From assembly GCA_015057325.1 (NCBI GenBank), contig SVEQ01000014.1, forward strand, positions 1 through 64,000: 64,000 bases of DNA. Reading direction: 5' to 3'. This stretch comes from Lachnospiraceae bacterium. GTDB taxonomy: Bacteria > Bacillota > Clostridia > Lachnospirales > Lachnospiraceae. The notes beneath the pieces are model-generated. The model did not search any database, was not told the DNA's origin, and worked only from the letters and a program-made list of their open reading frames with translations. The stretch's first letter is position 1. Each line of letters opens with the position of its first letter. The position numbers and the translations under genes were made by a program. Shown here piece after piece: positions 1-64,000 of the stretch.

Positions 1-83
1 AGAAGGACTATGACTTATTAGTAACGAAGACCTTGGAGAGGGTCTCTAAAAACTACTACTATATAATACGAGGAAAAGAAAAA

Positions 84-881
84 ATGAAAAAACAAACGAA
101 AAAAAGAGCAATTGCAACCGTCGTAACATGTATTATGGCATTATCAATAATCGGATGTGGCAGAGAAAAACCATCATTCGAACTTGATGAAAGTGAAATG
201 CCAACAGTCGAGGATATAAATAATGATATTGATGTTTCCGGCTTGCAGGATGCGGCAGATTCTATCAAGAATCTTGACCTTAATAAAGATTCCGGAAGTG
301 ACAACGGTCAGGCAAGTACTGATGAAACACCAGAAGGTGCTTCACAAACAACAGAAGTGGCAGGAGAAAAGACGGTATATAGTTTTACAGATGTTACCAG
401 AACAGAGACAGGTCTTTACATGGTAGCAAATGGAGGTATGAACGGCTCGACTGTTCTTTTCGGAGACAAGGATCTTAATGGTTTCCTTGATTATGTTGAT
501 AACACTGTTTTGGAGGAAGGACGTACTATCAACAGAACTATGTTTTATGATATTCTTGCTTATATGCTTGTGGATGATCAACTTTCTGCAGATGAAACTA
601 AAAGGGAAAAGCATTTGATGATGGCTCTTGCAGTAGCAAACAATTTCCATGATGTAGACGTCAAGATTAAGAGCTGCGTCATAGATGCCAATAATGCAGC
701 AGATTACCATTACAACCTTACTGCTTATGGTGCAGAAGATACATGGCTTGCTAATTATCAGGATTGCACATTTTTCATGAACGACGGTGCTACAGAATAT
801 CATTCTGACATGTTCAAGGATGAATATCTTGCTGTATGGCTGATGGCTATTGAAGATTATTATGGCGTGAAGTTAAATTAA
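84..881 (+). CDS. putative lipoprotein of unknown function
   Basis: A 265-residue exported protein. The start at 84 is chosen because it begins a lipoprotein signal (basic MKKQTKKR, hydrophobic stretch, lipobox IIGC at about residues 25-28) and follows AGGAAAAG at 71-78; the frame is open further upstream, but that would spoil the signal peptide. After the cysteine comes an acidic, Ser/Thr-rich linker of about 80 residues, then a globular C-terminal part with many Asp, Tyr and Asn. I recognise no family. The protein is inferred to sit on the outer face of the membrane. It is a single gene, followed by a strong terminator at 929-968, so it is not co-transcribed with the GntR operon downstream. 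Function unknown. Confidence 0.7.
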   Translation: MKKQTKKRAIATVVTCIMALSIIGCGREKPSFELDESEMPTVEDINNDIDVSGLQDAADSIKNLDLNKDSGSDNGQASTDETPEGASQTTEVAGEKTVYSFTDVTRTETGLYMVANGGMNGSTVLFGDKDLNGFLDYVDNTVLEEGRTINRTMFYDILAYMLVDDQLSADETKREKHLMMALAVANNFHDVDVKIKSCVIDANNAADYHYNLTAYGAEDTWLANYQDCTFFMNDGATEYHSDMFKDEYLAVWLMAIEDYYGVKLN

Positions 882-928
882 GGAGTAATAATTATAGTAA
901 AGAGTTTTATTTAGAAGATAACAGCGTA

Positions 929-968
929 AATGAGCTTCAGCCCAAGTAGGACTGGAGTTCATTTTTTT
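929..968 (+). terminator. Rho-independent terminator after lipoprotein gene
   Basis: A 12-bp stem (929-940 with 952-963, two G-T wobbles) is followed by seven T. It separates the lipoprotein gene from the GntR promoter that begins at 986. Confidence 0.85.
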
Positions 969-985
969 GTAGTCTTAAATTTATA

Positions 986-1020
986 TTGACATCAAACTGT
1001 ATCTATTGTATAGTAACAGT
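986..1020 (+). promoter_or_regulatory. promoter with palindromic operator of the GntR-ABC operon
   Basis: TTGACA at 986-991 and TATAGT at 1009-1014 are 17 bp apart. A 25-bp dyad centred on 1008 (996-1020) has outer arms ACTGT/ACAGT and inner arms CTAT/ATAG, with 9 of 12 positions paired, and it covers the -10 element. GntR-family regulators bind such palindromes, so autorepression by the first gene is the natural inference. Confidence 0.7.
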
Positions 1021-1060
1021 GAAACAGGGAGTAGTAACACTTTATGTTTGGAGTGATGTA

Positions 1061-1435
1061 ATGAATATTTTGATTGATCAATTGTCCCAGACGCCTATAT
1101 ATGAGCAGATAGAAAGCCAGATAAGACAGAATATTTTATCCGGCAAACTGGAAGCAAATTATATGATGCCGTCAATTAGAAAGATGGCGAAGGAACTGGG
1201 AGTAGGAATAATAACAGTAAAACGTGCCTATGATGATATGTGCAATGAAGGACTTCTAATAAGTCTGCAGGGGCGTGGAGTATTTGTTGCTGATATAGAT
1301 ATGGATAAGGAGAAGGAAGTGCGGTTTAACGGACTTCGAGAAAAATTACTGGACGTTAAGGCGTATTGCGATACGTCGGACATATCGAAAGAAGAACTGA
1401 TTAAAGAAATTGAGAAAATGTATGGTGAAAAATAA
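1061..1435 (+). CDS. GntR family transcriptional regulator, YtrA type
   Basis: A 124-residue DNA-binding repressor. The start at 1061 follows GGAG at 1050-1053; a longer reading would begin inside the -35 box. The winged helix covers about residues 8-75, with the family hallmarks PIYEQI, SGKL, PSIRKMAKEL and the recognition helix ITVKRAYDDM, ending in QGRGVFV. The tail is only about 45 residues, too short for a ligand-binding domain, which is the YtrA subgroup pattern. YtrA-type regulators usually control a neighbouring ABC transporter and respond to cell-wall antibiotics; that is family knowledge, not visible here. It heads an operon with the ABC genes at 1486-6396. Confidence 0.9.
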   Translation: MNILIDQLSQTPIYEQIESQIRQNILSGKLEANYMMPSIRKMAKELGVGIITVKRAYDDMCNEGLLISLQGRGVFVADIDMDKEKEVRFNGLREKLLDVKAYCDTSDISKEELIKEIEKMYGEK

Positions 1436-1485
1436 AACTGGTTTACATAATGCAGGATATTTCGAAATAAGAAGGGAGAATAACA

Positions 1486-2367
1486 ATGGATAGCGCAATT
1501 ACAGTTAAGGATTTGAATGTTAAGTTGAAAGGTTTTGAATTAAAGGATATCAGTCTTGAGATACCAAGAGGTGTTGTCGTAGGACTTGTCGGAAGGAACG
1601 GTGCCGGCAAGACAACTCTTATCAATACGCTTACGGATGTATATATTCCTGCGGCTGGAAGTATCATTTACGGTGAAGATGAACTTTCAAAGAAACCGGA
1701 AAAAGTAAAGGCAAAAATCGGAGTGTGCTATGACAGCCTGTTCTATCCGCCGATCTATAAGCCGGAAAAGATAGCAAAGATTATTGCACCGTTTTATGAA
1801 GACTTTGATATGGATAAATGGAAATCCTACATGGAGAGATTTAACCTTGACCTTAAGAAGCCTGTCGGACAGTATTCAAAGGGTATGCAGATGAAGTTCA
1901 TGCTGTCGTTGATATTTGCAAGAAACGCAGAGGTTTTAATACTTGATGAGCCGACGGCTGGCTTAGACCCTGCAGCAAGAGCAGAGATTATTGATTTATT
2001 GCAGGAATATATGGTGGATGAGGACAGAACAGTTATATTCTCTACGCATATAACGAGCGACCTTGATAAGATTGCAGATTATATTGTGCTTATGGAGAAC
2101 GGTCAGGTCGTTCTTGTCGAGGAGAAGGATGAACTAATGCTCAACTATGGTGTTGTGCAGGTATCTAAAGAAAAGTTTACATCAGAGATTGAAGGCAAGA
2201 TGATAGGAGTTAAGGAAAAGGAGTTTGGCTACATAGGACTTACAAAGGATGTGGCATTTTTCGAAGGCAGAGACGACGTGAAAGTAAGACGGGCTATCAT
2301 TGAAGATTTGCTTATTTATGAAGATGAGAAGACGGAGACGAATGAGGAGAGTAATCCGTATATTTAA
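1486..2367 (+). CDS. ABC transporter ATP-binding protein (YtrB-like)
   Basis: A 293-residue ATPase that would power the membrane proteins encoded just downstream. Walker A is GRNGAGKTT at about residues 36-44. The signature motif is the degenerate YSKGMQ instead of LSGGQ, which is common in this subfamily. Walker B is VLILDEPTAGLD, and the H-loop lies in FSTHITSDL. The C-terminal ~70 residues are a variable tail. The start follows GAAGGGAG at 1471-1478. The order GntR regulator, ATPase, permeases matches YtrABC-like exporters of Firmicutes. The substrate is unknown. A paralogous ATPase with the same SKGM/SDGM-type signature lies at 19834. Confidence 0.92.
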   Translation: MDSAITVKDLNVKLKGFELKDISLEIPRGVVVGLVGRNGAGKTTLINTLTDVYIPAAGSIIYGEDELSKKPEKVKAKIGVCYDSLFYPPIYKPEKIAKIIAPFYEDFDMDKWKSYMERFNLDLKKPVGQYSKGMQMKFMLSLIFARNAEVLILDEPTAGLDPAARAEIIDLLQEYMVDEDRTVIFSTHITSDLDKIADYIVLMENGQVVLVEEKDELMLNYGVVQVSKEKFTSEIEGKMIGVKEKEFGYIGLTKDVAFFEGRDDVKVRRAIIEDLLIYEDEKTETNEESNPYI

Positions 2368-2407
2368 ACAATGTATGTTTTAAACTCGAAAAGAGAGGAT
2401 TTTATAG

Positions 2408-3340
2408 ATGAAAAAATGTTTTAAATATATGAGTGAGTATTGGAATGAGCCAGATTATATAGTACTCGCTGCCGGCTTTGTGTATTTGGTTATACCTAGA
2501 GGCAATCTCTATATGGTTATGGCTTTAACATATGTAATCAATGCAATGTCGCTTTCAATGTTTGGTATGGGCCGGGGAATCATTTATAGAAAAGACGGGC
2601 GTGATAAGTTAACATTATCTCTGCCGATGTCAAGAGAAACTATATACGATACAAGAATGTATATATTAAGTGCATTATATCTTGTGTGCATTCTTCTTTC
2701 TCTGATAGCCTATATTCCTAAACGTATGTATGTAAGTTATCTTTGTGCGGTTTCGTTGTTTTTGTTTGGTCATATGATGTGTGGATTGTGTATAAGAAAA
2801 CCGCATTGTCATATTCTATCGGGTATTCCTGCATTTATTGTTACTATGTTATATATTTGGGAAATTATAAATGAGAGTGTTGAAAGATCAACGCTGCTTA
2901 AAGTGGTCATGGGAAATATATGCGTAGTTATGCTTGCGATTGATGTATATGTGTGGCTGCACGAGCGTAGGATATTTATTAACGGCAGTTCCAAAGGGAA
3001 CGTTGTCAGAAAAGGAAGAGCAGATGAAAAGCATAACGGAACGATAAATAAAAAAATAAAAAAAGAAACGGTTATTACTTTGATAATAATAGGCGGACTT
3101 ATATCAGTAACAATGTCAAAAGATTTTATGCTTCGTTCGGCTGTGTTCTTTGTTTCGCCGAAAAGTGCATTGACGATGGAGTACGAATATTACAAAGATT
3201 TGCCGGATAGTGATAACGCAAAATTGTATGTAATTACAAAGAATATACCGGTAGAAAAGGCTACTCAAGGCGAGTTGTATACATGGGTTGTTTATAATTA
3301 CGGACCATTTTATTTTGCAGCGTATTATGGTGAAGGATAA
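2408..3340 (+). CDS. ABC-2-like permease subunit, short paralogue
   Basis: A 310-residue membrane protein with about six hydrophobic segments in residues 15-190, a Lys-rich cytoplasmic stretch around 200-220, one more membrane segment near 225-245 and a short extracytoplasmic tail. Residues 1-110 closely match the start of the next gene, including the shared block KLTLSLPMSR followed by TIYDTRMY. The two genes therefore arose by tandem duplication. The C-terminal extracellular domain here is only about 70 residues, against about 170 in the neighbour. The start at 2408 follows AGAGAGG at 2391-2397. Role inferred from position: membrane partner of the ATPase at 1486. Confidence 0.8.
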   Translation: MKKCFKYMSEYWNEPDYIVLAAGFVYLVIPRGNLYMVMALTYVINAMSLSMFGMGRGIIYRKDGRDKLTLSLPMSRETIYDTRMYILSALYLVCILLSLIAYIPKRMYVSYLCAVSLFLFGHMMCGLCIRKPHCHILSGIPAFIVTMLYIWEIINESVERSTLLKVVMGNICVVMLAIDVYVWLHERRIFINGSSKGNVVRKGRADEKHNGTINKKIKKETVITLIIIGGLISVTMSKDFMLRSAVFFVSPKSALTMEYEYYKDLPDSDNAKLYVITKNIPVEKATQGELYTWVVYNYGPFYFAAYYGEG

Positions 3341-3444
3341 ATGAAATAATCCGCTGGAGGTTGTGAAATCTGCTTCTTTGCGTACATTCGTTAATGTGGG
3401 TATTCGTTAGTACTAATAGAGTTATAAACAAGGAGGCTTTAAAA

Positions 3445-4749
3445 GTGAAAAAATGTCTTAAATATATGAGTGGATTTTGGGGTCCGTACAAATATATACT
3501 GATTTTTGCATTTATAATGTTGGCGATATTTCAAAAGAATGCATTTATGATAGTTTGGATTACTTATGCGGTTAATGCGATGTCGCTCTCAATTTATGGA
3601 AGTGATATAGGCTACATTTATAAAACCGGTGATCATGAAAAATTAACACTTTCATTGCCGATGTCAAGAAAGACTATATATGATACAAGAATGTATTTGA
3701 CGGGGGCACTTTATCTTGCGGGTATCGTGCTTGCGATAATCCCGTTTATCCCGAAGGGTAAATTGGTAGGTTACTTCGGTACAGCTTCACTTTTGCTCTT
3801 TGGACATCTAATGTGTGCTTTGTTTATCAGATTTCCAATTCTTCAAGGATTGTCAGGATTACCGGCAATTATTGTGCTTATAATGTCCATTGTCTTTGAT
3901 TGGATGGACATTTTGGATTTTGTAAATGAGCGACTTGAATCTGTGAAATTGGTATGGGTCGCAATGGTAATTCTGTGTACTGTTTTAGTTGCGGTTGATG
4001 TGTTTGTGTGGATACGTGAACGGAGAATATTTATTGAAGGTTCTGTCAAAGGAAATACCATAAAAAAGAAAGATGATAAAAAAGATGAAGATAATAAGAA
4101 AAAAATATCCAAGCCAATAATTGTATTGATTGCTGTTGCGTCGTTGGCGGTTATTATACGTGTTATGATTCCGATTTTGGGAATAGGACTTCTTATTTTT
4201 GATAGTTTTACATCTCAAGTAGAAGTGCATACCAATGTAAATGATTACCTGAAATATCATTCGGGTCCGCAAGCTGAAGACGAGTATAAGTCGAAATGGA
4301 GCATGGACGAAACGATTTGGCCCGAAAAGATTACAACTGATATGACGATTGAAGACTATAAGATGGTCTATTATAATCCTTGGGATAAACAATTTCTTGG
4401 TTATCTGACGGTTAAGTACGATGAAGAGAACTATGATAAAGAAGTTAAACGTTTAAAGGATTATGAGTCCACTGCATATCTTGGATATTATGGTGTGACG
4501 GGCTTTGAGGACTACGAACTGCTTGCAATGTATGCCGATTCTGATCAAGGTTTTGTCTATGCTTTAACTGATGGAAAGGATAAAATAATTTATGTTGAGA
4601 TTATTTTCTGCAATCATTTTATGGATTTAAAATACGAGAAGTACATTCCTGCTGATTATCTTCCGAAAGGATTTGATGCGAAGATGGATAATCCTTATCA
4701 GAAGAAATGGGAAAAGGAAAATGGGCTGGATGATTTACAGATTTTTTAA
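3445..4749 (+). CDS. ABC-2-like permease subunit, long paralogue
   Basis: A 434-residue membrane protein. A GTG start at 3445 is chosen because AGGAGG lies at 3431-3436 and the product then begins VKKCLKYMSG, aligning with MKKCFKYMSE of the preceding gene. It has about six membrane segments, a highly charged Lys/Asp cytoplasmic stretch near residues 215-235, another membrane segment, then an extracellular domain of about 170 residues rich in Tyr, Asp and Glu. It is probably a subunit of the exporter driven by the ATPase at 1486. No catalytic motif is seen, so it is expected to be transport or sensing machinery only. Confidence 0.82.
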   Translation: MKKCLKYMSGFWGPYKYILIFAFIMLAIFQKNAFMIVWITYAVNAMSLSIYGSDIGYIYKTGDHEKLTLSLPMSRKTIYDTRMYLTGALYLAGIVLAIIPFIPKGKLVGYFGTASLLLFGHLMCALFIRFPILQGLSGLPAIIVLIMSIVFDWMDILDFVNERLESVKLVWVAMVILCTVLVAVDVFVWIRERRIFIEGSVKGNTIKKKDDKKDEDNKKKISKPIIVLIAVASLAVIIRVMIPILGIGLLIFDSFTSQVEVHTNVNDYLKYHSGPQAEDEYKSKWSMDETIWPEKITTDMTIEDYKMVYYNPWDKQFLGYLTVKYDEENYDKEVKRLKDYESTAYLGYYGVTGFEDYELLAMYADSDQGFVYALTDGKDKIIYVEIIFCNHFMDLKYEKYIPADYLPKGFDAKMDNPYQKKWEKENGLDDLQIF

Positions 4750-4764
4750 AGGGTGGTGGAGTAA

Positions 4765-6396
4765 ATGCTAAAGAAACATTGGAAGTTTGTAAATTGGTCA
4801 TTTAGTGAGCCATACATACCAAAAGAGAATAATGACGGTAAGGTATTATCTGTATTTTCAGTGGCATTGTTCTTGTTTTTGATGATTTTTTCGAGTTTTT
4901 TACGAATCAAGATGAGTTTGTGGACTTATCTGTTTTTCTATATGATGTGTTTTAACAGCACTACATATAAAAACGGTTTCGGAAGATTTGAGAGAAGCCT
5001 TCCCGTAAAGGATTCATTTATTGTAAATAACATATTATTTGCAGTACCGATAACTTATATATTGTTTGTGACGGTTACGCTTGGATTGTTTTTATCAATT
5101 ATGTCTGGTGCAGTGCAGACAGCGATGTTTGGTAGTTCGTTTTTGAAAGAAATTGTCGGTTATATGGTGGAAATGATCAGGTCATCTGATGTGTTACGCA
5201 TTATATTTTCAATCAGTGTTGTCGCGGGTATATGGTTCTTGATGGCAATGCAGATATTTTACAAAAAAGCGTCAAGAAAAATAGCCGGACAATGTGTGGT
5301 AATAGCTGTAATGTGCATAGTCGCTGTATATCTGTCCGGTGTAATGAAGTCTGCCGGAGTGACAGGTGAGTATAAATTTTCTGAAGTTATATATGTACTT
5401 CCGACTGTTCCTGCCGTTGTAGTTTCGGTCGTTTTTGCATTAGTTTCAGGAGTGTATTCGTGGATCAGGGCGATGTATCTCTATCGCCATAATGTGACAG
5501 GACAGGCAATGATACGACTTGGTAAAGGTTATGCATATGATAAGTCTAAAATGGTGCTTTATTCGAAAGATGGCAAAAAGGCAAGATTGTTTGCGGCTAT
5601 TGGAGTGTTAAGTATATGGGTGGCTGTAATGGGCTTCATCTTATATAATATTAGTGATATTCTTGGTGGAAAAGTCATTGACAGCGGAAAAGGAGAGGTT
5701 CATTATACATCATCATCACCGGAAGAATATGGTGATTGGGATTCTTGTTTGGAAAAGGAAGGTGTATCGGAAGCAGCACAAGACTTTCTGTATGATTGGT
5801 GTCGGCGGATAATGATTTTTCCAAATGAAATAAATGAGGAATACATTAAGGAATATTACGCAAAGATTGACGGTAATTACAGTTATAAGGTGTATGAAGG
5901 CAATGATGATGTGGGACCGGGAAGTTCGGGATCTTATGATATGGAATATGCAAGATTTCTGGTTGCTGATTATCCGAAGGGGGAGTTTGAAAAAGAGTGT
6001 GACAGACTGGCAAATCTATCGTATAAGGATGAGGAATACGATGAAGATGAGGAAGTTGATGAAGATGAGGAAACTGATGGGGCTGATGGACAACAGAAAG
6101 CTGATTATGAAGCCGGGGATGATGAGGATGGTGAGGATGAAACTGATATAGAAAATCATGTATTGGTCAATGTTGATAACTTTCCTGCAAAGACTTATAT
6201 AGCTGTATATAATTACGCATACAAAGAATTTGAGTATGCAATTGCAGATGAGAATACCAGCAGGATCATTTATGTATTTCTTTATGATTGCAATAGTATT
6301 CCGACAGATGTCAAGTATGAGGCAGAGAAACCTTATACGGTTGTGCCGCTTACGAAGAGAAACTATGGGGAAGGGTATTCGATATATCAGAATTAG
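4765..6396 (+). CDS. multi-pass membrane protein, third permease-like subunit
   Basis: A 543-residue membrane protein. It keeps a weak echo of the two upstream permeases (RSLPVKDSFI in place of LSLPMSRKTI) and about seven hydrophobic segments in residues 30-290, then an extracellular domain. A very acidic low-complexity tract of Asp and Glu lies at about residues 420-465 and could bind cations or act as a spacer. The start at 4765 follows GGGTGGTGGAG, and the stop of the previous gene is 15 bases upstream, so all five genes from 1061 form one operon. Role inferred as part of the same ABC system. Confidence 0.75.
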   Translation: MLKKHWKFVNWSFSEPYIPKENNDGKVLSVFSVALFLFLMIFSSFLRIKMSLWTYLFFYMMCFNSTTYKNGFGRFERSLPVKDSFIVNNILFAVPITYILFVTVTLGLFLSIMSGAVQTAMFGSSFLKEIVGYMVEMIRSSDVLRIIFSISVVAGIWFLMAMQIFYKKASRKIAGQCVVIAVMCIVAVYLSGVMKSAGVTGEYKFSEVIYVLPTVPAVVVSVVFALVSGVYSWIRAMYLYRHNVTGQAMIRLGKGYAYDKSKMVLYSKDGKKARLFAAIGVLSIWVAVMGFILYNISDILGGKVIDSGKGEVHYTSSSPEEYGDWDSCLEKEGVSEAAQDFLYDWCRRIMIFPNEINEEYIKEYYAKIDGNYSYKVYEGNDDVGPGSSGSYDMEYARFLVADYPKGEFEKECDRLANLSYKDEEYDEDEEVDEDEETDGADGQQKADYEAGDDEDGEDETDIENHVLVNVDNFPAKTYIAVYNYAYKEFEYAIADENTSRIIYVFLYDCNSIPTDVKYEAEKPYTVVPLTKRNYGEGYSIYQN

Positions 6397-6478
6397 TATA
6401 AATGAGGATTGACATATATTAGCGTTTAACATATAATTGAATAAATAAGGAGTAATGTATGTTAAAGGCGGTGCCCAT

Positions 6479-7168
6479 ATGAGTGAAATTACAACATTAT
6501 ACTATGCTATAAGAATTGATTTGGAACAGAAAACAAAAGAACTTGAATGTGTAAGAAAAGAATTGAATGATATAGGTAAAGAACAGAAGTCGATAGTGGT
6601 CAAAACAATCAACGATAATCAATATTACTACGAACAATGGAGAGAGAATGGCAAGGTCAGATATAAATCATTGGGTAAGGTTACGCCAAGCGGAGCTTGT
6701 GATAGTGAGATTAAAATTCTTAGAAGAAAGGAATTGCTTGCGAGAGAGGAAGAACTTCAATTTTTAATAACACATTTACAAACACAGCTCAAGAAAATTA
6801 GACAATGGAAAGATAAGGAATCTATTCTGTCGGAGTATACCTTTGAGGTGTTTTGGAAAGATGAACTGTCTGCCAGAGTTTCTGTAGGTAAAAGCAGAGT
6901 GCATGTGTCGCGGTATATAAAGCACCCGATACATCAGATTTTTTCTGATGAGTTAATTACAAGAGACCAATTGAATGAAGTCCTTAAGCTTAGATGTTTT
7001 GAGGAAGGAAGAAGTGATTGTGCTGCAAAGCTTAAAGCTTTAGGTCTTTCAGAGTATAATCCGTTGGAGATTGTTAAGAAAACTCATGGGGTATCATTTA
7101 ACGATTATATATGGATTCGATTTCCGGGAGAGAGATTGACATCTAAAGATGTGTTAGTGAGGGATTGA
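6479..7168 (+). CDS. coiled-coil partner protein of HipA-like kinase
   Basis: A 229-residue protein with no recognised enzyme motif. The start at 6479 is set by AAAGGCGG at 6464-6471; an upstream in-frame ATG at 6455 lies only two bases from its Shine-Dalgarno. Residues 8-35 and 80-110 are strongly heptad-like, suggesting a coiled coil. Between them is a compact patch QYYYEQWRENGKVRYKSLGK that resembles short aromatic/basic segments in some mobile-element proteins. The C-terminal third holds SEYNPLEIVKKTHG and ends in a predicted beta segment. The stop is one base from the start of the kinase gene at 7170, so the two are translationally linked and probably work as a pair. A role as regulator or antitoxin is inference only. 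Confidence 0.7.
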   Translation: MSEITTLYYAIRIDLEQKTKELECVRKELNDIGKEQKSIVVKTINDNQYYYEQWRENGKVRYKSLGKVTPSGACDSEIKILRRKELLAREEELQFLITHLQTQLKKIRQWKDKESILSEYTFEVFWKDELSARVSVGKSRVHVSRYIKHPIHQIFSDELITRDQLNEVLKLRCFEEGRSDCAAKLKALGLSEYNPLEIVKKTHGVSFNDYIWIRFPGERLTSKDVLVRD

Positions 7169-7169
7169 T

Positions 7170-7931
7170 ATGTTTGATGTTCAGATTGATGAAAGTTATA
7201 TTGTAGAGCAGAGTGGTACATCAGAGGGAACACAGATAAAATACAAAAAGGATGATTATTGGTACAAGTTAGATAGCAGGGGACGAGAAGGTTATTGTGA
7301 ATATCTTGTATCGAAACTGCTAACATTTACCAATCTTGAACCTTGGGAATATATTGTGTACGAACAGGGATATATTAATGGAAAACCGGGTTGCAGAAGT
7401 AAGAATTATCTTTGCGGTGATGACGAGTTTATTACAATATATCGTATGTATTACAATGAATTTGGAAGAAATCTGGCGAAGATAACTGCTACAATGGAAA
7501 CTATGGAAGAACGTATAGATTACGTTACGAGGTTTGTTAAAGAAAGTACGGGCGTTGATCCTACGGAATATTTTAGAAAAGTATTCACGCTTGATGGTAT
7601 AACTTTAAATGAGGACAGACATTTCAATAATCTGGCATTAATATACTGCGAAGGGCAATATAGATGTGCACCTATTTTCGATAATGGGGTGTCTTTGTTA
7701 ACGGCTAATCAAAGTGTGAATTGGAATTTCGATATAAAAGAAAATGTTAAAAGGGTTGTTGCGAAACCATTTTCGGGCTCTCACCGGAAAATGTATGAAT
7801 ATTTCGGGAAGGGATTTGACGTTGATTATAAAGGTGTAATAGATTGGTTGGAGAACGAACCACCGTCAAAAGAGAGGAATGTGCTGATTTATCAAGTTGA
7901 AATAATTAATAATAATTTACAAAACTCTTGA
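7170..7931 (+). CDS. HipA-like (CtkA-type) protein kinase
   Basis: A 253-residue protein resembling the HipA-fold Ser/Thr kinases. Residues 12-50 hold a glycine-poor P-loop region (SGTSEGTQIKY) followed by YKLDSRGREGYCEYLVSKL, which matches the N-lobe helix of the family. The catalytic loop is NEDRHFNN, with D149, H151 and N153/N154, and the metal-binding motif is PIFDNG, with D171. The length is close to the short CtkA/HipA-like group and well below full HipA (about 440 residues), so the N-terminal Couple_hipA segment is missing. The protein at 6479 may replace it. Substrate unknown; HipA relatives phosphorylate tRNA synthetases or other translation factors. Confidence 0.78.
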   Translation: MFDVQIDESYIVEQSGTSEGTQIKYKKDDYWYKLDSRGREGYCEYLVSKLLTFTNLEPWEYIVYEQGYINGKPGCRSKNYLCGDDEFITIYRMYYNEFGRNLAKITATMETMEERIDYVTRFVKESTGVDPTEYFRKVFTLDGITLNEDRHFNNLALIYCEGQYRCAPIFDNGVSLLTANQSVNWNFDIKENVKRVVAKPFSGSHRKMYEYFGKGFDVDYKGVIDWLENEPPSKERNVLIYQVEIINNNLQNS

Positions 7932-7960
7932 TCTTAAAGTGCCTTTATGACATATAGAAA

Positions 7961-8050
7961 ATTCGAAAAATACAAAATAAAATCCTCGAAAAAAATAAAG
8001 TAAAACTCTCGAAAAACATAAAATAAAACCCTCGAAAAACACAAAAAACA
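7961..8050 (+). repeat. 23-bp tandem repeat, about four copies
   Basis: TCGAAAAA recurs at 7963, 7986, 8009 and 8032, exactly 23 bases apart each time. Each copy continues with an A-rich, T-poor stretch and ends in CC, CTC or CCC. The strand is extremely poor in T within the units. It sits directly downstream of the HipA-like kinase gene. No spacers are present, so it is not a CRISPR. Confidence 0.8.
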
Positions 8051-8054
8051 CTTG

Positions 8055-8241
8055 ATGGATGAAGCAATTGAAAAGACCATGGCACAGTTAGAGGAGCAGA
8101 TGGCGCAGTTAAATTAAACGGCTCACTTAAGCTTGCAGGACTTACTGACGGCGCAAAGACAGGCAAAGATAATACAGCTGATGTAGGGACAAAGAAAAAT
8201 CTGGATGTGACAGATGATAATGAGATTGAAGAAGATATATA
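8055..8241 (+). pseudogene. decayed coding remnant in two frames
   Basis: From 8055 a frame reads MDEAIEKTMAQLEEQMAQLN and stops at 8117. A second frame, open from 8072, reads through LNGSLKLAGLTDGAKTGK and ends in an acidic tail at 8241. The second frame has biased, protein-like composition (DGA and LAG patterns). The two frames meet at the shared residues LN near 8111-8119, as a frameshifted or deleted gene would. No good ribosome binding site is present. The parent family is not identified. It may simply be debris from a longer repeat-rich surface protein. Confidence 0.35.
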
Positions 8242-8258
8242 ATAAAACTTGATAATCT

Positions 8259-8294
8259 AAAAAAACTGCTCTATAATCATTTGGGCAGTTTTTT
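8259..8294 (+). terminator. Rho-independent terminator
   Basis: The arms AAAAAACTGC and GCAGTTTTTT (8260-8269 with 8285-8294) form a stem with a T-run. It closes the region of the kinase pair and the remnant before the gene at 8334. Confidence 0.75.
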
Positions 8295-8333
8295 GCGTAG
8301 ATTAATCTGTGAAGAAGATGGGAGCAGACGGAC

Positions 8334-8870
8334 ATGGAATTCCTTGACAAACTGTTAGAACAATATCGTAATTCCTTTGATATCGAAAGGGATTATAAGA
8401 TTGGTGATGTGACAGCACAGGCTTATGGGTATTTTGCAAAGACCGATGAGAAATATGTGCTTTCGCAAAAGGCCAATCTTTGGAGTGTTCAAGGTTTTGA
8501 GCACATTTTGTTCTTTGAAAAGGAAAGTGTCTGCGAAAATGATATCTTGGCAATAAGAAATCTTATGGTTGAGTATATGGCGCCTAATTTTGTCTGCAAA
8601 GGGAAGAAGTATCCCCAAAAAGACCACATGTATTCATATCTTACGGTAGTAATGCTTTGCAAGAACACACCGGATAATAATACTGTTTTGGCTGTGGAAT
8701 CATTTAAGTTTACAAAGAATTATTTGCTGACGATAAGAGGATATGTGGAGGGACAGGTTGTAGTTATGGATTTGTCTGCAGGAAAAGCTTACACCAATAA
8801 GGCGGCGAAACACCTTAAAAAGTTCTACGAGAACGAATATGAAACATACGAAAGGGGACTTAAAAAATGA
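8334..8870 (+). CDS. conserved small protein coupled to CstA
   Basis: A 178-residue soluble alpha/beta protein without signal peptide or membrane segment. I do not recognise the family. Visible features are a central run of beta-type segments (YSYLTVVMLC, TVLAVESFKF, NYLLTIRGYV, QVVVMDLS) and a Lys/Glu-rich C-terminal helix. Its end overlaps the start of the CstA gene by four bases (ATGA), so the two are translationally coupled and this protein probably acts with CstA, for example as a cytoplasmic modulator; that role is inferred from position alone. The start at 8334 follows GGGAG at 8319-8323. Confidence 0.7.
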   Translation: MEFLDKLLEQYRNSFDIERDYKIGDVTAQAYGYFAKTDEKYVLSQKANLWSVQGFEHILFFEKESVCENDILAIRNLMVEYMAPNFVCKGKKYPQKDHMYSYLTVVMLCKNTPDNNTVLAVESFKFTKNYLLTIRGYVEGQVVVMDLSAGKAYTNKAAKHLKKFYENEYETYERGLKK

Positions 8871-10627
8871 ACGCGGCTTTGGTACTTATTGTTAGTATCG
8901 TAATTTTACTCTGCGGCTATGTTTTCTACGGAAAATGGTTGGCAGAACAATGGGGAGTGGATCCAAGTAAGACTACTCCGGCTCACGAAATGGAGGACGG
9001 AATGGATTACGTTCCGGCAAAAACACCTGTGCTTATGGGACATCATTTCTCATCAATAGCAGGTGCGGGACCGATAAATGGTCCTATTCAGGCAGCTATT
9101 TTTGGCTGGGTTCCTGTACTTTTGTGGGTACTTATCGGTGGTATATTCTATGGAGGCGTGCATGATTACGGAGCACTTTTTGCTTCAATACGTCATCAGG
9201 GACAGTCTATCGGTGAGGTTATTGAGGATGCAATGGGATCTATGGCAAAGAAGATATTTATTATCTTTGCATATCTTACACTGTTATTGGTTGTGGCAGC
9301 ATTTAGCTCGATTGTGGCAAGCACATTCGGAAGCACAACTGCAACAGGTGATGCGGTTGAAGGTGCAGCACTTTTGGCTCACCAGCAGACAGCAATGATA
9401 TCATTTTTGTTCATAGTACTTGCAATTGTTTTTGGATTTTTTGTATATCGCAAGCATATGCCTATCGGTATTGCATCAGTAATTGGTGTGATTGGCATTG
9501 TAGCTATTGTGGCAATCGGAATGAACTGGTGCCCGATAACCATTTCTTACAATGCATGGATGTGGATTCTTGCGGTTTATATTTTGATAGCATCGGTTAC
9601 ACCGGTGTGGATATTGTTGCAGCCAAGAGATTACTTAAGCTCATTTTTGCTTTATTTCATGATAGCTGTTGCACTTATAGCAATTATCGGAGCATCACTT
9701 ACAGGCAACGGAAGCCTTTCAATTCCAGCATTTTCAGGCTGGACTATTGCAGAGTCTAACGGACTTTTCGCAACAGGAAATCTTTTCCCGGCACTTTTTG
9801 TAACAATCGCATGTGGTGCGATTTCAGGTTTCCACTCACTTGTATCATCAGGTACAACATCAAAGCAGATCGACAATGAGGCTAACGCAAGACCCGTTGC
9901 ATACGGTTCAATGCTTATCGAGTGTGTGGTTGCAGTCATCTCACTTTGTGCAGTTGGTTATGTTTGGAATATAGTAAATGTTTCAAAAGAGGAATTGGCA
10001 GCAACCGGTCTTACAAGCCCGACAGCAGTATTTGCAGGCGGTGTTTCAAGAATGATCGGTACATTTGCAGGAGAGAACAGTCCGCTTGTAAGCATTACAT
10101 ACAGTATGTTCGTACTTGCGGTATCAGTATTCTGTCTTACGTCTCTTGATACTGCTACACGTCTTGCGCGTTATATGTTCCAGGAGTTCTGGCTTTCTGC
10201 TGACGAGACGGTTAAAGATGTTACGGGAACAAAGAAATTCCTTTGCAATCCTTATTTTGCAACAATCGTAACTGTAGTACTTGGCGTTGGTCTTGGAATG
10301 ACAGGTTATGCTAAGATTTGGCCACTCTTTGGTGCTGCTAACCAGCTTCTTGCTGCAGTCGGACTTCTTGCAGTATGTACATGGCTTGGCAAAGTTGGAC
10401 GCAACAACAAGATGTTCTACGTTCCGATGGTGTTCATGCTTATCGTTACAATTTGCTCACTTGTTCAGACAATTACGGGTAAGGTGAAATTGATATCTTC
10501 AGGAGCAGCAGATGTTTGGGCTGTTGTTCAGGCTGTGCTAGCAGTCCTTCTTGTGGTTCTTGCACTTGTACTTGCCGTATATTCATTTGCAAATCTTGCA
10601 AAGCAGGGCAAAAAAGAAGAGGCATAG
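8867..10627 (+). CDS. cstA: carbon starvation protein CstA, pyruvate/peptide transporter
   Basis: A 586-residue polytopic membrane protein of the CstA family, with about 16 hydrophobic segments. Diagnostic motifs are GHHFSSIAGAGPINGPIQA near residues 63-81, the HDYGALFASIRHQG loop near 100-113, FHSLVSSGTTSKQI near 323-336 and the LTSLDTATRLARY segment near 423-435. CstA-type proteins take up pyruvate or peptides during carbon limitation. The family range is about 480-700 residues, so this copy is complete. Translation is coupled to the preceding 178-residue protein by an ATGA overlap. It is followed by a terminator at 10644-10667, which makes a two-gene operon. Confidence 0.95.
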   Translation: MNAALVLIVSIVILLCGYVFYGKWLAEQWGVDPSKTTPAHEMEDGMDYVPAKTPVLMGHHFSSIAGAGPINGPIQAAIFGWVPVLLWVLIGGIFYGGVHDYGALFASIRHQGQSIGEVIEDAMGSMAKKIFIIFAYLTLLLVVAAFSSIVASTFGSTTATGDAVEGAALLAHQQTAMISFLFIVLAIVFGFFVYRKHMPIGIASVIGVIGIVAIVAIGMNWCPITISYNAWMWILAVYILIASVTPVWILLQPRDYLSSFLLYFMIAVALIAIIGASLTGNGSLSIPAFSGWTIAESNGLFATGNLFPALFVTIACGAISGFHSLVSSGTTSKQIDNEANARPVAYGSMLIECVVAVISLCAVGYVWNIVNVSKEELAATGLTSPTAVFAGGVSRMIGTFAGENSPLVSITYSMFVLAVSVFCLTSLDTATRLARYMFQEFWLSADETVKDVTGTKKFLCNPYFATIVTVVLGVGLGMTGYAKIWPLFGAANQLLAAVGLLAVCTWLGKVGRNNKMFYVPMVFMLIVTICSLVQTITGKVKLISSGAADVWAVVQAVLAVLLVVLALVLAVYSFANLAKQGKKEEA

Positions 10628-10643
10628 AAAATGAAGAAATTGA

Positions 10644-10667
10644 GGGAGTCTTTTGGCTCCCTTTTTT
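10644..10667 (+). terminator. Rho-independent terminator after cstA
   Basis: A GGGAGTC/GGCTCCC stem (10644-10650 with 10655-10661, one wobble) has a TTTT loop and is followed by six T. Confidence 0.85.
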
Positions 10668-10732
10668 GATTGCCTAAAATGAATGCGGACTTGAATTTAA
10701 TTTTTTTATCGTGTATTATTAGTATATTAGTT

Positions 10733-10802
10733 TGCGTTCTGGGTATAATAATTATTATAGTATACTATGCGTTCTGGGTTGGTATACAAGAGTGAATACT
10801 CT
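10733..10802 (+). promoter_or_regulatory. direct repeats and dyads upstream of AAA ATPase gene
   Basis: TGCGTTCTGGGT occurs perfectly at 10733-10744 and again at 10768-10779, 35 bp apart. Between them is the palindrome ATAATAATTATTAT (10746-10759) followed by TATACT-like -10 sequences (10761-10766). A small AGAGT/ACTCT hairpin follows at 10789-10802. These lie 60-130 bp before the gene at 10862 and could be protein-binding sites. Nothing else is seen in the stretch 10668-10861. Confidence 0.4.
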
Positions 10803-10861
10803 GCGCATAGCGTGTATGAGCTACGTTGATTTTATGTTAGCATTTTTAAAAGGGGATATAT

Positions 10862-12220
10862 ATGGAGATAAAAAGAAAAATATATGACCGAATAGTAGAT
10901 TGGAAAGAACAGTCAAAGGGTACAAAAGCACTACTACTTGAAGGTGCAAGAAGAATAGGAAAATCAACTGTTGCTGAAGAAATCGGAAAGAATGAATACA
11001 AGTCTTATATTTTGATCGATTTTAATAAGGCGAGTAAAAAAATTAGGGAAGCCTTTGATGAAATTAATAATCTGGACATTTTTTTTCAGACATTGATGCT
11101 TGAATATAATACGCGCCTTTATCAAAGAGAATCATTGATTATTTTTGATGAAATACAGAAGTTTCCCAAGGCAAGGGAGATTATCAAATATCTTGTGGCA
11201 GATGGAAGATATGATTACATTGAAACAGGTTCGTTGATTTCAATCAAAGAAAATGTGGAAGATATTACAATTCCGTCAGAGGAAAGAAAAATTAAAATGT
11301 ACCCTGTGGATTTTGAAGAGTACATGGATTATATTGGAGAAGATATCCTGATGGAATATATAGCAGATTGTTGGGAAAAGAAAGTTCCGCTGGATAATAA
11401 GATGCATTCAAAGGCAATGCATTTTTTTAAGGAGTATCTGTTAGTGGGAGGTATGCCGCAGGTGCTTGTGTCATATATGTCAAATGCACGAAGTTTTGAC
11501 GATGCTGACATTGAAAAGAGAGATATTCTTAATTTATATAGGGATGATATCAAAAAGTCTGCAAAAAGATACAATTCCAAGGTGTCTGCTATTTTTGAAA
11601 ATATTCCTGCATATTTATCTACCCATGAAAAAAGAATTGTACTTAGCGAAATCGATGCTAACGGACGCTTTGATAAATATGATGAGCCCCTGTTTTGGCT
11701 GGATGATTCCATGATATGTAATCTGTGTTATAAATGCAATGACCCAAGTGTGGGATTATCGCTTAATAAGAATGAATCGTATGTTAAATGTTACATGGGC
11801 GACACCGGACTGCTTGTTAGTCTGGCATTTAATGAAAATGAGATTACAAACCAAAATCTGTATAAACAGATATTAGATGGCAGGCTTGCACTTAATCAGG
11901 GGATGCTATATGAGAATGTTATTTCACAGATGCTTGTTGCAAAGGGTCGTAAACTATATTTTTATTCAAGGTATAGTGAGGAGAAACATAGAAATGACAT
12001 AGAGATGGATTTCCTCTTATCAAATGAAAGCAAGACAAATTATATGATTAATCCGATAGAGGTCAAATTCTCGAAGAATTATACAACTACCTCATTATTA
12101 AGATTTAACGAATTGTTTGGTAATAGAGTAGATAACAGATGGATAATACACCCCAAAAATCTTTTTGTAGACGAAGGGATAATTAAGATACCACCATATA
12201 TGCTCTGGATTGCACTATAG
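10862..12220 (+). CDS. AAA ATPase with DUF4143 domain
   Basis: A 452-residue ATPase of the AAA_14/DUF4143 class. Walker A is GARRIGKST at residues 28-36 and Walker B LIIFDEIQ at about 92-99, with a conserved ETGSLIS sensor-like segment near 121-127. The C-terminal DUF4143 part carries an NPIEVKF motif near residue 395, typical of the nuclease-like fold at the end of these proteins. The genes are abundant in gut Firmicutes and Bacteroidetes as solitary units; their function is not established. This copy stands alone, 235 bp after the cstA stop and 74 bp before the next gene. The start follows AAAAGGGGA at 10849-10857. Confidence 0.88.
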   Translation: MEIKRKIYDRIVDWKEQSKGTKALLLEGARRIGKSTVAEEIGKNEYKSYILIDFNKASKKIREAFDEINNLDIFFQTLMLEYNTRLYQRESLIIFDEIQKFPKAREIIKYLVADGRYDYIETGSLISIKENVEDITIPSEERKIKMYPVDFEEYMDYIGEDILMEYIADCWEKKVPLDNKMHSKAMHFFKEYLLVGGMPQVLVSYMSNARSFDDADIEKRDILNLYRDDIKKSAKRYNSKVSAIFENIPAYLSTHEKRIVLSEIDANGRFDKYDEPLFWLDDSMICNLCYKCNDPSVGLSLNKNESYVKCYMGDTGLLVSLAFNENEITNQNLYKQILDGRLALNQGMLYENVISQMLVAKGRKLYFYSRYSEEKHRNDIEMDFLLSNESKTNYMINPIEVKFSKNYTTTSLLRFNELFGNRVDNRWIIHPKNLFVDEGIIKIPPYMLWIAL

Positions 12221-12294
12221 GATATAATTGCAGAGGTTGCATTTGAAAAGTGTGTTGCTGCAAGAGTTTGTATTGAAATGTGAGGAGGTAGAAT

Positions 12295-13350
12295 ATGCAT
12301 CAATTTAGATTACCGGATCATCTTCGTGTTGAGGAGGGATGTTTTGCCTATATACCCGAAATGATGGAAGATGTTGTACCGGATTTGGAAAATAAGAAGA
12401 CAATTATTGTTACAGAGAAAGCACTTAAGGAACTTTTTGAGGACACGCTTGCAACTATAGCGTCAAGCTTTGGTACAAGCGAATTCTATCTGATAGAAGC
12501 GGCCACTTATGATGAGGCGGTAGATCTTGCAAAATATATCACAATGAATGAGTTTGGACTTGTGATAGGCTTTGGCGGAGGAACGGTGTTAGACCTTGCC
12601 AAGTTTGCGGCGTTTGTCAGTAAGGCTGGTTATATATGTCTTCCGACAACACTTTCAAACGACAGTCTTGCTTCGCCGGTTGCGGTTCTTGGCACTGAAG
12701 GTCGTGCAAGAAAGACATTTAAGTGTACAATCCCTGACGCAATATTTGTCGATGTGAGTATTATAATGAGTGCACCCGAAAGACAGCTGCTTTCGGGAAT
12801 TGGCGATACGATAAGCAAATATACTGCATTAAATGACTGGAGAATTGCCGCGGAAGAAGGAAGAGAAAATGTTCACGATTTCGCATATATGATATCTAAG
12901 ATGGCATTTAATTCAATCTGTTATAACGATATGAAGGAGTTAAAGAGTAAGGACTTCATTAAGCGTCTTACACAGGCGCTTGTAATGGGCGGACTTGCAA
13001 TGGAGATAGCAGGCTCATCCAGACCTTCAAGTGGTTCGGAGCATCTGTTCTGTCATGCGTTAGAGGAAAATTTTGCAGATGATGTGAAAGTTCCACATGG
13101 TATTGCGGTTGCAATGGGAAGTTACGCCGCGTGCAAGTTCCAGGGCAGAAATATAAAAAAGATTACAAGACTTCTTAAGGAGTATAATATTCCGGTACAT
13201 CCGTCAGAGTGGAAGATAACAGAAGATATTTTCGTGGGTGCATGGCAGAGTGCATCGGCTACAAGACCTGAGCGTTACACGATATTAAATGAAGCTGATT
13301 TGTCGAAGGAACATTTAGCGGCTATATATAAGGAATTGGAAGAATTATAA
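12295..13350 (+). CDS. egsA: sn-glycerol-1-phosphate dehydrogenase family protein
   Basis: A 351-residue NAD(P)-dependent dehydrogenase of the iron/zinc alcohol-dehydrogenase fold, in the AraM/EgsA group. The nucleotide-binding motif is GFGGGTVLDLAKF at residues 92-104. The substrate loop PTTLSNDSLASP resembles the PTTASHDGIASP type of glycerol-1-phosphate dehydrogenases. Candidate metal ligands are the Asp in SGIGDTISK and the His residues in SGSEHLFCHALE and VPHGIAV. It would reduce dihydroxyacetone phosphate to sn-glycerol-1-phosphate, the archaeal-type stereoisomer, which some Gram-positives use in minor lipids. The start at 12295 follows GAGGAGG at 12281-12287. It is a single gene; no prenyltransferase is adjacent. 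Substrate specificity is inferred from motifs. Confidence 0.82.
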   Translation: MHQFRLPDHLRVEEGCFAYIPEMMEDVVPDLENKKTIIVTEKALKELFEDTLATIASSFGTSEFYLIEAATYDEAVDLAKYITMNEFGLVIGFGGGTVLDLAKFAAFVSKAGYICLPTTLSNDSLASPVAVLGTEGRARKTFKCTIPDAIFVDVSIIMSAPERQLLSGIGDTISKYTALNDWRIAAEEGRENVHDFAYMISKMAFNSICYNDMKELKSKDFIKRLTQALVMGGLAMEIAGSSRPSSGSEHLFCHALEENFADDVKVPHGIAVAMGSYAACKFQGRNIKKITRLLKEYNIPVHPSEWKITEDIFVGAWQSASATRPERYTILNEADLSKEHLAAIYKELEEL

Positions 13351-13410
13351 AAGAACAATATATCGAAGATGAATGATACAAGAATTTGTACGGCAGGAGA
13401 AATAATATGA

Positions 13411-13569
13411 ACAAGAGGAAAGACCGGTACATATTACGTGTTTGTTGTTCCGGTTGAGGGCGAACTTGATCTTAAGAAGGCTGCAAAGGCGGTTGGCGAG
13501 AAATCGATAGAAATGATTAAAAGGTCGGATATCAGGTTGAGGTTGCACCTTCCGATATTGGTAAGGTAA
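13411..13569 (+). pseudogene. ybaK: remnant of YbaK-type Cys-tRNA(Pro) deacylase
   Basis: The frame starting near 13411 reads [19 protein letters not shown], continues with [17 protein letters not shown], and then loses similarity. This is the central strand-helix segment of YbaK/EbsC deacylases, which remove misloaded cysteine from tRNA(Pro). The gene has no N-terminal third, no in-frame start (TGA at 13408-13410) and no C-terminal GGCSP segment. A second frame continues as [20 protein letters not shown] up to a stop at 13601, which may be part of another lost gene. Family length is about 160 residues; about 40 remain. Confidence 0.7.
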
Positions 13570-13644
13570 TAAGATATGAGATTGGGGATATAGTTGTATA
13601 GTAGTAATTGTTAAACATACGACAAAAATAGTAAAGTATTTAGG

Positions 13645-13668
13645 GACGGGACATTGGTTCCGTCTTTT
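13645..13668 (+). terminator. Rho-independent terminator
   Basis: GACGGGAC pairs with GTTCCGTC (13645-13652 with 13657-13664, one wobble) and is followed by TTTT. It lies after the YbaK remnant. Confidence 0.7.
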
Positions 13669-13774
13669 ATGCGTTTTTTAATTAGGATACAAATAGGATA
13701 TATTTATGTGGTAATATACATTTACAAACGTTTGATAAATAATCCATTGATGGAATAGAGCGGGGAGAGAGTAA

Positions 13775-14458
13775 ATGGCATTTCAAATATTGATGGTTGA
13801 AGATGATAGACAGATATGCGAGGTTGTTGGAGATTTTCTCACTGATAAAAGTGAAAATAAAATAACAGTCGAGTTTGCGGAAGATGGGGATAAGGCAACG
13901 GAAATGTTGTACGAGAAGGAGTATGATCTTGTCCTTTTGGATGTTATGCTTCCTGGGGTATCAGGTTTTGAAATATGCAGATTCATACGTAGTAACAGTA
14001 TATGTCCGATAGTTTTTGTAACTGCAAGGGGACGCCAGGAAGATGTTCTTAAAGGGTATGAATTGGGGGCAGATGATTATGTTGTTAAGCCGTTTTCAGT
14101 TGCGGAACTCTATGCCAAAGTAAATGCACTTCTCAGACGTTCAAAAGGAATGATAAAAGCTAGAGAAATTAACTGCGGTCAGATTTATCTCAATCCGCTG
14201 ACGCTTCAAGTGTATGTCGGTGATGAAAGAAAAGAGATTACTCTTGCTGCAAAAGAGTATCATTTACTCAAGGTTTTGATTGAACACGCTGATGAAACTT
14301 TATCAAGGGATTATCTGCTCACAAGAATATGGGGATATGATTTTGACGGCAATGAAAGAGTTGTTGACAACCATATTAAGAAGGTGCGAAAGGCACTGGG
14401 AGAGTACGGAAACCAAATACAAACGGTTTTTGGACGCGGATACCGTATGAGAGCATGA
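13775..14458 (+). CDS. OmpR/PhoB-family response regulator
   Basis: A 227-residue transcription factor. The receiver domain (residues 1-120) has the acidic pair E9/D10, phospho-acceptor D56 in LVLLDVMLP, and Thr in VTARG and Lys in VVKPFS at the conserved switch positions. The winged-helix output domain (about 130-226) ends in NQIQTVFGRGYRMRA. It is encoded 18 bp before the histidine kinase at 14477, which is its expected phosphodonor. The start follows CGGGGAGAGAG. No target operator is obvious in the surrounding sequence. The next genes downstream (sigma/anti-sigma) lie beyond a terminator. Confidence 0.93.
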   Translation: MAFQILMVEDDRQICEVVGDFLTDKSENKITVEFAEDGDKATEMLYEKEYDLVLLDVMLPGVSGFEICRFIRSNSICPIVFVTARGRQEDVLKGYELGADDYVVKPFSVAELYAKVNALLRRSKGMIKAREINCGQIYLNPLTLQVYVGDERKEITLAAKEYHLLKVLIEHADETLSRDYLLTRIWGYDFDGNERVVDNHIKKVRKALGEYGNQIQTVFGRGYRMRA

Positions 14459-14476
14459 CATAAGGGGGAATTGTAA

Positions 14477-16333
14477 ATGAAGAAGCCGAGATTGAAGAAA
14501 TACATTTTTTGTTCGTGTCTTATAGCATTTATTTTATCAGTAATAATATGTATAGTAGCACTCTATGTTTTGGATAGGAATAACTTTGCCACGAGATCTT
14601 TTTTGATATCAGATTATGAATCGGATATTGTGGGGGAAGTTAATAAACAATTAGCGTATTCAGACCCTAATGAAGTTGTTAAAGAAGGATTGAAATCAGA
14701 TAAGTATGGACTAGGACTTGCTGATGTTAATCGTACCATTAAAATGGTATCTGCAGCAGGATGTTTTTCGGCATTATATGACAATAAAGGAAGATTAATT
14801 ACTGATGCATCGCAGGCTGTTTTTTTCAGGATTTACAAAAAGAATGAAAATGGCACAATGAAGAAAATATGGCTGGAGAGTGATTATAACAAAATCTGGA
14901 AAGAAATATTTGAAAAGTATCATAGTAGCTGCGAGGAACCTATAGGAGAAAATGATATAGGTTACTCCAAAGACGAAACGATTAATAATATTATGGATAA
15001 TGATACGGAAAATGTTCAGGTGGATACGAAAATTGTTCCGGAAGAAATATATTATAAAGGCGGATACTTTGTTCCGGGGAAAATACATGTACGTGTGAAG
15101 GTTGTCGTGTTGAAAGGTGATGATTTTATTACATATTCAAAAGATGTATTTGATATAGACATGACACCTGATAATGTAAGTGAGTATACCAAATTAAGTT
15201 TGGGGAATGAACAAAACGGATATTTTTATGATAGTGAAACTTTCACAGTCGTTTTGGGAATATCCAAAGATACTAAAGATTATGAGGATTATGAATATTT
15301 TACGAATTATTTAAAAAATGAAAAAACAGCTATGTCTGAATTATTGCGTCAGGATTACAGTTATGGAAGCGCATTCTTAAAATATAATATGGACAGCAGT
15401 TTTATGCATCATATAGAATGTTCAGGTGAAGCAATCGACGTAAATCTAGATGATAATGATTTTGAGTATGCTGTAGTGGCTGTTGGGAATAGTGATATTT
15501 TAACTGATTATGAAAGTGAGTCACAGTTTGGTAAAGGTAAATACAATATTTTTAGAAAAGTATGGCTGCCTATAGGTTTGTTTACATCATTTATTATGAT
15601 GATTATAGCCAGTGTTATCGGAGGTTTTGTGTATATAAAGAAAAAGTCTGCCTACGATATGTACTGTTACCGTATTGAAACCACAAATGCTATGGCACAT
15701 GACTTAAAAACACCGCTTACTGCTATTTCAGGATATGCGGAAAACCTTGTTGAACAGGTACACGTCGATAAACGCGAATACTATGCAAAGTCCATTATTT
15801 CTAACGTGGACTATATGAACAAAATGATACATGATATTTTAGAACTGTCAAAGAGTGAGGATGCAAGATGTGAGATTTATTTGGAAGAGGTTGCTCTTGT
15901 GGAAATTGTAAATGCGGAACTGGATAGTCTGTCCGGTATCGTTTGTGAGAGAGGTCTTACGGTTTCTGTTTTGGGAGATTGTGTATTATCCACAGATAGA
16001 AATATGATTACTTCGCTTGTCGATAATCTTATTTCCAACGCAGTAAGATATGCAAAGGAACAGACCAATATTCTAATAGTTCTTGCCGATAAAAAGACGG
16101 TAGATGCTCCGTTTATTTCAAAGGGCATGCTGGTAAAAAATACTCTTTCAAGTCCGTTACAAAAATCGGTGGAAGAACTCAAAAAGCCTTATGTTAAGGG
16201 TGATGACAGCAGAGGAAGTCGAAGCGGCAGCGGAGTTGGACTTACAATCGTTGAAAATGTTGCGAAAAAACTTAAGTGCAAGGTAGTTTATAATGTTACC
16301 GACGAAGAGTTTTCGGTGAAGGTGTTGTTTTAA
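14477..16333 (+). CDS. membrane sensor histidine kinase
   Basis: A 618-residue kinase partnered with the regulator at 13775. There are membrane segments at about residues 11-33 and 365-390, enclosing an extracytoplasmic sensor of about 330 residues rich in Asp and Tyr with no recognised fold. The phospho-acceptor is H408 in NAMAHDLKTPLTA. The N-box is DNLISNAVRYA and the G2 box RSGSGVGLTIVEN. The canonical DxGxG (G1) box is replaced by a segment ending MLVKNTLSS; this substitution occurs in a subgroup of Firmicutes kinases, so activity is still likely. The start follows AAGGGGGAA at 14462-14470. A terminator follows at 16359. Confidence 0.9.
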   Translation: MKKPRLKKYIFCSCLIAFILSVIICIVALYVLDRNNFATRSFLISDYESDIVGEVNKQLAYSDPNEVVKEGLKSDKYGLGLADVNRTIKMVSAAGCFSALYDNKGRLITDASQAVFFRIYKKNENGTMKKIWLESDYNKIWKEIFEKYHSSCEEPIGENDIGYSKDETINNIMDNDTENVQVDTKIVPEEIYYKGGYFVPGKIHVRVKVVVLKGDDFITYSKDVFDIDMTPDNVSEYTKLSLGNEQNGYFYDSETFTVVLGISKDTKDYEDYEYFTNYLKNEKTAMSELLRQDYSYGSAFLKYNMDSSFMHHIECSGEAIDVNLDDNDFEYAVVAVGNSDILTDYESESQFGKGKYNIFRKVWLPIGLFTSFIMMIIASVIGGFVYIKKKSAYDMYCYRIETTNAMAHDLKTPLTAISGYAENLVEQVHVDKREYYAKSIISNVDYMNKMIHDILELSKSEDARCEIYLEEVALVEIVNAELDSLSGIVCERGLTVSVLGDCVLSTDRNMITSLVDNLISNAVRYAKEQTNILIVLADKKTVDAPFISKGMLVKNTLSSPLQKSVEELKKPYVKGDDSRGSRSGSGVGLTIVENVAKKLKCKVVYNVTDEEFSVKVLF

Positions 16334-16358
16334 ACTTTATATAAATACGGACCGTTTC

Positions 16359-16394
16359 ACTCTACCCATATTAACAAATGGGTAGAGTTTTTTT
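16359..16394 (+). terminator. Rho-independent terminator after histidine kinase
   Basis: A perfect 11-bp stem, ACTCTACCCAT with ATGGGTAGAGT (16359-16369 with 16378-16388), is followed by a seven-T run. Confidence 0.92.
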
Positions 16395-16496
16395 CGCGGT
16401 TGTGATAGAAATTCGTTGTTAAACTCGAATATATAGTATAAAACAAAAGTATAGAATATCTGATCAGAAAATGGCTATACTTATGGAGGTGATAGG

Positions 16497-17054
16497 TTGA
16501 AAATTAATGAAGAAAATTTCGTGGCGCAGTTAAAGAAAAGAAATGAGGATGCGCTGGTCTATGTGATGCGTACATATGGCGGGCTTGTTAAGTCCGTAGT
16601 TACGAGGCACATGCAGCAATATTTAATATACGAAGAGGATTGTATAAATGAGGTTTTCTTTGCAGTATGGGAGCATATTGATTCTTATATTTCTGAAAAG
16701 GGGAGTTTTGCAAACTGGATTGCGGGAATTGCCAGATTTAAGGCACTTGACTATATAAGGAAGCTTTCGAAACAGATGCGTGAAGAACATATAGAGGATA
16801 TGGTTACTGAAATTGCAGATGTTTGTGAGGAAGAAAAAGATTCTGATTATATTTCAGAGGAAATGGAAGAGATGATTTTATCTTTAAACGAAATGGACAG
16901 GGAATTGTTTCGGAGGCTTTACATTGAGGAACAGAAGATTTCTGAAATGAGCGCAGAAATGAATATGGATAGTTCTGTAATATACAACAGACTCTCAAGA
17001 TCCAGGAAAAAACTTAGAAAAAAGTATGAATTGAAAAATGATTTTTTGAATTAG
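16497..17054 (+). CDS. ECF-type RNA polymerase sigma factor
   Basis: A 185-residue sigma-70 family protein with only regions 2 and 4. Region 2 (about residues 12-90) includes EEDCINEVFFAVWEHI and FANWIAGIARFKALDYIRK. Region 4 (about 118-175) is a helix-turn-helix with RLYIEEQKISEMSAEM followed by DSSVIYNRLSRSRKKLRK. The start is TTG at 16497, supported by GGAGGTGA at 16485-16492. It ends 16 bp before the gene at 17071, a DUF4179-type anti-sigma protein, so the pair is a sigma/anti-sigma operon. The inducing stress is unknown. Confidence 0.93.
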   Translation: MKINEENFVAQLKKRNEDALVYVMRTYGGLVKSVVTRHMQQYLIYEEDCINEVFFAVWEHIDSYISEKGSFANWIAGIARFKALDYIRKLSKQMREEHIEDMVTEIADVCEEEKDSDYISEEMEEMILSLNEMDRELFRRLYIEEQKISEMSAEMNMDSSVIYNRLSRSRKKLRKKYELKNDFLN

Positions 17055-17070
17055 AAAGGGTGTGATTGTT

Positions 17071-18165
17071 GTGACGGATAACGTACAAAATGATATTTAT
17101 GTATTATTTAATGATATGGAACAAAATATTGATCAATACGATAATGTTTATGTAACAAAAAAAGAAGTTGCAAGATGGCACAATAATTTTAGAAAACGGA
17201 TTGGAAAAAACGAACAAAAGCATTTTCTAAAGTGGGTGGTTGCTGCGTGTTTGGCAGTGGCGGTTGTTATCTTTGCAGGACCATTTAACGATTATTCAAA
17301 GGCTGCAATAGAAAGTGTGGCATACAATTTGGGTGAAGTTCTTGGCTTTAACAAGGATATTGCATCTTATGAAACAATGGTCGGGAAGAATGTTGTCAAG
17401 GATGGATATACAGTTACTCTTAACAGTGTGATATTAGATGGTAACGTGCTGTATCTGACATATACAGAGCAGTTCCCTGAAAAACTTGAAGGATTTGATA
17501 AGATAGTAGCACCGAATGGTATTAATACAATGATGACAGGGACAATCAATGGAACTCATCATTGTTTGAGTATGGGTGGTACATACAGACCGATCGATGA
17601 TTATACACGTCTTGCTGTTTTCGATATAACTTTTGAAAATGATTTGGCAGAGAAGGTTGATTTTGGCAAGCCGGTTGATGTTAAGTTGAGATATGATGTT
17701 TTTGCTAAAAATGAAAAAAAACCATTTTTAACTTTTAAGGATTTTAAGTTTAGAACGGACGCTTCAAAGATTGCACTTGTTACTGAAACAACACCACTTG
17801 ATTATTCGTACAATCTGCCTGACGGAAGTACGATTCATTTTACAAAGTTCGAGCAGACCCCGGTGAGTAGAAAAATTTATTATGAAGCAGAAGGTATTAA
17901 GGACGGATATTTCTGGGAACTTCGGCTTACTGACGATATGGGTAATACTATATGGGAGACAGAAAGTGATTATACGGCAAATGATAAAGATGGTGGAAAG
18001 ACGGGACAGGGCTTTATTCACTATAATGCCGGCGGTGAAGACGTTACAAATGCAGATGCAACAAAACTGGTTGCAACTGTATGGGGAGGAAAAGTAGATG
18101 AAGCGAAAGAAGATGAAGACTTCATGGAGCAGATAGGCGAGCCGTTTACGATTTCGTTGAAGTGA
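17071..18165 (+). CDS. DUF4179-type membrane anti-sigma factor
   Basis: A 364-residue single-pass membrane protein. The GTG at 17071 is preferred to the GTG at 17062, which lies only one base from AAAGGG. Residues 1-53 are cytoplasmic and would hold the sigma factor. The membrane segment is about residues 54-70. The extracytoplasmic part starts with the DUF4179 pattern (ESVAYNLGEVLGF, then ASYETMVGKNVVKDGYTV) and continues with beta-rich segments resembling DUF5643. Such proteins bind and restrain the adjacent ECF sigma factor until an envelope signal releases it. The operon ends at the terminator at 18195. Confidence 0.87.
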   Translation: MTDNVQNDIYVLFNDMEQNIDQYDNVYVTKKEVARWHNNFRKRIGKNEQKHFLKWVVAACLAVAVVIFAGPFNDYSKAAIESVAYNLGEVLGFNKDIASYETMVGKNVVKDGYTVTLNSVILDGNVLYLTYTEQFPEKLEGFDKIVAPNGINTMMTGTINGTHHCLSMGGTYRPIDDYTRLAVFDITFENDLAEKVDFGKPVDVKLRYDVFAKNEKKPFLTFKDFKFRTDASKIALVTETTPLDYSYNLPDGSTIHFTKFEQTPVSRKIYYEAEGIKDGYFWELRLTDDMGNTIWETESDYTANDKDGGKTGQGFIHYNAGGEDVTNADATKLVATVWGGKVDEAKEDEDFMEQIGEPFTISLK

Positions 18166-18194
18166 CTTCAATAGCAATTGATATTTTGCATGAC

Positions 18195-18220
18195 AGAAAA
18201 GGCGGGAAACCGCCTTTTCT
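18195..18220 (+). terminator. Rho-independent terminator of sigma/anti-sigma operon
   Basis: AGAAAAGGCGG pairs with CCGCCTTTTCT around a GAAA tetraloop (18195-18205 with 18210-18220). The A-tract and T-tract are symmetrical, so it could work in both directions. Confidence 0.88.
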
Positions 18221-18331
18221 TATTGGGATTATTAGCATAATTATAATTAATTATATTCGAGGATTGTAAGGAAAAACAAAGAGAGACGTGGTATAATAAT
18301 GATTAATTAGAATGGAGTTGGAGGGATTATG

Positions 18332-18703
18332 ATGAGGAAAATCACCATAGTTTTATTATTTGCTATTTTTGCTGCATGCATAATAGGTTGCAGTAATTCG
18401 ACGGGAAGTGAACAGACTTCAACAGGTGTAGAAAGAAATAAAATTGAGCAAACGCAAGTTATGTATAACGGTTATATATATTATTTTCTTGCAACAGATA
18501 CTCTTGATATAATACCGGATGTGTGTGAAAAAGTTGGTGAAATTGAGATTGTGTATGTAGAAAACGTTCCCGATAAGGATTTTTCTGCAGCCGGAGTTGA
18601 TTTGACGGTAGGAGAAGAAATATATGCGTACGAAAAAAACACGCAGGAAATCTATGTTAAATTTGATGATGGTTATAAAAAGTTTGAAAGAAAAATCAAG
18701 TGA
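18332..18703 (+). CDS. small putative lipoprotein
   Basis: A 123-residue exported protein. The signal peptide MRKITIVLLFAIFAACIIGC ends in a lipobox (CIIGC), after which a Ser/Thr-rich linker leads to a small globular domain with many Tyr and acidic residues. Two ATGs are adjacent at 18329 and 18332; the second has the better spacing to GGAGGG at 18320-18325. It lies 14 bp before the 2H phosphoesterase gene, so the two may be co-transcribed, though a functional link is unclear. A TATAAT at 18292-18297 may be its -10 box. No family recognised. Confidence 0.75.
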   Translation: MRKITIVLLFAIFAACIIGCSNSTGSEQTSTGVERNKIEQTQVMYNGYIYYFLATDTLDIIPDVCEKVGEIEIVYVENVPDKDFSAAGVDLTVGEEIYAYEKNTQEIYVKFDDGYKKFERKIK

Positions 18704-18717
18704 TTAGGAGAATATAA

Positions 18718-19239
18718 ATGTATCTTATAACGGCGTATTTTGATGAAAGTACAAATAGACAATTACAGCGTATTATAGACGGTATTGCAGTTGCTTCCGG
18801 CAATGATTTCATGACGGCGAATAATGTTCCGCCACATCTTACAATAACAGCATTTGAGACAAGAGATCCTAACGGGTTGGTTCCTACAATGGACAGACTT
18901 AAAGAAGAATTATCATGTGGTGATATCCACTTGGTTTCTGTGGGAACATTTCTTCCATATGTGATGTATGTAACCCCTGTTCTTAATTTGTATCTACAGG
19001 ATATGGCAATCAAGGTGCATGAAGCAGTCAAAGGTTGCGGCGATATCGCTATCAGCAAATATTATCAGCCAACAAGTTGGTTTCCTCATATAACACTTGC
19101 TAAGACGCTTGAAAAAGAGCAGATGCAGCAGGCATTTTTCTATGTGCAGGATCATTTTGCACCGATTAAGGGCAAGATTGTGGAACTGGGTCTTGCAAGA
19201 ACCAATCCGCATGAGGATATTGCGAGAGTGACACTTTGA
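18718..19239 (+). CDS. 2H phosphoesterase / 2'-5' RNA ligase superfamily protein
   Basis: A 173-residue protein with the two HxT/S signature motifs of the 2H superfamily: PPHLTITAF (H40, T42) and FPHITLAKTL in the C-terminal half. The two motifs lie on duplicated halves that together form the active site. Family members act on cyclic phosphodiesters or on RNA 2',3' ends; the substrate here cannot be told. The typical length is 170-190 residues, so it is complete. The start at 18718 follows TTAGGAGAA. A strong bidirectional terminator follows at 19303. Confidence 0.85.
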   Translation: MYLITAYFDESTNRQLQRIIDGIAVASGNDFMTANNVPPHLTITAFETRDPNGLVPTMDRLKEELSCGDIHLVSVGTFLPYVMYVTPVLNLYLQDMAIKVHEAVKGCGDIAISKYYQPTSWFPHITLAKTLEKEQMQQAFFYVQDHFAPIKGKIVELGLARTNPHEDIARVTL

Positions 19240-19302
19240 AAAAGGAAAGACTTAAGAAAGTTTATAGATAGGCAATACAGCATGTAACTACATATAGAAG
19301 TT

Positions 19303-19334
19303 AAAAAAGGATATCCCGGTGGATATCCTTTTTT
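19303..19334 (+). terminator. bidirectional Rho-independent terminator
   Basis: AAAAAAGGATATCC and GGATATCCTTTTTT form a perfect 14-bp stem with a four-base loop. Confidence 0.93.
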
Positions 19335-19378
19335 CGTATATTTGTGTGCATGATTATTTGAGTGTTTAGAATAAGTTA

Positions 19379-19416
19379 TTGACAAATATGTGTTGTAGGT
19401 GTATATATAACACATA
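19379..19416 (+). promoter_or_regulatory. promoter with palindromic operator of second GntR-ABC operon
   Basis: TTGACA at 19379-19384 and TATATA at 19402-19407 are 17 bp apart. A perfect 8-bp inverted repeat, TATGTGTT (19387-19394) and AACACATA (19409-19416), spans the spacer and -10 box. By analogy with YtrA-type regulators this is the likely binding site of the repressor encoded at 19450. Confidence 0.75.
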
Positions 19417-19449
19417 AACAGTTGGAGGCTTGAAAGGACAGGTGATTGC

Positions 19450-19821
19450 GTGAAACTTTTACAGAATTCGGGAGTACCGATATATCAGCAGATAGCTGAC
19501 GCATTTCGAGAGGAGATAATGTCCGGCAAGAGAAAATCAGGAGAATATCTACCGTCGATAAGAGGATTGGCAAAAGAATTGAGGATAAGTGTTATTACAA
19601 CTATTAAGGCTTATGAGGAACTTGAGCGGGAAGGTCTTGTAACAGCGGTGCAAGGCAAAGGATATTATGTAAACGAACAGGATACAGAAATGATACAAGA
19701 ACAGCATATGCGTAAGGTCGAGGAACATTTAAACAATGCGATAACTGCTGCAAGAGTTGCAGGTATCAATAATAAGGAACTTGTTGGAATATTGAATATT
19801 CTACTTGAACAAGAGGATTAA
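19450..19821 (+). CDS. GntR family transcriptional regulator, YtrA type
   Basis: A 123-residue winged-helix regulator with a GTG start at 19450. Family marks are PIYQQIADAF, SGKRKSGEYLPSIRGLAKEL, the recognition helix VITTIKAYEEL and QGKGYYV. The C-terminal tail of about 50 residues is helical, for dimerisation only. It is clearly paralogous to the regulator at 1061, and both head an ABC operon. The stop is 12 bp before the ATPase gene. It probably represses its own operon through the palindrome at 19387-19416. Confidence 0.9.
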   Translation: MKLLQNSGVPIYQQIADAFREEIMSGKRKSGEYLPSIRGLAKELRISVITTIKAYEELEREGLVTAVQGKGYYVNEQDTEMIQEQHMRKVEEHLNNAITAARVAGINNKELVGILNILLEQED

Positions 19822-19833
19822 GGAGGGAAACGT

Positions 19834-20715
19834 ATGGATACATCAGCAGTAATTGAAATAAAAAATGTAAGTAAGAAGTTCAAAGGTTTTGAACTTTCAA
19901 TAGACAATTTGGAGATACCGGAGGGATTTTCAACAGCGCTTATCGGAGAAAATGGTGCCGGTAAGAGTACACTTCTTAATATCTTAGCAGGCATTCGTAA
20001 GGACTATAACGGTGAGGTCAGTTTTTTTAATCAAAGATTTGAGGGAAAGGATATCAGGGAGAATATCGGCTACGAAGGTACTGATGATTTCTTTCTTCCA
20101 CATTGGACGGTAAAAGATATTGAAACTGTTAGCAAGATGCTTTTTGAAAGCTTCAATTCAGACAGATATAATATGCTTTGTGATGAACTGAATATAACAG
20201 AAACAGAAAAGTCGTTTTCAAAGCTTTCAGACGGTATGAAAATGAAGACGATTCTCTCGGCAGTATTTGCGAGAGATACAAGTCTTTTGCTGTTGGATGA
20301 GCCGGCTTCACCACTTGATCCGTTAATGAGAGATAAGTTATGTTCAATGATCAGGGATTATATTGATGAGGGTAACGGGCAAAAGAGCGTGCTGTTCTCG
20401 ACACACAACATTTCCGATATGGAAAATGTTACTGATTACGCAGTTATCATAGAACAGGGAAAGGTCGTTGAGCAGGGCTTTGTCGAAGACCTCAAGGAAA
20501 AGTATGTTATGGTCAAGGGTGAGACTGCTGATGAAAGCGGTAAAGAACTGGTGACAAATACTCTTTGTGGTGCTGCATTTTCAAGATATGGTTTTGAGGG
20601 ATTGTGTCCGGCAGAAGACCTTGATAAATTAGCGGGATTAGATATTGCTGTTGAGACTGCAACGCTGTCGCAGATATGTGTCGGGGTTATGAAGAAGTAT
20701 ACACTGATACACTAA
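19834..20715 (+). CDS. ABC transporter ATP-binding protein (YtrB-like)
   Basis: A 293-residue ATPase, equal in length to its paralogue at 1486. Walker A is GENGAGKST at about residues 37-45, the signature the degenerate LSDGMKMK, Walker B LLLLDEPASPLD, and the H-loop FSTHNISDM. The last ~75 residues are variable. The start follows AAGGAGGG at 19820-19827. It lies between the GntR regulator and two membrane proteins, which should be its transmembrane partners. Substrate unknown; envelope-acting compounds are typical for the family. Confidence 0.92.
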   Translation: MDTSAVIEIKNVSKKFKGFELSIDNLEIPEGFSTALIGENGAGKSTLLNILAGIRKDYNGEVSFFNQRFEGKDIRENIGYEGTDDFFLPHWTVKDIETVSKMLFESFNSDRYNMLCDELNITETEKSFSKLSDGMKMKTILSAVFARDTSLLLLDEPASPLDPLMRDKLCSMIRDYIDEGNGQKSVLFSTHNISDMENVTDYAVIIEQGKVVEQGFVEDLKEKYVMVKGETADESGKELVTNTLCGAAFSRYGFEGLCPAEDLDKLAGLDIAVETATLSQICVGVMKKYTLIH

Positions 20716-20775
20716 AGCAGAAAATTAACTTCGTTTAAATTATTCTGTTAAATAATCTAAAGAAAGGAAAAGACC

Positions 20776-21468
20776 ATGAAGAACGCAGTTAAATTATATA
20801 CAACATTTATTCCTACAATAGCATTGAAGTGGATAGTGTATCTTGTATATCCAATAGTTTTGCTGATGATGTCGACAGTATTTTGCGGTTATTATCTTAG
20901 TTGTGCACTTTTTATAATGCCTCTCATATATGGGGCAGAACTATTTATAAATATTTTAATGTTTAGGGGAATTGCTTCAGATGAACCGTTAAGGATAGAG
21001 TATCTTCATACATCAGGCAAAGGGTTGCGGTTGTTTGGGGATGCATTATTGTTTGATTATTTAAGGCGTTTTGTCACTGTATTTGCAATTATGATATTGC
21101 CCGAAATTTATGATAAACTGATTAGTCGATACAATATTGCATCGTTTTCTATTGTAGTTGACGGTGAGAATAAAGTATTAAGTCCAATCTATTACCTGAC
21201 TGCGGCACTATTGCTTATTATAGTTATTGAAATAGAAGTTTTTCTTGCAAGAAAGATAAATGGAGCGACAATTATTTTTTTGATATCATTCTTCGGATAT
21301 TTGGTATGTTTACTTCAAGAGATGATGATATTTGCTGTCCCTGCTAAACGAATTATTGTAACTACTGTCATATTTGCGGTTATATATTTGATTGTTATTT
21401 CATTTAGTTATAATAATATTATGGAGTTTGAAGAAAGAAAATTCTCTGATTTTATAGGGAAGGAGTGA
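20776..21468 (+). CDS. ABC-2-like permease subunit
   Basis: A 230-residue membrane protein with about six hydrophobic segments and short loops, and no catalytic motif. It follows the ATPase after 60 bp, and its stop overlaps the ribosome binding site of the next membrane gene, so both are likely made together as the transmembrane half of the exporter. The start follows AAAGAAAGG at 20760-20768. No close resemblance to the permeases at 2408-6396 is visible, so the two modules share regulator and ATPase type but not membrane parts. Confidence 0.75.
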   Translation: MKNAVKLYTTFIPTIALKWIVYLVYPIVLLMMSTVFCGYYLSCALFIMPLIYGAELFINILMFRGIASDEPLRIEYLHTSGKGLRLFGDALLFDYLRRFVTVFAIMILPEIYDKLISRYNIASFSIVVDGENKVLSPIYYLTAALLLIIVIEIEVFLARKINGATIIFLISFFGYLVCLLQEMMIFAVPAKRIIVTTVIFAVIYLIVISFSYNNIMEFEERKFSDFIGKE

Positions 21469-21473
21469 TGGAA

Positions 21474-22187
21474 ATGAAAAAGTATTCATTAGTTACTGAA
21501 CTTAAAAATCTTATTAAATTGTTCAAATATACAAGGCAGTGGAAAGTGAATATGGTCGCTGGAATCATGTACCTTTTGCTTGGGGTATTTATGATATTTA
21601 CAGGTGGGTATGGACCATTTATCGGAGGAATGTGGCTTGTGACTTTTCCGTCTATTACTTTTTCCGGACTTGAGCAGGTGTACTATTCTTCATATATGAA
21701 CTCATCCCCAAAGCATAAGTATTATAGTCTTGTTTTACATCCCGTTTTGATTGGAATGATGTACTTGACGGGATATATTATAGCGGCATTAACATATGCA
21801 GTAAAGGTTATTATAATAAGAACTTTTGATGGTTTTGTTGTTGATATTATTATGGATATGAATATCAGTTTTGGAATATTTTTTGTTTTTATAGGACTGC
21901 TTGGAATGCTGTTTTACATATATTCAAGTATATCATCAAAAGCAAATGTATGGTTTATGATAGTTTTTATTGTAGCATTTATTCTTATATATATGGGTAC
22001 AATTTTGGCGCTTACATATGATGAAGTAAAGAATATGCAGCTTGATTTTCCGGTTGGTGTCGGCTTTGTTATCGGGCTTTTGCTGATTATTCTCGGAATC
22101 GTGGTTGGAACGATTTTGCGATACGCATTGTATAAAAAACCGTATTCTCCGATGATTAAGAAGGTGTTTGTGAAATTAGAAAAATAA
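21474..22187 (+). CDS. ABC-2-like permease subunit
   Basis: A 237-residue membrane protein with six hydrophobic segments. Of three possible starts (21465, 21468, 21474), the last has correct spacing from AAGGAG at 21460-21465. Features include the SLVTELKNLIKLFKY amphipathic N-terminus, a glycine-rich loop GGYGPFIGGMW and a membrane segment near the C-terminus followed by a short basic tail. It is the last gene of the operon starting at 19450 and is followed by the terminator at 22216. Confidence 0.75.
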   Translation: MKKYSLVTELKNLIKLFKYTRQWKVNMVAGIMYLLLGVFMIFTGGYGPFIGGMWLVTFPSITFSGLEQVYYSSYMNSSPKHKYYSLVLHPVLIGMMYLTGYIIAALTYAVKVIIIRTFDGFVVDIIMDMNISFGIFFVFIGLLGMLFYIYSSISSKANVWFMIVFIVAFILIYMGTILALTYDEVKNMQLDFPVGVGFVIGLLLIILGIVVGTILRYALYKKPYSPMIKKVFVKLEK

Positions 22188-22215
22188 TAAAAATGAACTA
22201 TTGTATTAGTTATGA

Positions 22216-22264
22216 GGATTTACTACCTAAAAAATATCCAAAATTAGGCAGTAAATCCTTTTTT
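22216..22264 (+). terminator. Rho-independent terminator of GntR-ABC operon
   Basis: A 15-bp stem (22216-22230 with 22244-22258, one mismatch) is followed by TTTTTT. Confidence 0.88.
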
Positions 22265-22357
22265 ATAGTTAGTATTATTGATTTATAACCTGAAAAATGA
22301 TAATTTGGTATATGCACGATATAAGAGGAACGAAATACAGAAAGGTAAATAATTATC

Positions 22358-23692
22358 ATGGAAAACAAGATAGACATGCTACATGGACCATTACTAAAAA
22401 AGATATTGATATTTGCATTTCCGATAATTATGGGAAGTATATTACAACAGCTGTTTAGTGCGGTTGACATAGCGGTGGTAGGACTTACTGGCGACAGCAA
22501 CGGACAGGCGGCAATCGGAGCAAACACAACGGTTATTGCGTTGTTTGTCAACTTTTTCGTCGGACTTTCTGTTGGAATAAATGTTGTAATAGGTAACTAT
22601 ATCGGAAGTGACCATAAAGAAAGAATACAATCGACGGTTCATACTGCGGTAGCATTTGCTGCGCTTTCGGGAATCGGGCTTCTTCTGCTGGTTGAACTTG
22701 TGGCTCGTCCGATGCTTATATTAATGGCAACCCCGGAGACGGTGATTGATACAGCAGTAATGTATCTTAGGATATATGCGTGCGGCATGCCATTTATACT
22801 TGTTTATAATTTCGGGGCGGCGGTACTTAGAACGGTCGGCGATACGAAGCGTCCGCTGTTTGCTTTAATTGCAGCGGGAGCAATCAATGTTGTATTAGAC
22901 CTTGTTCTTGCTTTGGGTCTTTCTTTGGGAGTTGTTGGAGTTGCTCTTGCAACCGCATTTTCCAATGTGATAAGTTCGTCGCTTGTTATCATTTTTTTGC
23001 TTAATGAAACAGGACATATCAAACTATCATTTTCTAAATTAAGAATAAATGGTGATGATCTTATAAAACTGCTTAAGATTGGCTTGCCGTCAGGCTTTCA
23101 GACTATGGTATTTTCGATTGCCAATATCTGTATTCAGACAACCATAAATTCATATGGTTCAGCGGCAATGGCAGGCAATGCGATTGCGCTCATTTTTGAG
23201 GTGCTTTCATATTATATCGTTACCGGAATTAATCAGGCAGCGGTAACATTTACAAGTCAGAATTACGGTGCGGGCAATGTGAAACGTTGTCTTAAGGTGT
23301 TCCTTATTTCAATGGCAGTGGCGCTTGTGCTTACAAATATTGTGAACTACATATTCATAGGTGCGGAGCATTTCTTCGTTGGGTTGTTCACGTCCGATGC
23401 GGCGGTTGCAGAGTACACGTACCTTAGATTCAAAGTTGTGTTAGCGGTGCAATGTTTAATATGCAGCTACGAGATAAGCGGTTCTGTGCTTCGTGGGTTT
23501 GGACGTTCAATGCTTCCAGCGGTTATAACGATATTTGGAACCTGTGTTTTGCGAATTGTGTGGGTAAATACGGTGTGTGCACATGTGAAAAATATTGCGT
23601 ATGTATTCGTGGTTTATCCGGTGTCATGGGTTGTGACCGGACTGTTTGTTGTAGGTGCGTTTGTTGTGGTGTATAGAAAGGCGGCAAAATGA
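22358..23692 (+). CDS. MATE family efflux transporter
   Basis: A 444-residue inner-membrane antiporter with 12 predicted membrane segments and the two-fold MATE repeat. Characteristic pieces are FAFPIIMGSILQQLFSAVDI near residues 14-33, NFFVGLSVGINVVIGNYIG near 65-83 and the second-half GLPSGFQTMVFSIAN near 242-256. MATE proteins export drugs or cationic metabolites using Na+ or H+. Length is normal, so the gene is complete. Its stop overlaps the start of the glycosylase gene by four bases (ATGA). Substrate unknown. Confidence 0.93.
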   Translation: MENKIDMLHGPLLKKILIFAFPIIMGSILQQLFSAVDIAVVGLTGDSNGQAAIGANTTVIALFVNFFVGLSVGINVVIGNYIGSDHKERIQSTVHTAVAFAALSGIGLLLLVELVARPMLILMATPETVIDTAVMYLRIYACGMPFILVYNFGAAVLRTVGDTKRPLFALIAAGAINVVLDLVLALGLSLGVVGVALATAFSNVISSSLVIIFLLNETGHIKLSFSKLRINGDDLIKLLKIGLPSGFQTMVFSIANICIQTTINSYGSAAMAGNAIALIFEVLSYYIVTGINQAAVTFTSQNYGAGNVKRCLKVFLISMAVALVLTNIVNYIFIGAEHFFVGLFTSDAAVAEYTYLRFKVVLAVQCLICSYEISGSVLRGFGRSMLPAVITIFGTCVLRIVWVNTVCAHVKNIAYVFVVYPVSWVVTGLFVVGAFVVVYRKAAK

Positions 23693-24177
23693 TACAGCAT
23701 CCGATACCACCTGTGTACGACAGGGATTCAAAGATTTTAATATTGGGAAGCTTTCCGTCTGTAAAATCGCGGGAAGTAATGTTTTTCTACGGTCACCCAC
23801 AGAACAGATATTGGAAGGTGCTGGCGGCTGTGTTTGGTGAAGAAGTGCCTGTAACGGTGCCGGATAAGAAGGCATTTTTACTGCGCAATCATATTGCGGC
23901 GTGGGATGTGATCGCATCCTGTGATATAATAGGCTCATCGGATTCATCAATTAAGAATGTGACTGCCAATGATCTTTCGCCGATTCTAGAAACGGCGGAT
24001 ATAAAAGAGATTTTTGTCAACGGCAAGACAGCAGAGAAAATGTATAAGAAATATACGGAACCAGTGATTAAAAGACCTTGCGTTTGTCTTCCATCAACAA
24101 GTCCTGCTAATGCGGCGTGGAGTTTGGACAGGCTTGTAAATGCGTGGAGTATTGTTAAGTCAATTAGTCATATTTAG
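23689..24177 (+). CDS. DNA-deoxyinosine (hypoxanthine) glycosylase, UDG superfamily
   Basis: A 162-residue DNA repair enzyme that removes deaminated bases. The family-6 pattern is present: ILGSFPSVKSRE (residues 16-27), FYGHPQNRYWKVLA (29-43) and, near the end, LPSTSPANA, where uracil glycosylases have the catalytic loop. The usual length is about 160-165 residues. It is translationally coupled to the MATE exporter by an ATGA overlap, which is probably an accident of packing. The exact base preference (hypoxanthine or uracil) is family inference. Confidence 0.88.
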   Translation: MIQHPIPPVYDRDSKILILGSFPSVKSREVMFFYGHPQNRYWKVLAAVFGEEVPVTVPDKKAFLLRNHIAAWDVIASCDIIGSSDSSIKNVTANDLSPILETADIKEIFVNGKTAEKMYKKYTEPVIKRPCVCLPSTSPANAAWSLDRLVNAWSIVKSISHI

Positions 24178-24223
24178 CTGAATTCACCTGATCTTACTTC
24201 TAAATATCTAAGGTGTTTTACCG

Positions 24224-24252
24224 TTGACAATAGTATAATGCGGTGTTAGAAT
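24224..24252 (+). promoter_or_regulatory. sigma-A promoter of ABC-F leader
   Basis: TTGACA at 24224-24229 and TAGAAT at 24247-24252 are 17 bp apart. Transcription would start near 24260, about 355 bases before the ABC-F start codon. Confidence 0.75.
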
Positions 24253-24412
24253 TATATCATCTCAATTAAGAGATTTTTAAGTTAATTAGTTTGTAAGATG
24301 AGAGAGGTGAAAGGATGAGGAGATAATTTACTTTTGATTGCATGAAAGCACAATTTTGTGCTATTAGATAGTATGTTTGATTGTAATGCATATTGTTTTC
24401 ATGTTGCCAAAA

Positions 24413-24442
24413 GTGGATTATGTTCTCATAACCTCTTTTTTT
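24413..24442 (+). terminator. first leader terminator
   Basis: TTATG/CATAA with TTCT loop, extended by GG/CC past a bulged A, is followed by seven T (24436-24442). It lies inside the ABC-F leader. Confidence 0.6.
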
Positions 24443-24514
24443 GTATGTAATATATTATTATCAGATAGATAAAGACTCCTATATTATTGTTATGTGAGGT
24501 TATAGTATGTAATG

Positions 24515-24544
24515 GAACTGTTTGGCAACGGACGGTTCTTTTTT
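24515..24544 (+). terminator. second leader terminator
   Basis: GAACTGT pairs with ACGGTTC (24515-24521 with 24532-24538, one wobble) and is followed by six T. It lies about 70 bases before the ABC-F start codon. Confidence 0.7.
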
Positions 24545-24615
24545 CTTGTACGAAGTCTGACGCGTGAAAACAAATGTGTATGTTGTACGGTCGACAGCCT
24601 AAAGGAGGAATGTAC

Positions 24616-26199
24616 ATGGCACAGATTAGTATTAGTAACCTCACTTTTTATTATGAGGGTAGTTTTGATAATATATTTGACGGTGTATCATTTTCGATTG
24701 ATACGAATTGGAAACTTGGATTTATTGGGCGAAATGGTAAGGGAAAAACGACATTTCTGAACCTGCTGATGGGGGAATATGAATATCAGGGAGTGATAAA
24801 TACACCCACTGCATTTGATTATTTTCCGTATAGTATTAATGTCGGTAAATATTTGTCGGCTTCGGAAATGATATCGTCATGGAAGCCCGGTTGCGAGGAA
24901 TGGCGTGTGATATGTGAGCTTGGAAAGCTTAATGAGGATGCGGATATCTTATATAGAGGGTTTGATACATTAAGTCTGGGAGAGCGAACAAAGATAATGC
25001 TTGCGGTTTTGTTTTCAGGGGAAAATGATTTCCTTTTGATCGACGAGCCTACAAATCATTTAGATGAAAAAGCAAGGGAGTGTGTTAAGAATTACCTTGC
25101 GTCTAAGAAAGGATTTATTCTTGTATCCCATGACAGGGAGCTGTTAGATGTCTGTATTGATCATGTTTTAGTTCTTAACAGAAAGACCATTGAAGTTCAA
25201 AATGGTAATTTCACATCGTGGTGGGAGAATAAGACAAAGAAGGATCAGTATGCTCTTGCCGAAAATGAAAAACATAAAAAAGAAATTCGTAAATTAAAAC
25301 AAGCGGCTTTACAGACTTCTAGCTGGGCTGATAAAAATGAAAATACTAAAATTGGATTTGATCCGGTTAAAGAACACGACAGGTCTATAAGTACCCGTGC
25401 GTATATCGGGGCAAAGACTAAAAAAATGCAGAGCAGAGTTAAACAGATGGAAAAGAGGATAGGTAGAGAGATAGAGGAGAAAGAAGATCTGTTGGTAGAT
25501 ATTGAACAGTCTATAGATCTCAAATTAAATCCTCTTATACATCACAAGAGTGTGTTGATTAATATCGATAAGTACGGCTTGAAATATAAGAAGGCGGAAA
25601 AAGTCCTGTTCGACAATCTTTCATTTAATATTAAGCAAGGTGAGCGGATAGCCCTTCATGGTGAAAATGGATGCGGTAAATCAACTCTTATCAGGATGAT
25701 GCTTGATAAGTCGGGGTACAAGTTACCGCATAGTGTAAATAAGAATTCGTGTGAAAACATTGAATCACAAGGTGTTTGTGAGATTGCACCGGGACTTGTA
25801 ATCTCGTATATATCACAGGATACGTCATATCTTTCCGGTAGTATTGATAATTATTGTAAGGAGCATGATCTGGATAAGAGTCTTTTCTGTTCCATATTAC
25901 GCCAGTTAGATATTAGCAGATCGCATCTTTCAAAAAATATTGAGGAATATTCCGAAGGGCAGAAGAAGAAAGTTCTGATTGCTGCAAGTCTGCTCACGCC
26001 CGCACATATTTATATTTGGGATGAACCGCTTAATTATATTGATGTTTTTTCAAGAATGCAGATTGAAAAACTTATACTTGACTATCAACCGACAATGTTG
26101 TTTGTGGAGCATGATGTCAGGTTTCGGGAAGAAATCGCAACAAAAGAGGTTAATTTGGCTACCGGTATTGAAAGTATATTATTTGATGTATTAGAATAG
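24616..26199 (+). CDS. ABC-F ribosomal protection protein (Lsa/Vga/CplR-like)
   Basis: A 527-residue soluble protein with two ABC domains and no membrane part. The start at 24616 has seven bases to AAAGGAGG (24601-24608). Domain 1: Walker A GRNGKGKTT at residues 38-46, signature LSLGERTK, Walker B LLIDEPTNHLD. Between the domains is a long charged linker (about residues 205-310) that would reach into the ribosomal E site. Domain 2: Walker A GENGCGKST, signature YSEGQKKK, Walker B WDEPLNYID. The DEPLNYID variant is typical of the resistance-type proteins that displace lincosamides, streptogramin A and pleuromutilins. The resistance role is inferred from family and from the attenuator-like leader. 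Confidence 0.9.
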   Translation: MAQISISNLTFYYEGSFDNIFDGVSFSIDTNWKLGFIGRNGKGKTTFLNLLMGEYEYQGVINTPTAFDYFPYSINVGKYLSASEMISSWKPGCEEWRVICELGKLNEDADILYRGFDTLSLGERTKIMLAVLFSGENDFLLIDEPTNHLDEKARECVKNYLASKKGFILVSHDRELLDVCIDHVLVLNRKTIEVQNGNFTSWWENKTKKDQYALAENEKHKKEIRKLKQAALQTSSWADKNENTKIGFDPVKEHDRSISTRAYIGAKTKKMQSRVKQMEKRIGREIEEKEDLLVDIEQSIDLKLNPLIHHKSVLINIDKYGLKYKKAEKVLFDNLSFNIKQGERIALHGENGCGKSTLIRMMLDKSGYKLPHSVNKNSCENIESQGVCEIAPGLVISYISQDTSYLSGSIDNYCKEHDLDKSLFCSILRQLDISRSHLSKNIEEYSEGQKKKVLIAASLLTPAHIYIWDEPLNYIDVFSRMQIEKLILDYQPTMLFVEHDVRFREEIATKEVNLATGIESILFDVLE

Positions 26200-26236
26200 A
26201 AATCGTAAGAAATTATAATCAGAGGAGGCTACAACT

Positions 26237-26698
26237 ATGTTAGAGGTTGGAACAAAAGCACCGGATTTTGAATTGCCGGATCAAAACGGGAATATGCACA
26301 AATTGTCGGATTACAAGGGCAAGAAGGTAATCCTGTATTTTTATCCAAAGGATAACACATCGGGCTGTACTAAGCAGGCCTGCGGCTTTTCGGAAAGACT
26401 CCCGCAGTTTACGGAAAAGGGTGCGGTTGTGCTTGGCGTGAGCAAGGATAGTGTTGCTTCACACAAGAAGTTTGAGGAAAAACAGGGGCTTGCATTTACA
26501 ATTCTTGCAGATCCTGAACGTAAGGTTATTGAGGCATATGATGTTTGGAAAGAGAAAAAGAACTATGGTAAGGTATCCATGGGTGTTGTTCGCACAACTT
26601 ATCTTATTGATGAGAACGGAATAATCATTCGTGCGAATGACAAGGTCAAAGCGGCAGATGACCCTGAAAAGATGCTTAATGTTCTTGATGAGGCATAA
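26237..26698 (+). CDS. bcp: thioredoxin-dependent thiol peroxidase Bcp
   Basis: A 153-residue atypical two-cysteine peroxiredoxin that reduces organic hydroperoxides and H2O2 using thioredoxin. Peroxidatic C44 and resolving C49 lie in SGCTKQACGF, the Bcp spacing of four residues; upstream is YFYPKDNT and downstream the conserved RTTYLID. The family size is about 150 residues. The start at 26237 follows AGAGGAGG at 26221-26228. It is a single gene closed by a very strong terminator at 26740. Confidence 0.95.
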   Translation: MLEVGTKAPDFELPDQNGNMHKLSDYKGKKVILYFYPKDNTSGCTKQACGFSERLPQFTEKGAVVLGVSKDSVASHKKFEEKQGLAFTILADPERKVIEAYDVWKEKKNYGKVSMGVVRTTYLIDENGIIIRANDKVKAADDPEKMLNVLDEA

Positions 26699-26739
26699 AA
26701 AAGTTGACTATGGAGAGGGTATAGCACATGAATGATGAG

Positions 26740-26782
26740 AAACCTGTAGGTGTCTGCAAATGCAGATACCTACAGGTTTTTT
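26740..26782 (+). terminator. Rho-independent terminator after bcp
   Basis: A near-perfect stem of about 19 bp (26740-26758 with 26761-26779) has a very small loop and is followed by a T-run. Confidence 0.92.
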
Positions 26783-26859
26783 GTTATGCAACATGGTAAC
26801 AGCTACTTATAAATTTTATGTGTCAAGAATAATGATTATCGCAACACGATAAAAAGTTG

Positions 26860-26888
26860 TTGACAAACGGTAGAAAGTGGTTTATACT
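26860..26888 (+). promoter_or_regulatory. sigma-A promoter of DUF2975-XRE operon
   Basis: TTGACA at 26860-26865 and TATACT at 26883-26888 have a 17-bp spacer. Confidence 0.8.
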
Positions 26889-26924
26889 CTAAACTGCAAT
26901 AAGCAAAAAGGAGGTATATGTCGT

Positions 26925-27404
26925 ATGGAACAGAAAGCATTAGCGACATGGCTTAAAATAATTATTATAGGAGTCGGTATTTGTGGTTTGGTGGTTTATT
27001 TTATTGTCTTTCCGAGTTATGGACAATCAATTGTAAATGATTACCCTGAATTTGCGAATAGGTTTTTGCCATGGCTGGTATTTTTATGGATAACCGCAAT
27101 ACCGTGTTATGCCGCGCTTGTTTTTGGCTGGAAGATAGCTGTTAACATTGGAAGAGATAAGTCTTTTTCGAATGATAATGCAAGTTATCTTAAGTGGATA
27201 GCATGGTTTGCCGCAGCAGATGCAATATTCTTTTTTGTGGGAAATATAGTATTGTGGTTAGCTGATATGAGTCATCCCGGCGTAGTATTGTTATCATTGA
27301 TAGTAGTTTTTGCCGGTGTTGCAATAGCAGTTGCATCGGCGGGCTTGTCACATTTAGTACAAAAAGCAGCGGTGCTTCAGGAACAAAGTGATTTAACGAT
27401 ATAG
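26925..27404 (+). CDS. DUF2975 membrane protein
   Basis: A 159-residue four-helix membrane protein of the DUF2975 (YoaS-like) family. The start at 26925 follows AAGGAGG at 26908-26914. Hydrophobic segments lie at about residues 10-32, 47-68, 90-112 and 118-140, followed by the typical end SAGLSHLVQKAAVLQEQSDL. It stands nine bases before a small XRE regulator; DUF2975/XRE pairs occur widely in Firmicutes, the regulator probably sensing the state of the membrane protein. Function of the pair is unknown. Confidence 0.87.
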   Translation: MEQKALATWLKIIIIGVGICGLVVYFIVFPSYGQSIVNDYPEFANRFLPWLVFLWITAIPCYAALVFGWKIAVNIGRDKSFSNDNASYLKWIAWFAAADAIFFFVGNIVLWLADMSHPGVVLLSLIVVFAGVAIAVASAGLSHLVQKAAVLQEQSDLTI

Positions 27405-27413
27405 GAGGTTGCC

Positions 27414-27653
27414 ATGGGAAATGATTTGAATGAAGAAGAATTGAACGGCGAACTCATTTTTAATATAGACGTTATGCTTGCAAAACGAAAAATGAGTGTT
27501 ACGGAATTGGCAAACAAAGTCGGAATCACGATTGCAAACATGTCGGTTCTAAAAACCGGTAAGGCAAAGGCGTTAAAGATATCAACCCTGATTAAAATAT
27601 GTGATGCCCTCGATTGCCAGCCGGGAGATATTTTGGAGTTTAGAAGAAAGTAA
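27414..27653 (+). CDS. small XRE-family helix-turn-helix regulator (YozG-like)
   Basis: A 79-residue DNA-binding protein of the HTH_26 type. The helix-turn-helix runs MSVTELANKVGITIANMSVL at about residues 26-45, and the family ending STLIKICDALDCQPGDILEF is present at 56-75. The ribosome binding site AGGAGG overlaps the stop of the DUF2975 gene. It probably autoregulates the operon through the promoter at 26860; no clear palindrome is seen there. Confidence 0.9.
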   Translation: MGNDLNEEELNGELIFNIDVMLAKRKMSVTELANKVGITIANMSVLKTGKAKALKISTLIKICDALDCQPGDILEFRRK

Positions 27654-27668
27654 AGGGGTTGATTAGAA

Positions 27669-28244
27669 ATGAAAAAAAGAATATGTTTATTTCTAGTTCC
27701 TTGTATAGTGTGTTTTGGAATAGTCGGGTACTACTGGTTTTCTGAATTATCTACTGCAAGTGCAAATGAAGTGACAGCCTCATCTGTGCCGGTGGTGAGT
27801 GTCAAGGTTAAATCAAATGAAACTTCGAAAATACAATATGCAATGTTATATGACGATGGCGGCATTGAAGAGCTTGACAACACATTTGATGTGGATGATG
27901 CGGAAGTGTTCACGGCAGATGTCAATAATTTTTCAACAGAAGTTAAGAATAACAAGGTTGTTAATTCACTTGTCAGTACGGTTGTAATAGATAATTCGGG
28001 GAATGAGATTGAAGCTGATACCGAGATAGCCAAATTACTTAATACACTTTCAGATACGGTTGATCATGGAATAATTGAAGCAAAAATATTTAAGGAGGGT
28101 CAAAAGTATTTTGTTGCCGTTCAAACAAATGTCAACCTACAGAGCCCATGTGTATTTTACGAATATGATCAAAATGAAGGAACGCTTGAAGAACTATTTG
28201 CATGGAATGATGTAGAAATTACGGGCGTGGCGTTGGCAAAATAA
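27669..28244 (+). CDS. exported or membrane-anchored protein of unknown function
   Basis: A 191-residue protein with an N-terminal signal/anchor (about residues 4-27, MKKRICLFLVPCIVCFGIVG) and a Ser/Val-rich extracellular domain of beta character. A possible signal peptidase site is ASA at about residues 35-37. No cysteine-based lipobox is placed correctly. It begins 15 bp after the XRE regulator and may be the third gene of that operon. No family is recognised. Confidence 0.65.
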   Translation: MKKRICLFLVPCIVCFGIVGYYWFSELSTASANEVTASSVPVVSVKVKSNETSKIQYAMLYDDGGIEELDNTFDVDDAEVFTADVNNFSTEVKNNKVVNSLVSTVVIDNSGNEIEADTEIAKLLNTLSDTVDHGIIEAKIFKEGQKYFVAVQTNVNLQSPCVFYEYDQNEGTLEELFAWNDVEITGVALAK

Positions 28245-28279
28245 AACTTGATATGGCCAATATATTGTAAAAGTATCCC

Positions 28280-28331
28280 TTGACAAATCTGGTTTATAGG
28301 TATAAACTAAAGCTGGTTTACAACTATAAAC
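28280..28331 (+). promoter_or_regulatory. promoter with twin BlaI-type operators
   Basis: TTGACA at 28280-28285 is followed by TAAACT (28303-28308) at 17 bp. Two similar dyads overlap it: GTTTATA-GG-TATAAAC (28292-28307, perfect) and GTTTACA-AC-TATAAAC (28316-28331). They have the same geometry and start 24 bp apart. They are the likely sites of the BlaI-like repressor at 28348. Confidence 0.8.
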
Positions 28332-28347
28332 TAAAGGCGGTGATTAT

Positions 28348-28713
28348 ATGAAAACAATAGAGCTAGCAGCTGTTCAAGAACGCTTCGCAGATATTGTCTG
28401 GAAGTATGAACCAATTTCATCAGGGGATTTGGTAAAGGTATGTGAGAAAGAATTGAGTTGGAAGAAACCTACCACATATACAGTCCTTAGAAAACTTTGT
28501 GAAAAAGGCTTACTTCAGAATGTGGACGGGATAGTTTCTTCGCTTATTAGCAAAGAAGAGTTTTATTCTGAAAAAAGCGAGCAGATTATCAAAGATTCCT
28601 ATGAAGGATCACTTCCTGCATTCATTGCGGCTTTTACATCACGTAAAAAGTTGACGGAGAATGAGGTGGATGAGATTCAACGAATGATTGATTCATTTAA
28701 AAAGGAGGTGTGA
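28348..28713 (+). CDS. BlaI/MecI-family transcriptional repressor
   Basis: A 121-residue winged-helix repressor. The N-terminal DNA-binding part includes DIVWKYEPISSGDLVK, then WKKPTTYTVLRKLCEKGLL, the family signature, followed by a helical dimerisation part with YEGSLPAFIAAF near residues 92-103. Length fits the family (about 120-130). It is encoded directly before an M56 sensor peptidase with a short gap, the usual bla/mec arrangement. It should bind the two dyads at 28292 and 28316. Confidence 0.92.
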   Translation: MKTIELAAVQERFADIVWKYEPISSGDLVKVCEKELSWKKPTTYTVLRKLCEKGLLQNVDGIVSSLISKEEFYSEKSEQIIKDSYEGSLPAFIAAFTSRKKLTENEVDEIQRMIDSFKKEV

Positions 28714-28718
28714 TAGTC

Positions 28719-30137
28719 ATGAGTACTGTATTCCTAAAGGTTTTAAATATGAGTTTGAATGCTACATGGCTTATTCTTGTGGTGCTTATACTACGCATAG
28801 CACTTAAGAAATCGCCTAAGTGGATTTCATGTGTGCTTTGGGCTCTTGTGGCAGTAAGACTAATTTGTCCGTTTTCGTTTGAAAGTGTGTTTAGTCTTCT
28901 TCCAAGCAGCGAAATAATTCCGGCCAATATTGCTACAGAACAAACGCCTAAAATTAATACCGGAGTTACAGTTATTAATAATGCAGTTAATCCGATAATA
29001 TCAAAATCATTTGAAGTAAATGAAGTTGCAAGTGTTAATACATTACAAGTGGTTATATCCGCTGCAGCGGTTATATGGGTATGCGGAACGATTGTGTTAC
29101 TCTTATACGCGGGAATTAGTTACATTTTACTCAAAAGAAAAGTTAGCACGGCAGTTCCGCTGGGTGATAAAACTCTTGAATGTGATGAGATTATGACACC
29201 GTTTATTCTTGGAATTATAAGACCGAAAATTTATGTGCCTTCTTGTGTTGATGATGAAACTTTGGAAATGGTAATGGCGCATGAGAAAGCACATTTAGGA
29301 AGGTTTGACCACTGGTGGAAACCTTTTGGATTTCTGTTGTTGGCGGTGTATTGGTTCAATCCTATTTGTTGGATAGCGTATTTCTTTCTTTGCAGGGATA
29401 TAGAAGCAGCTTGTGATGAAAAGGTAATAAGAGATAAGGACAAGGGTTTCATAGCAGCATATTCGCAGGCATTACTTGATCTTAGCGTATCTAGAAAGTT
29501 GATTTCGGCATGTCCTGTAGCATTTGGAGAGAATGGAGTGAAAATGCGAGTTAAAGGAGTGTTAAACTATAAGAAACCGACATTTTGGGTGGTATTTCTT
29601 GCAATCACAAGTTGTGTGATTGTCATGCTTTGTTTCCTTACAACGCCGATTTCTTCATTTACAATAACCGAAGACAAGGAGAACGGTACATCAGAACAGG
29701 AGGACGAGAATAACGAAAGTTCAGATATGGTAGAATCTGAACAAACATATGAACTTGTTCATTACCCGGAAGAAATAAGTGATGTGGTTTCAATAGATGT
29801 ATCGATAGGTGGAAATGTGCTGCCACCGGAACTTGGTCTTACTGATGGTCAAACTTATCATTTACGTTGTGACAATCCTTTAATAATAAGTCAAATCCTA
29901 GGAGCAATTTATTCGGGTGTCGAGGAGAAAGGACAGAGTAGTTGCCCGTTTGATGCAATGATGTATTTATCAATGAAAGATGGAAGAGGCGCATATATCC
30001 AACTGGCAACGGACAGTTGCTCGATGTATATGATGGACGGAGTATGCTACAGTTACTCTGAAGAATCGAATGAAAACTTTTGGAAGCTTATAAAAGAGTT
30101 TGACATGGTGAATGAAGAAACACATGTATATGATTAA
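28719..30137 (+). CDS. BlaR1/MecR1-family M56 sensor metallopeptidase
   Basis: A 472-residue membrane peptidase. The ATG at 28719 is preferred to the GTG at 28710, which is one base from AGGAGG. Membrane segments lie near residues 15-28, 36-53, 110-137, 205-225 and 298-316. The zinc site HEKAH is at residues 188-192, with the downstream glutamate in EAACDEKVI. The external C-terminal domain is only about 150 residues and lacks the SxxK and KTG motifs of a penicillin-binding sensor, so it is not a beta-lactam receptor of the classical kind. Activation would cleave the BlaI-like repressor. A terminator follows at 30147. Confidence 0.88.
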   Translation: MSTVFLKVLNMSLNATWLILVVLILRIALKKSPKWISCVLWALVAVRLICPFSFESVFSLLPSSEIIPANIATEQTPKINTGVTVINNAVNPIISKSFEVNEVASVNTLQVVISAAAVIWVCGTIVLLLYAGISYILLKRKVSTAVPLGDKTLECDEIMTPFILGIIRPKIYVPSCVDDETLEMVMAHEKAHLGRFDHWWKPFGFLLLAVYWFNPICWIAYFFLCRDIEAACDEKVIRDKDKGFIAAYSQALLDLSVSRKLISACPVAFGENGVKMRVKGVLNYKKPTFWVVFLAITSCVIVMLCFLTTPISSFTITEDKENGTSEQEDENNESSDMVESEQTYELVHYPEEISDVVSIDVSIGGNVLPPELGLTDGQTYHLRCDNPLIISQILGAIYSGVEEKGQSSCPFDAMMYLSMKDGRGAYIQLATDSCSMYMMDGVCYSYSEESNENFWKLIKEFDMVNEETHVYD

Positions 30138-30146
30138 TATGAATGA

Positions 30147-30183
30147 AAGTCTATGTGATATTAGGTTATCACATAGACTTTTT
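30147..30183 (+). terminator. Rho-independent terminator after M56 peptidase
   Basis: AAGTCTATGTGATA (30147-30160) pairs with TATCACATAGACTT (30167-30180) around a six-base loop and is followed by a T-run. Confidence 0.9.
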
Positions 30184-30207
30184 GTAATTTTTGCAAAAAA
30201 ATCAAGA

Positions 30208-30239
30208 GTCACTTTAATGTCATTTTGGTGTGCTACTAT
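30208..30239 (+). promoter_or_regulatory. dual GTCA box and -10 of MacB-like exporter operon
   Basis: GTCACTTTAATGTCA (30208-30222) contains GTCA twice with an 11-bp period, one helical turn. TACTAT (30234-30239) serves as -10, and there is no good -35. The identical arrangement precedes the two-component genes at 33908-33939. Direct repeats in place of a -35 box are typical of activation by OmpR-type regulators. Confidence 0.75.
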
Positions 30240-30294
30240 GGTAGCATCTTATATAAGAATTAACTTCAAAAAAGAAAAAACGGAGGAAAATGAA

Positions 30295-30957
30295 GTGGAA
30301 ATAGTTAGGGTTGAACATCTTGTAAAAACATATGGCGAGGGTGATGTAGAGGTACGCGCCGTCGATGACGTATCATTTAGCGTAGAAAAGGGAGAGTTCC
30401 TCTGCATTATAGGAGCAAGTGGAAGCGGTAAGTCAACACTTATGCACCTTATCGGTGGTGTGGACAGACCGACATCTGGAAGCGTGTATATCGATGGCGA
30501 GGACATATTTAAAATGAAGGATGACACGTTAGCTGTATTTAGGAGACGCCAGGTCGGAATTATATACCAGTTTTATAATCTTTTGCCGGTGCTTACAGCG
30601 TATGAGAACATTACGCTTCCGATGGATCTTGATGGACAGAATGTCTCAAAAGAAAGAGTTGATGAGGTTATCAATCAGTTAGGTCTTAACGGCAGAGAGA
30701 ATCATTTACCGAACCAGCTGTCAGGAGGACAGCAGCAGAGAGTGGCAATTGGCAGAGCGATTATCAATAATCCAGCGGTAATTCTTGCAGACGAACTTAC
30801 AGGTAACTTGGATAAGAAAGCAAGTGATGAGATAATAGGTCTTTTAAAGGAAACCAATAAGAAGCATGGACAGACGATCATAATGATTACGCATGATCTT
30901 GAGATTGCAAAACAGGCAGACAGGGTGCTTACAATGGTTGATGGAAAGTTGAAGTAG
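30295..30957 (+). CDS. ABC transporter ATP-binding protein (MacB/LolD/BceA type)
   Basis: A 220-residue ATPase. The GTG start at 30295 is set by CGGAGG at 30281-30286; the longer upstream reading overlaps the terminator and operator. Walker A is GASGSGKST, the signature LSGGQQQRVAIGRA, Walker B VILADELTGNLD (with Glu-Leu instead of Glu-Pro), and the H-loop MITHDLEIA. The size and motifs are those of the MacB/LolD/BceA clade, which works with FtsX-type permeases such as the next gene, 21 bp downstream. Likely role: removal or sensing of antimicrobial peptides. Confidence 0.93.
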   Translation: MEIVRVEHLVKTYGEGDVEVRAVDDVSFSVEKGEFLCIIGASGSGKSTLMHLIGGVDRPTSGSVYIDGEDIFKMKDDTLAVFRRRQVGIIYQFYNLLPVLTAYENITLPMDLDGQNVSKERVDEVINQLGLNGRENHLPNQLSGGQQQRVAIGRAIINNPAVILADELTGNLDKKASDEIIGLLKETNKKHGQTIIMITHDLEIAKQADRVLTMVDGKLK

Positions 30958-30978
30958 GATAAGAAAGAGGATTGAAAA

Positions 30979-33777
30979 ATGGATGTTATAAAAAACTTTG
31001 TCAAACGTAATATGGCGCGCAACAGAAAGCGTACCATTGTTACAATAATAGGCGTCATGCTTTCAGCCGCGTTGATGTGTGCGGTTGCAGGAATGGTGGC
31101 GACATTCCGTGAAGGAATGCTGACTTTTTACAGATCTAATTATGGATCGTTCTATGGTAAAGCGGAGAATGTTCCGGTTGCGAAACTCTCCTATATAACC
31201 GACAATGCACATGTTACGAGAGCCGGCGTTGCACTTGCAGTAGGAACTGTATTTTCACCAAGTTCCAATGCGAATAATCAGGATATGTATGCGGGCAATC
31301 CTTATATGTATATCATGGCATTTGATGACACAGCGTTTGAGGATGTTGCTCTTAATGTTAAGGAAGGCCGTTTGCCGGAAAATGATACTGAACTTTTGGT
31401 AAATGAGCTTGTAATGCCAAAAGAATGGAAAGTGGGAGATAAGGTAACTTTAGATGTCGGACATAGAGAACTTTTTGGAGAAGATGTTGCAATCGAAGGT
31501 GGATATTTCTCTAAAGATAGGATAGAAGAGGATATCCGCAGCGTTTTGGAAATGAACGATGATGAAGTAGATACAGCTTTTGATCTGGATGTGTTGAAAA
31601 ATTATGACATTGAGAATCTTGTTGGTGATTATATAGCGGATGCGGTGCCAAGAGAGTACACAATTGTTGGTGTGATGGAAAGCCCTAACAATTTGGTGCA
31701 GGTGTATGGTAGAGGTGGTTTTATCTGCCTTACACGAATGAAAGATATGGACACTTTTTCAGCTTATAGAGATACGGATGCATTCACAGCCAATGTTTTT
31801 TACACATTTGATAAAGCTACGAAGTATGGTACTTATAATGCAAAACTTTCTGAAACACTCGGTGTTGAGACAGATTGGTATGACGGAAGTGAAGATGTCG
31901 GTAAGGTTGAAGAGGAAACGACAGGTGATTCCATAGATGCCAAGATGGTTGCACCTTATAAAGGTTCCATAAATCCGTCAGTTACAACAGAGAAAAATGA
32001 TTATGTGAAAATCCTAGGTGGTGTCGGTGATACAGCAGCTGCTGCGGTTGAGGCGCTTGCGGCGATAATAATAGGTATAATTGTTGTAACAAGTGTGTTT
32101 GTAATAAGCAACAGTTTTAGAATATCGGTATCAGAGAAAAAGATACAGCTCGGTATGCTTTCAAGCATTGGTGCGACAAAAAGACAGATTAAGAAGATTG
32201 TGTTAAAAGAAGGTTTGTATATTGGAGCTATTGGAACTGCCCTTGGAATATTGCTTGGTATATTTGTTGTAGCAATTCTTACTGTGGTTGTTCAGATGCT
32301 CATTGGGGATTTGTTGAAAATCACATTCCGTTTTGTATTCCCATGGTGGGTAGTAGTCATAGTAATAGTTATGTCGGCAATTACCATTTACTTCTCTTGT
32401 ATCCTTCCGGCACGTACTGCAGCGAAGATTTCGCCGATTGAGGCTATAAGAGGGAATAAAGAAGTTAAGCTAAAAGGTAAGAAATTAAAAACAGGATGGA
32501 TTACAAGAAAGCTCTTTGGTATAGGCGGTGTGATTGCAGCAAAGAATCTGAAGCGAAGCAGAAGAAGTTACCGTACAACGGTAGTGTCACTTGTTATCGG
32601 AGTGGCTGCATTTATTGCACTTTCGGCATTTCTTGATTACGGAAAAGAAATATCTGTAATGATGTATGGTGACTGGGGATATGACGTTTCGGTTACCGAC
32701 AGTGGCGGAAATAACGAGCAGCAGTTAAATAACTACAAGGAGTATGAGAAACTTAGCAGTATTGAAGGAATAAGAGAATATTCACTTTTAAGAATACTTC
32801 CGGTTGATGTTCCGGGCAATGTTGTTAATGATAACTTCAAAGATTACGTCGAAAATGGCGAATGGAATATGGAAATGGTTGTGTGTGACAGGGAATCATT
32901 TAATAGATATCTTGAAAAGATAAATGTAAGCGCCAATCCGAAAGATGCGGTAATTCTTGTGGATACAACCACTATGGTAAATGAAGATAACTCATATGAA
33001 GAAGGCAGATTCACTAATTCGAAAAAAGGCGATGTTTTTTCTGTTACATCTGATGTATACGGAGATAACGAAGATGCTCGTAAGAATGCAGGTGAGATTT
33101 TTGAAAAAGATGTGCAGATAACAGAAGTAAGCGATGTAAAACCAACAGGTATTAGATGGGATAATTACGGAGGCTACTTAATTGTAAGCGAGGATTATTT
33201 TGGAGATAATCTTCCTGAAGGATTGCAAAATCATGGTCTATATATTAATACAGATGAACCGGCAGAATTGATTGATTCGTTAAATGAAGTGTTAAAGAGC
33301 GATGGACTTCGAGAGGATTTCTTCATGGAGAATATTGCAAAAGACAGATCTGATATGGAGAGTCTGATGCTTCTTATTTCAATATTCTTATATGGATTTA
33401 TTATAGTAACAATGCTCATCGCGGTTACAAACGTATTTAATACAATCCATACGAACATGAATCTTCGTGCAAAGGAGTTTGCTATGCTTAAGTCGGTAGG
33501 AATGACGGGGAATGAGTTTAACCGCATGATTCGTCTTGAGAGTATTATGTATGGAGCAAGGTCTTTGATAATCGGTATTCCTTTAGGTACTGCCTTATCT
33601 TACGCAATATATAAAGCGTTTGCTAAGGAAGTCGATTTTGGATACTCAATACCTTTTATTCCAATGTTAATTGCAACAGTTTTTGTGGCAATAGTTGTAT
33701 GGATTACGATGCATTTTTCATTGGCAAAGATTAAGAAACAGAATATAATCGAGACAATAAGAAAGCAGACATATTAA
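30979..33777 (+). CDS. FtsX-family ABC transporter permease, double domain
   Basis: A 932-residue permease with two FtsX core modules: membrane segments near residue 20-40 and 350-500, then near 535-560 and 790-925. Each repeat carries the ISVSEKKIQLGMLSSIGATK or MNLRAKEFAMLKSVGMT coupling helix. Large extracellular domains lie at about residues 45-345 and 565-785. It pairs with the ATPase at 30295. Exporters of this shape act on peptides, lipoproteins or antibiotics. It is probably controlled by the two-component system directly downstream. The start at 30979 follows AAAGAGGA. Confidence 0.92.
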   Translation: MDVIKNFVKRNMARNRKRTIVTIIGVMLSAALMCAVAGMVATFREGMLTFYRSNYGSFYGKAENVPVAKLSYITDNAHVTRAGVALAVGTVFSPSSNANNQDMYAGNPYMYIMAFDDTAFEDVALNVKEGRLPENDTELLVNELVMPKEWKVGDKVTLDVGHRELFGEDVAIEGGYFSKDRIEEDIRSVLEMNDDEVDTAFDLDVLKNYDIENLVGDYIADAVPREYTIVGVMESPNNLVQVYGRGGFICLTRMKDMDTFSAYRDTDAFTANVFYTFDKATKYGTYNAKLSETLGVETDWYDGSEDVGKVEEETTGDSIDAKMVAPYKGSINPSVTTEKNDYVKILGGVGDTAAAAVEALAAIIIGIIVVTSVFVISNSFRISVSEKKIQLGMLSSIGATKRQIKKIVLKEGLYIGAIGTALGILLGIFVVAILTVVVQMLIGDLLKITFRFVFPWWVVVIVIVMSAITIYFSCILPARTAAKISPIEAIRGNKEVKLKGKKLKTGWITRKLFGIGGVIAAKNLKRSRRSYRTTVVSLVIGVAAFIALSAFLDYGKEISVMMYGDWGYDVSVTDSGGNNEQQLNNYKEYEKLSSIEGIREYSLLRILPVDVPGNVVNDNFKDYVENGEWNMEMVVCDRESFNRYLEKINVSANPKDAVILVDTTTMVNEDNSYEEGRFTNSKKGDVFSVTSDVYGDNEDARKNAGEIFEKDVQITEVSDVKPTGIRWDNYGGYLIVSEDYFGDNLPEGLQNHGLYINTDEPAELIDSLNEVLKSDGLREDFFMENIAKDRSDMESLMLLISIFLYGFIIVTMLIAVTNVFNTIHTNMNLRAKEFAMLKSVGMTGNEFNRMIRLESIMYGARSLIIGIPLGTALSYAIYKAFAKEVDFGYSIPFIPMLIATVFVAIVVWITMHFSLAKIKKQNIIETIRKQTY

Positions 33778-33802
33778 ACAACATAAATGAATAAAACATC
33801 AT

Positions 33803-33842
33803 TGCATGTGGCGACAGTCTTAAGGGGCTGTCGTCATTTGCA
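33803..33842 (+). other. hairpin without T-run between exporter and regulator genes
   Basis: TGCATGTGGCGACAG pairs with CTGTCGTCATTTGCA (33803-33817 with 33828-33842, two mismatches). No T-run follows, so it may be an mRNA-stabilising 3' end rather than an intrinsic terminator. Confidence 0.55.
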
Positions 33843-33907
33843 TTTAGTTTGCCTTTTAACATAAAGGAATGTGTGTTACTATAAAAAAGGTTTGAAAAAA
33901 AATTAAA

Positions 33908-33939
33908 GTCACTTTATAGTCACTTAATTATGATAGTAT
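33908..33939 (+). promoter_or_regulatory. dual GTCA box and -10 of two-component operon
   Basis: GTCACTTTATAGTCA (33908-33922) with GTCA repeated at 11 bp, then TAGTAT at 33934-33939. The distance from the second GTCA to the -10 is the same as in the copy at 30208, so one regulator is expected to act on both promoters. Confidence 0.75.
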
Positions 33940-33983
33940 TTACGCATAAAATAAATAACAGCCGTTTAAGAGGAGGATAAGAT

Positions 33984-34646
33984 ATGAAAATGAAGGTATT
34001 GCTTGTAGAAGACAGCCCAATGATCGTGAAGGGTCTTGTATATACTTTAGAACAGGAACAGTATGATGTAACGACTGCGATGAGTTATGCAATGGCAGAG
34101 GATATCATTTACGAGGGTCAGGATTTTGATCTTGCAATACTTGATATAATGCTTCCTGACGGTGACGGAAGAAGTGTATGTAAGATTCTCAAAGAAGAAC
34201 GAGGCATACCGGTTATTTTCTTGACTGCCAAAGGCGAGGAAAATGATGTTGTGTACGGTCTTGATATGGGTGCTGATGATTATATTATCAAGCCTTTCAG
34301 AAACAGAGAATTGATATCAAGAATTAATAATGTCATGAGAAGAACGGGCAAGACACAGAAGAGTTTATCTGTTGGCAGAGTGACTATTGATGCAGATGCG
34401 GATGTTGTATACGTTGATGATAACGAAGTAACATTTACCGCACTCGAATATAAGATATTGTTGATGCTTTTCCAAAATACAGGAAGAACGGTTACAAGGC
34501 AGCAGATTCTTGATAAGATTTGGGATATGGCAGGTAATTTTGTTGAGGACAACACGCTTACCGTATATATCAAAAGAATCCGCGAGAAACTTGGAGATGC
34601 AGACGTGATTAAGACGATTAAAGGTGTTGGATACAGAGTAGAGTAG
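33984..34646 (+). CDS. OmpR/PhoB-family response regulator
   Basis: A 220-residue regulator. Receiver: E9/D10, phospho-site D54 in LAILDIMLP, Thr in FLTAKG and Lys in IIKPFR. The winged-helix output domain spans about residues 125-219 and ends in VIKTIKGVGYRVE. The kinase gene follows after eight bases. It is the prime candidate to bind the dual GTCA boxes at 30208 and 33908, controlling itself and the exporter at 30295-33777. The start follows AGAGGAGG at 33969-33976. Confidence 0.94.
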   Translation: MKMKVLLVEDSPMIVKGLVYTLEQEQYDVTTAMSYAMAEDIIYEGQDFDLAILDIMLPDGDGRSVCKILKEERGIPVIFLTAKGEENDVVYGLDMGADDYIIKPFRNRELISRINNVMRRTGKTQKSLSVGRVTIDADADVVYVDDNEVTFTALEYKILLMLFQNTGRTVTRQQILDKIWDMAGNFVEDNTLTVYIKRIREKLGDADVIKTIKGVGYRVE

Positions 34647-34654
34647 GAGAACAA

Positions 34655-35902
34655 ATGAATAATATAAGAACCCGTAATTTGCTCATAAAAATATTTATAA
34701 TAGTTGTTGTTTGTCTTACTTTGATGGTGTGTGGCAACATTTATATAAGCAAACGTATCGCAGCTGACAGGAAGGTGGAAGTTGAAAAACTGGTCGGTTA
34801 TTTCAGAGTCAATTATCCTGAAATATCCGAAAGCGAGCTTATGGATGTTTTAAAGGGTAGAAGCGGAGATGCCGAGCTTGGCGGTGAGCTGCTTAAGAAG
34901 TACGGCTATGACGAGGAGTATTACAAGATTAATCTTGGTGACGAAAGGACAAGGCTGTATGTGTGGAATAGTGCTATACTGCTCGTTTTGGCAGTTTCGT
35001 TGCTGATTGTTTTTGTGTTATATCAACATAGACAGACGAGCAAGATTAATGAAATCGCAGACTATCTTAGCCAGCTCAACAAAAGGAATTATGACTTAAA
35101 GACTAATGATAACGACGAGGATGATCTTACGCTTCTTCGTAATGAAATATTCAGGACAACAATGTTGCTTCGTGAGACTTCGGAATATGAGACAAAGTTA
35201 AATGCAGATTTGTCACGCTCGATGGAAGACATTTCGCACCAGCTTAGAACGCCGCTCGCCTCCATGACAATTATGCTTGATAACATATATGATGATCCGG
35301 ATATGCCGGCGGATATGCGACAGGATTTCATTCGCTCTATAAGCATGCAGATTAATTGGATGTCATCGCTTGTCAACAGTATGCTTAAGCTCGCCAAGTT
35401 TGATGCAGGAACGATTAAGATGGCTGATGGCGAAGTTGATGTAGAAAAGATGATTGCAGATGCACTTGATAAGTTGTCGGTAATCATTGAACTTAGAAAT
35501 GTTGAAGTTGTTAATGAAGTACATCAAGATGATGCTGATGGTAATAGTGGTAAGGTAACATTTATCGGTGATTACAATTGGCAGTTAGAGGCAGTTACCA
35601 ATATTATCAAAAATGCGGTCGAGCATAGTCATGAAGAGGGACGTGTATGGGTAAGTGCTTCAAAGAATGATGTTTATACCGAGATTGTAATCCGTGACGA
35701 AGGCGAAGGAATGTCAGAGGACGATAGAAAGCACATTTTTGAACGCTTCTACAGGGCACAAAATGCCGGCACTGAAAGCATAGGAATCGGATTGTCACTT
35801 GCTAAGTGTATTGTCGAGGCGAACAACGGATATATTACTGTAGAATCAGAGTTAAACAAGGGAACGGAATTTAAGATAAGATATGTGAGAAAACAATCGT
35901 AA
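34655..35902 (+). CDS. membrane sensor histidine kinase
   Basis: A 415-residue kinase with two membrane segments (about residues 10-29 and 107-127) and a short extracellular loop of about 75 residues. It has H195 in MEDISHQLRTPLASM, N-box ITNIIKNAVEHS, G1 box DEGEGM, F-box FERFYRA and G2 box IGIGLSLAKC, so all catalytic motifs are intact. A small external loop suggests that the signal may come from the partner exporter, as in peptide-antibiotic detoxification modules. It forms an operon with the regulator at 33984. Confidence 0.93.
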   Translation: MNNIRTRNLLIKIFIIVVVCLTLMVCGNIYISKRIAADRKVEVEKLVGYFRVNYPEISESELMDVLKGRSGDAELGGELLKKYGYDEEYYKINLGDERTRLYVWNSAILLVLAVSLLIVFVLYQHRQTSKINEIADYLSQLNKRNYDLKTNDNDEDDLTLLRNEIFRTTMLLRETSEYETKLNADLSRSMEDISHQLRTPLASMTIMLDNIYDDPDMPADMRQDFIRSISMQINWMSSLVNSMLKLAKFDAGTIKMADGEVDVEKMIADALDKLSVIIELRNVEVVNEVHQDDADGNSGKVTFIGDYNWQLEAVTNIIKNAVEHSHEEGRVWVSASKNDVYTEIVIRDEGEGMSEDDRKHIFERFYRAQNAGTESIGIGLSLAKCIVEANNGYITVESELNKGTEFKIRYVRKQS

Positions 35903-35946
35903 TAATAGCAAAATATCAAATATTATAAAAATAATGTAAAACATAC

Positions 35947-35975
35947 TTGACATTATGCCAATGAAATGCTATACT
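35947..35975 (+). promoter_or_regulatory. sigma-A promoter of ABC-2 exporter operon
   Basis: TTGACA at 35947-35952 and TATACT at 35970-35975 have a 17-bp spacer. Confidence 0.82.
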
Positions 35976-36034
35976 ATGCCTAAAGATAAAAAACGTTGTT
36001 AATACAGTTTCTTTTACTTAGGAGGTATAGGCTT

Positions 36035-37003
36035 ATGAAGCTTGAAGTTAAGGATGTTAGAAAAAGCTTTGGTGATAAGGAGATACTTAAAGGAATTTCC
36101 TTTGAGGTGGAGAGTGGCAAGGCGCTCGGACTTCTTGGAAGAAATGGTGCAGGAAAGACTACAACTATCAGAATACTTATGGATGTTTTTCATTCAAATT
36201 CGGGTGAGATACTGTTAGACGGTGAGAAGTTTGATCGTTCGAAAGTAATGATCGGTTATTTGCCGGAGGAAAGAGGACTGTATCCGAAGAGAAAAGTTCT
36301 TGAGCAAATGATATATCTTGCAAGACTTAGGGGAGTTGACAAGAAGAAAGCAACAGAGAATTCATTAAGATGGTTGAAGAGACTTGAGGTTGATGAGTAT
36401 GCAGGTAAGGATTTAGAGACTCTCTCAAAGGGAAACCAGCAAAAAGTACAGTTAGCCTCAACTTTAGTAGCTGATCCGGAGATTGTAATTCTTGATGAAC
36501 CGTTTTCAGGACTTGATCCTGTCAACTCACAGATACTTAAGGATGTGGTCAACGAGCTTATAGAAGAAGGAAAGATAGTAATTTTCTCCAGTCATCAGAT
36601 GAGTTATGTAGAGGAGTTCTGCAGGGATATTGTAATCATCAATCATGGTGAGATCATTTTATCGGGAAACCTTCTTGACATTAAGAAAGAGTATGGCAAA
36701 AGCCAGCTTGTTGTTAGTCCTGTTGATGGAGATTTAGATAATTTAAAGACATGGATAAATAATAACCTCTCAGCTTATGTGGAGGTTACGGGAAATAACA
36801 GAACGGATGTAATCGTTAAACTAAAGGACGGCATAACTCGTATGGAGTTCTTTGGTGCGCTTTCCGACAAGGCCGCAGCTTCCGGCATCGAGATAGAGCA
36901 TTTTGAGACTTACAAGCCTTCTCTTAATGATATCTTTGTTGAGAGAGTCGGAGAGGAAGAGAAGGAACATGAGGAAGCAGAGGAGGGCGACGATAATGAA
37001 TAA
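36035..37003 (+). CDS. ABC transporter ATP-binding protein (NatA-like)
   Basis: A 322-residue ATPase. The start at 36035 follows TAGGAGG at 36019-36025. Walker A is GRNGAGKTTT, the signature LSKGNQQKVQLA, Walker B VILDEPFSGLDP, and the H-loop FSSHQMSYVEEF. The C-terminal ~95 residues contain the DUF4162-type accessory domain, then a Glu-rich tail. The pairing with an ABC-2 permease whose start lies inside its last codons resembles NatAB, a Na+ exporter of Bacillus. The substrate here is not proven. Confidence 0.92.
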   Translation: MKLEVKDVRKSFGDKEILKGISFEVESGKALGLLGRNGAGKTTTIRILMDVFHSNSGEILLDGEKFDRSKVMIGYLPEERGLYPKRKVLEQMIYLARLRGVDKKKATENSLRWLKRLEVDEYAGKDLETLSKGNQQKVQLASTLVADPEIVILDEPFSGLDPVNSQILKDVVNELIEEGKIVIFSSHQMSYVEEFCRDIVIINHGEIILSGNLLDIKKEYGKSQLVVSPVDGDLDNLKTWINNNLSAYVEVTGNNRTDVIVKLKDGITRMEFFGALSDKAAASGIEIEHFETYKPSLNDIFVERVGEEEKEHEEAEEGDDNE

Positions 37004-38270
37004 ATTATTTACTGTTATAGATTTTGAAATTAAGAGTTACATTAAGAATAAGTCATTTGTGATCACTACCGTTATCATGGTGGTACTGCTTTTTGCGGCA
37101 TCATTTTTACCTAAAGTATTTGATTTGTCATCCGTTACAGGAGTGAAAACCGAGAGCGTATTTTCGGGTTCCGATGATGGCGAGGATACAAATGAAAGTG
37201 ATGAGGCGGGGACAGATTTTTATCTGTATTATGATGAAAATGATACTCTCGTAAGTGAAGAAATTGCCAACGAACTGTTTTCTGAGATTGGTATATTCAA
37301 AAAAGCTGAAAATAAGGACGATATGATCAAGAAAGTCACGGAGCAGGAGGCAAAGGGCGGTTTTTATATCAAGGATGATATGCATTATGAGTACTATGTA
37401 TTTAACGCAGAGATGTATGATGATACACAGATGATGTTTGAAACGGTTCTTGCTAACCTGCATAAGCAGAATTATCTTATCGCACATAATATGGATCTTG
37501 CAGAGTTTGCTGCAGAATATGAGGCACTTCCGGAGGGTGACGTGAATATCCTTGGTAAGGACGCATCACAAAACTTCTGGTATTGCTACGCACTTGTAAT
37601 ACTGATCTTTATGCTTATAATTATGTACGGTGTTATGATCGCGACATCGGTTACGAATGAAAAGAGTAACCGTTCTATAGAGGTTCTTGTAACAAGTATA
37701 GATGCAAAGTATCTGCTCTTTGGCAAGGTTATAGCAGGAACGCTTGCGGTTGTTATTCAGGCCGGTTCTATTTTGGCAGCCGCTCTTGTGGGCTACAGTA
37801 TCAACCATGACGCATGGAACGGCAAGCTTGATATGATACTTGATATACCGGCAGAGGTTATCATTTCTTTTGCGGTATTTGGTGTTGGCGGCTTCCTCTT
37901 CTACGCATTTGCTTACGGTGCAGTCGGTGCGCTTGTATCAAAGACAGAGGATATCAATAAGGTAGCAGGTACGGTTCAGATGGTGATTATGATTGTGTAT
38001 TTTGTGGTACTCTTTTGCCTGTCAAAGCCGGATGGTATAATTATGAAGGTTTGCTCATTCCTTCCTATAAGTTCGTATTCCGCTATGTTTGTAAGGATTG
38101 CCATGGGTAAGGTAATGTTGCCGGAAATCATCATATCGGCTATAATATTATATGCTTCGATTATCTTTATCGGCTGGCTTGCCGCTAAGATATACAGGAT
38201 GGGAACACTTCGATACGGAAATCCCATCAAGATTACGAATGCATTGAAGTATATCAGGGAAAAGGAATAA
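36996..38270 (+). CDS. ABC-2 family permease (NatB-like)
   Basis: A 424-residue membrane protein. The ATG at 36996 overlaps the end of the ATPase gene by eight bases and has GGAGGG at 36982-36987. One N-terminal membrane segment (about residues 20-40) is followed by an external domain of about 160 residues rich in acidic residues, then five membrane segments with VTNEKSNRSIEVLVTSI, the ABC2_membrane_3 signature, near residues 218-234. Translation coupling with the ATPase supports one complex. Its stop is three bases before the YlmH gene. Confidence 0.9.
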   Translation: MNKLFTVIDFEIKSYIKNKSFVITTVIMVVLLFAASFLPKVFDLSSVTGVKTESVFSGSDDGEDTNESDEAGTDFYLYYDENDTLVSEEIANELFSEIGIFKKAENKDDMIKKVTEQEAKGGFYIKDDMHYEYYVFNAEMYDDTQMMFETVLANLHKQNYLIAHNMDLAEFAAEYEALPEGDVNILGKDASQNFWYCYALVILIFMLIIMYGVMIATSVTNEKSNRSIEVLVTSIDAKYLLFGKVIAGTLAVVIQAGSILAAALVGYSINHDAWNGKLDMILDIPAEVIISFAVFGVGGFLFYAFAYGAVGALVSKTEDINKVAGTVQMVIMIVYFVVLFCLSKPDGIIMKVCSFLPISSYSAMFVRIAMGKVMLPEIIISAIILYASIIFIGWLAAKIYRMGTLRYGNPIKITNALKYIREKE

Positions 38271-38273
38271 TAT

Positions 38274-39032
38274 ATGGATACCGGTATAGATATAAAGAAA
38301 AGGTTAAGAGAATTGTCAGATAAGGCATATCGAGAAAATCGATATGTCTTTACTGATTTTGTAAATATTAGTCAGTTGTCGACATATTATGAGATGAAGA
38401 GTGAGTTTTCAAATGCCGGTAGTGAGGCATTTGGCGGTGTGGAAAATGCAGAACGTTGCATTATAAGATTTGGTGATGCGGATATGTTTGGTTATGAGGA
38501 AGATTATCCGATCACACTTCTTAAAATAAGTCCGGTTAATCGTCGTTTCGCCGACAAGCTAAGTCATCGCGATTTCCTGGGTTCGATAATAGGTCTTGGT
38601 CTTGAACGAGAGAAGATTGGTGATATTATCGTTAATGATGAGAGTTCCTGTTATGTTTTTGTAATGGATAATGTGGCTGAGTATATCATACAGAATTTGG
38701 GCTTCGTCAAACACACGAATGTTAAAGTGGAGATATGTGATGAAACACCAACTGAGGTTAAGCCGAAACTTTCAGAAATGGATGTAATAGTAAGCTCGAA
38801 TCGCTTAGATGCTATAATTGCCAAGGTCTATAATATGTCCAGAGAAGTTTCCGTAAGACATATTGCGGAAGGAAAGGTTTTTCTTAACGGTATAGTCATG
38901 ACAGGTAATGCAAAATCGCTCAAAAGCGGTGACGTCGTATCGGTTCGTGGATACGGCAAGTTTGTTTTTAATCGAGAGGGCGGCAATACAAGGAAAGACA
39001 GATTGTATGTCAATATAAGCAAGTATGTGTGA
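38274..39032 (+). CDS. ylmH: YlmH-family RNA-binding protein with S4 domain
   Basis: A 252-residue cytoplasmic protein. The N-terminal YlmH domain includes YVFTDFVNISQL near residue 24, RCIIRFGDADMFGYEEDYPI near 62-81 and the region ISPVNRRFADKLSHRDFLGS near 87-106. The S4 RNA-binding fold is C-terminal (about residues 178-235; VSSNRLDAIIAKVYNMSR, then FLNG and SLKSGDVVSVRGYGKF). Relatives act in ribosome rescue and are often encoded in the division cluster near ftsZ. Here it instead follows an ABC exporter after three bases. Confidence 0.9.
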   Translation: MDTGIDIKKRLRELSDKAYRENRYVFTDFVNISQLSTYYEMKSEFSNAGSEAFGGVENAERCIIRFGDADMFGYEEDYPITLLKISPVNRRFADKLSHRDFLGSIIGLGLEREKIGDIIVNDESSCYVFVMDNVAEYIIQNLGFVKHTNVKVEICDETPTEVKPKLSEMDVIVSSNRLDAIIAKVYNMSREVSVRHIAEGKVFLNGIVMTGNAKSLKSGDVVSVRGYGKFVFNREGGNTRKDRLYVNISKYV

Positions 39033-39089
39033 AATGTTGACCGGCAGAGTTTATAGAAATCATAAAGACAGTACGAAAGGCAGATTACT

Positions 39090-40130
39090 ATGAGTATGAT
39101 AATCGACATGCATTGTGACACGATACATAAAATATGGAAAAATGGTTATGATTTGGCAAATGACCGTTTCATGTTAACTATAGACAAAATGAAAAACGGA
39201 GGATATTCCGTTCAGAACTTTGCCCTTTTTGTAGAACAGGAAGAGGGGATTGATTGTTATGAAAGAGTTACACAATTACTAGATACCTTTCATAAACAAA
39301 TGGAAATGTTCTCGGACAAAATTGTACAGGTTACAAATGTTGATGAAATAAAAGCCAATGAAGCTGCGAAAAAACTGTCGGCATTTTTGACCGTAGAAGG
39401 TGGTGAAGCGTGTCATGGTGAAATCTCAAAACTGCATTTTCTGTATGAACAGGGTGTACGCATGATGACCCTTACGTGGAATTATCCCAATGAATTAGGT
39501 TATCCCAATATTAATAAAACTATGACAGATAATAAGGATTTTAGTCCGTATATTCCAAATGCAAGTGACGGCTTGACGGATACAGGAATAGAGTTTGTTA
39601 ATGAGATGGAAAGACTTGGAATGATTATTGATGTTTCACATCTTTCCGATGCCGGATTTTATGACGTGTATGCCAATACGAAAAAACCGTTTGTTGCAAG
39701 TCATTCTAACGCAAGAGAGATCTGTCCATTTGTCAGAAACTTAACTGATGATATGATAAAGAAACTTGGAGAACGTGGTGGCGTGACAGGGCTTAATTAT
39801 TGCAGGGATTTTGTGTTTACCAAGGATGAAGAAGACGCAATTGATAATGGAGTTAGCAAAAAGTCGGAAGAAGAATATATGATGATGACATGCGATAAAC
39901 TTGCAGAGCATGCAAAACATATTGTAAATGTTGGAGGAATGGGTGTACTTGGACTTGGCAGTGATTTCGACGGTATTTCTGCATATACAGGAATGCCTCG
40001 TGCCGACAGGCTTGACTATCTTGCAGGATCGCTTGAAAAGTATGGATTTACGCAAGGCCAGATAGATAATATCTTCTATAACAACGTTTTTAGAGTATAT
40101 TCAGAAACTTTAAAAAGTAAAATATTGTAA
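39090..40130 (+). CDS. membrane dipeptidase, peptidase family M19
   Basis: A 346-residue zinc dipeptidase of the renal-dipeptidase type. Metal-binding residues are recognisable in order: H8 and D10 in DMHCDTIH, the bridging Glu in TVEGGEACH, His in DVSHLSDAGF, His in VASHSNAR, and the substrate-binding GSDFDGI near residue 290. There is no signal peptide, so it is cytoplasmic and probably recycles dipeptides, including D-amino-acid peptides from cell-wall turnover. The start at 39090 follows GAAAGGCAG. It is a single gene. Confidence 0.94.
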   Translation: MSMIIDMHCDTIHKIWKNGYDLANDRFMLTIDKMKNGGYSVQNFALFVEQEEGIDCYERVTQLLDTFHKQMEMFSDKIVQVTNVDEIKANEAAKKLSAFLTVEGGEACHGEISKLHFLYEQGVRMMTLTWNYPNELGYPNINKTMTDNKDFSPYIPNASDGLTDTGIEFVNEMERLGMIIDVSHLSDAGFYDVYANTKKPFVASHSNAREICPFVRNLTDDMIKKLGERGGVTGLNYCRDFVFTKDEEDAIDNGVSKKSEEEYMMMTCDKLAEHAKHIVNVGGMGVLGLGSDFDGISAYTGMPRADRLDYLAGSLEKYGFTQGQIDNIFYNNVFRVYSETLKSKIL

Positions 40131-40218
40131 ACATTTACATGAAATATATTCAAAAGTATAGAAAACCCCTCAAAAAAATGATAGAATGTTGTCATGTTTT
40201 TTTGCGGGGTATAATTTT

Positions 40219-43200
40219 ATGAAGGATAAGAAGAGCTACAAGATAGTTTTATTTACTATCATAATGATCTTAATTAATTTCTATGGCAAGCTCATTGCCG
40301 AGTATTTCCAATTGCCAATATGGATGGATTCTTTCGGAACGGTTGTCGCAGCATATGTTTGCGATCCTTTTTGTGGTGCCGTTGTTGGCTTTGCCGGAAA
40401 CTTTATGTACGGAATCAGAGATACTGTATCGATGGTATATAGTATAACCAGCGTTGTCATTGGAGTATCTGTCGGTATTGCGGCAAGAAAGAAATTGTTT
40501 GAAACAGTATTTGGAACATTGACGGCGAGCGTAATTGTTACAATTTTCTCTGTTATTATTTCTACCCCACTTAATCTTATGTTTAACAATGGAATGGTTG
40601 GCAATGTATGGGGCGACGGTGTCGTGTCTTATTTGCTTGAACATGAATTTAATAACCTTCAGGCTACTGCTATTGGCGAGTTCTATGTGGACTTCCTTGA
40701 TAAAGTTATAACCCTTATTGCATTATATGTGCTTATCAGAATAGTAAGATTTAGACGTAACAGGAAAAATGATGTTGAATTAATGGCGATACTTTGCATT
40801 TCTTTGGGTGTTCTTATGGGCGGAACGAGAACTTATGCATATGCAGGGGAAGTTAATAACAGTATTCAGACGGTTTATGATAGCGACAACGGGCTTCCTT
40901 GTGGCGAAGCCAATGATGTTATCCAGACTAATGACGGTATCATTTGGGTCGGAACTTATGCAGGTCTATACAGATATAACGGAAGTGAATTCCGATGGAT
41001 GCAGGATTACGATTCCGTAAGAAATGTTAACTGTCTGTTCTTGGATGAAGAGGGAAGACTTTGGATTGGAACGAATGACAATGGCTTATCGTTGGTGATA
41101 AATGAAAAGGTCACCAATGTTATAGATGTTAATGAAGGTTTGCCGGCTAACTCTGTAAGATGTATAGCAACCTCATCAGACGGTAATTACTATGTTGGTA
41201 CTACATCGGGAATGCAAGTGCTTAGATTTCGTGGCGGATTAAGATTAGTTGCCGAGCTTCCTGAAATCGTGTATGCAAATAATATTTCGGCTGATGATAA
41301 CGGTAATATTGCTACAGTAACCAATGACGGAGAATTGTTTATCGTTAACGGAGAGAAGATAGTTACTTCCCTAAAATCTGATGTTGAACAGGAAATATTT
41401 ACTTGTGCAACCTTTGATAGTAAAGGATTATTGTATGTGGGTACATCAACTGACGTGGTGTATTGTTTCAGTTTAAACGGTAACTCGCTTAGCAAAAAGA
41501 AGGTTATCCAGTGTAAGGAGCCTAACGGAATAAATGATATCTATGTTGCGGAGGACAAGACAATATATATTTGTTCCGACAATGGAATAGGGTATTTGGA
41601 TAAGTTTGATAAGTATCATATGGTTAATACGGGCAGCTTCAATAACTCTGTCGACAGAATGACCATTGATTATCAGGGGAATTTGTGGTTTGCATCATCA
41701 AGACTTGGACTTTTGAAACTTTCCGAATCACCTTTTGCAGACGTATATTGCTCGGCAGGATTATCGGCTAAAGTTGTTAACTCTGTTACAAAATGGCAGA
41801 ACAAGTTATACGTAGGTACCGATACCGGTCTTGATATTGTTGATCTTGGATCAAATCGTGGAGTAGAGGACAATCTGACTGAACAGCTAAAGGATGTTCG
41901 AATAAGATGTTTAAAAGTTGCTTCAGATGATGCGTTATGGATTTGTACATACGGCAAGGGTCTTTGGTGTGTCACAAAGAACGGAGAAATAACTGCTTTT
42001 GATAGCACAGATGGAAAGTTCGGTGATAGAGTAAGAGTAGTTTTAGAGTTGTCGGATGGAACAATCGCAGCAAGTTGTGATAAAGGAATAGGCATTTTTA
42101 GTAACAACGAACTTCAAAAGATTATTCTTTATGAAGAAGGTTTAAGTAAATCAATGGTGCTTTGTATGGAAGAAATGTCGGACGGACGGGTGCTTTGCGG
42201 TACGGATGGAGACGGCATAGTGGTTTTCCAAAATGGTGAGATGACAGACAGATATACAAGGCAAACCGGATTAAGTTCAGATGTAATATTGCGTGTGGTT
42301 GAGGACCCGGTTGGTAAAGGTGCTTATATAGTTACAAGTAATGGACTTTGTTATATTGATACTAATAAGAATATTTATCCGTTGGAAAGATTTCCGTATT
42401 TTAACAACTATGATTTGTGGGCAGGTGAGGATGGACGTTTGTTTGTCTTAAGCAGTGCCGGAATATATGTGGTTGAACGTGCAGGACTGTTTGATGATAC
42501 CATTGACATCGAATATGAAGTTCTTGATGCAAAGAGAGGACTTAAGGCGGGTCTTACCGCTAATTCATGGGATTATATGGATGAAACAGGAAACCTATAT
42601 CTTTCTTGTGATACAGGTGTTTATAAGGTTAATACAAAAGATTACGGTGCTCAAAGACGATCATATCGTATGAAAATATCCACCATTTATCTTGATGGCA
42701 AACCGTTTGAGTTAGAGCGTGGTGAGGTGTTTAATATAGGGCATGATGTATCTCGAATTGAGATAATGCCGGAAGTAGTTAACTATACAGTAGACGATCC
42801 GGATGTTGGATACTATCTTGAAGGTTTTGATGCTATGCAGACTGTATTGTCACAGAGTGAACTATCAGGAATTGCCTACACAAATCTTCCTGCGGGAGAT
42901 TATAAGTTCCATTTAAGAGTTCTTGATAATAAAACGGGTGACGTTATAGAGGAAAGCGTTTTTGATTTTGTTAAAGAAAATGAGATATATGACACGAGAG
43001 CGTTCCATATATATTTATTTGTAGTAGCAATGCTTGCTGTGGCGTGGTTAACATGGTTTATTGTTAGAACTCAGGTACAAAGAACACTTAATTTCCAAAA
43101 GAAAGAGTTGGAATTTGCAAGAAACCAGTTGAAAATGGGTAACGAGACAATTCTTGCTATAGCTAAGACTGTGGATGCCAAAGATGAAAATACAAGTCTT

Positions 43201-43740
43201 CACTCGCAACGTGTTTCGGATTATTGCGTATTGATAGCAAAAGAACTTGGATTTAGTGAAGAAGAATGTGAGAACTTGAGAAAAGCAGCACTTCTTCATG
43301 ATATTGGTAAGATAGGTATTCCGGATAGAGTGCTCAATAAGCCGGCAAAACTTGATGATAAAGAATATGCAATAATGAAGTCTCACGTTACAAGGGGTGC
43401 TGAAATACTAAAGGACTTTACATTGGTTGATCATGCCATTGAGGGTACTTTGTTCCATCACGAAAGATACGATGGTTGCGGTTATCCGAAAGGTCTTGAG
43501 GGGGAGAACATTCCTCTTTACGGAAGAATTATCGGTGTTGCGGATGCGTTTGATGCCATGACTGCAAATCGTGTATATCGTAAGAGACTTGATATAGATG
43601 TTGTTATGTCCGAACTTGAAAAAGGAAAAGGAACACAATTTGATCCGGATATGGTTGATATATTGTTTAAGCTTATAGCAAATGGAACAATAAATATGCA
43701 GGAACTTTATGAAGAAGATGATGAGGAGGTTGAAGAGTAA
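40219..43740 (+). CDS. ECF-S-like / beta-propeller / HD-GYP membrane sensor
   Basis: A 1173-residue transmembrane sensor. The ATG at 40219 is chosen over an earlier TTG because GCGGGG precedes it. Residues 1-200 form five or six membrane helices resembling an ECF transporter S component (LPIWMDSFGTVVAAYV, GAVVGFAGNFMYG). Residues about 205-840 are two-component-type propeller repeats (IWVGTYAGLYRY, LWIGTNDNGLS, LWFASS) outside the cell, followed by a Y_Y_Y domain to about 930 and a membrane helix near 940-960. After a coiled coil comes HD-GYP, with H1027-D1028 in LLHDIGKIGIP and HHERYDGCGYP from 1080. It should hydrolyse c-di-GMP on ligand binding. Its stop overlaps the BMP gene start (TAATG). 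Confidence 0.9.
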   Translation: MKDKKSYKIVLFTIIMILINFYGKLIAEYFQLPIWMDSFGTVVAAYVCDPFCGAVVGFAGNFMYGIRDTVSMVYSITSVVIGVSVGIAARKKLFETVFGTLTASVIVTIFSVIISTPLNLMFNNGMVGNVWGDGVVSYLLEHEFNNLQATAIGEFYVDFLDKVITLIALYVLIRIVRFRRNRKNDVELMAILCISLGVLMGGTRTYAYAGEVNNSIQTVYDSDNGLPCGEANDVIQTNDGIIWVGTYAGLYRYNGSEFRWMQDYDSVRNVNCLFLDEEGRLWIGTNDNGLSLVINEKVTNVIDVNEGLPANSVRCIATSSDGNYYVGTTSGMQVLRFRGGLRLVAELPEIVYANNISADDNGNIATVTNDGELFIVNGEKIVTSLKSDVEQEIFTCATFDSKGLLYVGTSTDVVYCFSLNGNSLSKKKVIQCKEPNGINDIYVAEDKTIYICSDNGIGYLDKFDKYHMVNTGSFNNSVDRMTIDYQGNLWFASSRLGLLKLSESPFADVYCSAGLSAKVVNSVTKWQNKLYVGTDTGLDIVDLGSNRGVEDNLTEQLKDVRIRCLKVASDDALWICTYGKGLWCVTKNGEITAFDSTDGKFGDRVRVVLELSDGTIAASCDKGIGIFSNNELQKIILYEEGLSKSMVLCMEEMSDGRVLCGTDGDGIVVFQNGEMTDRYTRQTGLSSDVILRVVEDPVGKGAYIVTSNGLCYIDTNKNIYPLERFPYFNNYDLWAGEDGRLFVLSSAGIYVVERAGLFDDTIDIEYEVLDAKRGLKAGLTANSWDYMDETGNLYLSCDTGVYKVNTKDYGAQRRSYRMKISTIYLDGKPFELERGEVFNIGHDVSRIEIMPEVVNYTVDDPDVGYYLEGFDAMQTVLSQSELSGIAYTNLPAGDYKFHLRVLDNKTGDVIEESVFDFVKENEIYDTRAFHIYLFVVAMLAVAWLTWFIVRTQVQRTLNFQKKELEFARNQLKMGNETILAIAKTVDAKDENTSLHSQRVSDYCVLIAKELGFSEEECENLRKAALLHDIGKIGIPDRVLNKPAKLDDKEYAIMKSHVTRGAEILKDFTLVDHAIEGTLFHHERYDGCGYPKGLEGENIPLYGRIIGVADAFDAMTANRVYRKRLDIDVVMSELEKGKGTQFDPDMVDILFKLIANGTINMQELYEEDDEEVEE

Positions 43741-44942
43741 TGAGAAGAATGCAGATATTAACCTTCCTCACAGCCGCAATTATGATAGGAGTTAATATAT
43801 CAATTGGTCTTATAGGTATTGGTGAAGAGAAAAAGACTCATTCCGTTAAGGTTGGGTTTGTATATGACGGAGATGAGAGTGCACCTTATTCTAATAACTT
43901 TATTAAGGCACAAAAAAAACTTGAAGCGCAGGACTTTGGCGCAAGAGTTATAACGGTTGCCAAAACCAATATCCCCGAAGGAGACGAGGAACAGGCAATA
44001 CAGGAATTGATAGATGAGAATTGTGACATTATTTTTACCACTAGTTATGGTTATGAGAAAGTTGCCAAAAAGATGGCAAAGGATAATCCAGACATACAGT
44101 TTTGTCAGGCTACGGGAGATAATGCTAATGAGGAACCGCTTTCTAATTATCATACCTTTATGGGAGAAATATATCAGGGTAGGTACATATCAGGTCTGAT
44201 TGCAGGAATGAAGCTTAAGGAAATGATTGATGAAGGCGAACTTGATGTGGAGAATGTCAAACTTGGATATGTAGGCGCATTTCCATATGCGGAAGTAATT
44301 TCCGGATATACAGCATTTATCCTTGGAGTAAGAAGTGTAGTTCCTACTGCAACCATGGATGTTCGATACACCAATACTTGGAGCAGTTATGCACTTGAAA
44401 AAGCATGTGCGGAGCAACTCATAGAAGACGGATGTGTTATTATTTCACAGCATTCTGATACTATAGGTCCTGCTGTTGCCTGCGAGGAGGCAAAGGAAAA
44501 AGGAGCAAATGTGTACCATGTCGGTTACAATCAGAGTATGATAGATATAGCACCGACAACCAGTCTTGTAAGTTCGAGAATAGACTGGTCGGTATATATT
44601 TTATCTGCGGTTAACGCTGTTATGAATGACGAAAATATCGAGAAGAGTATAGAGGGTAATGTTCATGGCAATGACGTTGGCGGCGGTTTTGAATATGGTT
44701 GGGTTAATATGTTGGATATTAATAATCTGATTGCCGCAGAAGGTACAGAAGAAGTTGTAGATGCGGAAATTGAAAAGTTTAAGAAAAAACAGATAATCGT
44801 TTTTAAGGGCGGTTATACCGGTATTAATCCTGATGATGAAAATGACACGATTAACTTAAATAAAGGCTATATCGAAAATAAAAATGCATCTGCACCGTCA
44901 TTTCATTACATTCTTAAGGATATTGTCAATATTAAAGAATAA
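43740..44942 (+). CDS. BMP-family periplasmic-type ligand-binding protein
   Basis: A 400-residue member of the Bmp/PnrA family, which binds nucleosides or related ligands. The N-terminus has a hydrophobic anchor (about residues 6-26) but no lipobox cysteine, so it is probably held by an uncleaved helix. The binding fold starts at SVKVGFVYDGDE; other family pieces are IIFTTSYGYEKVAKKMAKDN, YQGRYISGLIAGMKL, LGYVGAFPYAEVISGY and VVIISQHSDT-like VIISQHSDT. No transporter genes follow. Start and stop of the sensor gene upstream overlap (TAATG), so it probably delivers its ligand to that sensor or to its S-like domain. Confidence 0.87.
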   Translation: MRRMQILTFLTAAIMIGVNISIGLIGIGEEKKTHSVKVGFVYDGDESAPYSNNFIKAQKKLEAQDFGARVITVAKTNIPEGDEEQAIQELIDENCDIIFTTSYGYEKVAKKMAKDNPDIQFCQATGDNANEEPLSNYHTFMGEIYQGRYISGLIAGMKLKEMIDEGELDVENVKLGYVGAFPYAEVISGYTAFILGVRSVVPTATMDVRYTNTWSSYALEKACAEQLIEDGCVIISQHSDTIGPAVACEEAKEKGANVYHVGYNQSMIDIAPTTSLVSSRIDWSVYILSAVNAVMNDENIEKSIEGNVHGNDVGGGFEYGWVNMLDINNLIAAEGTEEVVDAEIEKFKKKQIIVFKGGYTGINPDDENDTINLNKGYIENKNASAPSFHYILKDIVNIKE

Positions 44943-44960
44943 AATTTATTTATTTTGTAC

Positions 44961-44988
44961 TTGACATTTGAAAATAAAGTTTTATACT
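44961..44988 (+). promoter_or_regulatory. promoter of gltB leader
   Basis: TTGACA at 44961-44966 and TATACT at 44983-44988 have a 16-bp spacer. Transcription should begin near 44995, giving a leader of about 135 bases. Confidence 0.75.
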
Positions 44989-45055
44989 ATACGGTAAAGT
45001 GTTCCGAAGATGGAACGGATATAATGATTGAATACAATAATATTTTTTAAGAAGC

Positions 45056-45092
45056 AAAGGCGCTTCGAGTTATAGACTCGAAGCGCCTTTTT
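45056..45092 (+). terminator. leader terminator/attenuator before gltB
   Basis: A perfect 15-bp stem (45056-45070 with 45076-45090) and five T lie between the promoter at 44961 and the gltB start at 45132. An upstream hairpin, GTTCC/GGAAC with a six-base loop, sits at 45001-45016. The arrangement implies control by premature termination. Confidence 0.8.
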
Positions 45093-45131
45093 GTCGCACA
45101 TGCGGACATTCCGGAAAATAGGAGGAGTATC

Positions 45132-48100
45132 ATGAACAAAGAATTAGAACAGTTAAGAGAAAATGGTTTGTATGACCGACAATTTGAACATGACAACTGC
45201 GGTATCGGTGCAGTTATTCAGATTGACGGAAAGAAGAGCCACCAGTTGGTTGCTGACGCATTGAGCATTGTTGAAAATCTCGAACACAGAGCCGGTAAAG
45301 ATGCCGAAGGTAAGACCGGTGACGGTGTGGGTATTCTTACACAGATTCCTCACAAGTTCTTTGTTCGTAAGATGAAGGAACAGGGAGTAACTCTTCCGGG
45401 AGAGAGAGGATACGGTGTGGGAATGTTCTTCTTCCCACAGAATGATCTTGAGAATCGTCAGGCTAAGAAGATGTTTGAGACAATCGTTGAGAAAGAAGGT
45501 CTTAATATTCTTGGTTGGAGAAAGGTAGATATCAAACCGGAGGTGCTTGGAAGCAAAGCTCTTTCGTGCATGCCGGTTATTATGCAGGTGTTTATTGAAA
45601 GACCTAATAAATATGCTACTGACCTTGACTTTGACAGAAAACTTTACGTTATAAGAAGAGAGTTTGAGCAGAGTAATGTCAATACATATGTGCCTTCATT
45701 ATCATGCAGAACAATAGTATATAAGGGAATGTTTTTGGTTGGTCAGCTTCGTACATTCTTCCTTGATTTAAAGGAGAATGATTTTGAGTCAGCCATTGCA
45801 ATGGTTCATTCAAGATTCTCAACGAATACTAATCCAAGTTGGAATCGTGCTCATCCAAATCGTTTTATGGTACATAACGGTGAGATTAACACAATCAAAG
45901 GTAATGCCGATAAGATGCTTGCACGTGAGGAGACAATGCATACTACTGTACTTTCAGAGGATGATATGACTAAGGTTCTTCCTGTTATTTCTTCAAGCGG
46001 TTCAGATTCTGCAATGCTTGATAACACATTGGAGTTCCTTGTTATGAGTGGTATGGAATTACCTCTTGCAGCAATGATTGCTATTCCTGAACCTTGGGCA
46101 CATAATGATACCCTTACACAGGAGGAGAGAGACTTCTATCAGTATTATGCAACAATGATGGAGCCATGGGATGGCCCTGCTTCAATTCTTTTCTCTGATG
46201 GTGATATCATGGGTGCAATCCTCGATAGAAACGGTCTTCGTCCTTCAAGATACTACGTTATGGACGATGGAAGACTTATTCTTTCGTCAGAGGTTGGTGT
46301 TCTTCCTCTTGATGAGCAGCATGTTGTTAAGAAAGAGAGACTTCATCCTGGAAAAATGCTTCTTGTAGATACAATACAGAACAAGATTTATTCGGATGAG
46401 GAGATAAAAGAGAAATATGCACACAAGGAGCCTTACGGAGAGTGGCTTGACAGCAACTTGTTAAAACTTAAGGATATCAAGATTCCTAATGCAAAGATTC
46501 CTGAATACACAAGTGAGGAAAGAACACGTCTTCAAAAGGCATTTGGCTATACCTACGAGAATTATCATGAGGGAATTCTTAATATGGCATTAAACGGTAT
46601 TGAGCAGATTGGTGCTATGGGTGTTGATACTCCGATAGCTGCATTATCTTCTGAGTACCACCCGCTTTTCTACTATTTTAAACAGTTGTTTGCACAGGTT
46701 ACAAATCCACCGATTGATGCAGAACGTGAGAAGATTGTAACTTCAAGAACTGTATATCTTGGAAAGAACGGTAATTTATTAGAGGAAAAACCTGAGAACT
46801 GTCATGTGTTGACAATTCATAATCCAATACTTACAGACCTTGATCTTTTAAAGATTGAGAACTTAAATCATGAAGGGTTTAAGGTTGCAAAGGTATCAAT
46901 ACTTTATTACAAGTCAACCCCGATGAAGCGTGTTATAGATCATTTATTTGTTGAAGTTGATAAGGCATACAGAGAGGGGGCGAATATTCTTATTCTTTCC
47001 GATAGAGGAGTGGACGAGAACCATGTTGCTATTCCTTCACTCTTGGCGGTGGCAGCGGTACACAGACATCTTGTACAGACAAAGAAATGTACAGCAATGT
47101 CACTTATACTTGAATCAGGAGAGCCAAGAGAGGTTCATCATTTTGCAACATTGCTTGGTTTTGGTGCTTCTGCGGTTAACCCGTATCTTGCACATTCAAC
47201 AATCAAGGAACTTGTAGATAGTGACCTTCTTGATAAGGATTATTACGCAGCAGTAGACGACTATGACAGTGCAATTCTTCAGGGAATAGTTAAGATTGCT
47301 TCTAAAATGGGTATTTCAACTATTCAGTCTTATCAGGGTAGTAAGATATTTGAGGCAATCGGTATTTCAAAAGAGGTTGTTGATGAGTACTTTACAGGAA
47401 CGGTTAGTCGTGTCGGTGGTGTTACTTTAGAGGATATTGCGGATGCTGTTGATAAGCAACACAGTCGTGCTTTTGATCCACTTGGACTTTCTGCAGATAT
47501 GGAGCTTACTGCAGTTGGACGTCATAAAGCAAGAAGTCAGGGTGAGAATCACAGATATAATCCGCAGACAATACATATGCTTCAGCTTGCAACAAGAGAA
47601 GGTAACTATGATAAGTTCACCGAATATACCAAGATGGTTGATGCGGAAAAGACAGGATACCTTAGAAGCCTTATGGACTTTAATTATCCTGCGAACGGCG
47701 TACCTATTGAGGAAGTTGAGAGCGAAGAGGAAATCGTTAAGAGATTTAAGACAGGAGCTATGTCTTATGGTTCTATTTCGGAAGAGGCACATGAAACACT
47801 TGCTATTGCGATGAATCATTTACATGGTAAGTCAAACAGTGGTGAAGGTGGAGAGAGTGATGAAAGAATTGCTTCCGCAGGAACCAAACACGACAGAAGC
47901 TCAGCAATTAAGCAGGTTGCCAGCGGACGTTTTGGTGTAACTAGTAAGTATCTGGTTAGCGCACAGGAAATACAGATTAAAATGGCACAGGGTGCAAAGC
48001 CGGGTGAAGGTGGACATCTTCCGGGAAAGAAGGTTTATCCATGGGTTGCAAAGACAAGACATTCAACACCGGGTGTAAGCCTTATATCACCACCGCCTCA

Positions 48101-49682
48101 TCATGATATTTATTCGATAGAGGATCTTGCACAGCTTATATATGATTTGAAAAATGCTAATAAAAATGCGCGTATTTCCGTAAAACTTGTTTCGGAAGCA
48201 GGTGTAGGAACGGTAGCTGCCGGTGTTGCAAAGGCAGGTGCACAGGTAATCCTTGTGTCAGGTTATGATGGAGGAACAGGAGCAGCACCTTTAAGTTCAA
48301 TCCACAATGCAGGACTTCCTTGGGAGCTCGGTCTTGCAGAGACACATCAGACACTTCTTTCAAACGGACTTAGAAATCAGGTTGTAATTGAAACTGACGG
48401 CAAGCTTATGAGTGGTAGAGATGTTGCAATAGCAGCACTTCTTGGTGCAGAGGAGTTCGGTTTTGCTACTGCACCGCTAGTAACTCTTGGTTGTGTAATG
48501 ATGAGAGTTTGTAACAAGGATACTTGTCCTGTTGGTATTGCAACTCAGAATCCGGAACTTAGAAAACGCTTTGCAGGAAAGCCTGAATACGTTGAGAACT
48601 TCATGATATTTGTCGCAAGACAGCTTCGTGAGTACATGGCACGTCTTGGTGTGAGAAGTATAGATGAGATGGTTGGTCGTACAGACTTGTTAAAGGTTAA
48701 GGAAGGACTTAATGATGCACAGGCAAAAATTGACCTTAGTCAGATTCTTGTTGATGTATCTGATATTGATAGAAGTCTTCAGACATTCCATCCAGAACTT
48801 GCATATGACTTCAAACTTGAAAATACAAAGGACGAGCAGGTATTGCTTAAGAATAAGAGTGTACTTGAAGCAATCAAGAAGGGTAAGGAAAGCAGCCTTG
48901 ATATTGAACTTACCAATATCGATAGAACCTTCGGAACTTTGCTTGGTGCAGAGATTACAAGAAACAATCCGGAAGGTCTTGATGAGGATACGATTACAGT
49001 TAATTGTAAGGGTTCAGGTGGACAGAGTTTTGGAGCATTTATTCCGAAAGGACTTACCATTAAGTTGTCAGGAGACAGTAACGACTACTTTGGTAAAGGT
49101 TTATCCGGAGGAAAGCTTATTGTTCATGCACCTAAAGAAGCAAAGTACAATCCGGAAGAAAATATTATCATCGGTAATGTTGCTCTTTACGGCGCAACTT
49201 CAGGTGAAGCGTATATTGCAGGTATGGCAGGTGAACGTTTCTGTATCCGTAATTCCGGTGTAACAGCTGTTGTTGAAGGTGTCGGAGAGCACGGTTGTGA
49301 GTACATGACAGGTGGTCATGCAGTAATACTGGGTTCTACAGGTAAGAACTTTGCTGCCGGTATGAGTGGCGGTGTTGCTTACGTACTTGATGAGGAGAAT
49401 AATCTGTACAAGAATCTTAATAAGCAGCTTGTAGGAATGGAAAAAGTTGAACTTAAGAATGACAAGGAAGAACTTAGAAAGATAATAGAGAACCATGTAA
49501 AATATACAGGTTCTAAGAAGGGTCAGAAAATCCTTGATAATTTTGATGAGTATATCGGTAAGTTCAAGAAGATAATACCTACAGATTATAAAGAAATGTT
49601 AAGACTTACAGCGCGTAACGAAGAGCAGGGTATGGATAGAGAGCAGGCACAGATTGAAGCATTCACGGAACTCGTTGGATAA
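45132..49682 (+). CDS. gltB: glutamate synthase large subunit
   Basis: A 1516-residue glutamine:2-oxoglutarate aminotransferase, making two glutamates from glutamine and 2-oxoglutarate. The N-terminal class II amidotransferase has nucleophile C23 in DNCGIG after a short propeptide. The central and FMN-binding domains contain EGGESDERIA, then KPGEGGHLPGKKV and SGYDGGTGAAPLSS. The 3Fe-4S cysteines are C1121, C1127 and C1132. The C-terminal part is the beta-helix domain rich in GxxxG turns. Full length for the family. The small subunit gltD, which supplies electrons from NADPH, is not next to it. The start follows AGGAGGAG, and the stop TAA forms the first bases of the inverted repeat at 49680. 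Confidence 0.96.
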   Translation: MNKELEQLRENGLYDRQFEHDNCGIGAVIQIDGKKSHQLVADALSIVENLEHRAGKDAEGKTGDGVGILTQIPHKFFVRKMKEQGVTLPGERGYGVGMFFFPQNDLENRQAKKMFETIVEKEGLNILGWRKVDIKPEVLGSKALSCMPVIMQVFIERPNKYATDLDFDRKLYVIRREFEQSNVNTYVPSLSCRTIVYKGMFLVGQLRTFFLDLKENDFESAIAMVHSRFSTNTNPSWNRAHPNRFMVHNGEINTIKGNADKMLAREETMHTTVLSEDDMTKVLPVISSSGSDSAMLDNTLEFLVMSGMELPLAAMIAIPEPWAHNDTLTQEERDFYQYYATMMEPWDGPASILFSDGDIMGAILDRNGLRPSRYYVMDDGRLILSSEVGVLPLDEQHVVKKERLHPGKMLLVDTIQNKIYSDEEIKEKYAHKEPYGEWLDSNLLKLKDIKIPNAKIPEYTSEERTRLQKAFGYTYENYHEGILNMALNGIEQIGAMGVDTPIAALSSEYHPLFYYFKQLFAQVTNPPIDAEREKIVTSRTVYLGKNGNLLEEKPENCHVLTIHNPILTDLDLLKIENLNHEGFKVAKVSILYYKSTPMKRVIDHLFVEVDKAYREGANILILSDRGVDENHVAIPSLLAVAAVHRHLVQTKKCTAMSLILESGEPREVHHFATLLGFGASAVNPYLAHSTIKELVDSDLLDKDYYAAVDDYDSAILQGIVKIASKMGISTIQSYQGSKIFEAIGISKEVVDEYFTGTVSRVGGVTLEDIADAVDKQHSRAFDPLGLSADMELTAVGRHKARSQGENHRYNPQTIHMLQLATREGNYDKFTEYTKMVDAEKTGYLRSLMDFNYPANGVPIEEVESEEEIVKRFKTGAMSYGSISEEAHETLAIAMNHLHGKSNSGEGGESDERIASAGTKHDRSSAIKQVASGRFGVTSKYLVSAQEIQIKMAQGAKPGEGGHLPGKKVYPWVAKTRHSTPGVSLISPPPHHDIYSIEDLAQLIYDLKNANKNARISVKLVSEAGVGTVAAGVAKAGAQVILVSGYDGGTGAAPLSSIHNAGLPWELGLAETHQTLLSNGLRNQVVIETDGKLMSGRDVAIAALLGAEEFGFATAPLVTLGCVMMRVCNKDTCPVGIATQNPELRKRFAGKPEYVENFMIFVARQLREYMARLGVRSIDEMVGRTDLLKVKEGLNDAQAKIDLSQILVDVSDIDRSLQTFHPELAYDFKLENTKDEQVLLKNKSVLEAIKKGKESSLDIELTNIDRTFGTLLGAEITRNNPEGLDEDTITVNCKGSGGQSFGAFIPKGLTIKLSGDSNDYFGKGLSGGKLIVHAPKEAKYNPEENIIIGNVALYGATSGEAYIAGMAGERFCIRNSGVTAVVEGVGEHGCEYMTGGHAVILGSTGKNFAAGMSGGVAYVLDEENNLYKNLNKQLVGMEKVELKNDKEELRKIIENHVKYTGSKKGQKILDNFDEYIGKFKKIIPTDYKEMLRLTARNEEQGMDREQAQIEAFTELVG

Positions 49683-49993
49683 ATTGCTGTTTAATGCACT
49701 TTTATTCTTAACGGACGCGTATAGATTATCAGATGTATGCATATCCTGTGTCAGAATGTCCGGTGCTAAGAGGTTGTAGGTATGCCGACAACACTTTCTT
49801 ATAATACGCGACCGGCTATCAATTCGCCATCGTGGCTCAATGATGCCTTGCTCGCCATCCATGGCTCGCATCGCTATGTTAATCACGGCATACCAACAAC
49901 CTCTAAACACCTACCATATTCCACAGGATATTGCACACACAGATAATCTCACGCTGTTTCGTTATGTACGAAAGTGCATCAAATCAGCCAACA
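49680..49993. repeat. fold-back element 1 (imperfect ~310-bp inverted repeat)
   Basis: The sequence folds back on itself along most of its length. ATGCACTTT (49694-49702) pairs with AAAGTGCAT (49971-49979), GATTATC (49724-49730) with GATAATC (49942-49948), ATATCCTGTG (49741-49750) with CACAGGATAT (49922-49931), and a 19-nt arm with one A-A mismatch (49769-49787 with 49886-49904). The 98-base apical region holds smaller stems. The left end, TAAATTGCTGTTTA (49680-49693), is also found inverted at 50336-50349. No credible gene is present. Confidence 0.85.
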
Positions 49994-50040
49994 CGTAACG
50001 TTCGCGATGATGCGAGCCGTTTACGGCGAGTCGCGTGCGT

Positions 50041-50349
50041 CAGCTGTTTGGGTACATTTTGAATTAACAGACAGCATACTTGGTTTTAATGTATTATGAT
50101 TCATGTTTGACATTTGGTAGGATATTAGAGTTACTTGGTATTACGATGAATATACAGTGGCTGCCGAACATGGATGTTCGGCATGTTCCTTTGAGACAGG
50201 ATGTCGAATAGGAACAGTGCCGCGTAATATAAGAAAACTTTTCCGTAATACCTAGAAACTCTTATATCCGAACAATCAGGCATACATGAACATAATACAT
50301 TTAAAAATAAGTATGCGTCCGTTTTAAAATGTAACTAAACAGCAATTTA
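50041..50349. repeat. fold-back element 2 (imperfect ~305-bp inverted repeat)
   Basis: Nested stems: GCTGTTT (50043-50049)/AAACAGC (50337-50343), TACATTTT (50053-50060)/AAAATGTA (50326-50333), GCATACTT (50074-50081)/AAGTATGC (50309-50316), an 18-bp stem with one bulged A (50088-50106 with 50284-50301) and a 26-bp arm with three mismatches (50120-50145 with 50244-50269). Inside are two compact hairpins, GCCGAACA/TGTTCGGC (50163-50182) and TGTTCCT/AGGAACA (50184-50216). The terminal ~40 bases resemble the start of element 1, so the elements are related. Spacer 49994-50040 is GC-rich, with a CGCGA/TCGCG stem. Confidence 0.85.
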
Positions 50350-51189
50350 CAAGATTCGTCGCACATGTCGATTGACATGACAGCACATATTAACCGCAAC
50401 CGGAAGTCCGGCAATATGTGTTGGATATGTTTCGATGTTAACAGCAAGAGCCGTTGTTCTTCCACCAAGTCCTCCGGGACCGATTCCCAAAGAATTAATC
50501 TTTGCAAGCATTTCTTCCTCTATTTCTTTGATATGAGGAAGTTCTGAATGCTCATTAAGGTTACGTGTAAGTGCTTTTTTGGCCAATATAGCGGCTTTCT
50601 CAAAATCGCCACCGATTCCAACACCTACCACTACCGGCGGACATGCATTAGGTCCTGCCTCACGAACGGTATTAAGAATTGCTTCCTTAACACCATCCAC
50701 TCCATCCGCAGGTTTTAACATGAATAATCTGCTCATGTTCTCTGAACCAAAACCTTTAGGAGCAATAAGTATTTCTAACTTATCTCCGGGTACAATATCG
50801 TAGTGAATTATAGCAGGTGTATTATCCTTGGTATTCTCTCTAAGCAAAGGATCACCGACAACCGACTTACGCAAATAGCCTTCTGTATAACCCTGTCTTA
50901 CACCTTCATTTATAGCATCTGTAAGATTGGCTCCTTCTATATGAAGATCCTGTCCAATCTTAACAAAGAACACAGCCATTCCGGTATCCTGACAAATAGG
51001 AATTCCCTCCTTATCGGCAATGTCCATATTTTCACATAACTGTGAAAGAATCTTGCGTCCAAGCTCACCTTCCTCTTCCTGTGCTCCTTTTTCAATTGCA
51101 CCCTTAACATCATCCGAAAGACGAAGGTTAGCTTCTATACACATTTGTTTTACGTTATCTGTTATTATGTCTGTATGAATTGTTCTCAT
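50347..51189 (-). CDS. class I fumarate hydratase, alpha subunit
   Basis: A 280-residue [4Fe-4S] hydro-lyase subunit converting fumarate to malate, or tartrate to oxaloacetate in close relatives. The ATG at 51189 overlaps the kinase stop by four bases (ATGA). Cluster cysteines are visible in PICQDTGMAVFF, GPNACPPVVVGVGIGG and NMCCHVNRH. Also typical are GLGGRTTALAV and THIAGLPVAVN. Two-subunit class I enzymes need a beta subunit, normally the next gene; here the reading ends at 50347 and fold-back element 2 follows instead. The stop TAA is the first triplet of the inverted repeat TAAATTGCTGTTTA. TtdA is the alternative identity. Confidence 0.9.
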   Translation of the reverse strand: MRTIHTDIITDNVKQMCIEANLRLSDDVKGAIEKGAQEEEGELGRKILSQLCENMDIADKEGIPICQDTGMAVFFVKIGQDLHIEGANLTDAINEGVRQGYTEGYLRKSVVGDPLLRENTKDNTPAIIHYDIVPGDKLEILIAPKGFGSENMSRLFMLKPADGVDGVKEAILNTVREAGPNACPPVVVGVGIGGDFEKAAILAKKALTRNLNEHSELPHIKEIEEEMLAKINSLGIGPGGLGGRTTALAVNIETYPTHIAGLPVAVNMCCHVNRHVRRIL

Positions 51190-53918
51190 ATAACTTTTTC
51201 CCAATCACTGATTATTTCTAAGCATTGATCGACATCGATATCATCACATGCGGATTTTAGTTTCTTAGGATATCCATTTTGGTTGTCAGGATAACTGTAT
51301 TTGTCAAGTTCATTACAAACACCTTCCGCTGTATCCATATCAAGATCATCAAGTGCCTCTTTAATTTTTGTAAACAAATCTATCAACACATCTTTACTGA
51401 TAGGCGGTTTGTTACCTGCATCTTCCTTTGCTTCCTCAAAATAAGGTGCAAAAATAGGCTCGTATGACAAATATTTTTCGAGTGCCTTTTCAGTATTTGC
51501 TTTGATAAAATCTATTCTGTTTTCTTTTCCTGCCATCTCAAGATCGAGTGCCATTGCTGATAATTCCAATGCACCAATCTGTTTTGATGAACTCTTAAGT
51601 GCATGAACCTCTATTGTATATGCAGGCCAATCCTCTTCGGCATAATACTTTCTAATCGTTTCTGTCTTTGACTTGATAACTCGATAGTATTCTTTAAGTA
51701 CGCTCCAGAAGAGTTTCTCAGAACCGAGAAGTCTGATTGCACCTTCAATATCAAGATCATCAATTTCCAATGTTTCCTTCTCAGTATTTTCCTCAATGAG
51801 TTCTTCAGGATCTCTTCTCTCCTCCAAACGTTCCTTACGTTCTTCCTCTGACATCATAACTATCTTGTCTTTTGGAAGCCACTGTTTAACTTTAGTAAGA
51901 AGAGTTCTAACCTCTATCGGTTTAGCAATAAAGTCATTAAGACCTGCTTCGAGGAACATTTCTCTTGCATTACCTACTGCGTTGGCAGTAAGAGCAATTA
52001 TAGGAACATCCTTGTATCCCTCTCTTAATTCTCTTATCTTCTGTGTTGCCTCAATTCCATCCATCTCCGGCATCATATGATCCATGAAGATAAGATCGTA
52101 ACGACGCTCTAATGTCTTCTTTAATGCTTCTTTTCCGCTGTTAGCTGTAGCCGTCTTAATCTTAAGAGGCTCAAGAAGTCCTTCAGCAACCGTAAGGTTA
52201 ACCGCATTGTCATCAACAATGAGTGCCCATGCTTCAGGTGCTGTATAATCGATATCGTCATCCTCATTATGACTTCCGGCAAATGATATCTTCTCACGAT
52301 TGTATATCATAGAAAGATTCATTGCAGAAAGAGGCTTCTTAACTATAAGCATGTTAGAAAGCGAAGGTCTTGCCTCTGCGATGAAGTCCGTAACAAGAAC
52401 GGCAATTATTTCCGGATGCTCTCTAATGAATTTCTTACGCTTAAATGTAAGCTTTTCTTTTTCTATGAAGAAGAATAATGTAGCATCAATATTCTTATTC
52501 TTAATTGCTGTGTATAATTCATCAAGGTCCATATCTTTTGGAAGATTAACAACCTTAACTCCAAGCTTGGCTGAGTCTCTGGCAAAACTTTCTGCAAGAA
52601 GCTTGTTGGAGAACATACTGATTGCAATAGATTTTTTAGGTTCTTTGACAACCATTGCTGCATCAGCATCGACAATTATCTGTGGTATCTCAAATGAGAA
52701 ACAAGAACCCTTCTCATATTCACTCTCTACATGAAGTGAACCATTCATAAGCTTAAGAAGGTTTTGGCATATAGCAAGTCCAAGTCCTGTTCCTTCAACT
52801 TCACGATTTCTCGTACTGTCAACCTGCTGGAAGGATTCGAAAATCTTCTGCATATCTTCCTTCTTAATTCCGATACCTGTATCTTTAACAGCTACCTTCA
52901 AAATACCCATAGAGTTCTCTTGGCGTTCAAAATCAACAATTATCTTGATTGATCCTGTCTTAGTGAACTTAACTGCATTATTAGTAAGGTTGATAAGTAT
53001 CTGTCTTATACGAATATTATCACCAAACAACATTGCAGGAAGATCAGGTGTTATATCAAGATCAAGTTCAACATCCTTATCGACAAGTCTTGTCATTGCG
53101 ATATTAGACACATCATTAAACATTGACATTGAATCGTATTCTATTGGTATGATATCCATTTTTCCAGACTCGATTTTTGAAAAATCAAGAATATCATTAA
53201 TGATTGCAAGCAATGCTCTTCCGGATGATTTGATCTGAATAATATAATCTCTTGCAGTGTTAGGAATATCCTCACGAAGTGCCATCTCCGCCATACCGAT
53301 AACCGCGTTCATAGGTGTACGAATCTCGTGACTCATGTTAGCAAGGAAATCTGTTTTCATCTTAGCTGCACGAGCAATTTCCTCACTTGCAAGGAGTGTT
53401 TTATTCTTTCCTTCAGCAATATCCGAGAAAATCTTTGAAAATGTTTCAAGGAACTGAATTGCCATATCAACCTGCTGCTTATCAACAACTTTAATTTTCT
53501 TAATTTCTTTAAAATATTCGTCGGGATTAACTCCTATTTCATTGGCAATTTTCCTAACTTCTTCCTCGTCAGGCTCTTTTGTCAGAACCTGTCCGCCATG
53601 AAAACATCCGATTATTTCATTATTCACAATAATCGGTGCAGCATAACCTGAAAGACCTGCAAAGCATACATTTGAAATAGATACTCCTTTTTCATATGAG
53701 GTTTTGGCACTTTCTTTGTGACACTCTGTACATTTTGTGCATCCTATATCGGATTTCTGTGTACACGCGCAGAAATCATTGAAGTTAGAGGGCTTTGTAA
53801 TCAAATTACCATCCGCATCAGTAATAAGTGCCGCCATTCCAACAAGATTAGAAAAAGCATCTTGTATTTCCTGTAATATATTCAGTTCTATAAGATCCGT
53901 AATTTTATAATTATTCAT
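51186..53918 (-). CDS. PocR-domain hybrid histidine kinase with receiver and HPt domains
   Basis: A 910-residue cytoplasmic phosphorelay protein with no membrane segment. The ATG at 53918 follows GGGGTG. Domains: PocR-type sensor at about residues 10-165, with a cysteine cluster (CACTQKSDIGCTKCTECH); HisKA with H197 in MSHEIRTPMNAV; HATPase near 300-420, with complete N, G1 (DTGIGI) and G2 (GTGLGLAI) boxes; a degenerate receiver at 430-545; a true receiver with D613 in FMDHMMPEMDG; and an HPt domain with H772 in VHALKSSSKQIGA. It probably passes phosphate to the double-receiver protein encoded 29 bp upstream. The signal is unknown; PocR domains bind small molecules. Confidence 0.92.
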   Translation of the reverse strand: MNNYKITDLIELNILQEIQDAFSNLVGMAALITDADGNLITKPSNFNDFCACTQKSDIGCTKCTECHKESAKTSYEKGVSISNVCFAGLSGYAAPIIVNNEIIGCFHGGQVLTKEPDEEEVRKIANEIGVNPDEYFKEIKKIKVVDKQQVDMAIQFLETFSKIFSDIAEGKNKTLLASEEIARAAKMKTDFLANMSHEIRTPMNAVIGMAEMALREDIPNTARDYIIQIKSSGRALLAIINDILDFSKIESGKMDIIPIEYDSMSMFNDVSNIAMTRLVDKDVELDLDITPDLPAMLFGDNIRIRQILINLTNNAVKFTKTGSIKIIVDFERQENSMGILKVAVKDTGIGIKKEDMQKIFESFQQVDSTRNREVEGTGLGLAICQNLLKLMNGSLHVESEYEKGSCFSFEIPQIIVDADAAMVVKEPKKSIAISMFSNKLLAESFARDSAKLGVKVVNLPKDMDLDELYTAIKNKNIDATLFFFIEKEKLTFKRKKFIREHPEIIAVLVTDFIAEARPSLSNMLIVKKPLSAMNLSMIYNREKISFAGSHNEDDDIDYTAPEAWALIVDDNAVNLTVAEGLLEPLKIKTATANSGKEALKKTLERRYDLIFMDHMMPEMDGIEATQKIRELREGYKDVPIIALTANAVGNAREMFLEAGLNDFIAKPIEVRTLLTKVKQWLPKDKIVMMSEEERKERLEERRDPEELIEENTEKETLEIDDLDIEGAIRLLGSEKLFWSVLKEYYRVIKSKTETIRKYYAEEDWPAYTIEVHALKSSSKQIGALELSAMALDLEMAGKENRIDFIKANTEKALEKYLSYEPIFAPYFEEAKEDAGNKPPISKDVLIDLFTKIKEALDDLDMDTAEGVCNELDKYSYPDNQNGYPKKLKSACDDIDVDQCLEIISDWEKVI

Positions 53919-53947
53919 ATAGCGCACCCCGTTAAGTAAAGATGTGT

Positions 53948-54730
53948 TTATCCAATCAATTGATTAATCTTATCAAGTAAACTGGCTCTATCTATGGGTT
54001 TTAACAGATATCCCTGAGGCTGAAGCTTTGCTACCTCCATAATTCTTTCTCTGTCATTTATTCCTGTAAGGAATACAATAGGTACACCTTCCTTACCTTC
54101 CATTGACCTTATATTTTTAAATACTACAGGGCCATTCTCAAGTGGCATTTCATAATCAAGAAGAATAAGATCTGTATCCTTCTTTTCAAGGAACTTGTAT
54201 GCCATCATACCACCTTTGGCAATTGCTACATCATATTTGTGATGTAAATGTTCCTTGATAAGTTTGAGCATCATCGGATCATCATCTATTACGAGGATAT
54301 GTTTTTTACGATTGGCTTCTTCTTCTGCTAAACGCATTCTTTCAGCACGCTCTTCTGCGCGTTTGGCATCTTCCATATAGTTATCAATCTGTTTCTTAAT
54401 CATCTCTGTTGTAAGAGGTTTCTTAAGAACAAGGTCTGCAGGAACTTCTGATTTCTCCTGGAATTCATCACAATCTTCTGCCGCACCAACAATAACAAAT
54501 GTTGAAGTATGTCCCAATCTCTTACGTACTTCATTAACCGTCATCATCTCATCTTGAGTTTCATTGTAAAGACAATATATTACAATATCAGGGCTTGTAA
54601 GCTCTATATGTCTTTTCAAATCTTCAAATCTTGTTGATGAAGTTATAAGTTCATAACTCTCCCATAAAAAGTTGAAGAATGTGTCAATAATTGGAACATT
54701 TTTACCTGTTAATAACACTCTGTATGCCAT
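53948..54730 (-). CDS. response regulator with pseudo-receiver and receiver
   Basis: A 260-residue protein of two receiver-like domains and no DNA-binding or enzymatic output. The N-terminal domain (1-118) lacks a phospho-acceptor: the position expected for Asp reads IVIYCLYNE. A coiled-coil linker rich in Glu/Arg (120-142) leads to a standard receiver (143-260) with D149/D150 and D192 in LILLDYEMP. It may be a phosphate carrier or a protein-interaction switch for the hybrid kinase encoded just downstream. The start follows AGGAGGGG, 27 bp after the gyrA stop. Confidence 0.9.
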   Translation of the reverse strand: MAYRVLLTGKNVPIIDTFFNFLWESYELITSSTRFEDLKRHIELTSPDIVIYCLYNETQDEMMTVNEVRKRLGHTSTFVIVGAAEDCDEFQEKSEVPADLVLKKPLTTEMIKKQIDNYMEDAKRAEERAERMRLAEEEANRKKHILVIDDDPMMLKLIKEHLHHKYDVAIAKGGMMAYKFLEKKDTDLILLDYEMPLENGPVVFKNIRSMEGKEGVPIVFLTGINDRERIMEVAKLQPQGYLLKPIDRASLLDKINQLIG

Positions 54731-54757
54731 ATAAACCCCTCCTAAAAATATTATTTA

Positions 54758-57277
54758 TTATTCGTTACCTTCTTCTTTTTTTTCTTCCTTTGCCTGTTCC
54801 TCTTCGAACTGTGCAATTGAATCTTCAGGTGATTTATCTCTTACTTTGGCTATTGAAGCGACAAGAATATCCTTTGCCTCATCCATTCTCATCATCTTAA
54901 CGCCGGAAGTAATTCTTCCAAGTTGTGATATTGAACTACACTCCATTCTTATAACTGTTCCGTCTGAAGAAATGAGCATAATCTCGTTATCGTCATTAAC
55001 TGCTTTCATACCTACAACGTTACCTGTCTTGGAATTAATCTTGTAACATTTAACACCCTTACCGCCACGTCTTTGTGGTGTGAACTCTTCCATATCAGTT
55101 CTCTTACCAAGGCCTTTTTCGGAAACGATAAGTAAGTCTGTACCCTGAGTATCCAACTGCATTCCGATAACTTCATCACCCGGTGTTAAGTTCATACCGA
55201 TAACACCCATTGAAGTTCTTCCTGTACTTCTTACGTCAGTCTCGTTAAATCTGATACACATACCAAGTTTTGTTACTAAGAATATATCCTTGCTGTTATC
55301 AGTTATCTTAACCTGAATAAGCTCGTCTCCGTCTTTAAGAGTAATAGCTGCAAGTCCTGTCTTTCTGACGTTAGAATACTCTGAAAGCTTTGTTTTCTTA
55401 ACAATACCGTTCTTTGTTGCCATGAACAGATATTTATCTTCATCGTAATTCTTAATTGCAACGGCAGCCGTTATCTGCTCTCCCGGATTAAGCTGTAAGA
55501 GGTTAACTATTGCCGTTCCTCTCGAAGTTCTTGAAGATTCAGGTATCTCATATGCTTTCATACGATATACTTTACCGCTGTTAGTAAAGAATAATATGAA
55601 ATGATGAGTTGTCGTCATAAAGAGTGTCTCAATGAAATCATCTTCAATTGTAGACATTCCCTTAACGCCCTTACCACCTCTGTGCTGTGAACGGAAGTTA
55701 TCAACTGTCATACGCTTGATATATCCAAGCTTTGTCATTGTGATAACAGTGTTCTCCTTCTTAATGAGGTCTTCAATTGTAATATCATCATCATCAAATC
55801 CAATTGTAGTTCTTCTGTCATCGCCGTATTTGGTGGCAATTATAAGAATCTCTTCCTTGATAACTGTAAGAAGCTTCTTCTCGTCTGCAAGAATTGCCTT
55901 TAATTCCGCAATTCTTTCCATAAGTTCTCTGTACTCATTTTCAAGTTTTTCTCTTTCCAAACCTGTAAGAGCACGGAGTCTCATATCAACGATTGCCTGT
56001 GCCTGAGCATCTGAAAGCTTGAATTCCTTCATCAAACCTTCTTTAGCTTCACCGACATTCTTAGAACCTCTTATTATCTCAATAACTCTATCAATATTAT
56101 CAAGAGCTACAAGTAATCCCTCTAAAATGTGAGCACGCTCTTCAGCTTTGTTAAGCTCAAACTTAGTTCTTCTTGTAACAACTTCCTTCTGATGCTCAAG
56201 GTAATACTTAAGCATATCCAAAAGATTAAGAACCTTAGGCTCACCATTTACAAGTGAAAGCATTATTACACCAAAACTATCCTGTAACTGTGTATGTTTA
56301 TATAACTGGTTAAGAATTACATTAGCGTTAGTATCTCGCTTAAGCTCGATAACTATTCTCATACCTTCTCTTGATGACTCATCACGAAGTTCTGTAATTC
56401 CTTCTACTTTCTTCTCTTTAACAAGGTCTGCAATGTTCTCAATAAGTCTTGCCTTATTAACCATATAAGGAAGCTCTGTTACGATTATTCTCTGTTTGCC
56501 GTTAGGCATAGGCTCGATATTGGTAACGGAACGAATCTTAATCTTACCGCGTCCTGTACGATATGCATCTTCAATACCCTGACGACCAAGAATTGTAGCA
56601 CCTGTCGGGAAGTCCGGACCCTTGACAATTTCAAGCAATTCATCGATTTCAGTTTCTCTGTCTTCCTGAACATGATTATCAATAATCTTAACTACTGCAT
56701 TAATTACTTCACGAAGGTTATGAGGAGGTATATTAGTTGCCATACCTACGGCGATACCACCTGTACCGTTAACCAAAAGGTTAGGATAACGTGAAGGAAG
56801 TACTACAGGCTCCTTCTCTGTCTCATCAAAGTTAGGTGCAAAATCAACAGTATCCTTGTTGATATCTGCAATCATTTCCATTGAAATCTTTGAAAGTCTT
56901 GCCTCAGTGTATCGCATAGCAGCAGCGCTATCACCATCGACAGAACCAAAGTTTCCATGTCCGTCAACTAACGGATATCTTGTATTCCAATCCTGTGCAA
57001 GCTTAACCAATGCGTCATAGATAGATGTATCACCGTGTGGATGGTATTTACCCATTGTATCACCGACGATACGCGCACATTTACGATGTGGCTTATCAGG
57101 ACCGTTATTAAGCTCTATCATAGAGTAAAGAATTCTTCTTTGAACCGGTTTCAAACCGTCTCTTATATCAGGCAAAGCACGTGAGGTAATTACACTCATG
57201 GCATAGTCGATATAATAACTTTCCATGGTTTTCTTAAGGTCAACCTCATTTACTTTATCAAAAATATTGTCTTCCAT
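54758..57277 (-). CDS. gyrA: DNA gyrase subunit A
   Basis: An 839-residue subunit that breaks and rejoins DNA in the A2B2 gyrase, which introduces negative supercoils. The catalytic tyrosine is Y123 in [11 protein letters not shown]. The quinolone pocket reads [10 protein letters not shown], with T84 and D88 at the two classical resistance positions; Thr is natural in several wild-type lineages and cannot be taken as resistance. The C-terminal wrapping domain carries the GyrA box QRRGGKG, which separates it from ParC. It ends in a Lys/Glu-rich tail. The start follows AAAGGAG, 40 bp after gyrB. Confidence 0.97.
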
Positions 57278-57317
57278 TACTATCTCCTTTTATGTTGTGC
57301 TCTAATAATGACATTAA

Positions 57318-59240
57318 TTATATATCAAGGTTCTTAACGAACTTGGCATTTTCTTCGATAAACTCACGTCTTGGTTCTACCTTATCACCCATAAGTGTGT
57401 TAAATACAAGGTCAACCTCAGACTCATTATCATCTTCTATTCCAACTCGAAGAAGTATTCTCTTTTCAGGATCCATTGTTGTTTCCCAAAGCTGCTCTGC
57501 GTCCATCTCACCAAGACCTTTGTATCGCTGAATCTTGTTGTTCTGGTCACGTCCTACTTCTTTAAGTATTGAATCAAGTTCCTCGTCACTATATGCATAC
57601 CATGTCTTCTTATTCTTCTCTAACTTATAAAGAGGCGGCTGTGCAAGATATACATGTCCTTCTCTTATAAGATCCGGCATAAAACGATAGAAAAATGTTA
57701 ACATCAATGTGGCAATATGAGCACCATCAACGTCGGCATCAGTCATGATAATGATTTTGTGATAACGAAGCTTTGAAATATCAAAGTTTTCATGGATACC
57801 TGTACCGAAAGCGGTTATCATTGCCTGAATTTCTTTGTTACCAAGTATTTTGTCTATTCTTGCTTTCTCTACGTTAAGAATCTTACCACGAAGTGGAAGA
57901 ATAGCCTGTGTTGCACGGGAACGTGCTGTCTTTGCCGAACCACCCGCTGAATCTCCCTCAACGATGTAGATTTCGCAATTTTCAGGATTCTTATCTGAAC
58001 AGTCTGCAAGCTTACCGGGAAGTGCCATTGAATCTGAAAGTGTTGATTTTCTGGCAACATCTCTTGCCTTTCTTGCTGCAATTCTTGCTCTTTGTGCTGA
58101 AATTGCTTTATTAACTATAATCTTTGCAATTTTAGGATTAAGCTCAAGGAAAATTGTAAGCTGTTCATTAACAACATTATCAACAGCTGTTCTTGCCTCT
58201 GAGTTACCAAGCTTAATCTTAGTCTGACTCTCAAACTGTGGATCTGCAACCTTGATACTTACTATTGCTGCAAGTCCTTCTCTAAGATCATCACCGGATA
58301 AGTTGTCCTCATTATCCTTAAGCATTTTGTTATTTCTGGCATAATCGTTAAATACCTTGGTAATAGCTGAACGGAAACCTGTAAGATGTGTACCACCCTC
58401 AACCGTACCGATGTTATTAACGAAAGTATATACTGACTCACTGTAAGAGCTGTTGTGCTGCATTGCTACTTCAACTACAACTCCGTCTTTCTCTCCCTCA
58501 CAATAAATGATCTTATCATACAAAGGATCTTTGTGACGGTTAATATACTCAACAAACTCCTTGATACCACCTTCATAATGGAACTCTCTTTCCTTCTCAC
58601 GTCCGGCACGCTTATCACTTAAAGTAATCTTAAGTCCTTTTGTAAGGAATGCCATCTCACGAAGTCTTGTACGAAGAGTATCAAAATCAAAGTTAAGTGT
58701 CTCAAAAATTGTATCATCAGGCATAAATGTTACTTTTGTGCCTCTTTTTCTTGTATTACCAATCACCTCTAACGGATGAATAATTTTACCTTTTTCATAA
58801 CGCTGGCTGTGAATCTTACCATCACGATATATCTCAACCTCTAACCATTCAGAAAGAGCATTAACTACGGAAGCACCTACACCATGAAGTCCACCGGCAA
58901 CCTTGTATCCTCCACCACCGAACTTTCCTCCCGCATGAAGCATTGTAAATACTACGTCAACAGCAGGAATACCTGCTTTTTCCTGAATACCTGTTGGAAT
59001 ACCACGTCCATTATCAATTACTGTAACGGAACCGTCTTTGTTAATTGTTACAAGTATTTCATTACAATATCCTGCTAATGCCTCATCAACAGCATTATCA
59101 ACAATCTCATATACAAGGTGGTGCAATCCTTTTTCTGAAGTTGTACCTATGTACATACCCGGTCTTTTTCTAACTGCCTCTAATCCTTCAAGAATCTGAA
59201 TCTGGTCAGCACCATATTCCTGTTCTACCTTGTTACCCAT
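57318..59240 (-). CDS. gyrB: DNA gyrase subunit B
   Basis: A 640-residue ATPase subunit of gyrase. GHKL ATPase: [22 protein letters not shown] and the ATP lid [14 protein letters not shown]. The transducer domain follows, then TOPRIM with [15 protein letters not shown] and the metal-binding DADVDGAHI. Length and order are standard for Gram-positive GyrB. The start is preceded by AGGAGG and lies 45 bp after recF. It belongs to the conserved origin cluster. Confidence 0.98.
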
Positions 59241-59285
59241 TTCTTTCCTCCTATTATTTATCTATATATTATTATAATAGATTAT

Positions 59286-60380
59286 TTAATTATCTATATT
59301 CATCTCATTAATTGTGCCGTTAACAACCTCATAAATCTTATCAATAGTAAGTCTTGACTTGATAAAATCATCATAACCTGTACAAGTAATGATAGTTTGA
59401 ATATCCTTAATACTTTCAAGAAGGTAATTCCTTCTGTTAGAATCTAACTCACTCATAACATCATCAAGTAATAATATAGGATTGTCATGAATGATGGATT
59501 TGACAAGTTCAATCTCTGCAAGTTTAAGTGATAAAGCCGCAGTTCTTTGCTGTCCCTGAGAACCAAAGGTTCTTACATCTATACCATTAACCAGAAAACA
59601 AATATCGTCTCTGTGTGGTCCTGTCTGAGTTGATTGATACTTAATATCAGTATCTCTCTTTTTTCTCATCACTTTTTCATAATCCTTAAATGATACATTG
59701 GTTTCATAGGTTATCTCTATTGATTCCCTTCCACCTGTCAAATGATTATGAATTACCTTAACTATATCATTTAACTTATCTATAAATGCCTGTCTTTCCT
59801 CAATAATTGCCTTGCCATATTGAATAAGATAAGCATCCCAAACATCAAGCATATCCTTCTTGCTCTTATCAGCTGCAATTTGTTTTAACAGTGTATTCCT
59901 TTGATTAAGAGCTTTGTTGTAATTAACATAGTTATAATAATAAATCTTATTAAGCTGGCATAATTCGAGATTCATAAACCTTCTTCTCTGTCCGGGCCCA
60001 TTCTTGATTATAGAAAGGTCTTCCGGTGAAAAGAATATAATATTGATAAGACCAAACAATTCACCACTTTTTTTGATGCTAAGTCCATCAATTGCAACAC
60101 CTTTATTCTTATTCTTTCTAAGGTGCATATCTATCTTATGTCCAACATCATGCTTGCTTAATTGAACTCTTATATGAGCTTCGTTTTCAGAAAACATTAT
60201 TATCTCTCTATCCTTGCTTCCACGATGAGACTTTGTGGTAGCTGCAAGATATAAGGCTTCAAGCACATTGGTTTTTCCTTGTGCATTATCACCGCAAAGA
60301 ATAGTTATTCCTTTGTTAAATGATATATTAAGCTCATTGTAGTTCCTGTAATTATTTAATTCTAATGAATTAATATACAT
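59286..60380 (-). CDS. recF: DNA recombination/repair protein RecF
   Basis: A 364-residue SMC-like ATPase that loads RecA at gaps during replication repair. Walker A is GDNAQGKTN at residues 30-38, a signature-like segment FGSQGQQRTAALSLKLAE follows at about 268-285, and Walker B is PILLLDDVMSELD. The length is normal. It stands in the dnaN-yaaA-recF-gyrB order, 21 bp after yaaA. No remB/yaaB gene separates recF and gyrB here. Confidence 0.97.
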   Translation of the reverse strand: MYINSLELNNYRNYNELNISFNKGITILCGDNAQGKTNVLEALYLAATTKSHRGSKDREIIMFSENEAHIRVQLSKHDVGHKIDMHLRKNKNKGVAIDGLSIKKSGELFGLINIIFFSPEDLSIIKNGPGQRRRFMNLELCQLNKIYYYNYVNYNKALNQRNTLLKQIAADKSKKDMLDVWDAYLIQYGKAIIEERQAFIDKLNDIVKVIHNHLTGGRESIEITYETNVSFKDYEKVMRKKRDTDIKYQSTQTGPHRDDICFLVNGIDVRTFGSQGQQRTAALSLKLAEIELVKSIIHDNPILLLDDVMSELDSNRRNYLLESIKDIQTIITCTGYDDFIKSRLTIDKIYEVVNGTINEMNIDN

Positions 60381-60401
60381 ATAAAAACTTCCATTTAAAA
60401 A

Positions 60402-60617
60402 TTACTTTATGACTTTGATCTTGTTATTATCATACTCAACAATCATTCCATCATAGAGCTTTCTTCTATATCTGCTCTCAACTTCTCCATCAACCTTAAC
60501 CAAACCGTCATCTATGATTTCTTTTGCCATAGCACCTGACTCTGCAAGATTAAGTGCCTTAAGAAGCTGACTTAAATTAATAAACTCGTCTTTGTCTCTA
60601 ATTTTGAACTCTTCCAT
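60402..60617 (-). CDS. yaaA: S4-domain RNA-binding protein YaaA
   Basis: A 71-residue S4-domain protein. The fold is visible as FINLSQLLKALNLAESGAMA, followed by DDGLVKVDGEVESRYRRKLY. Bacillus relatives between dnaN and recF are named YaaA/RlbA and are linked to ribosome function. This is unrelated to E. coli YaaA. It starts 10 bp after dnaN and ends 21 bp before recF, the standard place. Confidence 0.93.
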   Translation of the reverse strand: MEEFKIRDKDEFINLSQLLKALNLAESGAMAKEIIDDGLVKVDGEVESRYRRKLYDGMIVEYDNNKIKVIK

Positions 60618-60627
60618 AAAATTACTC

Positions 60628-61731
60628 CTAAGCAGCTATACTAACCGGAAGAATAAGATATATATAAGTATTATCTTTGTCTCTTATATAACATGGAGAC
60701 TTAGGATTAATCATATAAATATCTACATTCTCATCATCAATTACACGAAGTGCATCCATTAAGAACTTAGGATTAAATCCAATCTTAATATCTTTTCCTT
60801 CTTTGTTAATTTCAATCTCCTCATTCATTGAACCAAATGAAGAATCTATCTTCATATAAATACTTGAGTTTTCAATATTCATAATAATAGGTTTCTTATC
60901 TGATTCCTTAATAAACAAAGAAGCTCTGTCAATACAACTCATAAACTCTTTCTTATTGACATTAAACTTTGTTTCATAATCATTGGTAAGCATCTGATCT
61001 ATCTTATAAAACTCACCTTCTAATAATCTTGAAACAACCTTGGTATTATCAAACTCAAACAATATATGCTTGTCTGTTATAAATAAATCAATATTATCCT
61101 CTGCTCCACCATTAACAATCTTGGTTATTTCATTAAGTACCTTACCCGGAACAATAACCTTCATATTGTCATAGCTTTCCTTAAGAGATACCTTTCTGAT
61201 TGAAATTCTGTGACCATCAAGAGAAACAACCTTAAGTTCGTTACCATTTACTTCGAATAACTCACCTGTCATTATCTTAGTATTCTCCTGATCTGATATA
61301 GAAAAGATTGTCTTTTGTATAACATCTCTTAATGTCATTTGAGATAAACTAATGGATTTGTCTTTTGATACCTCAGGAAGATAATTGAAATCATCACCTG
61401 AAGTAAATGGTATATAAAACTCTGATCTTTCACATTTGATGTGTGCTTGATTCTTTGAGTTTGTTTCTATTAATATCTCACTTTCAGGAAGTCTTCTTAC
61501 TATATCATTTATCATCTTAGCATCAATTGCTATTTTTCCTGCTTCTGAAATATTACCTTCAATTATTGTTTCTATTCCAATCTCAATATCATTTGCTATT
61601 AATTTGATTTCACTAAGTGATGATTCAATTAATATACATTGAAGATTAGTCATGGCACTTTTTGAAGATACTGCCTTAGATACAATATTGATACCATTCA
61701 TTAAAGATGATTTTGAACAACTTATTTTCAC
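60628..61731 (-). CDS. dnaN: DNA polymerase III sliding clamp, beta subunit
   Basis: A 367-residue ring-forming clamp that holds the replicase on DNA. Three repeated clamp domains of about 120 residues are recognisable; hallmarks are NGINIVSKAV, LDGHRISIRKV and the C-terminal PKSPCYIRD with the ILPVSIAA-type ending that closes the hydrophobic pocket. The start is GTG at 61731, supported by AAAGGAG 8-14 bases upstream. The first genes of the leftward origin operon are dnaA and dnaN, separated by 306 bases that contain origin elements. Confidence 0.97.
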   Translation of the reverse strand: MKISCSKSSLMNGINIVSKAVSSKSAMTNLQCILIESSLSEIKLIANDIEIGIETIIEGNISEAGKIAIDAKMINDIVRRLPESEILIETNSKNQAHIKCERSEFYIPFTSGDDFNYLPEVSKDKSISLSQMTLRDVIQKTIFSISDQENTKIMTGELFEVNGNELKVVSLDGHRISIRKVSLKESYDNMKVIVPGKVLNEITKIVNGGAEDNIDLFITDKHILFEFDNTKVVSRLLEGEFYKIDQMLTNDYETKFNVNKKEFMSCIDRASLFIKESDKKPIIMNIENSSIYMKIDSSFGSMNEEIEINKEGKDIKIGFNPKFLMDALRVIDDENVDIYMINPKSPCYIRDKDNTYIYLILPVSIAA

Positions 61732-61756
61732 TTTTGTTCTCCTTTCAAAATATCCT

Positions 61757-62037
61757 CGTGGATAAAATCGTAATTATATAATTATTAATATTTAGTAGTA
61801 ACAGTAGTAGTATGTGTTGATATGTTAATATAGGTCTTAAAGCCTTATATTATATGAAAAAAATGATGTTAATAAGTTTGTAATTATTTATCATTTTTGT
61901 TGTTAAGAAATTGTTAATTGTTGTGAGGATATTTTAAATGATGAAATATCATTTATAGTTAATTAACAATTAATCCACTTAACAAATAATGTAAATGTGT
62001 TAGTGTGTTGATAAAATGTTAAAGAAAATGTGGATAA
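61757..62037. other. oriC downstream half: DnaA boxes, DnaA-trios and AT-rich DUE
   Basis: The dnaA-dnaN gap holds one perfect DnaA box, TGTGGATAA (62029-62037), near-matches TGTTGATAA (62006-62014) and CGTGGATAA (61757-61765), and a weaker TGTTGATAT (61815-61823). Beside the last is a run of TAG/TAA/CAG triplets (61793-61812), the DnaA-trio pattern, followed by very AT-rich DNA (61765-61792) and more AT-rich DNA at 61840-61980. This looks like the unwinding region of a bipartite Firmicutes origin. Confidence 0.8.
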
Positions 62038-63405
62038 TTATTTGTTGCTTATTTTCTTTTCTATTTCATCAATAGTTATCTTCATATTAGTATCAGTTTC
62101 TATAAGATTAGTAATTCTATTAATACCGTTGATAACTGTTGAGTGGTCTTTGCCACCTACTGCATCACCAATCTGGTTAAGAGAATATCTGTCCAAATAT
62201 TTTCTGCAAAGGAACATAACAATCTGTCTTGCAGTAGCAATTTCTTTGCTTCTTTTAGAAGAAATAATATCTTCATAAGTAATATTAGTATGATCTGATA
62301 CTACTCTTATAAGAAGGTCAGGAGTTATTTCCTTAATAGAGTTTGTGGAAATAATATCCTTAAGAATATCTTCTGCTTTAGAAACTGTAAGTTCTTCCTG
62401 GTTACCTTCTAATCTGTTATAAATGCTGATTTTGTTGAAAGCTCCTTCAAGCTCTCTTATATTAGAAACAACATTCTTGGCAATATAATCAAGAATTTCA
62501 TCAGGTATTTCTACATGATCCATTTCCTGTTTTCTCTTAAGAATAGCCATTCTTGTTTCATAATCAGGAGCATGAATATCAATAGGAACTCCCCATTCAA
62601 GTCTTGTTCTCATTCTTTCCTCTAATGTTTCAATCTCTTTTGGAGGTTTATCAGAGGAAATAATAATCTGCTTTGATGCATTATAAAGATCATTAAATGT
62701 ATTAAAGAACTCAGTCTGTGTTGAATCCTTACCTATTACAAATTGTATATCATCAATTAATAAAACATCGAGATTACGATATTTGTCTCTAAGTTCTTCA
62801 CTTTTATTTTTTCTAATAGATTCAATTACTTCATTAGTAAATGTTTCGCTTGTTACATATAATACTTTAAGATCAGGATTATGTGTAATTATGTGATGAG
62901 CTATAGCCTGCATAAGATGAGTCTTTCCAAGTCCGGCTCCACCGTATAAGAACAAAGGATTATATGCAGAAGATGGTTCTTCCGCTACAGCTACACATGC
63001 TGCATGAGCATGTCTGTTATTATCACCTATAACAAATGTATCAAATGTGTACTTAGGATTAAGGTTGCTTTTTTCAAGTTCCATTTGAACATGTCCGTCT
63101 ATTTCTTCACCATTACTATTAATAGTAGAAATATCTTCACCTTCTACACAGAATAATATATTATAATGCTTTTCAAATGTTGCCTCTATAGATGATTCAA
63201 GATAGATGTTATACAATTTTTTCTCTATAAACTTAATACCGTCTCTACCAAGCTTCTTATCCATTTCAAGAATAATAGTATCATCATTAACTTCTTTAAT
63301 GCTAAGTGCTCTTATCCATGTATTAATCATCATAGGTGAAACATCATATTCAACTTCAACAAGTTTGAGTATATTGTCCCATTGTTTGATAAGGCTTTCT
63401 TTCAT
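62038..63405 (-). CDS. dnaA: chromosomal replication initiator protein DnaA
   Basis: A 455-residue AAA+ initiator that binds DnaA boxes and melts oriC. Domain I is at residues 1-80, with a linker to 115. Domain III has Walker A GGAGLGKTH at 155-163, Walker B VLLIDDIQF and sensor segments TRLEWGVPIDI. Domain IV has the DnaA signature, IGDAVGGKDHSTVINGINRI near residues 415-434. The start follows AGAAAGGA. Boxes upstream at 63621-63728 and at its stop codon suggest autoregulation. Transcription should start from the promoter at 63482-63510. Confidence 0.98.
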   Translation of the reverse strand: MKESLIKQWDNILKLVEVEYDVSPMMINTWIRALSIKEVNDDTIILEMDKKLGRDGIKFIEKKLYNIYLESSIEATFEKHYNILFCVEGEDISTINSNGEEIDGHVQMELEKSNLNPKYTFDTFVIGDNNRHAHAACVAVAEEPSSAYNPLFLYGGAGLGKTHLMQAIAHHIITHNPDLKVLYVTSETFTNEVIESIRKNKSEELRDKYRNLDVLLIDDIQFVIGKDSTQTEFFNTFNDLYNASKQIIISSDKPPKEIETLEERMRTRLEWGVPIDIHAPDYETRMAILKRKQEMDHVEIPDEILDYIAKNVVSNIRELEGAFNKISIYNRLEGNQEELTVSKAEDILKDIISTNSIKEITPDLLIRVVSDHTNITYEDIISSKRSKEIATARQIVMFLCRKYLDRYSLNQIGDAVGGKDHSTVINGINRITNLIETDTNMKITIDEIEKKISNK

Positions 63406-63481
63406 ATATGTAATATCCTTTCTGAAATAAGGTATATTTGAATGTAAAAGTATTTACAAATACACACACGCATACATATTC

Positions 63482-63510
63482 ATAATACACTAAAAGTTTT
63501 ATTTTATCAA
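63482..63510 (-). promoter_or_regulatory. dnaA promoter
   Basis: On the minus strand TTGATA (63510-63505) and TATTAT (63487-63482) are separated by 17 bp, about 75 bp before the dnaA start codon. Confidence 0.7.
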
Positions 63511-63620
63511 GGAAAAATACTATATTAAAAGGTGATTTAGTGAATATATGTTCGAAAAAATTTGCAGGTTACCATAATAAATTTTAAGCAAATATTGATT
63601 ATACGTTGAGAGGTTTTTTA

Positions 63621-63728
63621 TGTGGATAACTTTAATCCATAAAATAGAACATGGAAATAAAAGAAAATGTGAATAAATAAACATCAAATTAGAAAGTTAT
63701 CCACAAGTTATAAACATTTTGTGGATAA
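63621..63728. other. oriC upstream half: DnaA box cluster
   Basis: Three perfect DnaA boxes: TGTGGATAA at 63621-63629, TTATCCACA at 63697-63705 (opposite orientation) and TGTGGATAA at 63720-63728. One near-match, TGTGAATAA, is at 63668-63676. The DNA is very AT-rich. Together with the dnaA-dnaN elements this makes the bipartite origin. The rest of 63406-63905 holds the dnaA and rpmH promoters and an ACCACAA/TTGTGGT dyad at 63772-63789. Confidence 0.88.
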
Positions 63729-63823
63729 AATTATGTAAACAGCAAGAAAAATGTGTATGACTTTTTTTATCACCACAACATTTTGTGGTTGTTATAAAAT
63801 ATAGGAAAAAGTTAAATAATTGC

Positions 63824-63852
63824 TTGACTTACAAAGGGTTTTTTAATATAAT
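63824..63852 (+). promoter_or_regulatory. rpmH promoter
   Basis: TTGACT at 63824-63829 and a consensus TATAAT at 63847-63852 have a 17-bp spacer, as expected for a strongly expressed ribosomal protein gene. Confidence 0.88.
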
Positions 63853-63905
63853 GTCAAAGATGTTTTGCAAAAAAGGCAAAAGAACAGAAGGAGGTGTATT
63901 TGATT

Positions 63906-64000
63906 ATGAAGATGACATTTCAGCCAAAGAAGAGACAGAGATCTAAAGTTCATGGTTTCAGAAAAAGAATGAGCACAGCTAACGGACGTAAGGTTTTGGC
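63906..64000 (+). CDS. rpmH: 50S ribosomal protein L34 (5' part)
   Basis: The first 31 codons of L34, cut by the window end. The sequence [18 protein letters not shown], then [14 protein letters not shown], is the highly conserved basic core of the family; only about 13 residues are missing. The start at 63906 follows AAGGAGGTG at 63888-63896. It is the usual right-hand neighbour of oriC, normally followed by rnpA and yidC, and is oriented with rightward replication. Confidence 0.97.

What the first reader, a model, noticed from the sequence alone, without database searches (positions are those of the whole stretch)
49680..50349. Two related large fold-back elements fill a 670-bp gap and are bounded by a perfect 14-bp inverted repeat
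Seen directly: TAAATTGCTGTTTA at 49680-49693 and its exact reverse complement at 50336-50349, with similarity continuing about 40 bases inward at each end. Inside are two tandem palindromic units (49680-49993 and 50041-50349), each foldable along nearly its whole length, with related outer ends but different inner hairpins. The right end of unit 1 (49969-49991) is again an inverted, diverged copy of the left end. There is no transposase or credible gene. This fits a MITE-like or fold-back mobile element family, or a large structured RNA, possibly a bidirectional terminator. I do not recognise it as a described family.
Basis: partly seen in the sequence, partly recalled or inferred. Interest (0 to 1): 0.82.

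Follow-up and report, generated by a model that had tools for sequence, protein, structure and literature searches.

The report
Dispersed fold-back element carrying TwoAYGGAY hairpins
A 670-base stretch between two genes of a bacterium that appears to be a Lachnospiraceae is one of roughly thirty copies of a gene-less, hairpin-forming repeat whose core is a catalogued but unexplained RNA motif, and across species its hairpins change as if DNA copied one arm onto the other rather than as if RNA were under selection.

Summary
In detail: 49680-50349 is bounded by a perfect 14-bp inverted repeat and holds two large hairpins. Both tips are Rfam RF01731, TwoAYGGAY RNA, pointing outward: a described motif of unknown function. 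It is repeated: 25 RF01731 hits here, 65 end-pattern matches against 4 for a control, RF01731 in 65 of 397 family genomes. It inserts: five of 17 sites are contiguous without it in congeners; two of 13 sibling-genome ends mapped to unselected contigs have no element here. All 15 flanks whose longest ORF (160 codons or more) converges on the element stop within 4 nt of it or 11 nt inside it. No transposase or target duplication was found. Stem covariation is very strong, yet across genera G-U is hardly commoner than A-C (46:35), against 440:9 in large SRP RNA; own-genome copies lean to G-U (138:57). My reading: a non-autonomous fold-back element whose stems are re-paired by template switching in DNA. 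A CsrA link (GGA in both loops of 61 of 73 cores) is possible but not separable from flagella.

The parts
49680..50349 (.). whole element (copy C16 of the family)
   Evidence: perfect terminal inverted repeat; related places across the genome
49680..49693 (+). left terminal inverted repeat; its first TAA (49680-49682) is the gltB stop codon
   Evidence: core TTGCTGTTTA shared by copies
50336..50349 (-). right terminal inverted repeat; 50347-50349 read on the - strand is the stop codon of the fumarase alpha-type gene
49680..49993 (.). unit 1, large hairpin
50041..50349 (.). unit 2, large hairpin
49755..49918 (-). TwoAYGGAY core of unit 1 (RF01731, 104.8 bits, gathering 43)
50113..50276 (+). TwoAYGGAY core of unit 2 (RF01731, 98.3 bits)
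49855..49864 (-). first hairpin loop of unit 1 with GGA (CCATGGATGG on the - strand)
   Evidence: sequence; alignment
49827..49835 (-). second hairpin loop of unit 1, CCACGATGG on the - strand, without GGA
   Evidence: sequence; alignment
50168..50177 (+). first hairpin loop of unit 2, ACATGGATGT
   Evidence: sequence; loop census
50196..50204 (+). second hairpin loop of unit 2, ACAGGATGT
   Evidence: sequence; loop census
49994..50040 (.). spacer between the units
   Evidence: none of the six promoter-like sites found in 49600-50450 (2.5 expected, sd 1.2) lies in it

Best explanation
The block is one copy of a non-autonomous, dispersed fold-back (MITE-like) DNA element. Here it is made of two head-to-head palindromic units whose tips are TwoAYGGAY motifs, enclosed by a terminal inverted repeat with core TTGCTGTTTA. 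Shown: many copies, common ends, no ORF in this copy, occupied and empty sites, ends abutting stop codons in this genome, and pairing statistics. Inferred: copies were spread by an unidentified trans-acting transposase or recombinase without target duplication; once in place the palindrome is edited by DNA replication template switching, which copies one arm onto the other (Watson-Crick pairs restored, no G-U excess across genera) and inverts inner segments, while recombination between copies rearranges the flanking operons.
For: Copies: 25 RF01731 hits; 96 BLAST matches to the block, many of them overlapping or inverted pieces of one copy; 65 end-pattern matches against 4 for the control pattern. 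Insertion: 5 of 17 joined-flank sites are contiguous without the element in a congener (the fifth, C15_67429, aligns only roughly). Of 40 G405 ends, 27 mapped to the G000 sequence held: 16 have an element end at the same nucleotide, 8 within about 20 nt, 1 aligns poorly, 2 have none; on the contigs not chosen for holding a copy (C7, C9, C12) it is 11 occupied, 2 empty. gltB is followed directly by gltD in G411, G410 and G401 (gltD named for G411); in G000 and G405 both genes border elements and are apart. Siting: 15 of 15 flanks with a longest ORF of at least 160 codons converging on the element end 0-4 nt outside (12) or 11 nt inside it (3); 12 flanks with such an ORF leaving it start 19-31 nt (8) or 74-95 nt (4) away; 7 of 34 flanks had none. 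Pairing: 37 of 39 pairs have two-sided changes, yet G-U 46: A-C 35 in 73 cores (41: 50 on the structure derived from the other strand) and the motif strand folds better in 43 of 73 (p 0.12), against 440: 9 and 30 of 30 for 30 large SRP RNAs and 15: 2 and 10 of 12 for 12 tRNAs; arms of 67 loci of other genera G-T 125: A-C 133, other mismatches 596. Of 16 strictly typed shared junctions, 8 carry the opposite element end, as inversion would give. Template switching is described as fixing hairpin pairing (PMC8794818, abstract and passages) and as homogenising arms and inverting spacers (PMC8604942, passages).
Against: No transposase was identified; no target duplication is visible. The 25 own-genome hits show G-T 138: A-C 57 (p 6e-9 if they were independent, which they are not) and 11 related unit-1 copies of G000 and G405 give 27: 11: both lean to RNA-type wobble on the TwoAYGGAY strand. 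Loop and junction letters are strand-specific and conserved (18 of the 22 columns at 90% or more are unpaired, although mean conservation is the same, 0.62-0.63, for paired and unpaired columns), which template switching alone does not explain. Genomes are drafts broken at the element, so flips and partner changes may partly be assembly errors; each of the two empty sites rests on one flank. The 160-codon threshold was set after seeing the data, most ORFs were not verified as genes, and no random-position control was run. In other genera abutment is loose (13 of 76 converging ends within 10 nt).
Confidence: 0.6

Rival explanations
1. TwoAYGGAY is a functional RNA that binds CsrA: each copy offers GGA hairpin loops, so the copies together act as a sponge or place CsrA sites in transcripts. 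The mobile element is only the vehicle.
For: GGA in loop 1 of 66, loop 2 of 65 and both of 61 of 73 cores; CsrA-motif matches proposed earlier for this family (PMC4333381, passages); CsrA in 62 of 65 RF01731-positive genomes against 148 of 332 others; a csrA gene in this genome; G-T excess in own-genome copies.
Against: FliF shows the same association (63 of 65 against 146 of 332) and only 13 genomes have one without the other, so no independent CsrA signal remains; two of the three CsrA-lacking positives have FliF. No G-U excess across genera. One of the four loops in the window lacks GGA.
Confidence: 0.25
2. It is a cis-regulatory leader (Rfam's type), acting on the gene downstream of the motif strand.
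For: Rfam lists RF01731 as Cis-reg; in this genome 8 flanks have a start codon 19-31 nt from the element.
Against: The discoverers' table rates it probably not cis-regulatory (PMC2864571, one table row). Of 26 assigned neighbours on the 3' side of the motif in other genera, 18 face it and 8 run away from it.
Confidence: 0.08
3. It is a REP/BIME-like repeat moved by a Y1 (RAYT-type) transposase.
For: Oppositely oriented palindromes in intergenic space, seen as non-autonomous elements in PMC2817692 (passages).
Against: No Y1_Tnp match in this genome; 31 of 65 positive genomes have one against 187 of 332 others (p 0.22).
Confidence: 0.05
4. It is an intrinsic bidirectional terminator region of ordinary local origin.
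For: Lies between converging genes in the window.
Against: Dispersed copies, six of 17 between same-direction ORFs, and empty sites; one terminator-like site against 0.6 expected.
Confidence: 0.03

Closest known systems
TwoAYGGAY RNA motif (Rfam RF01731; Weinberg et al. 2010, PMC2864571)
   Same: Both hairpin tips match the whole 168-position model well above threshold; GGA-type loops.
   Different: Rfam models a 168-position RNA; here it is the tip of longer palindromes (153-675 bp in 66 loci of other genera, 64 of them 213-430), paired head to head in this copy and enclosed by inverted ends in a dispersed repeat. Of PMC2864571 I saw one table row.
MITEs / fold-back elements of bacteria
   Same: Short, no ORF in this copy, multi-copy, terminal inverted repeats, intergenic (definition recalled).
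   Different: No target duplication seen and no autonomous partner found; tight abutment on stop codons in this genome.
REP/BIME elements with RAYT transposases (PMC2817692, passages)
   Same: Inverted pairs of palindromes in intergenic space, non-autonomous.
   Different: Units of about 300 bp rather than short palindromes; no Y1 transposase in the genome.
Template-switch evolution of hairpins (PMC8794818, abstract and passages; PMC8604942, passages)
   Same: Arm homogenisation and spacer inversion would give the pairing and end-type pattern seen here.
   Different: Those works concern RNA genes and yeast coding repeats, not a mobile family.

Membership tests
TwoAYGGAY RNA (RF01731) | covariance-model score above the gathering threshold | tested here: met
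   104.8 and 98.3 bits, threshold 43
TwoAYGGAY RNA (RF01731) | two GGA-type hairpin loops | tested here: inconclusive
   unit 2 has both; the second loop of unit 1 reads CGA instead; 61 of 73 cores have both
TwoAYGGAY RNA (RF01731) | acts as an RNA (transcribed, selected on one strand) | tested here: inconclusive
   no strand preference in folding and no G-U excess across genera, a G-T lean among own copies, conserved strand-specific loops; transcription not testable
MITE / fold-back element | terminal inverted repeats shared by copies | tested here: met
MITE / fold-back element | short, no transposase gene | tested here: met
   17 copies with both ends, cores 385-829 bp; no ORF of 60 aa or more wholly inside this copy; the other copies were not ORF-scanned one by one
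MITE / fold-back element | insertion shown by empty sites | tested here: met
MITE / fold-back element | target-site duplication | tested here: not met
   none visible in the flanks of the 17 copies; some transposase classes make none (recalled)
MITE / fold-back element | autonomous relative with the same ends | tested here: inconclusive
   end-pattern matches are close pairs, lie near contig ends, or are isolated two-mismatch matches (read by eye); contig breaks could hide an autonomous copy
REP/BIME | RAYT/Y1 transposase in the genome | tested here: not met
   0 Y1_Tnp matches in this genome

The most novel reading that the evidence does not exclude
A self-spreading DNA palindrome that carries a paired CsrA-binding hairpin and inserts next to stop codons, so that a mobile repeat wires many operons into, or titrates, a global RNA regulator, while its strong 'RNA' covariation is produced by DNA template switching.
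Probability: 0.18. Interest if true: 0.88.

Novelty: new variant of a known kind. Interest (0 to 1): 0.6.

Why it matters
It gives an unexplained Rfam family a genomic identity (the tip of a dispersed fold-back element) and offers a plain test, G-U against A-C counts on both strands, that can separate covariation made by DNA palindrome editing from covariation made by RNA selection. If it holds for other repeat-borne motifs, some catalogued 'structured RNAs' with strong covariation may be DNA elements. It also points to a repeat that, in this genome, abuts stop codons and marks operon break points.

Tried and rejected
Linked mobilising gene: ORFs of 70 codons or more in 69 loci of other genera and in own and G405 loci were clustered; the largest cluster spans 5 genomes and the rest 3 or fewer, and the clusters were not annotated, so a rare or unlinked enzyme is not excluded. 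The 221-aa ORF between two palindromes in L112 looks like a membrane passenger protein, by eye only. Y1 transposase: no association and none here. CsrA co-occurrence looked striking until the FliF control matched it. Plasmid and phage collections: no match. Literature: searches for TwoAYGGAY, CsrA with FliW, Clostridi and sRNA, MITE with Lachnospiraceae, CsrA sponge repeats, intergenic palindromes (12 of 636 listed), template switching (12 of 25 listed), MITE with Clostridi and covariation with DNA hairpins (none) showed, among the titles and abstracts listed, no paper tying this motif to a mobile element; 7 papers hold the name, 5 were listed, and passages of those 5 were read. Orientation counts ignored the motif strand and were redone. 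One search's tRNA count failed to parse and was replaced. Rows dropped: the copy at C7:276881 (right end not recognisable) and copies cut by contig ends were left out of the 17; L112 gave no palindrome, and L099 and L114 are not; nine of 25 shared ends were left untyped by the strict rule; by alignment score the tally would lean to flips, but I do not count it. The stated confidence went from 0.62 to 0.60 on checking, because only 13 of the 27 mapped ends lie on contigs not chosen for holding a copy.
Full report
OBSERVATION. The block 49680-50349 fills the gap between gltB (45132-49682, +) and a fumarase alpha-type gene (51204-50347, -), named with NCBIfam. The perfect 14-bp inverted repeat and the two internal hairpins are as described, and the fold is far beyond chance (z -17.8 against 20 shuffles). 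The outermost TAA at each end is the stop codon of the neighbouring gene.

WHAT IT CONTAINS. Rfam 15 gives two hits above threshold in the whole window, both RF01731 TwoAYGGAY: 49755-49918 on the - strand (104.8 bits) and 50113-50276 on the + strand (98.3 bits), gathering score 43. They point outward. What I saw in print: a table row rating it probably an RNA and probably not cis-regulatory (PMC2864571), a proposal that its two loops fit the CsrA-binding motif (PMC4333381, passages), structure updates (PMC11701678; PMC7657543) and a note on loop stability (PMC11661157). None of these passages mentions repeats or mobility.

IT IS A DISPERSED REPEAT. In this genome (3.05 Mb, 24 contigs) there are 25 RF01731 hits and 96 BLAST matches to the block, which include overlapping and inverted pieces of the same copies; besides the window copy, four near-full-length copies match at 85-93%. 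A 21-base end pattern with up to 2 mismatches occurs 65 times against 4 for the control, which suggests roughly thirty copies. I extracted 17 copies with both ends: cores 385-829 bp, ends TTGCTG (or a one-letter variant) to AGCAA, no shared duplication. Many contigs end inside copies. Plasmids and phages: no match.

IT INSERTS AND REARRANGES. Joined flanks of the 17 sites were searched in 26 genomes of the genus (listing cut). Five sites are contiguous without the element, one each in G401, G188, G407, G411 and G402, at a divergence too high to fix the exact footprint; the G402 case aligns only roughly. Of 40 distinct G405 ends, 27 mapped to the G000 sequence I held: 16 have an element end at the same nucleotide, 8 within about 20 nt, 1 aligns poorly, and 2 have none (G000 C12:77516 and C12:33948, each judged from one flank). 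Part of the sequence held had been chosen because it contains copies; on contigs C7, C9 and C12, which were taken whole, the count is 11 occupied and 2 empty. Where both ends could be typed strictly (16 junctions), 8 carry the same end and 8 the opposite end; 9 were left untyped. gltB is directly followed by gltD in G411, G410 and G401; in G402 it is followed by another gene without an element, and the G416 contig ends there (gltD named by NCBIfam in G411). In G000 gltB is followed by the element and fumarase alpha, in G405 by an element and leuD; gltD lies elsewhere in both, with an element end upstream. Fumarase alpha is followed by the beta subunit in G188 (named) and by a similar ORF in G398, G420 and G408, but by an element in G000 and G405, then gltB or panB. 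These are draft assemblies broken at the repeat, so some of these joins could be errors.

SITING. For the 34 flanks of the 17 copies I took the longest ORF of each (fetched flanks are mostly about 600 bases, ORFs mostly not verified as genes, threshold chosen after seeing the list). In 15 it converges on the element and has at least 160 codons: 12 stop 0-4 nt outside it and 3 read 11 nt in, to a stop that the element supplies. In 12 it leaves the element: 8 start 19-31 nt away, 4 start 74-95 nt away. The remaining 7 flanks had no such ORF. In relatives without the element gltB ends with a stop codon at the same place, so that stop looks native. Selection against gene damage in tight operon gaps explains part of this; a target preference may add to it; no random-position control was run. 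In other genera the pattern is looser: 13 of 76 converging ends within 10 nt of the palindrome edge. Motif orientation does not suit a leader: of 26 assigned neighbours on the 3' side, 18 face the motif and 8 run away from it.

DNA-TYPE COVARIATION. In 31 cores from 30 genomes, 37 of 39 pairs show changes on both sides, and covariation exceeds all 500 shuffles and all slid controls. Yet pairs are Watson-Crick 1049, G-U 26, A-C 34, other 84. With 73 cores: G-U 46, A-C 35, other 205 on the motif strand's structure; G-U 41, A-C 50 on the structure derived from the other strand; the motif strand folds better than its complement in 43 of 73 (p 0.12). Controls run the same way: 30 large SRP RNAs gave G-U 440, A-C 9, and 30 of 30; 12 tRNAs gave 15, 2, and 10 of 12. 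Counting mismatches between the two arms of each hairpin, outer arms included, 67 loci from other genera gave G-T 125, A-C 133, other 596. Against this, the 25 own-genome hits gave 138 to 57 and 11 unit-1 copies of G000 and G405 gave 27 to 11; these are related copies of a few lineages, but they lean the RNA way. Palindromes in other genera reach beyond the Rfam model (153-675 bp in 66 loci, 64 of them 213-430), with differing outer sequences, some shared between genera. Strand-symmetric, Watson-Crick-only change is what copying of one arm onto the other in DNA would give; such template switching has been inferred for RNA hairpins (PMC8794818, abstract and passages) and, with spacer inversion, for yeast repeats (PMC8604942, passages).

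WHAT REMAINS FOR RNA. Of the 22 alignment columns conserved at 90% or more, 18 are unpaired, although mean conservation of paired and unpaired columns is equal; GGA is present in loop 1 of 66, loop 2 of 65 and both of 61 of 73 cores. CsrA co-occurs (62 of 65 against 148 of 332), but so does FliF (63 of 65 against 146 of 332), and only 13 genomes separate the two. CsrA binding is therefore open.

MECHANISM, STEP BY STEP. Shown: repeat family, ends, occupied and empty sites, siting, pairing statistics. Inferred: mobilisation in trans by an unknown enzyme without target duplication; arm homogenisation and inversion by template switching; operon break-up by recombination between copies. Not shown: transcription, protein binding, effect on neighbours.

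VERDICT. A real, dispersed fold-back element family whose core is a known RNA motif; a new variant of a known kind. The sharpest point for a specialist is that an Rfam family with very strong covariation shows, across genera, no RNA-type wobble tolerance and sits in a mobile palindrome.

Noticed in passing
G000 C16:64490-64703 (just beyond the window's right end): The contig that holds the window ends inside another copy of the element.
   Followed up: partly
L112:772-1437 (G385): A 221-aa membrane-protein-like ORF (by eye) lies between two inverted TwoAYGGAY palindromes, like a passenger gene in a composite element.
   Followed up: partly
L110:1143-1310 (-) and 1501-1666 (+); G008:C47; G365:C152: Head-to-head (outward-pointing) TwoAYGGAY pairs occur in other genera too.
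   Followed up: partly
L098, L118, L122, L178, L182, L187, L204 palindrome ends: Several genera share a palindrome end like GATTCGGGTGTCAAAAGG or part of it, unlike the TTGCTGTTTA end found here.
   Followed up: no
397 family genomes: RF01731 is found in 61 of 203 genomes with both CsrA and FliF but in 1 of 181 with neither.
   Followed up: partly
G000 copies of about 737 bp (e.g. C12:6029-6765): A second element type has a unit-2-like segment inverted relative to the ends, a mosaic of the 670-bp type.
   Followed up: partly
window 49600-50450: Six promoter-like sites against 2.5 (sd 1.2) expected by shuffling; not examined in other copies.
   Followed up: no
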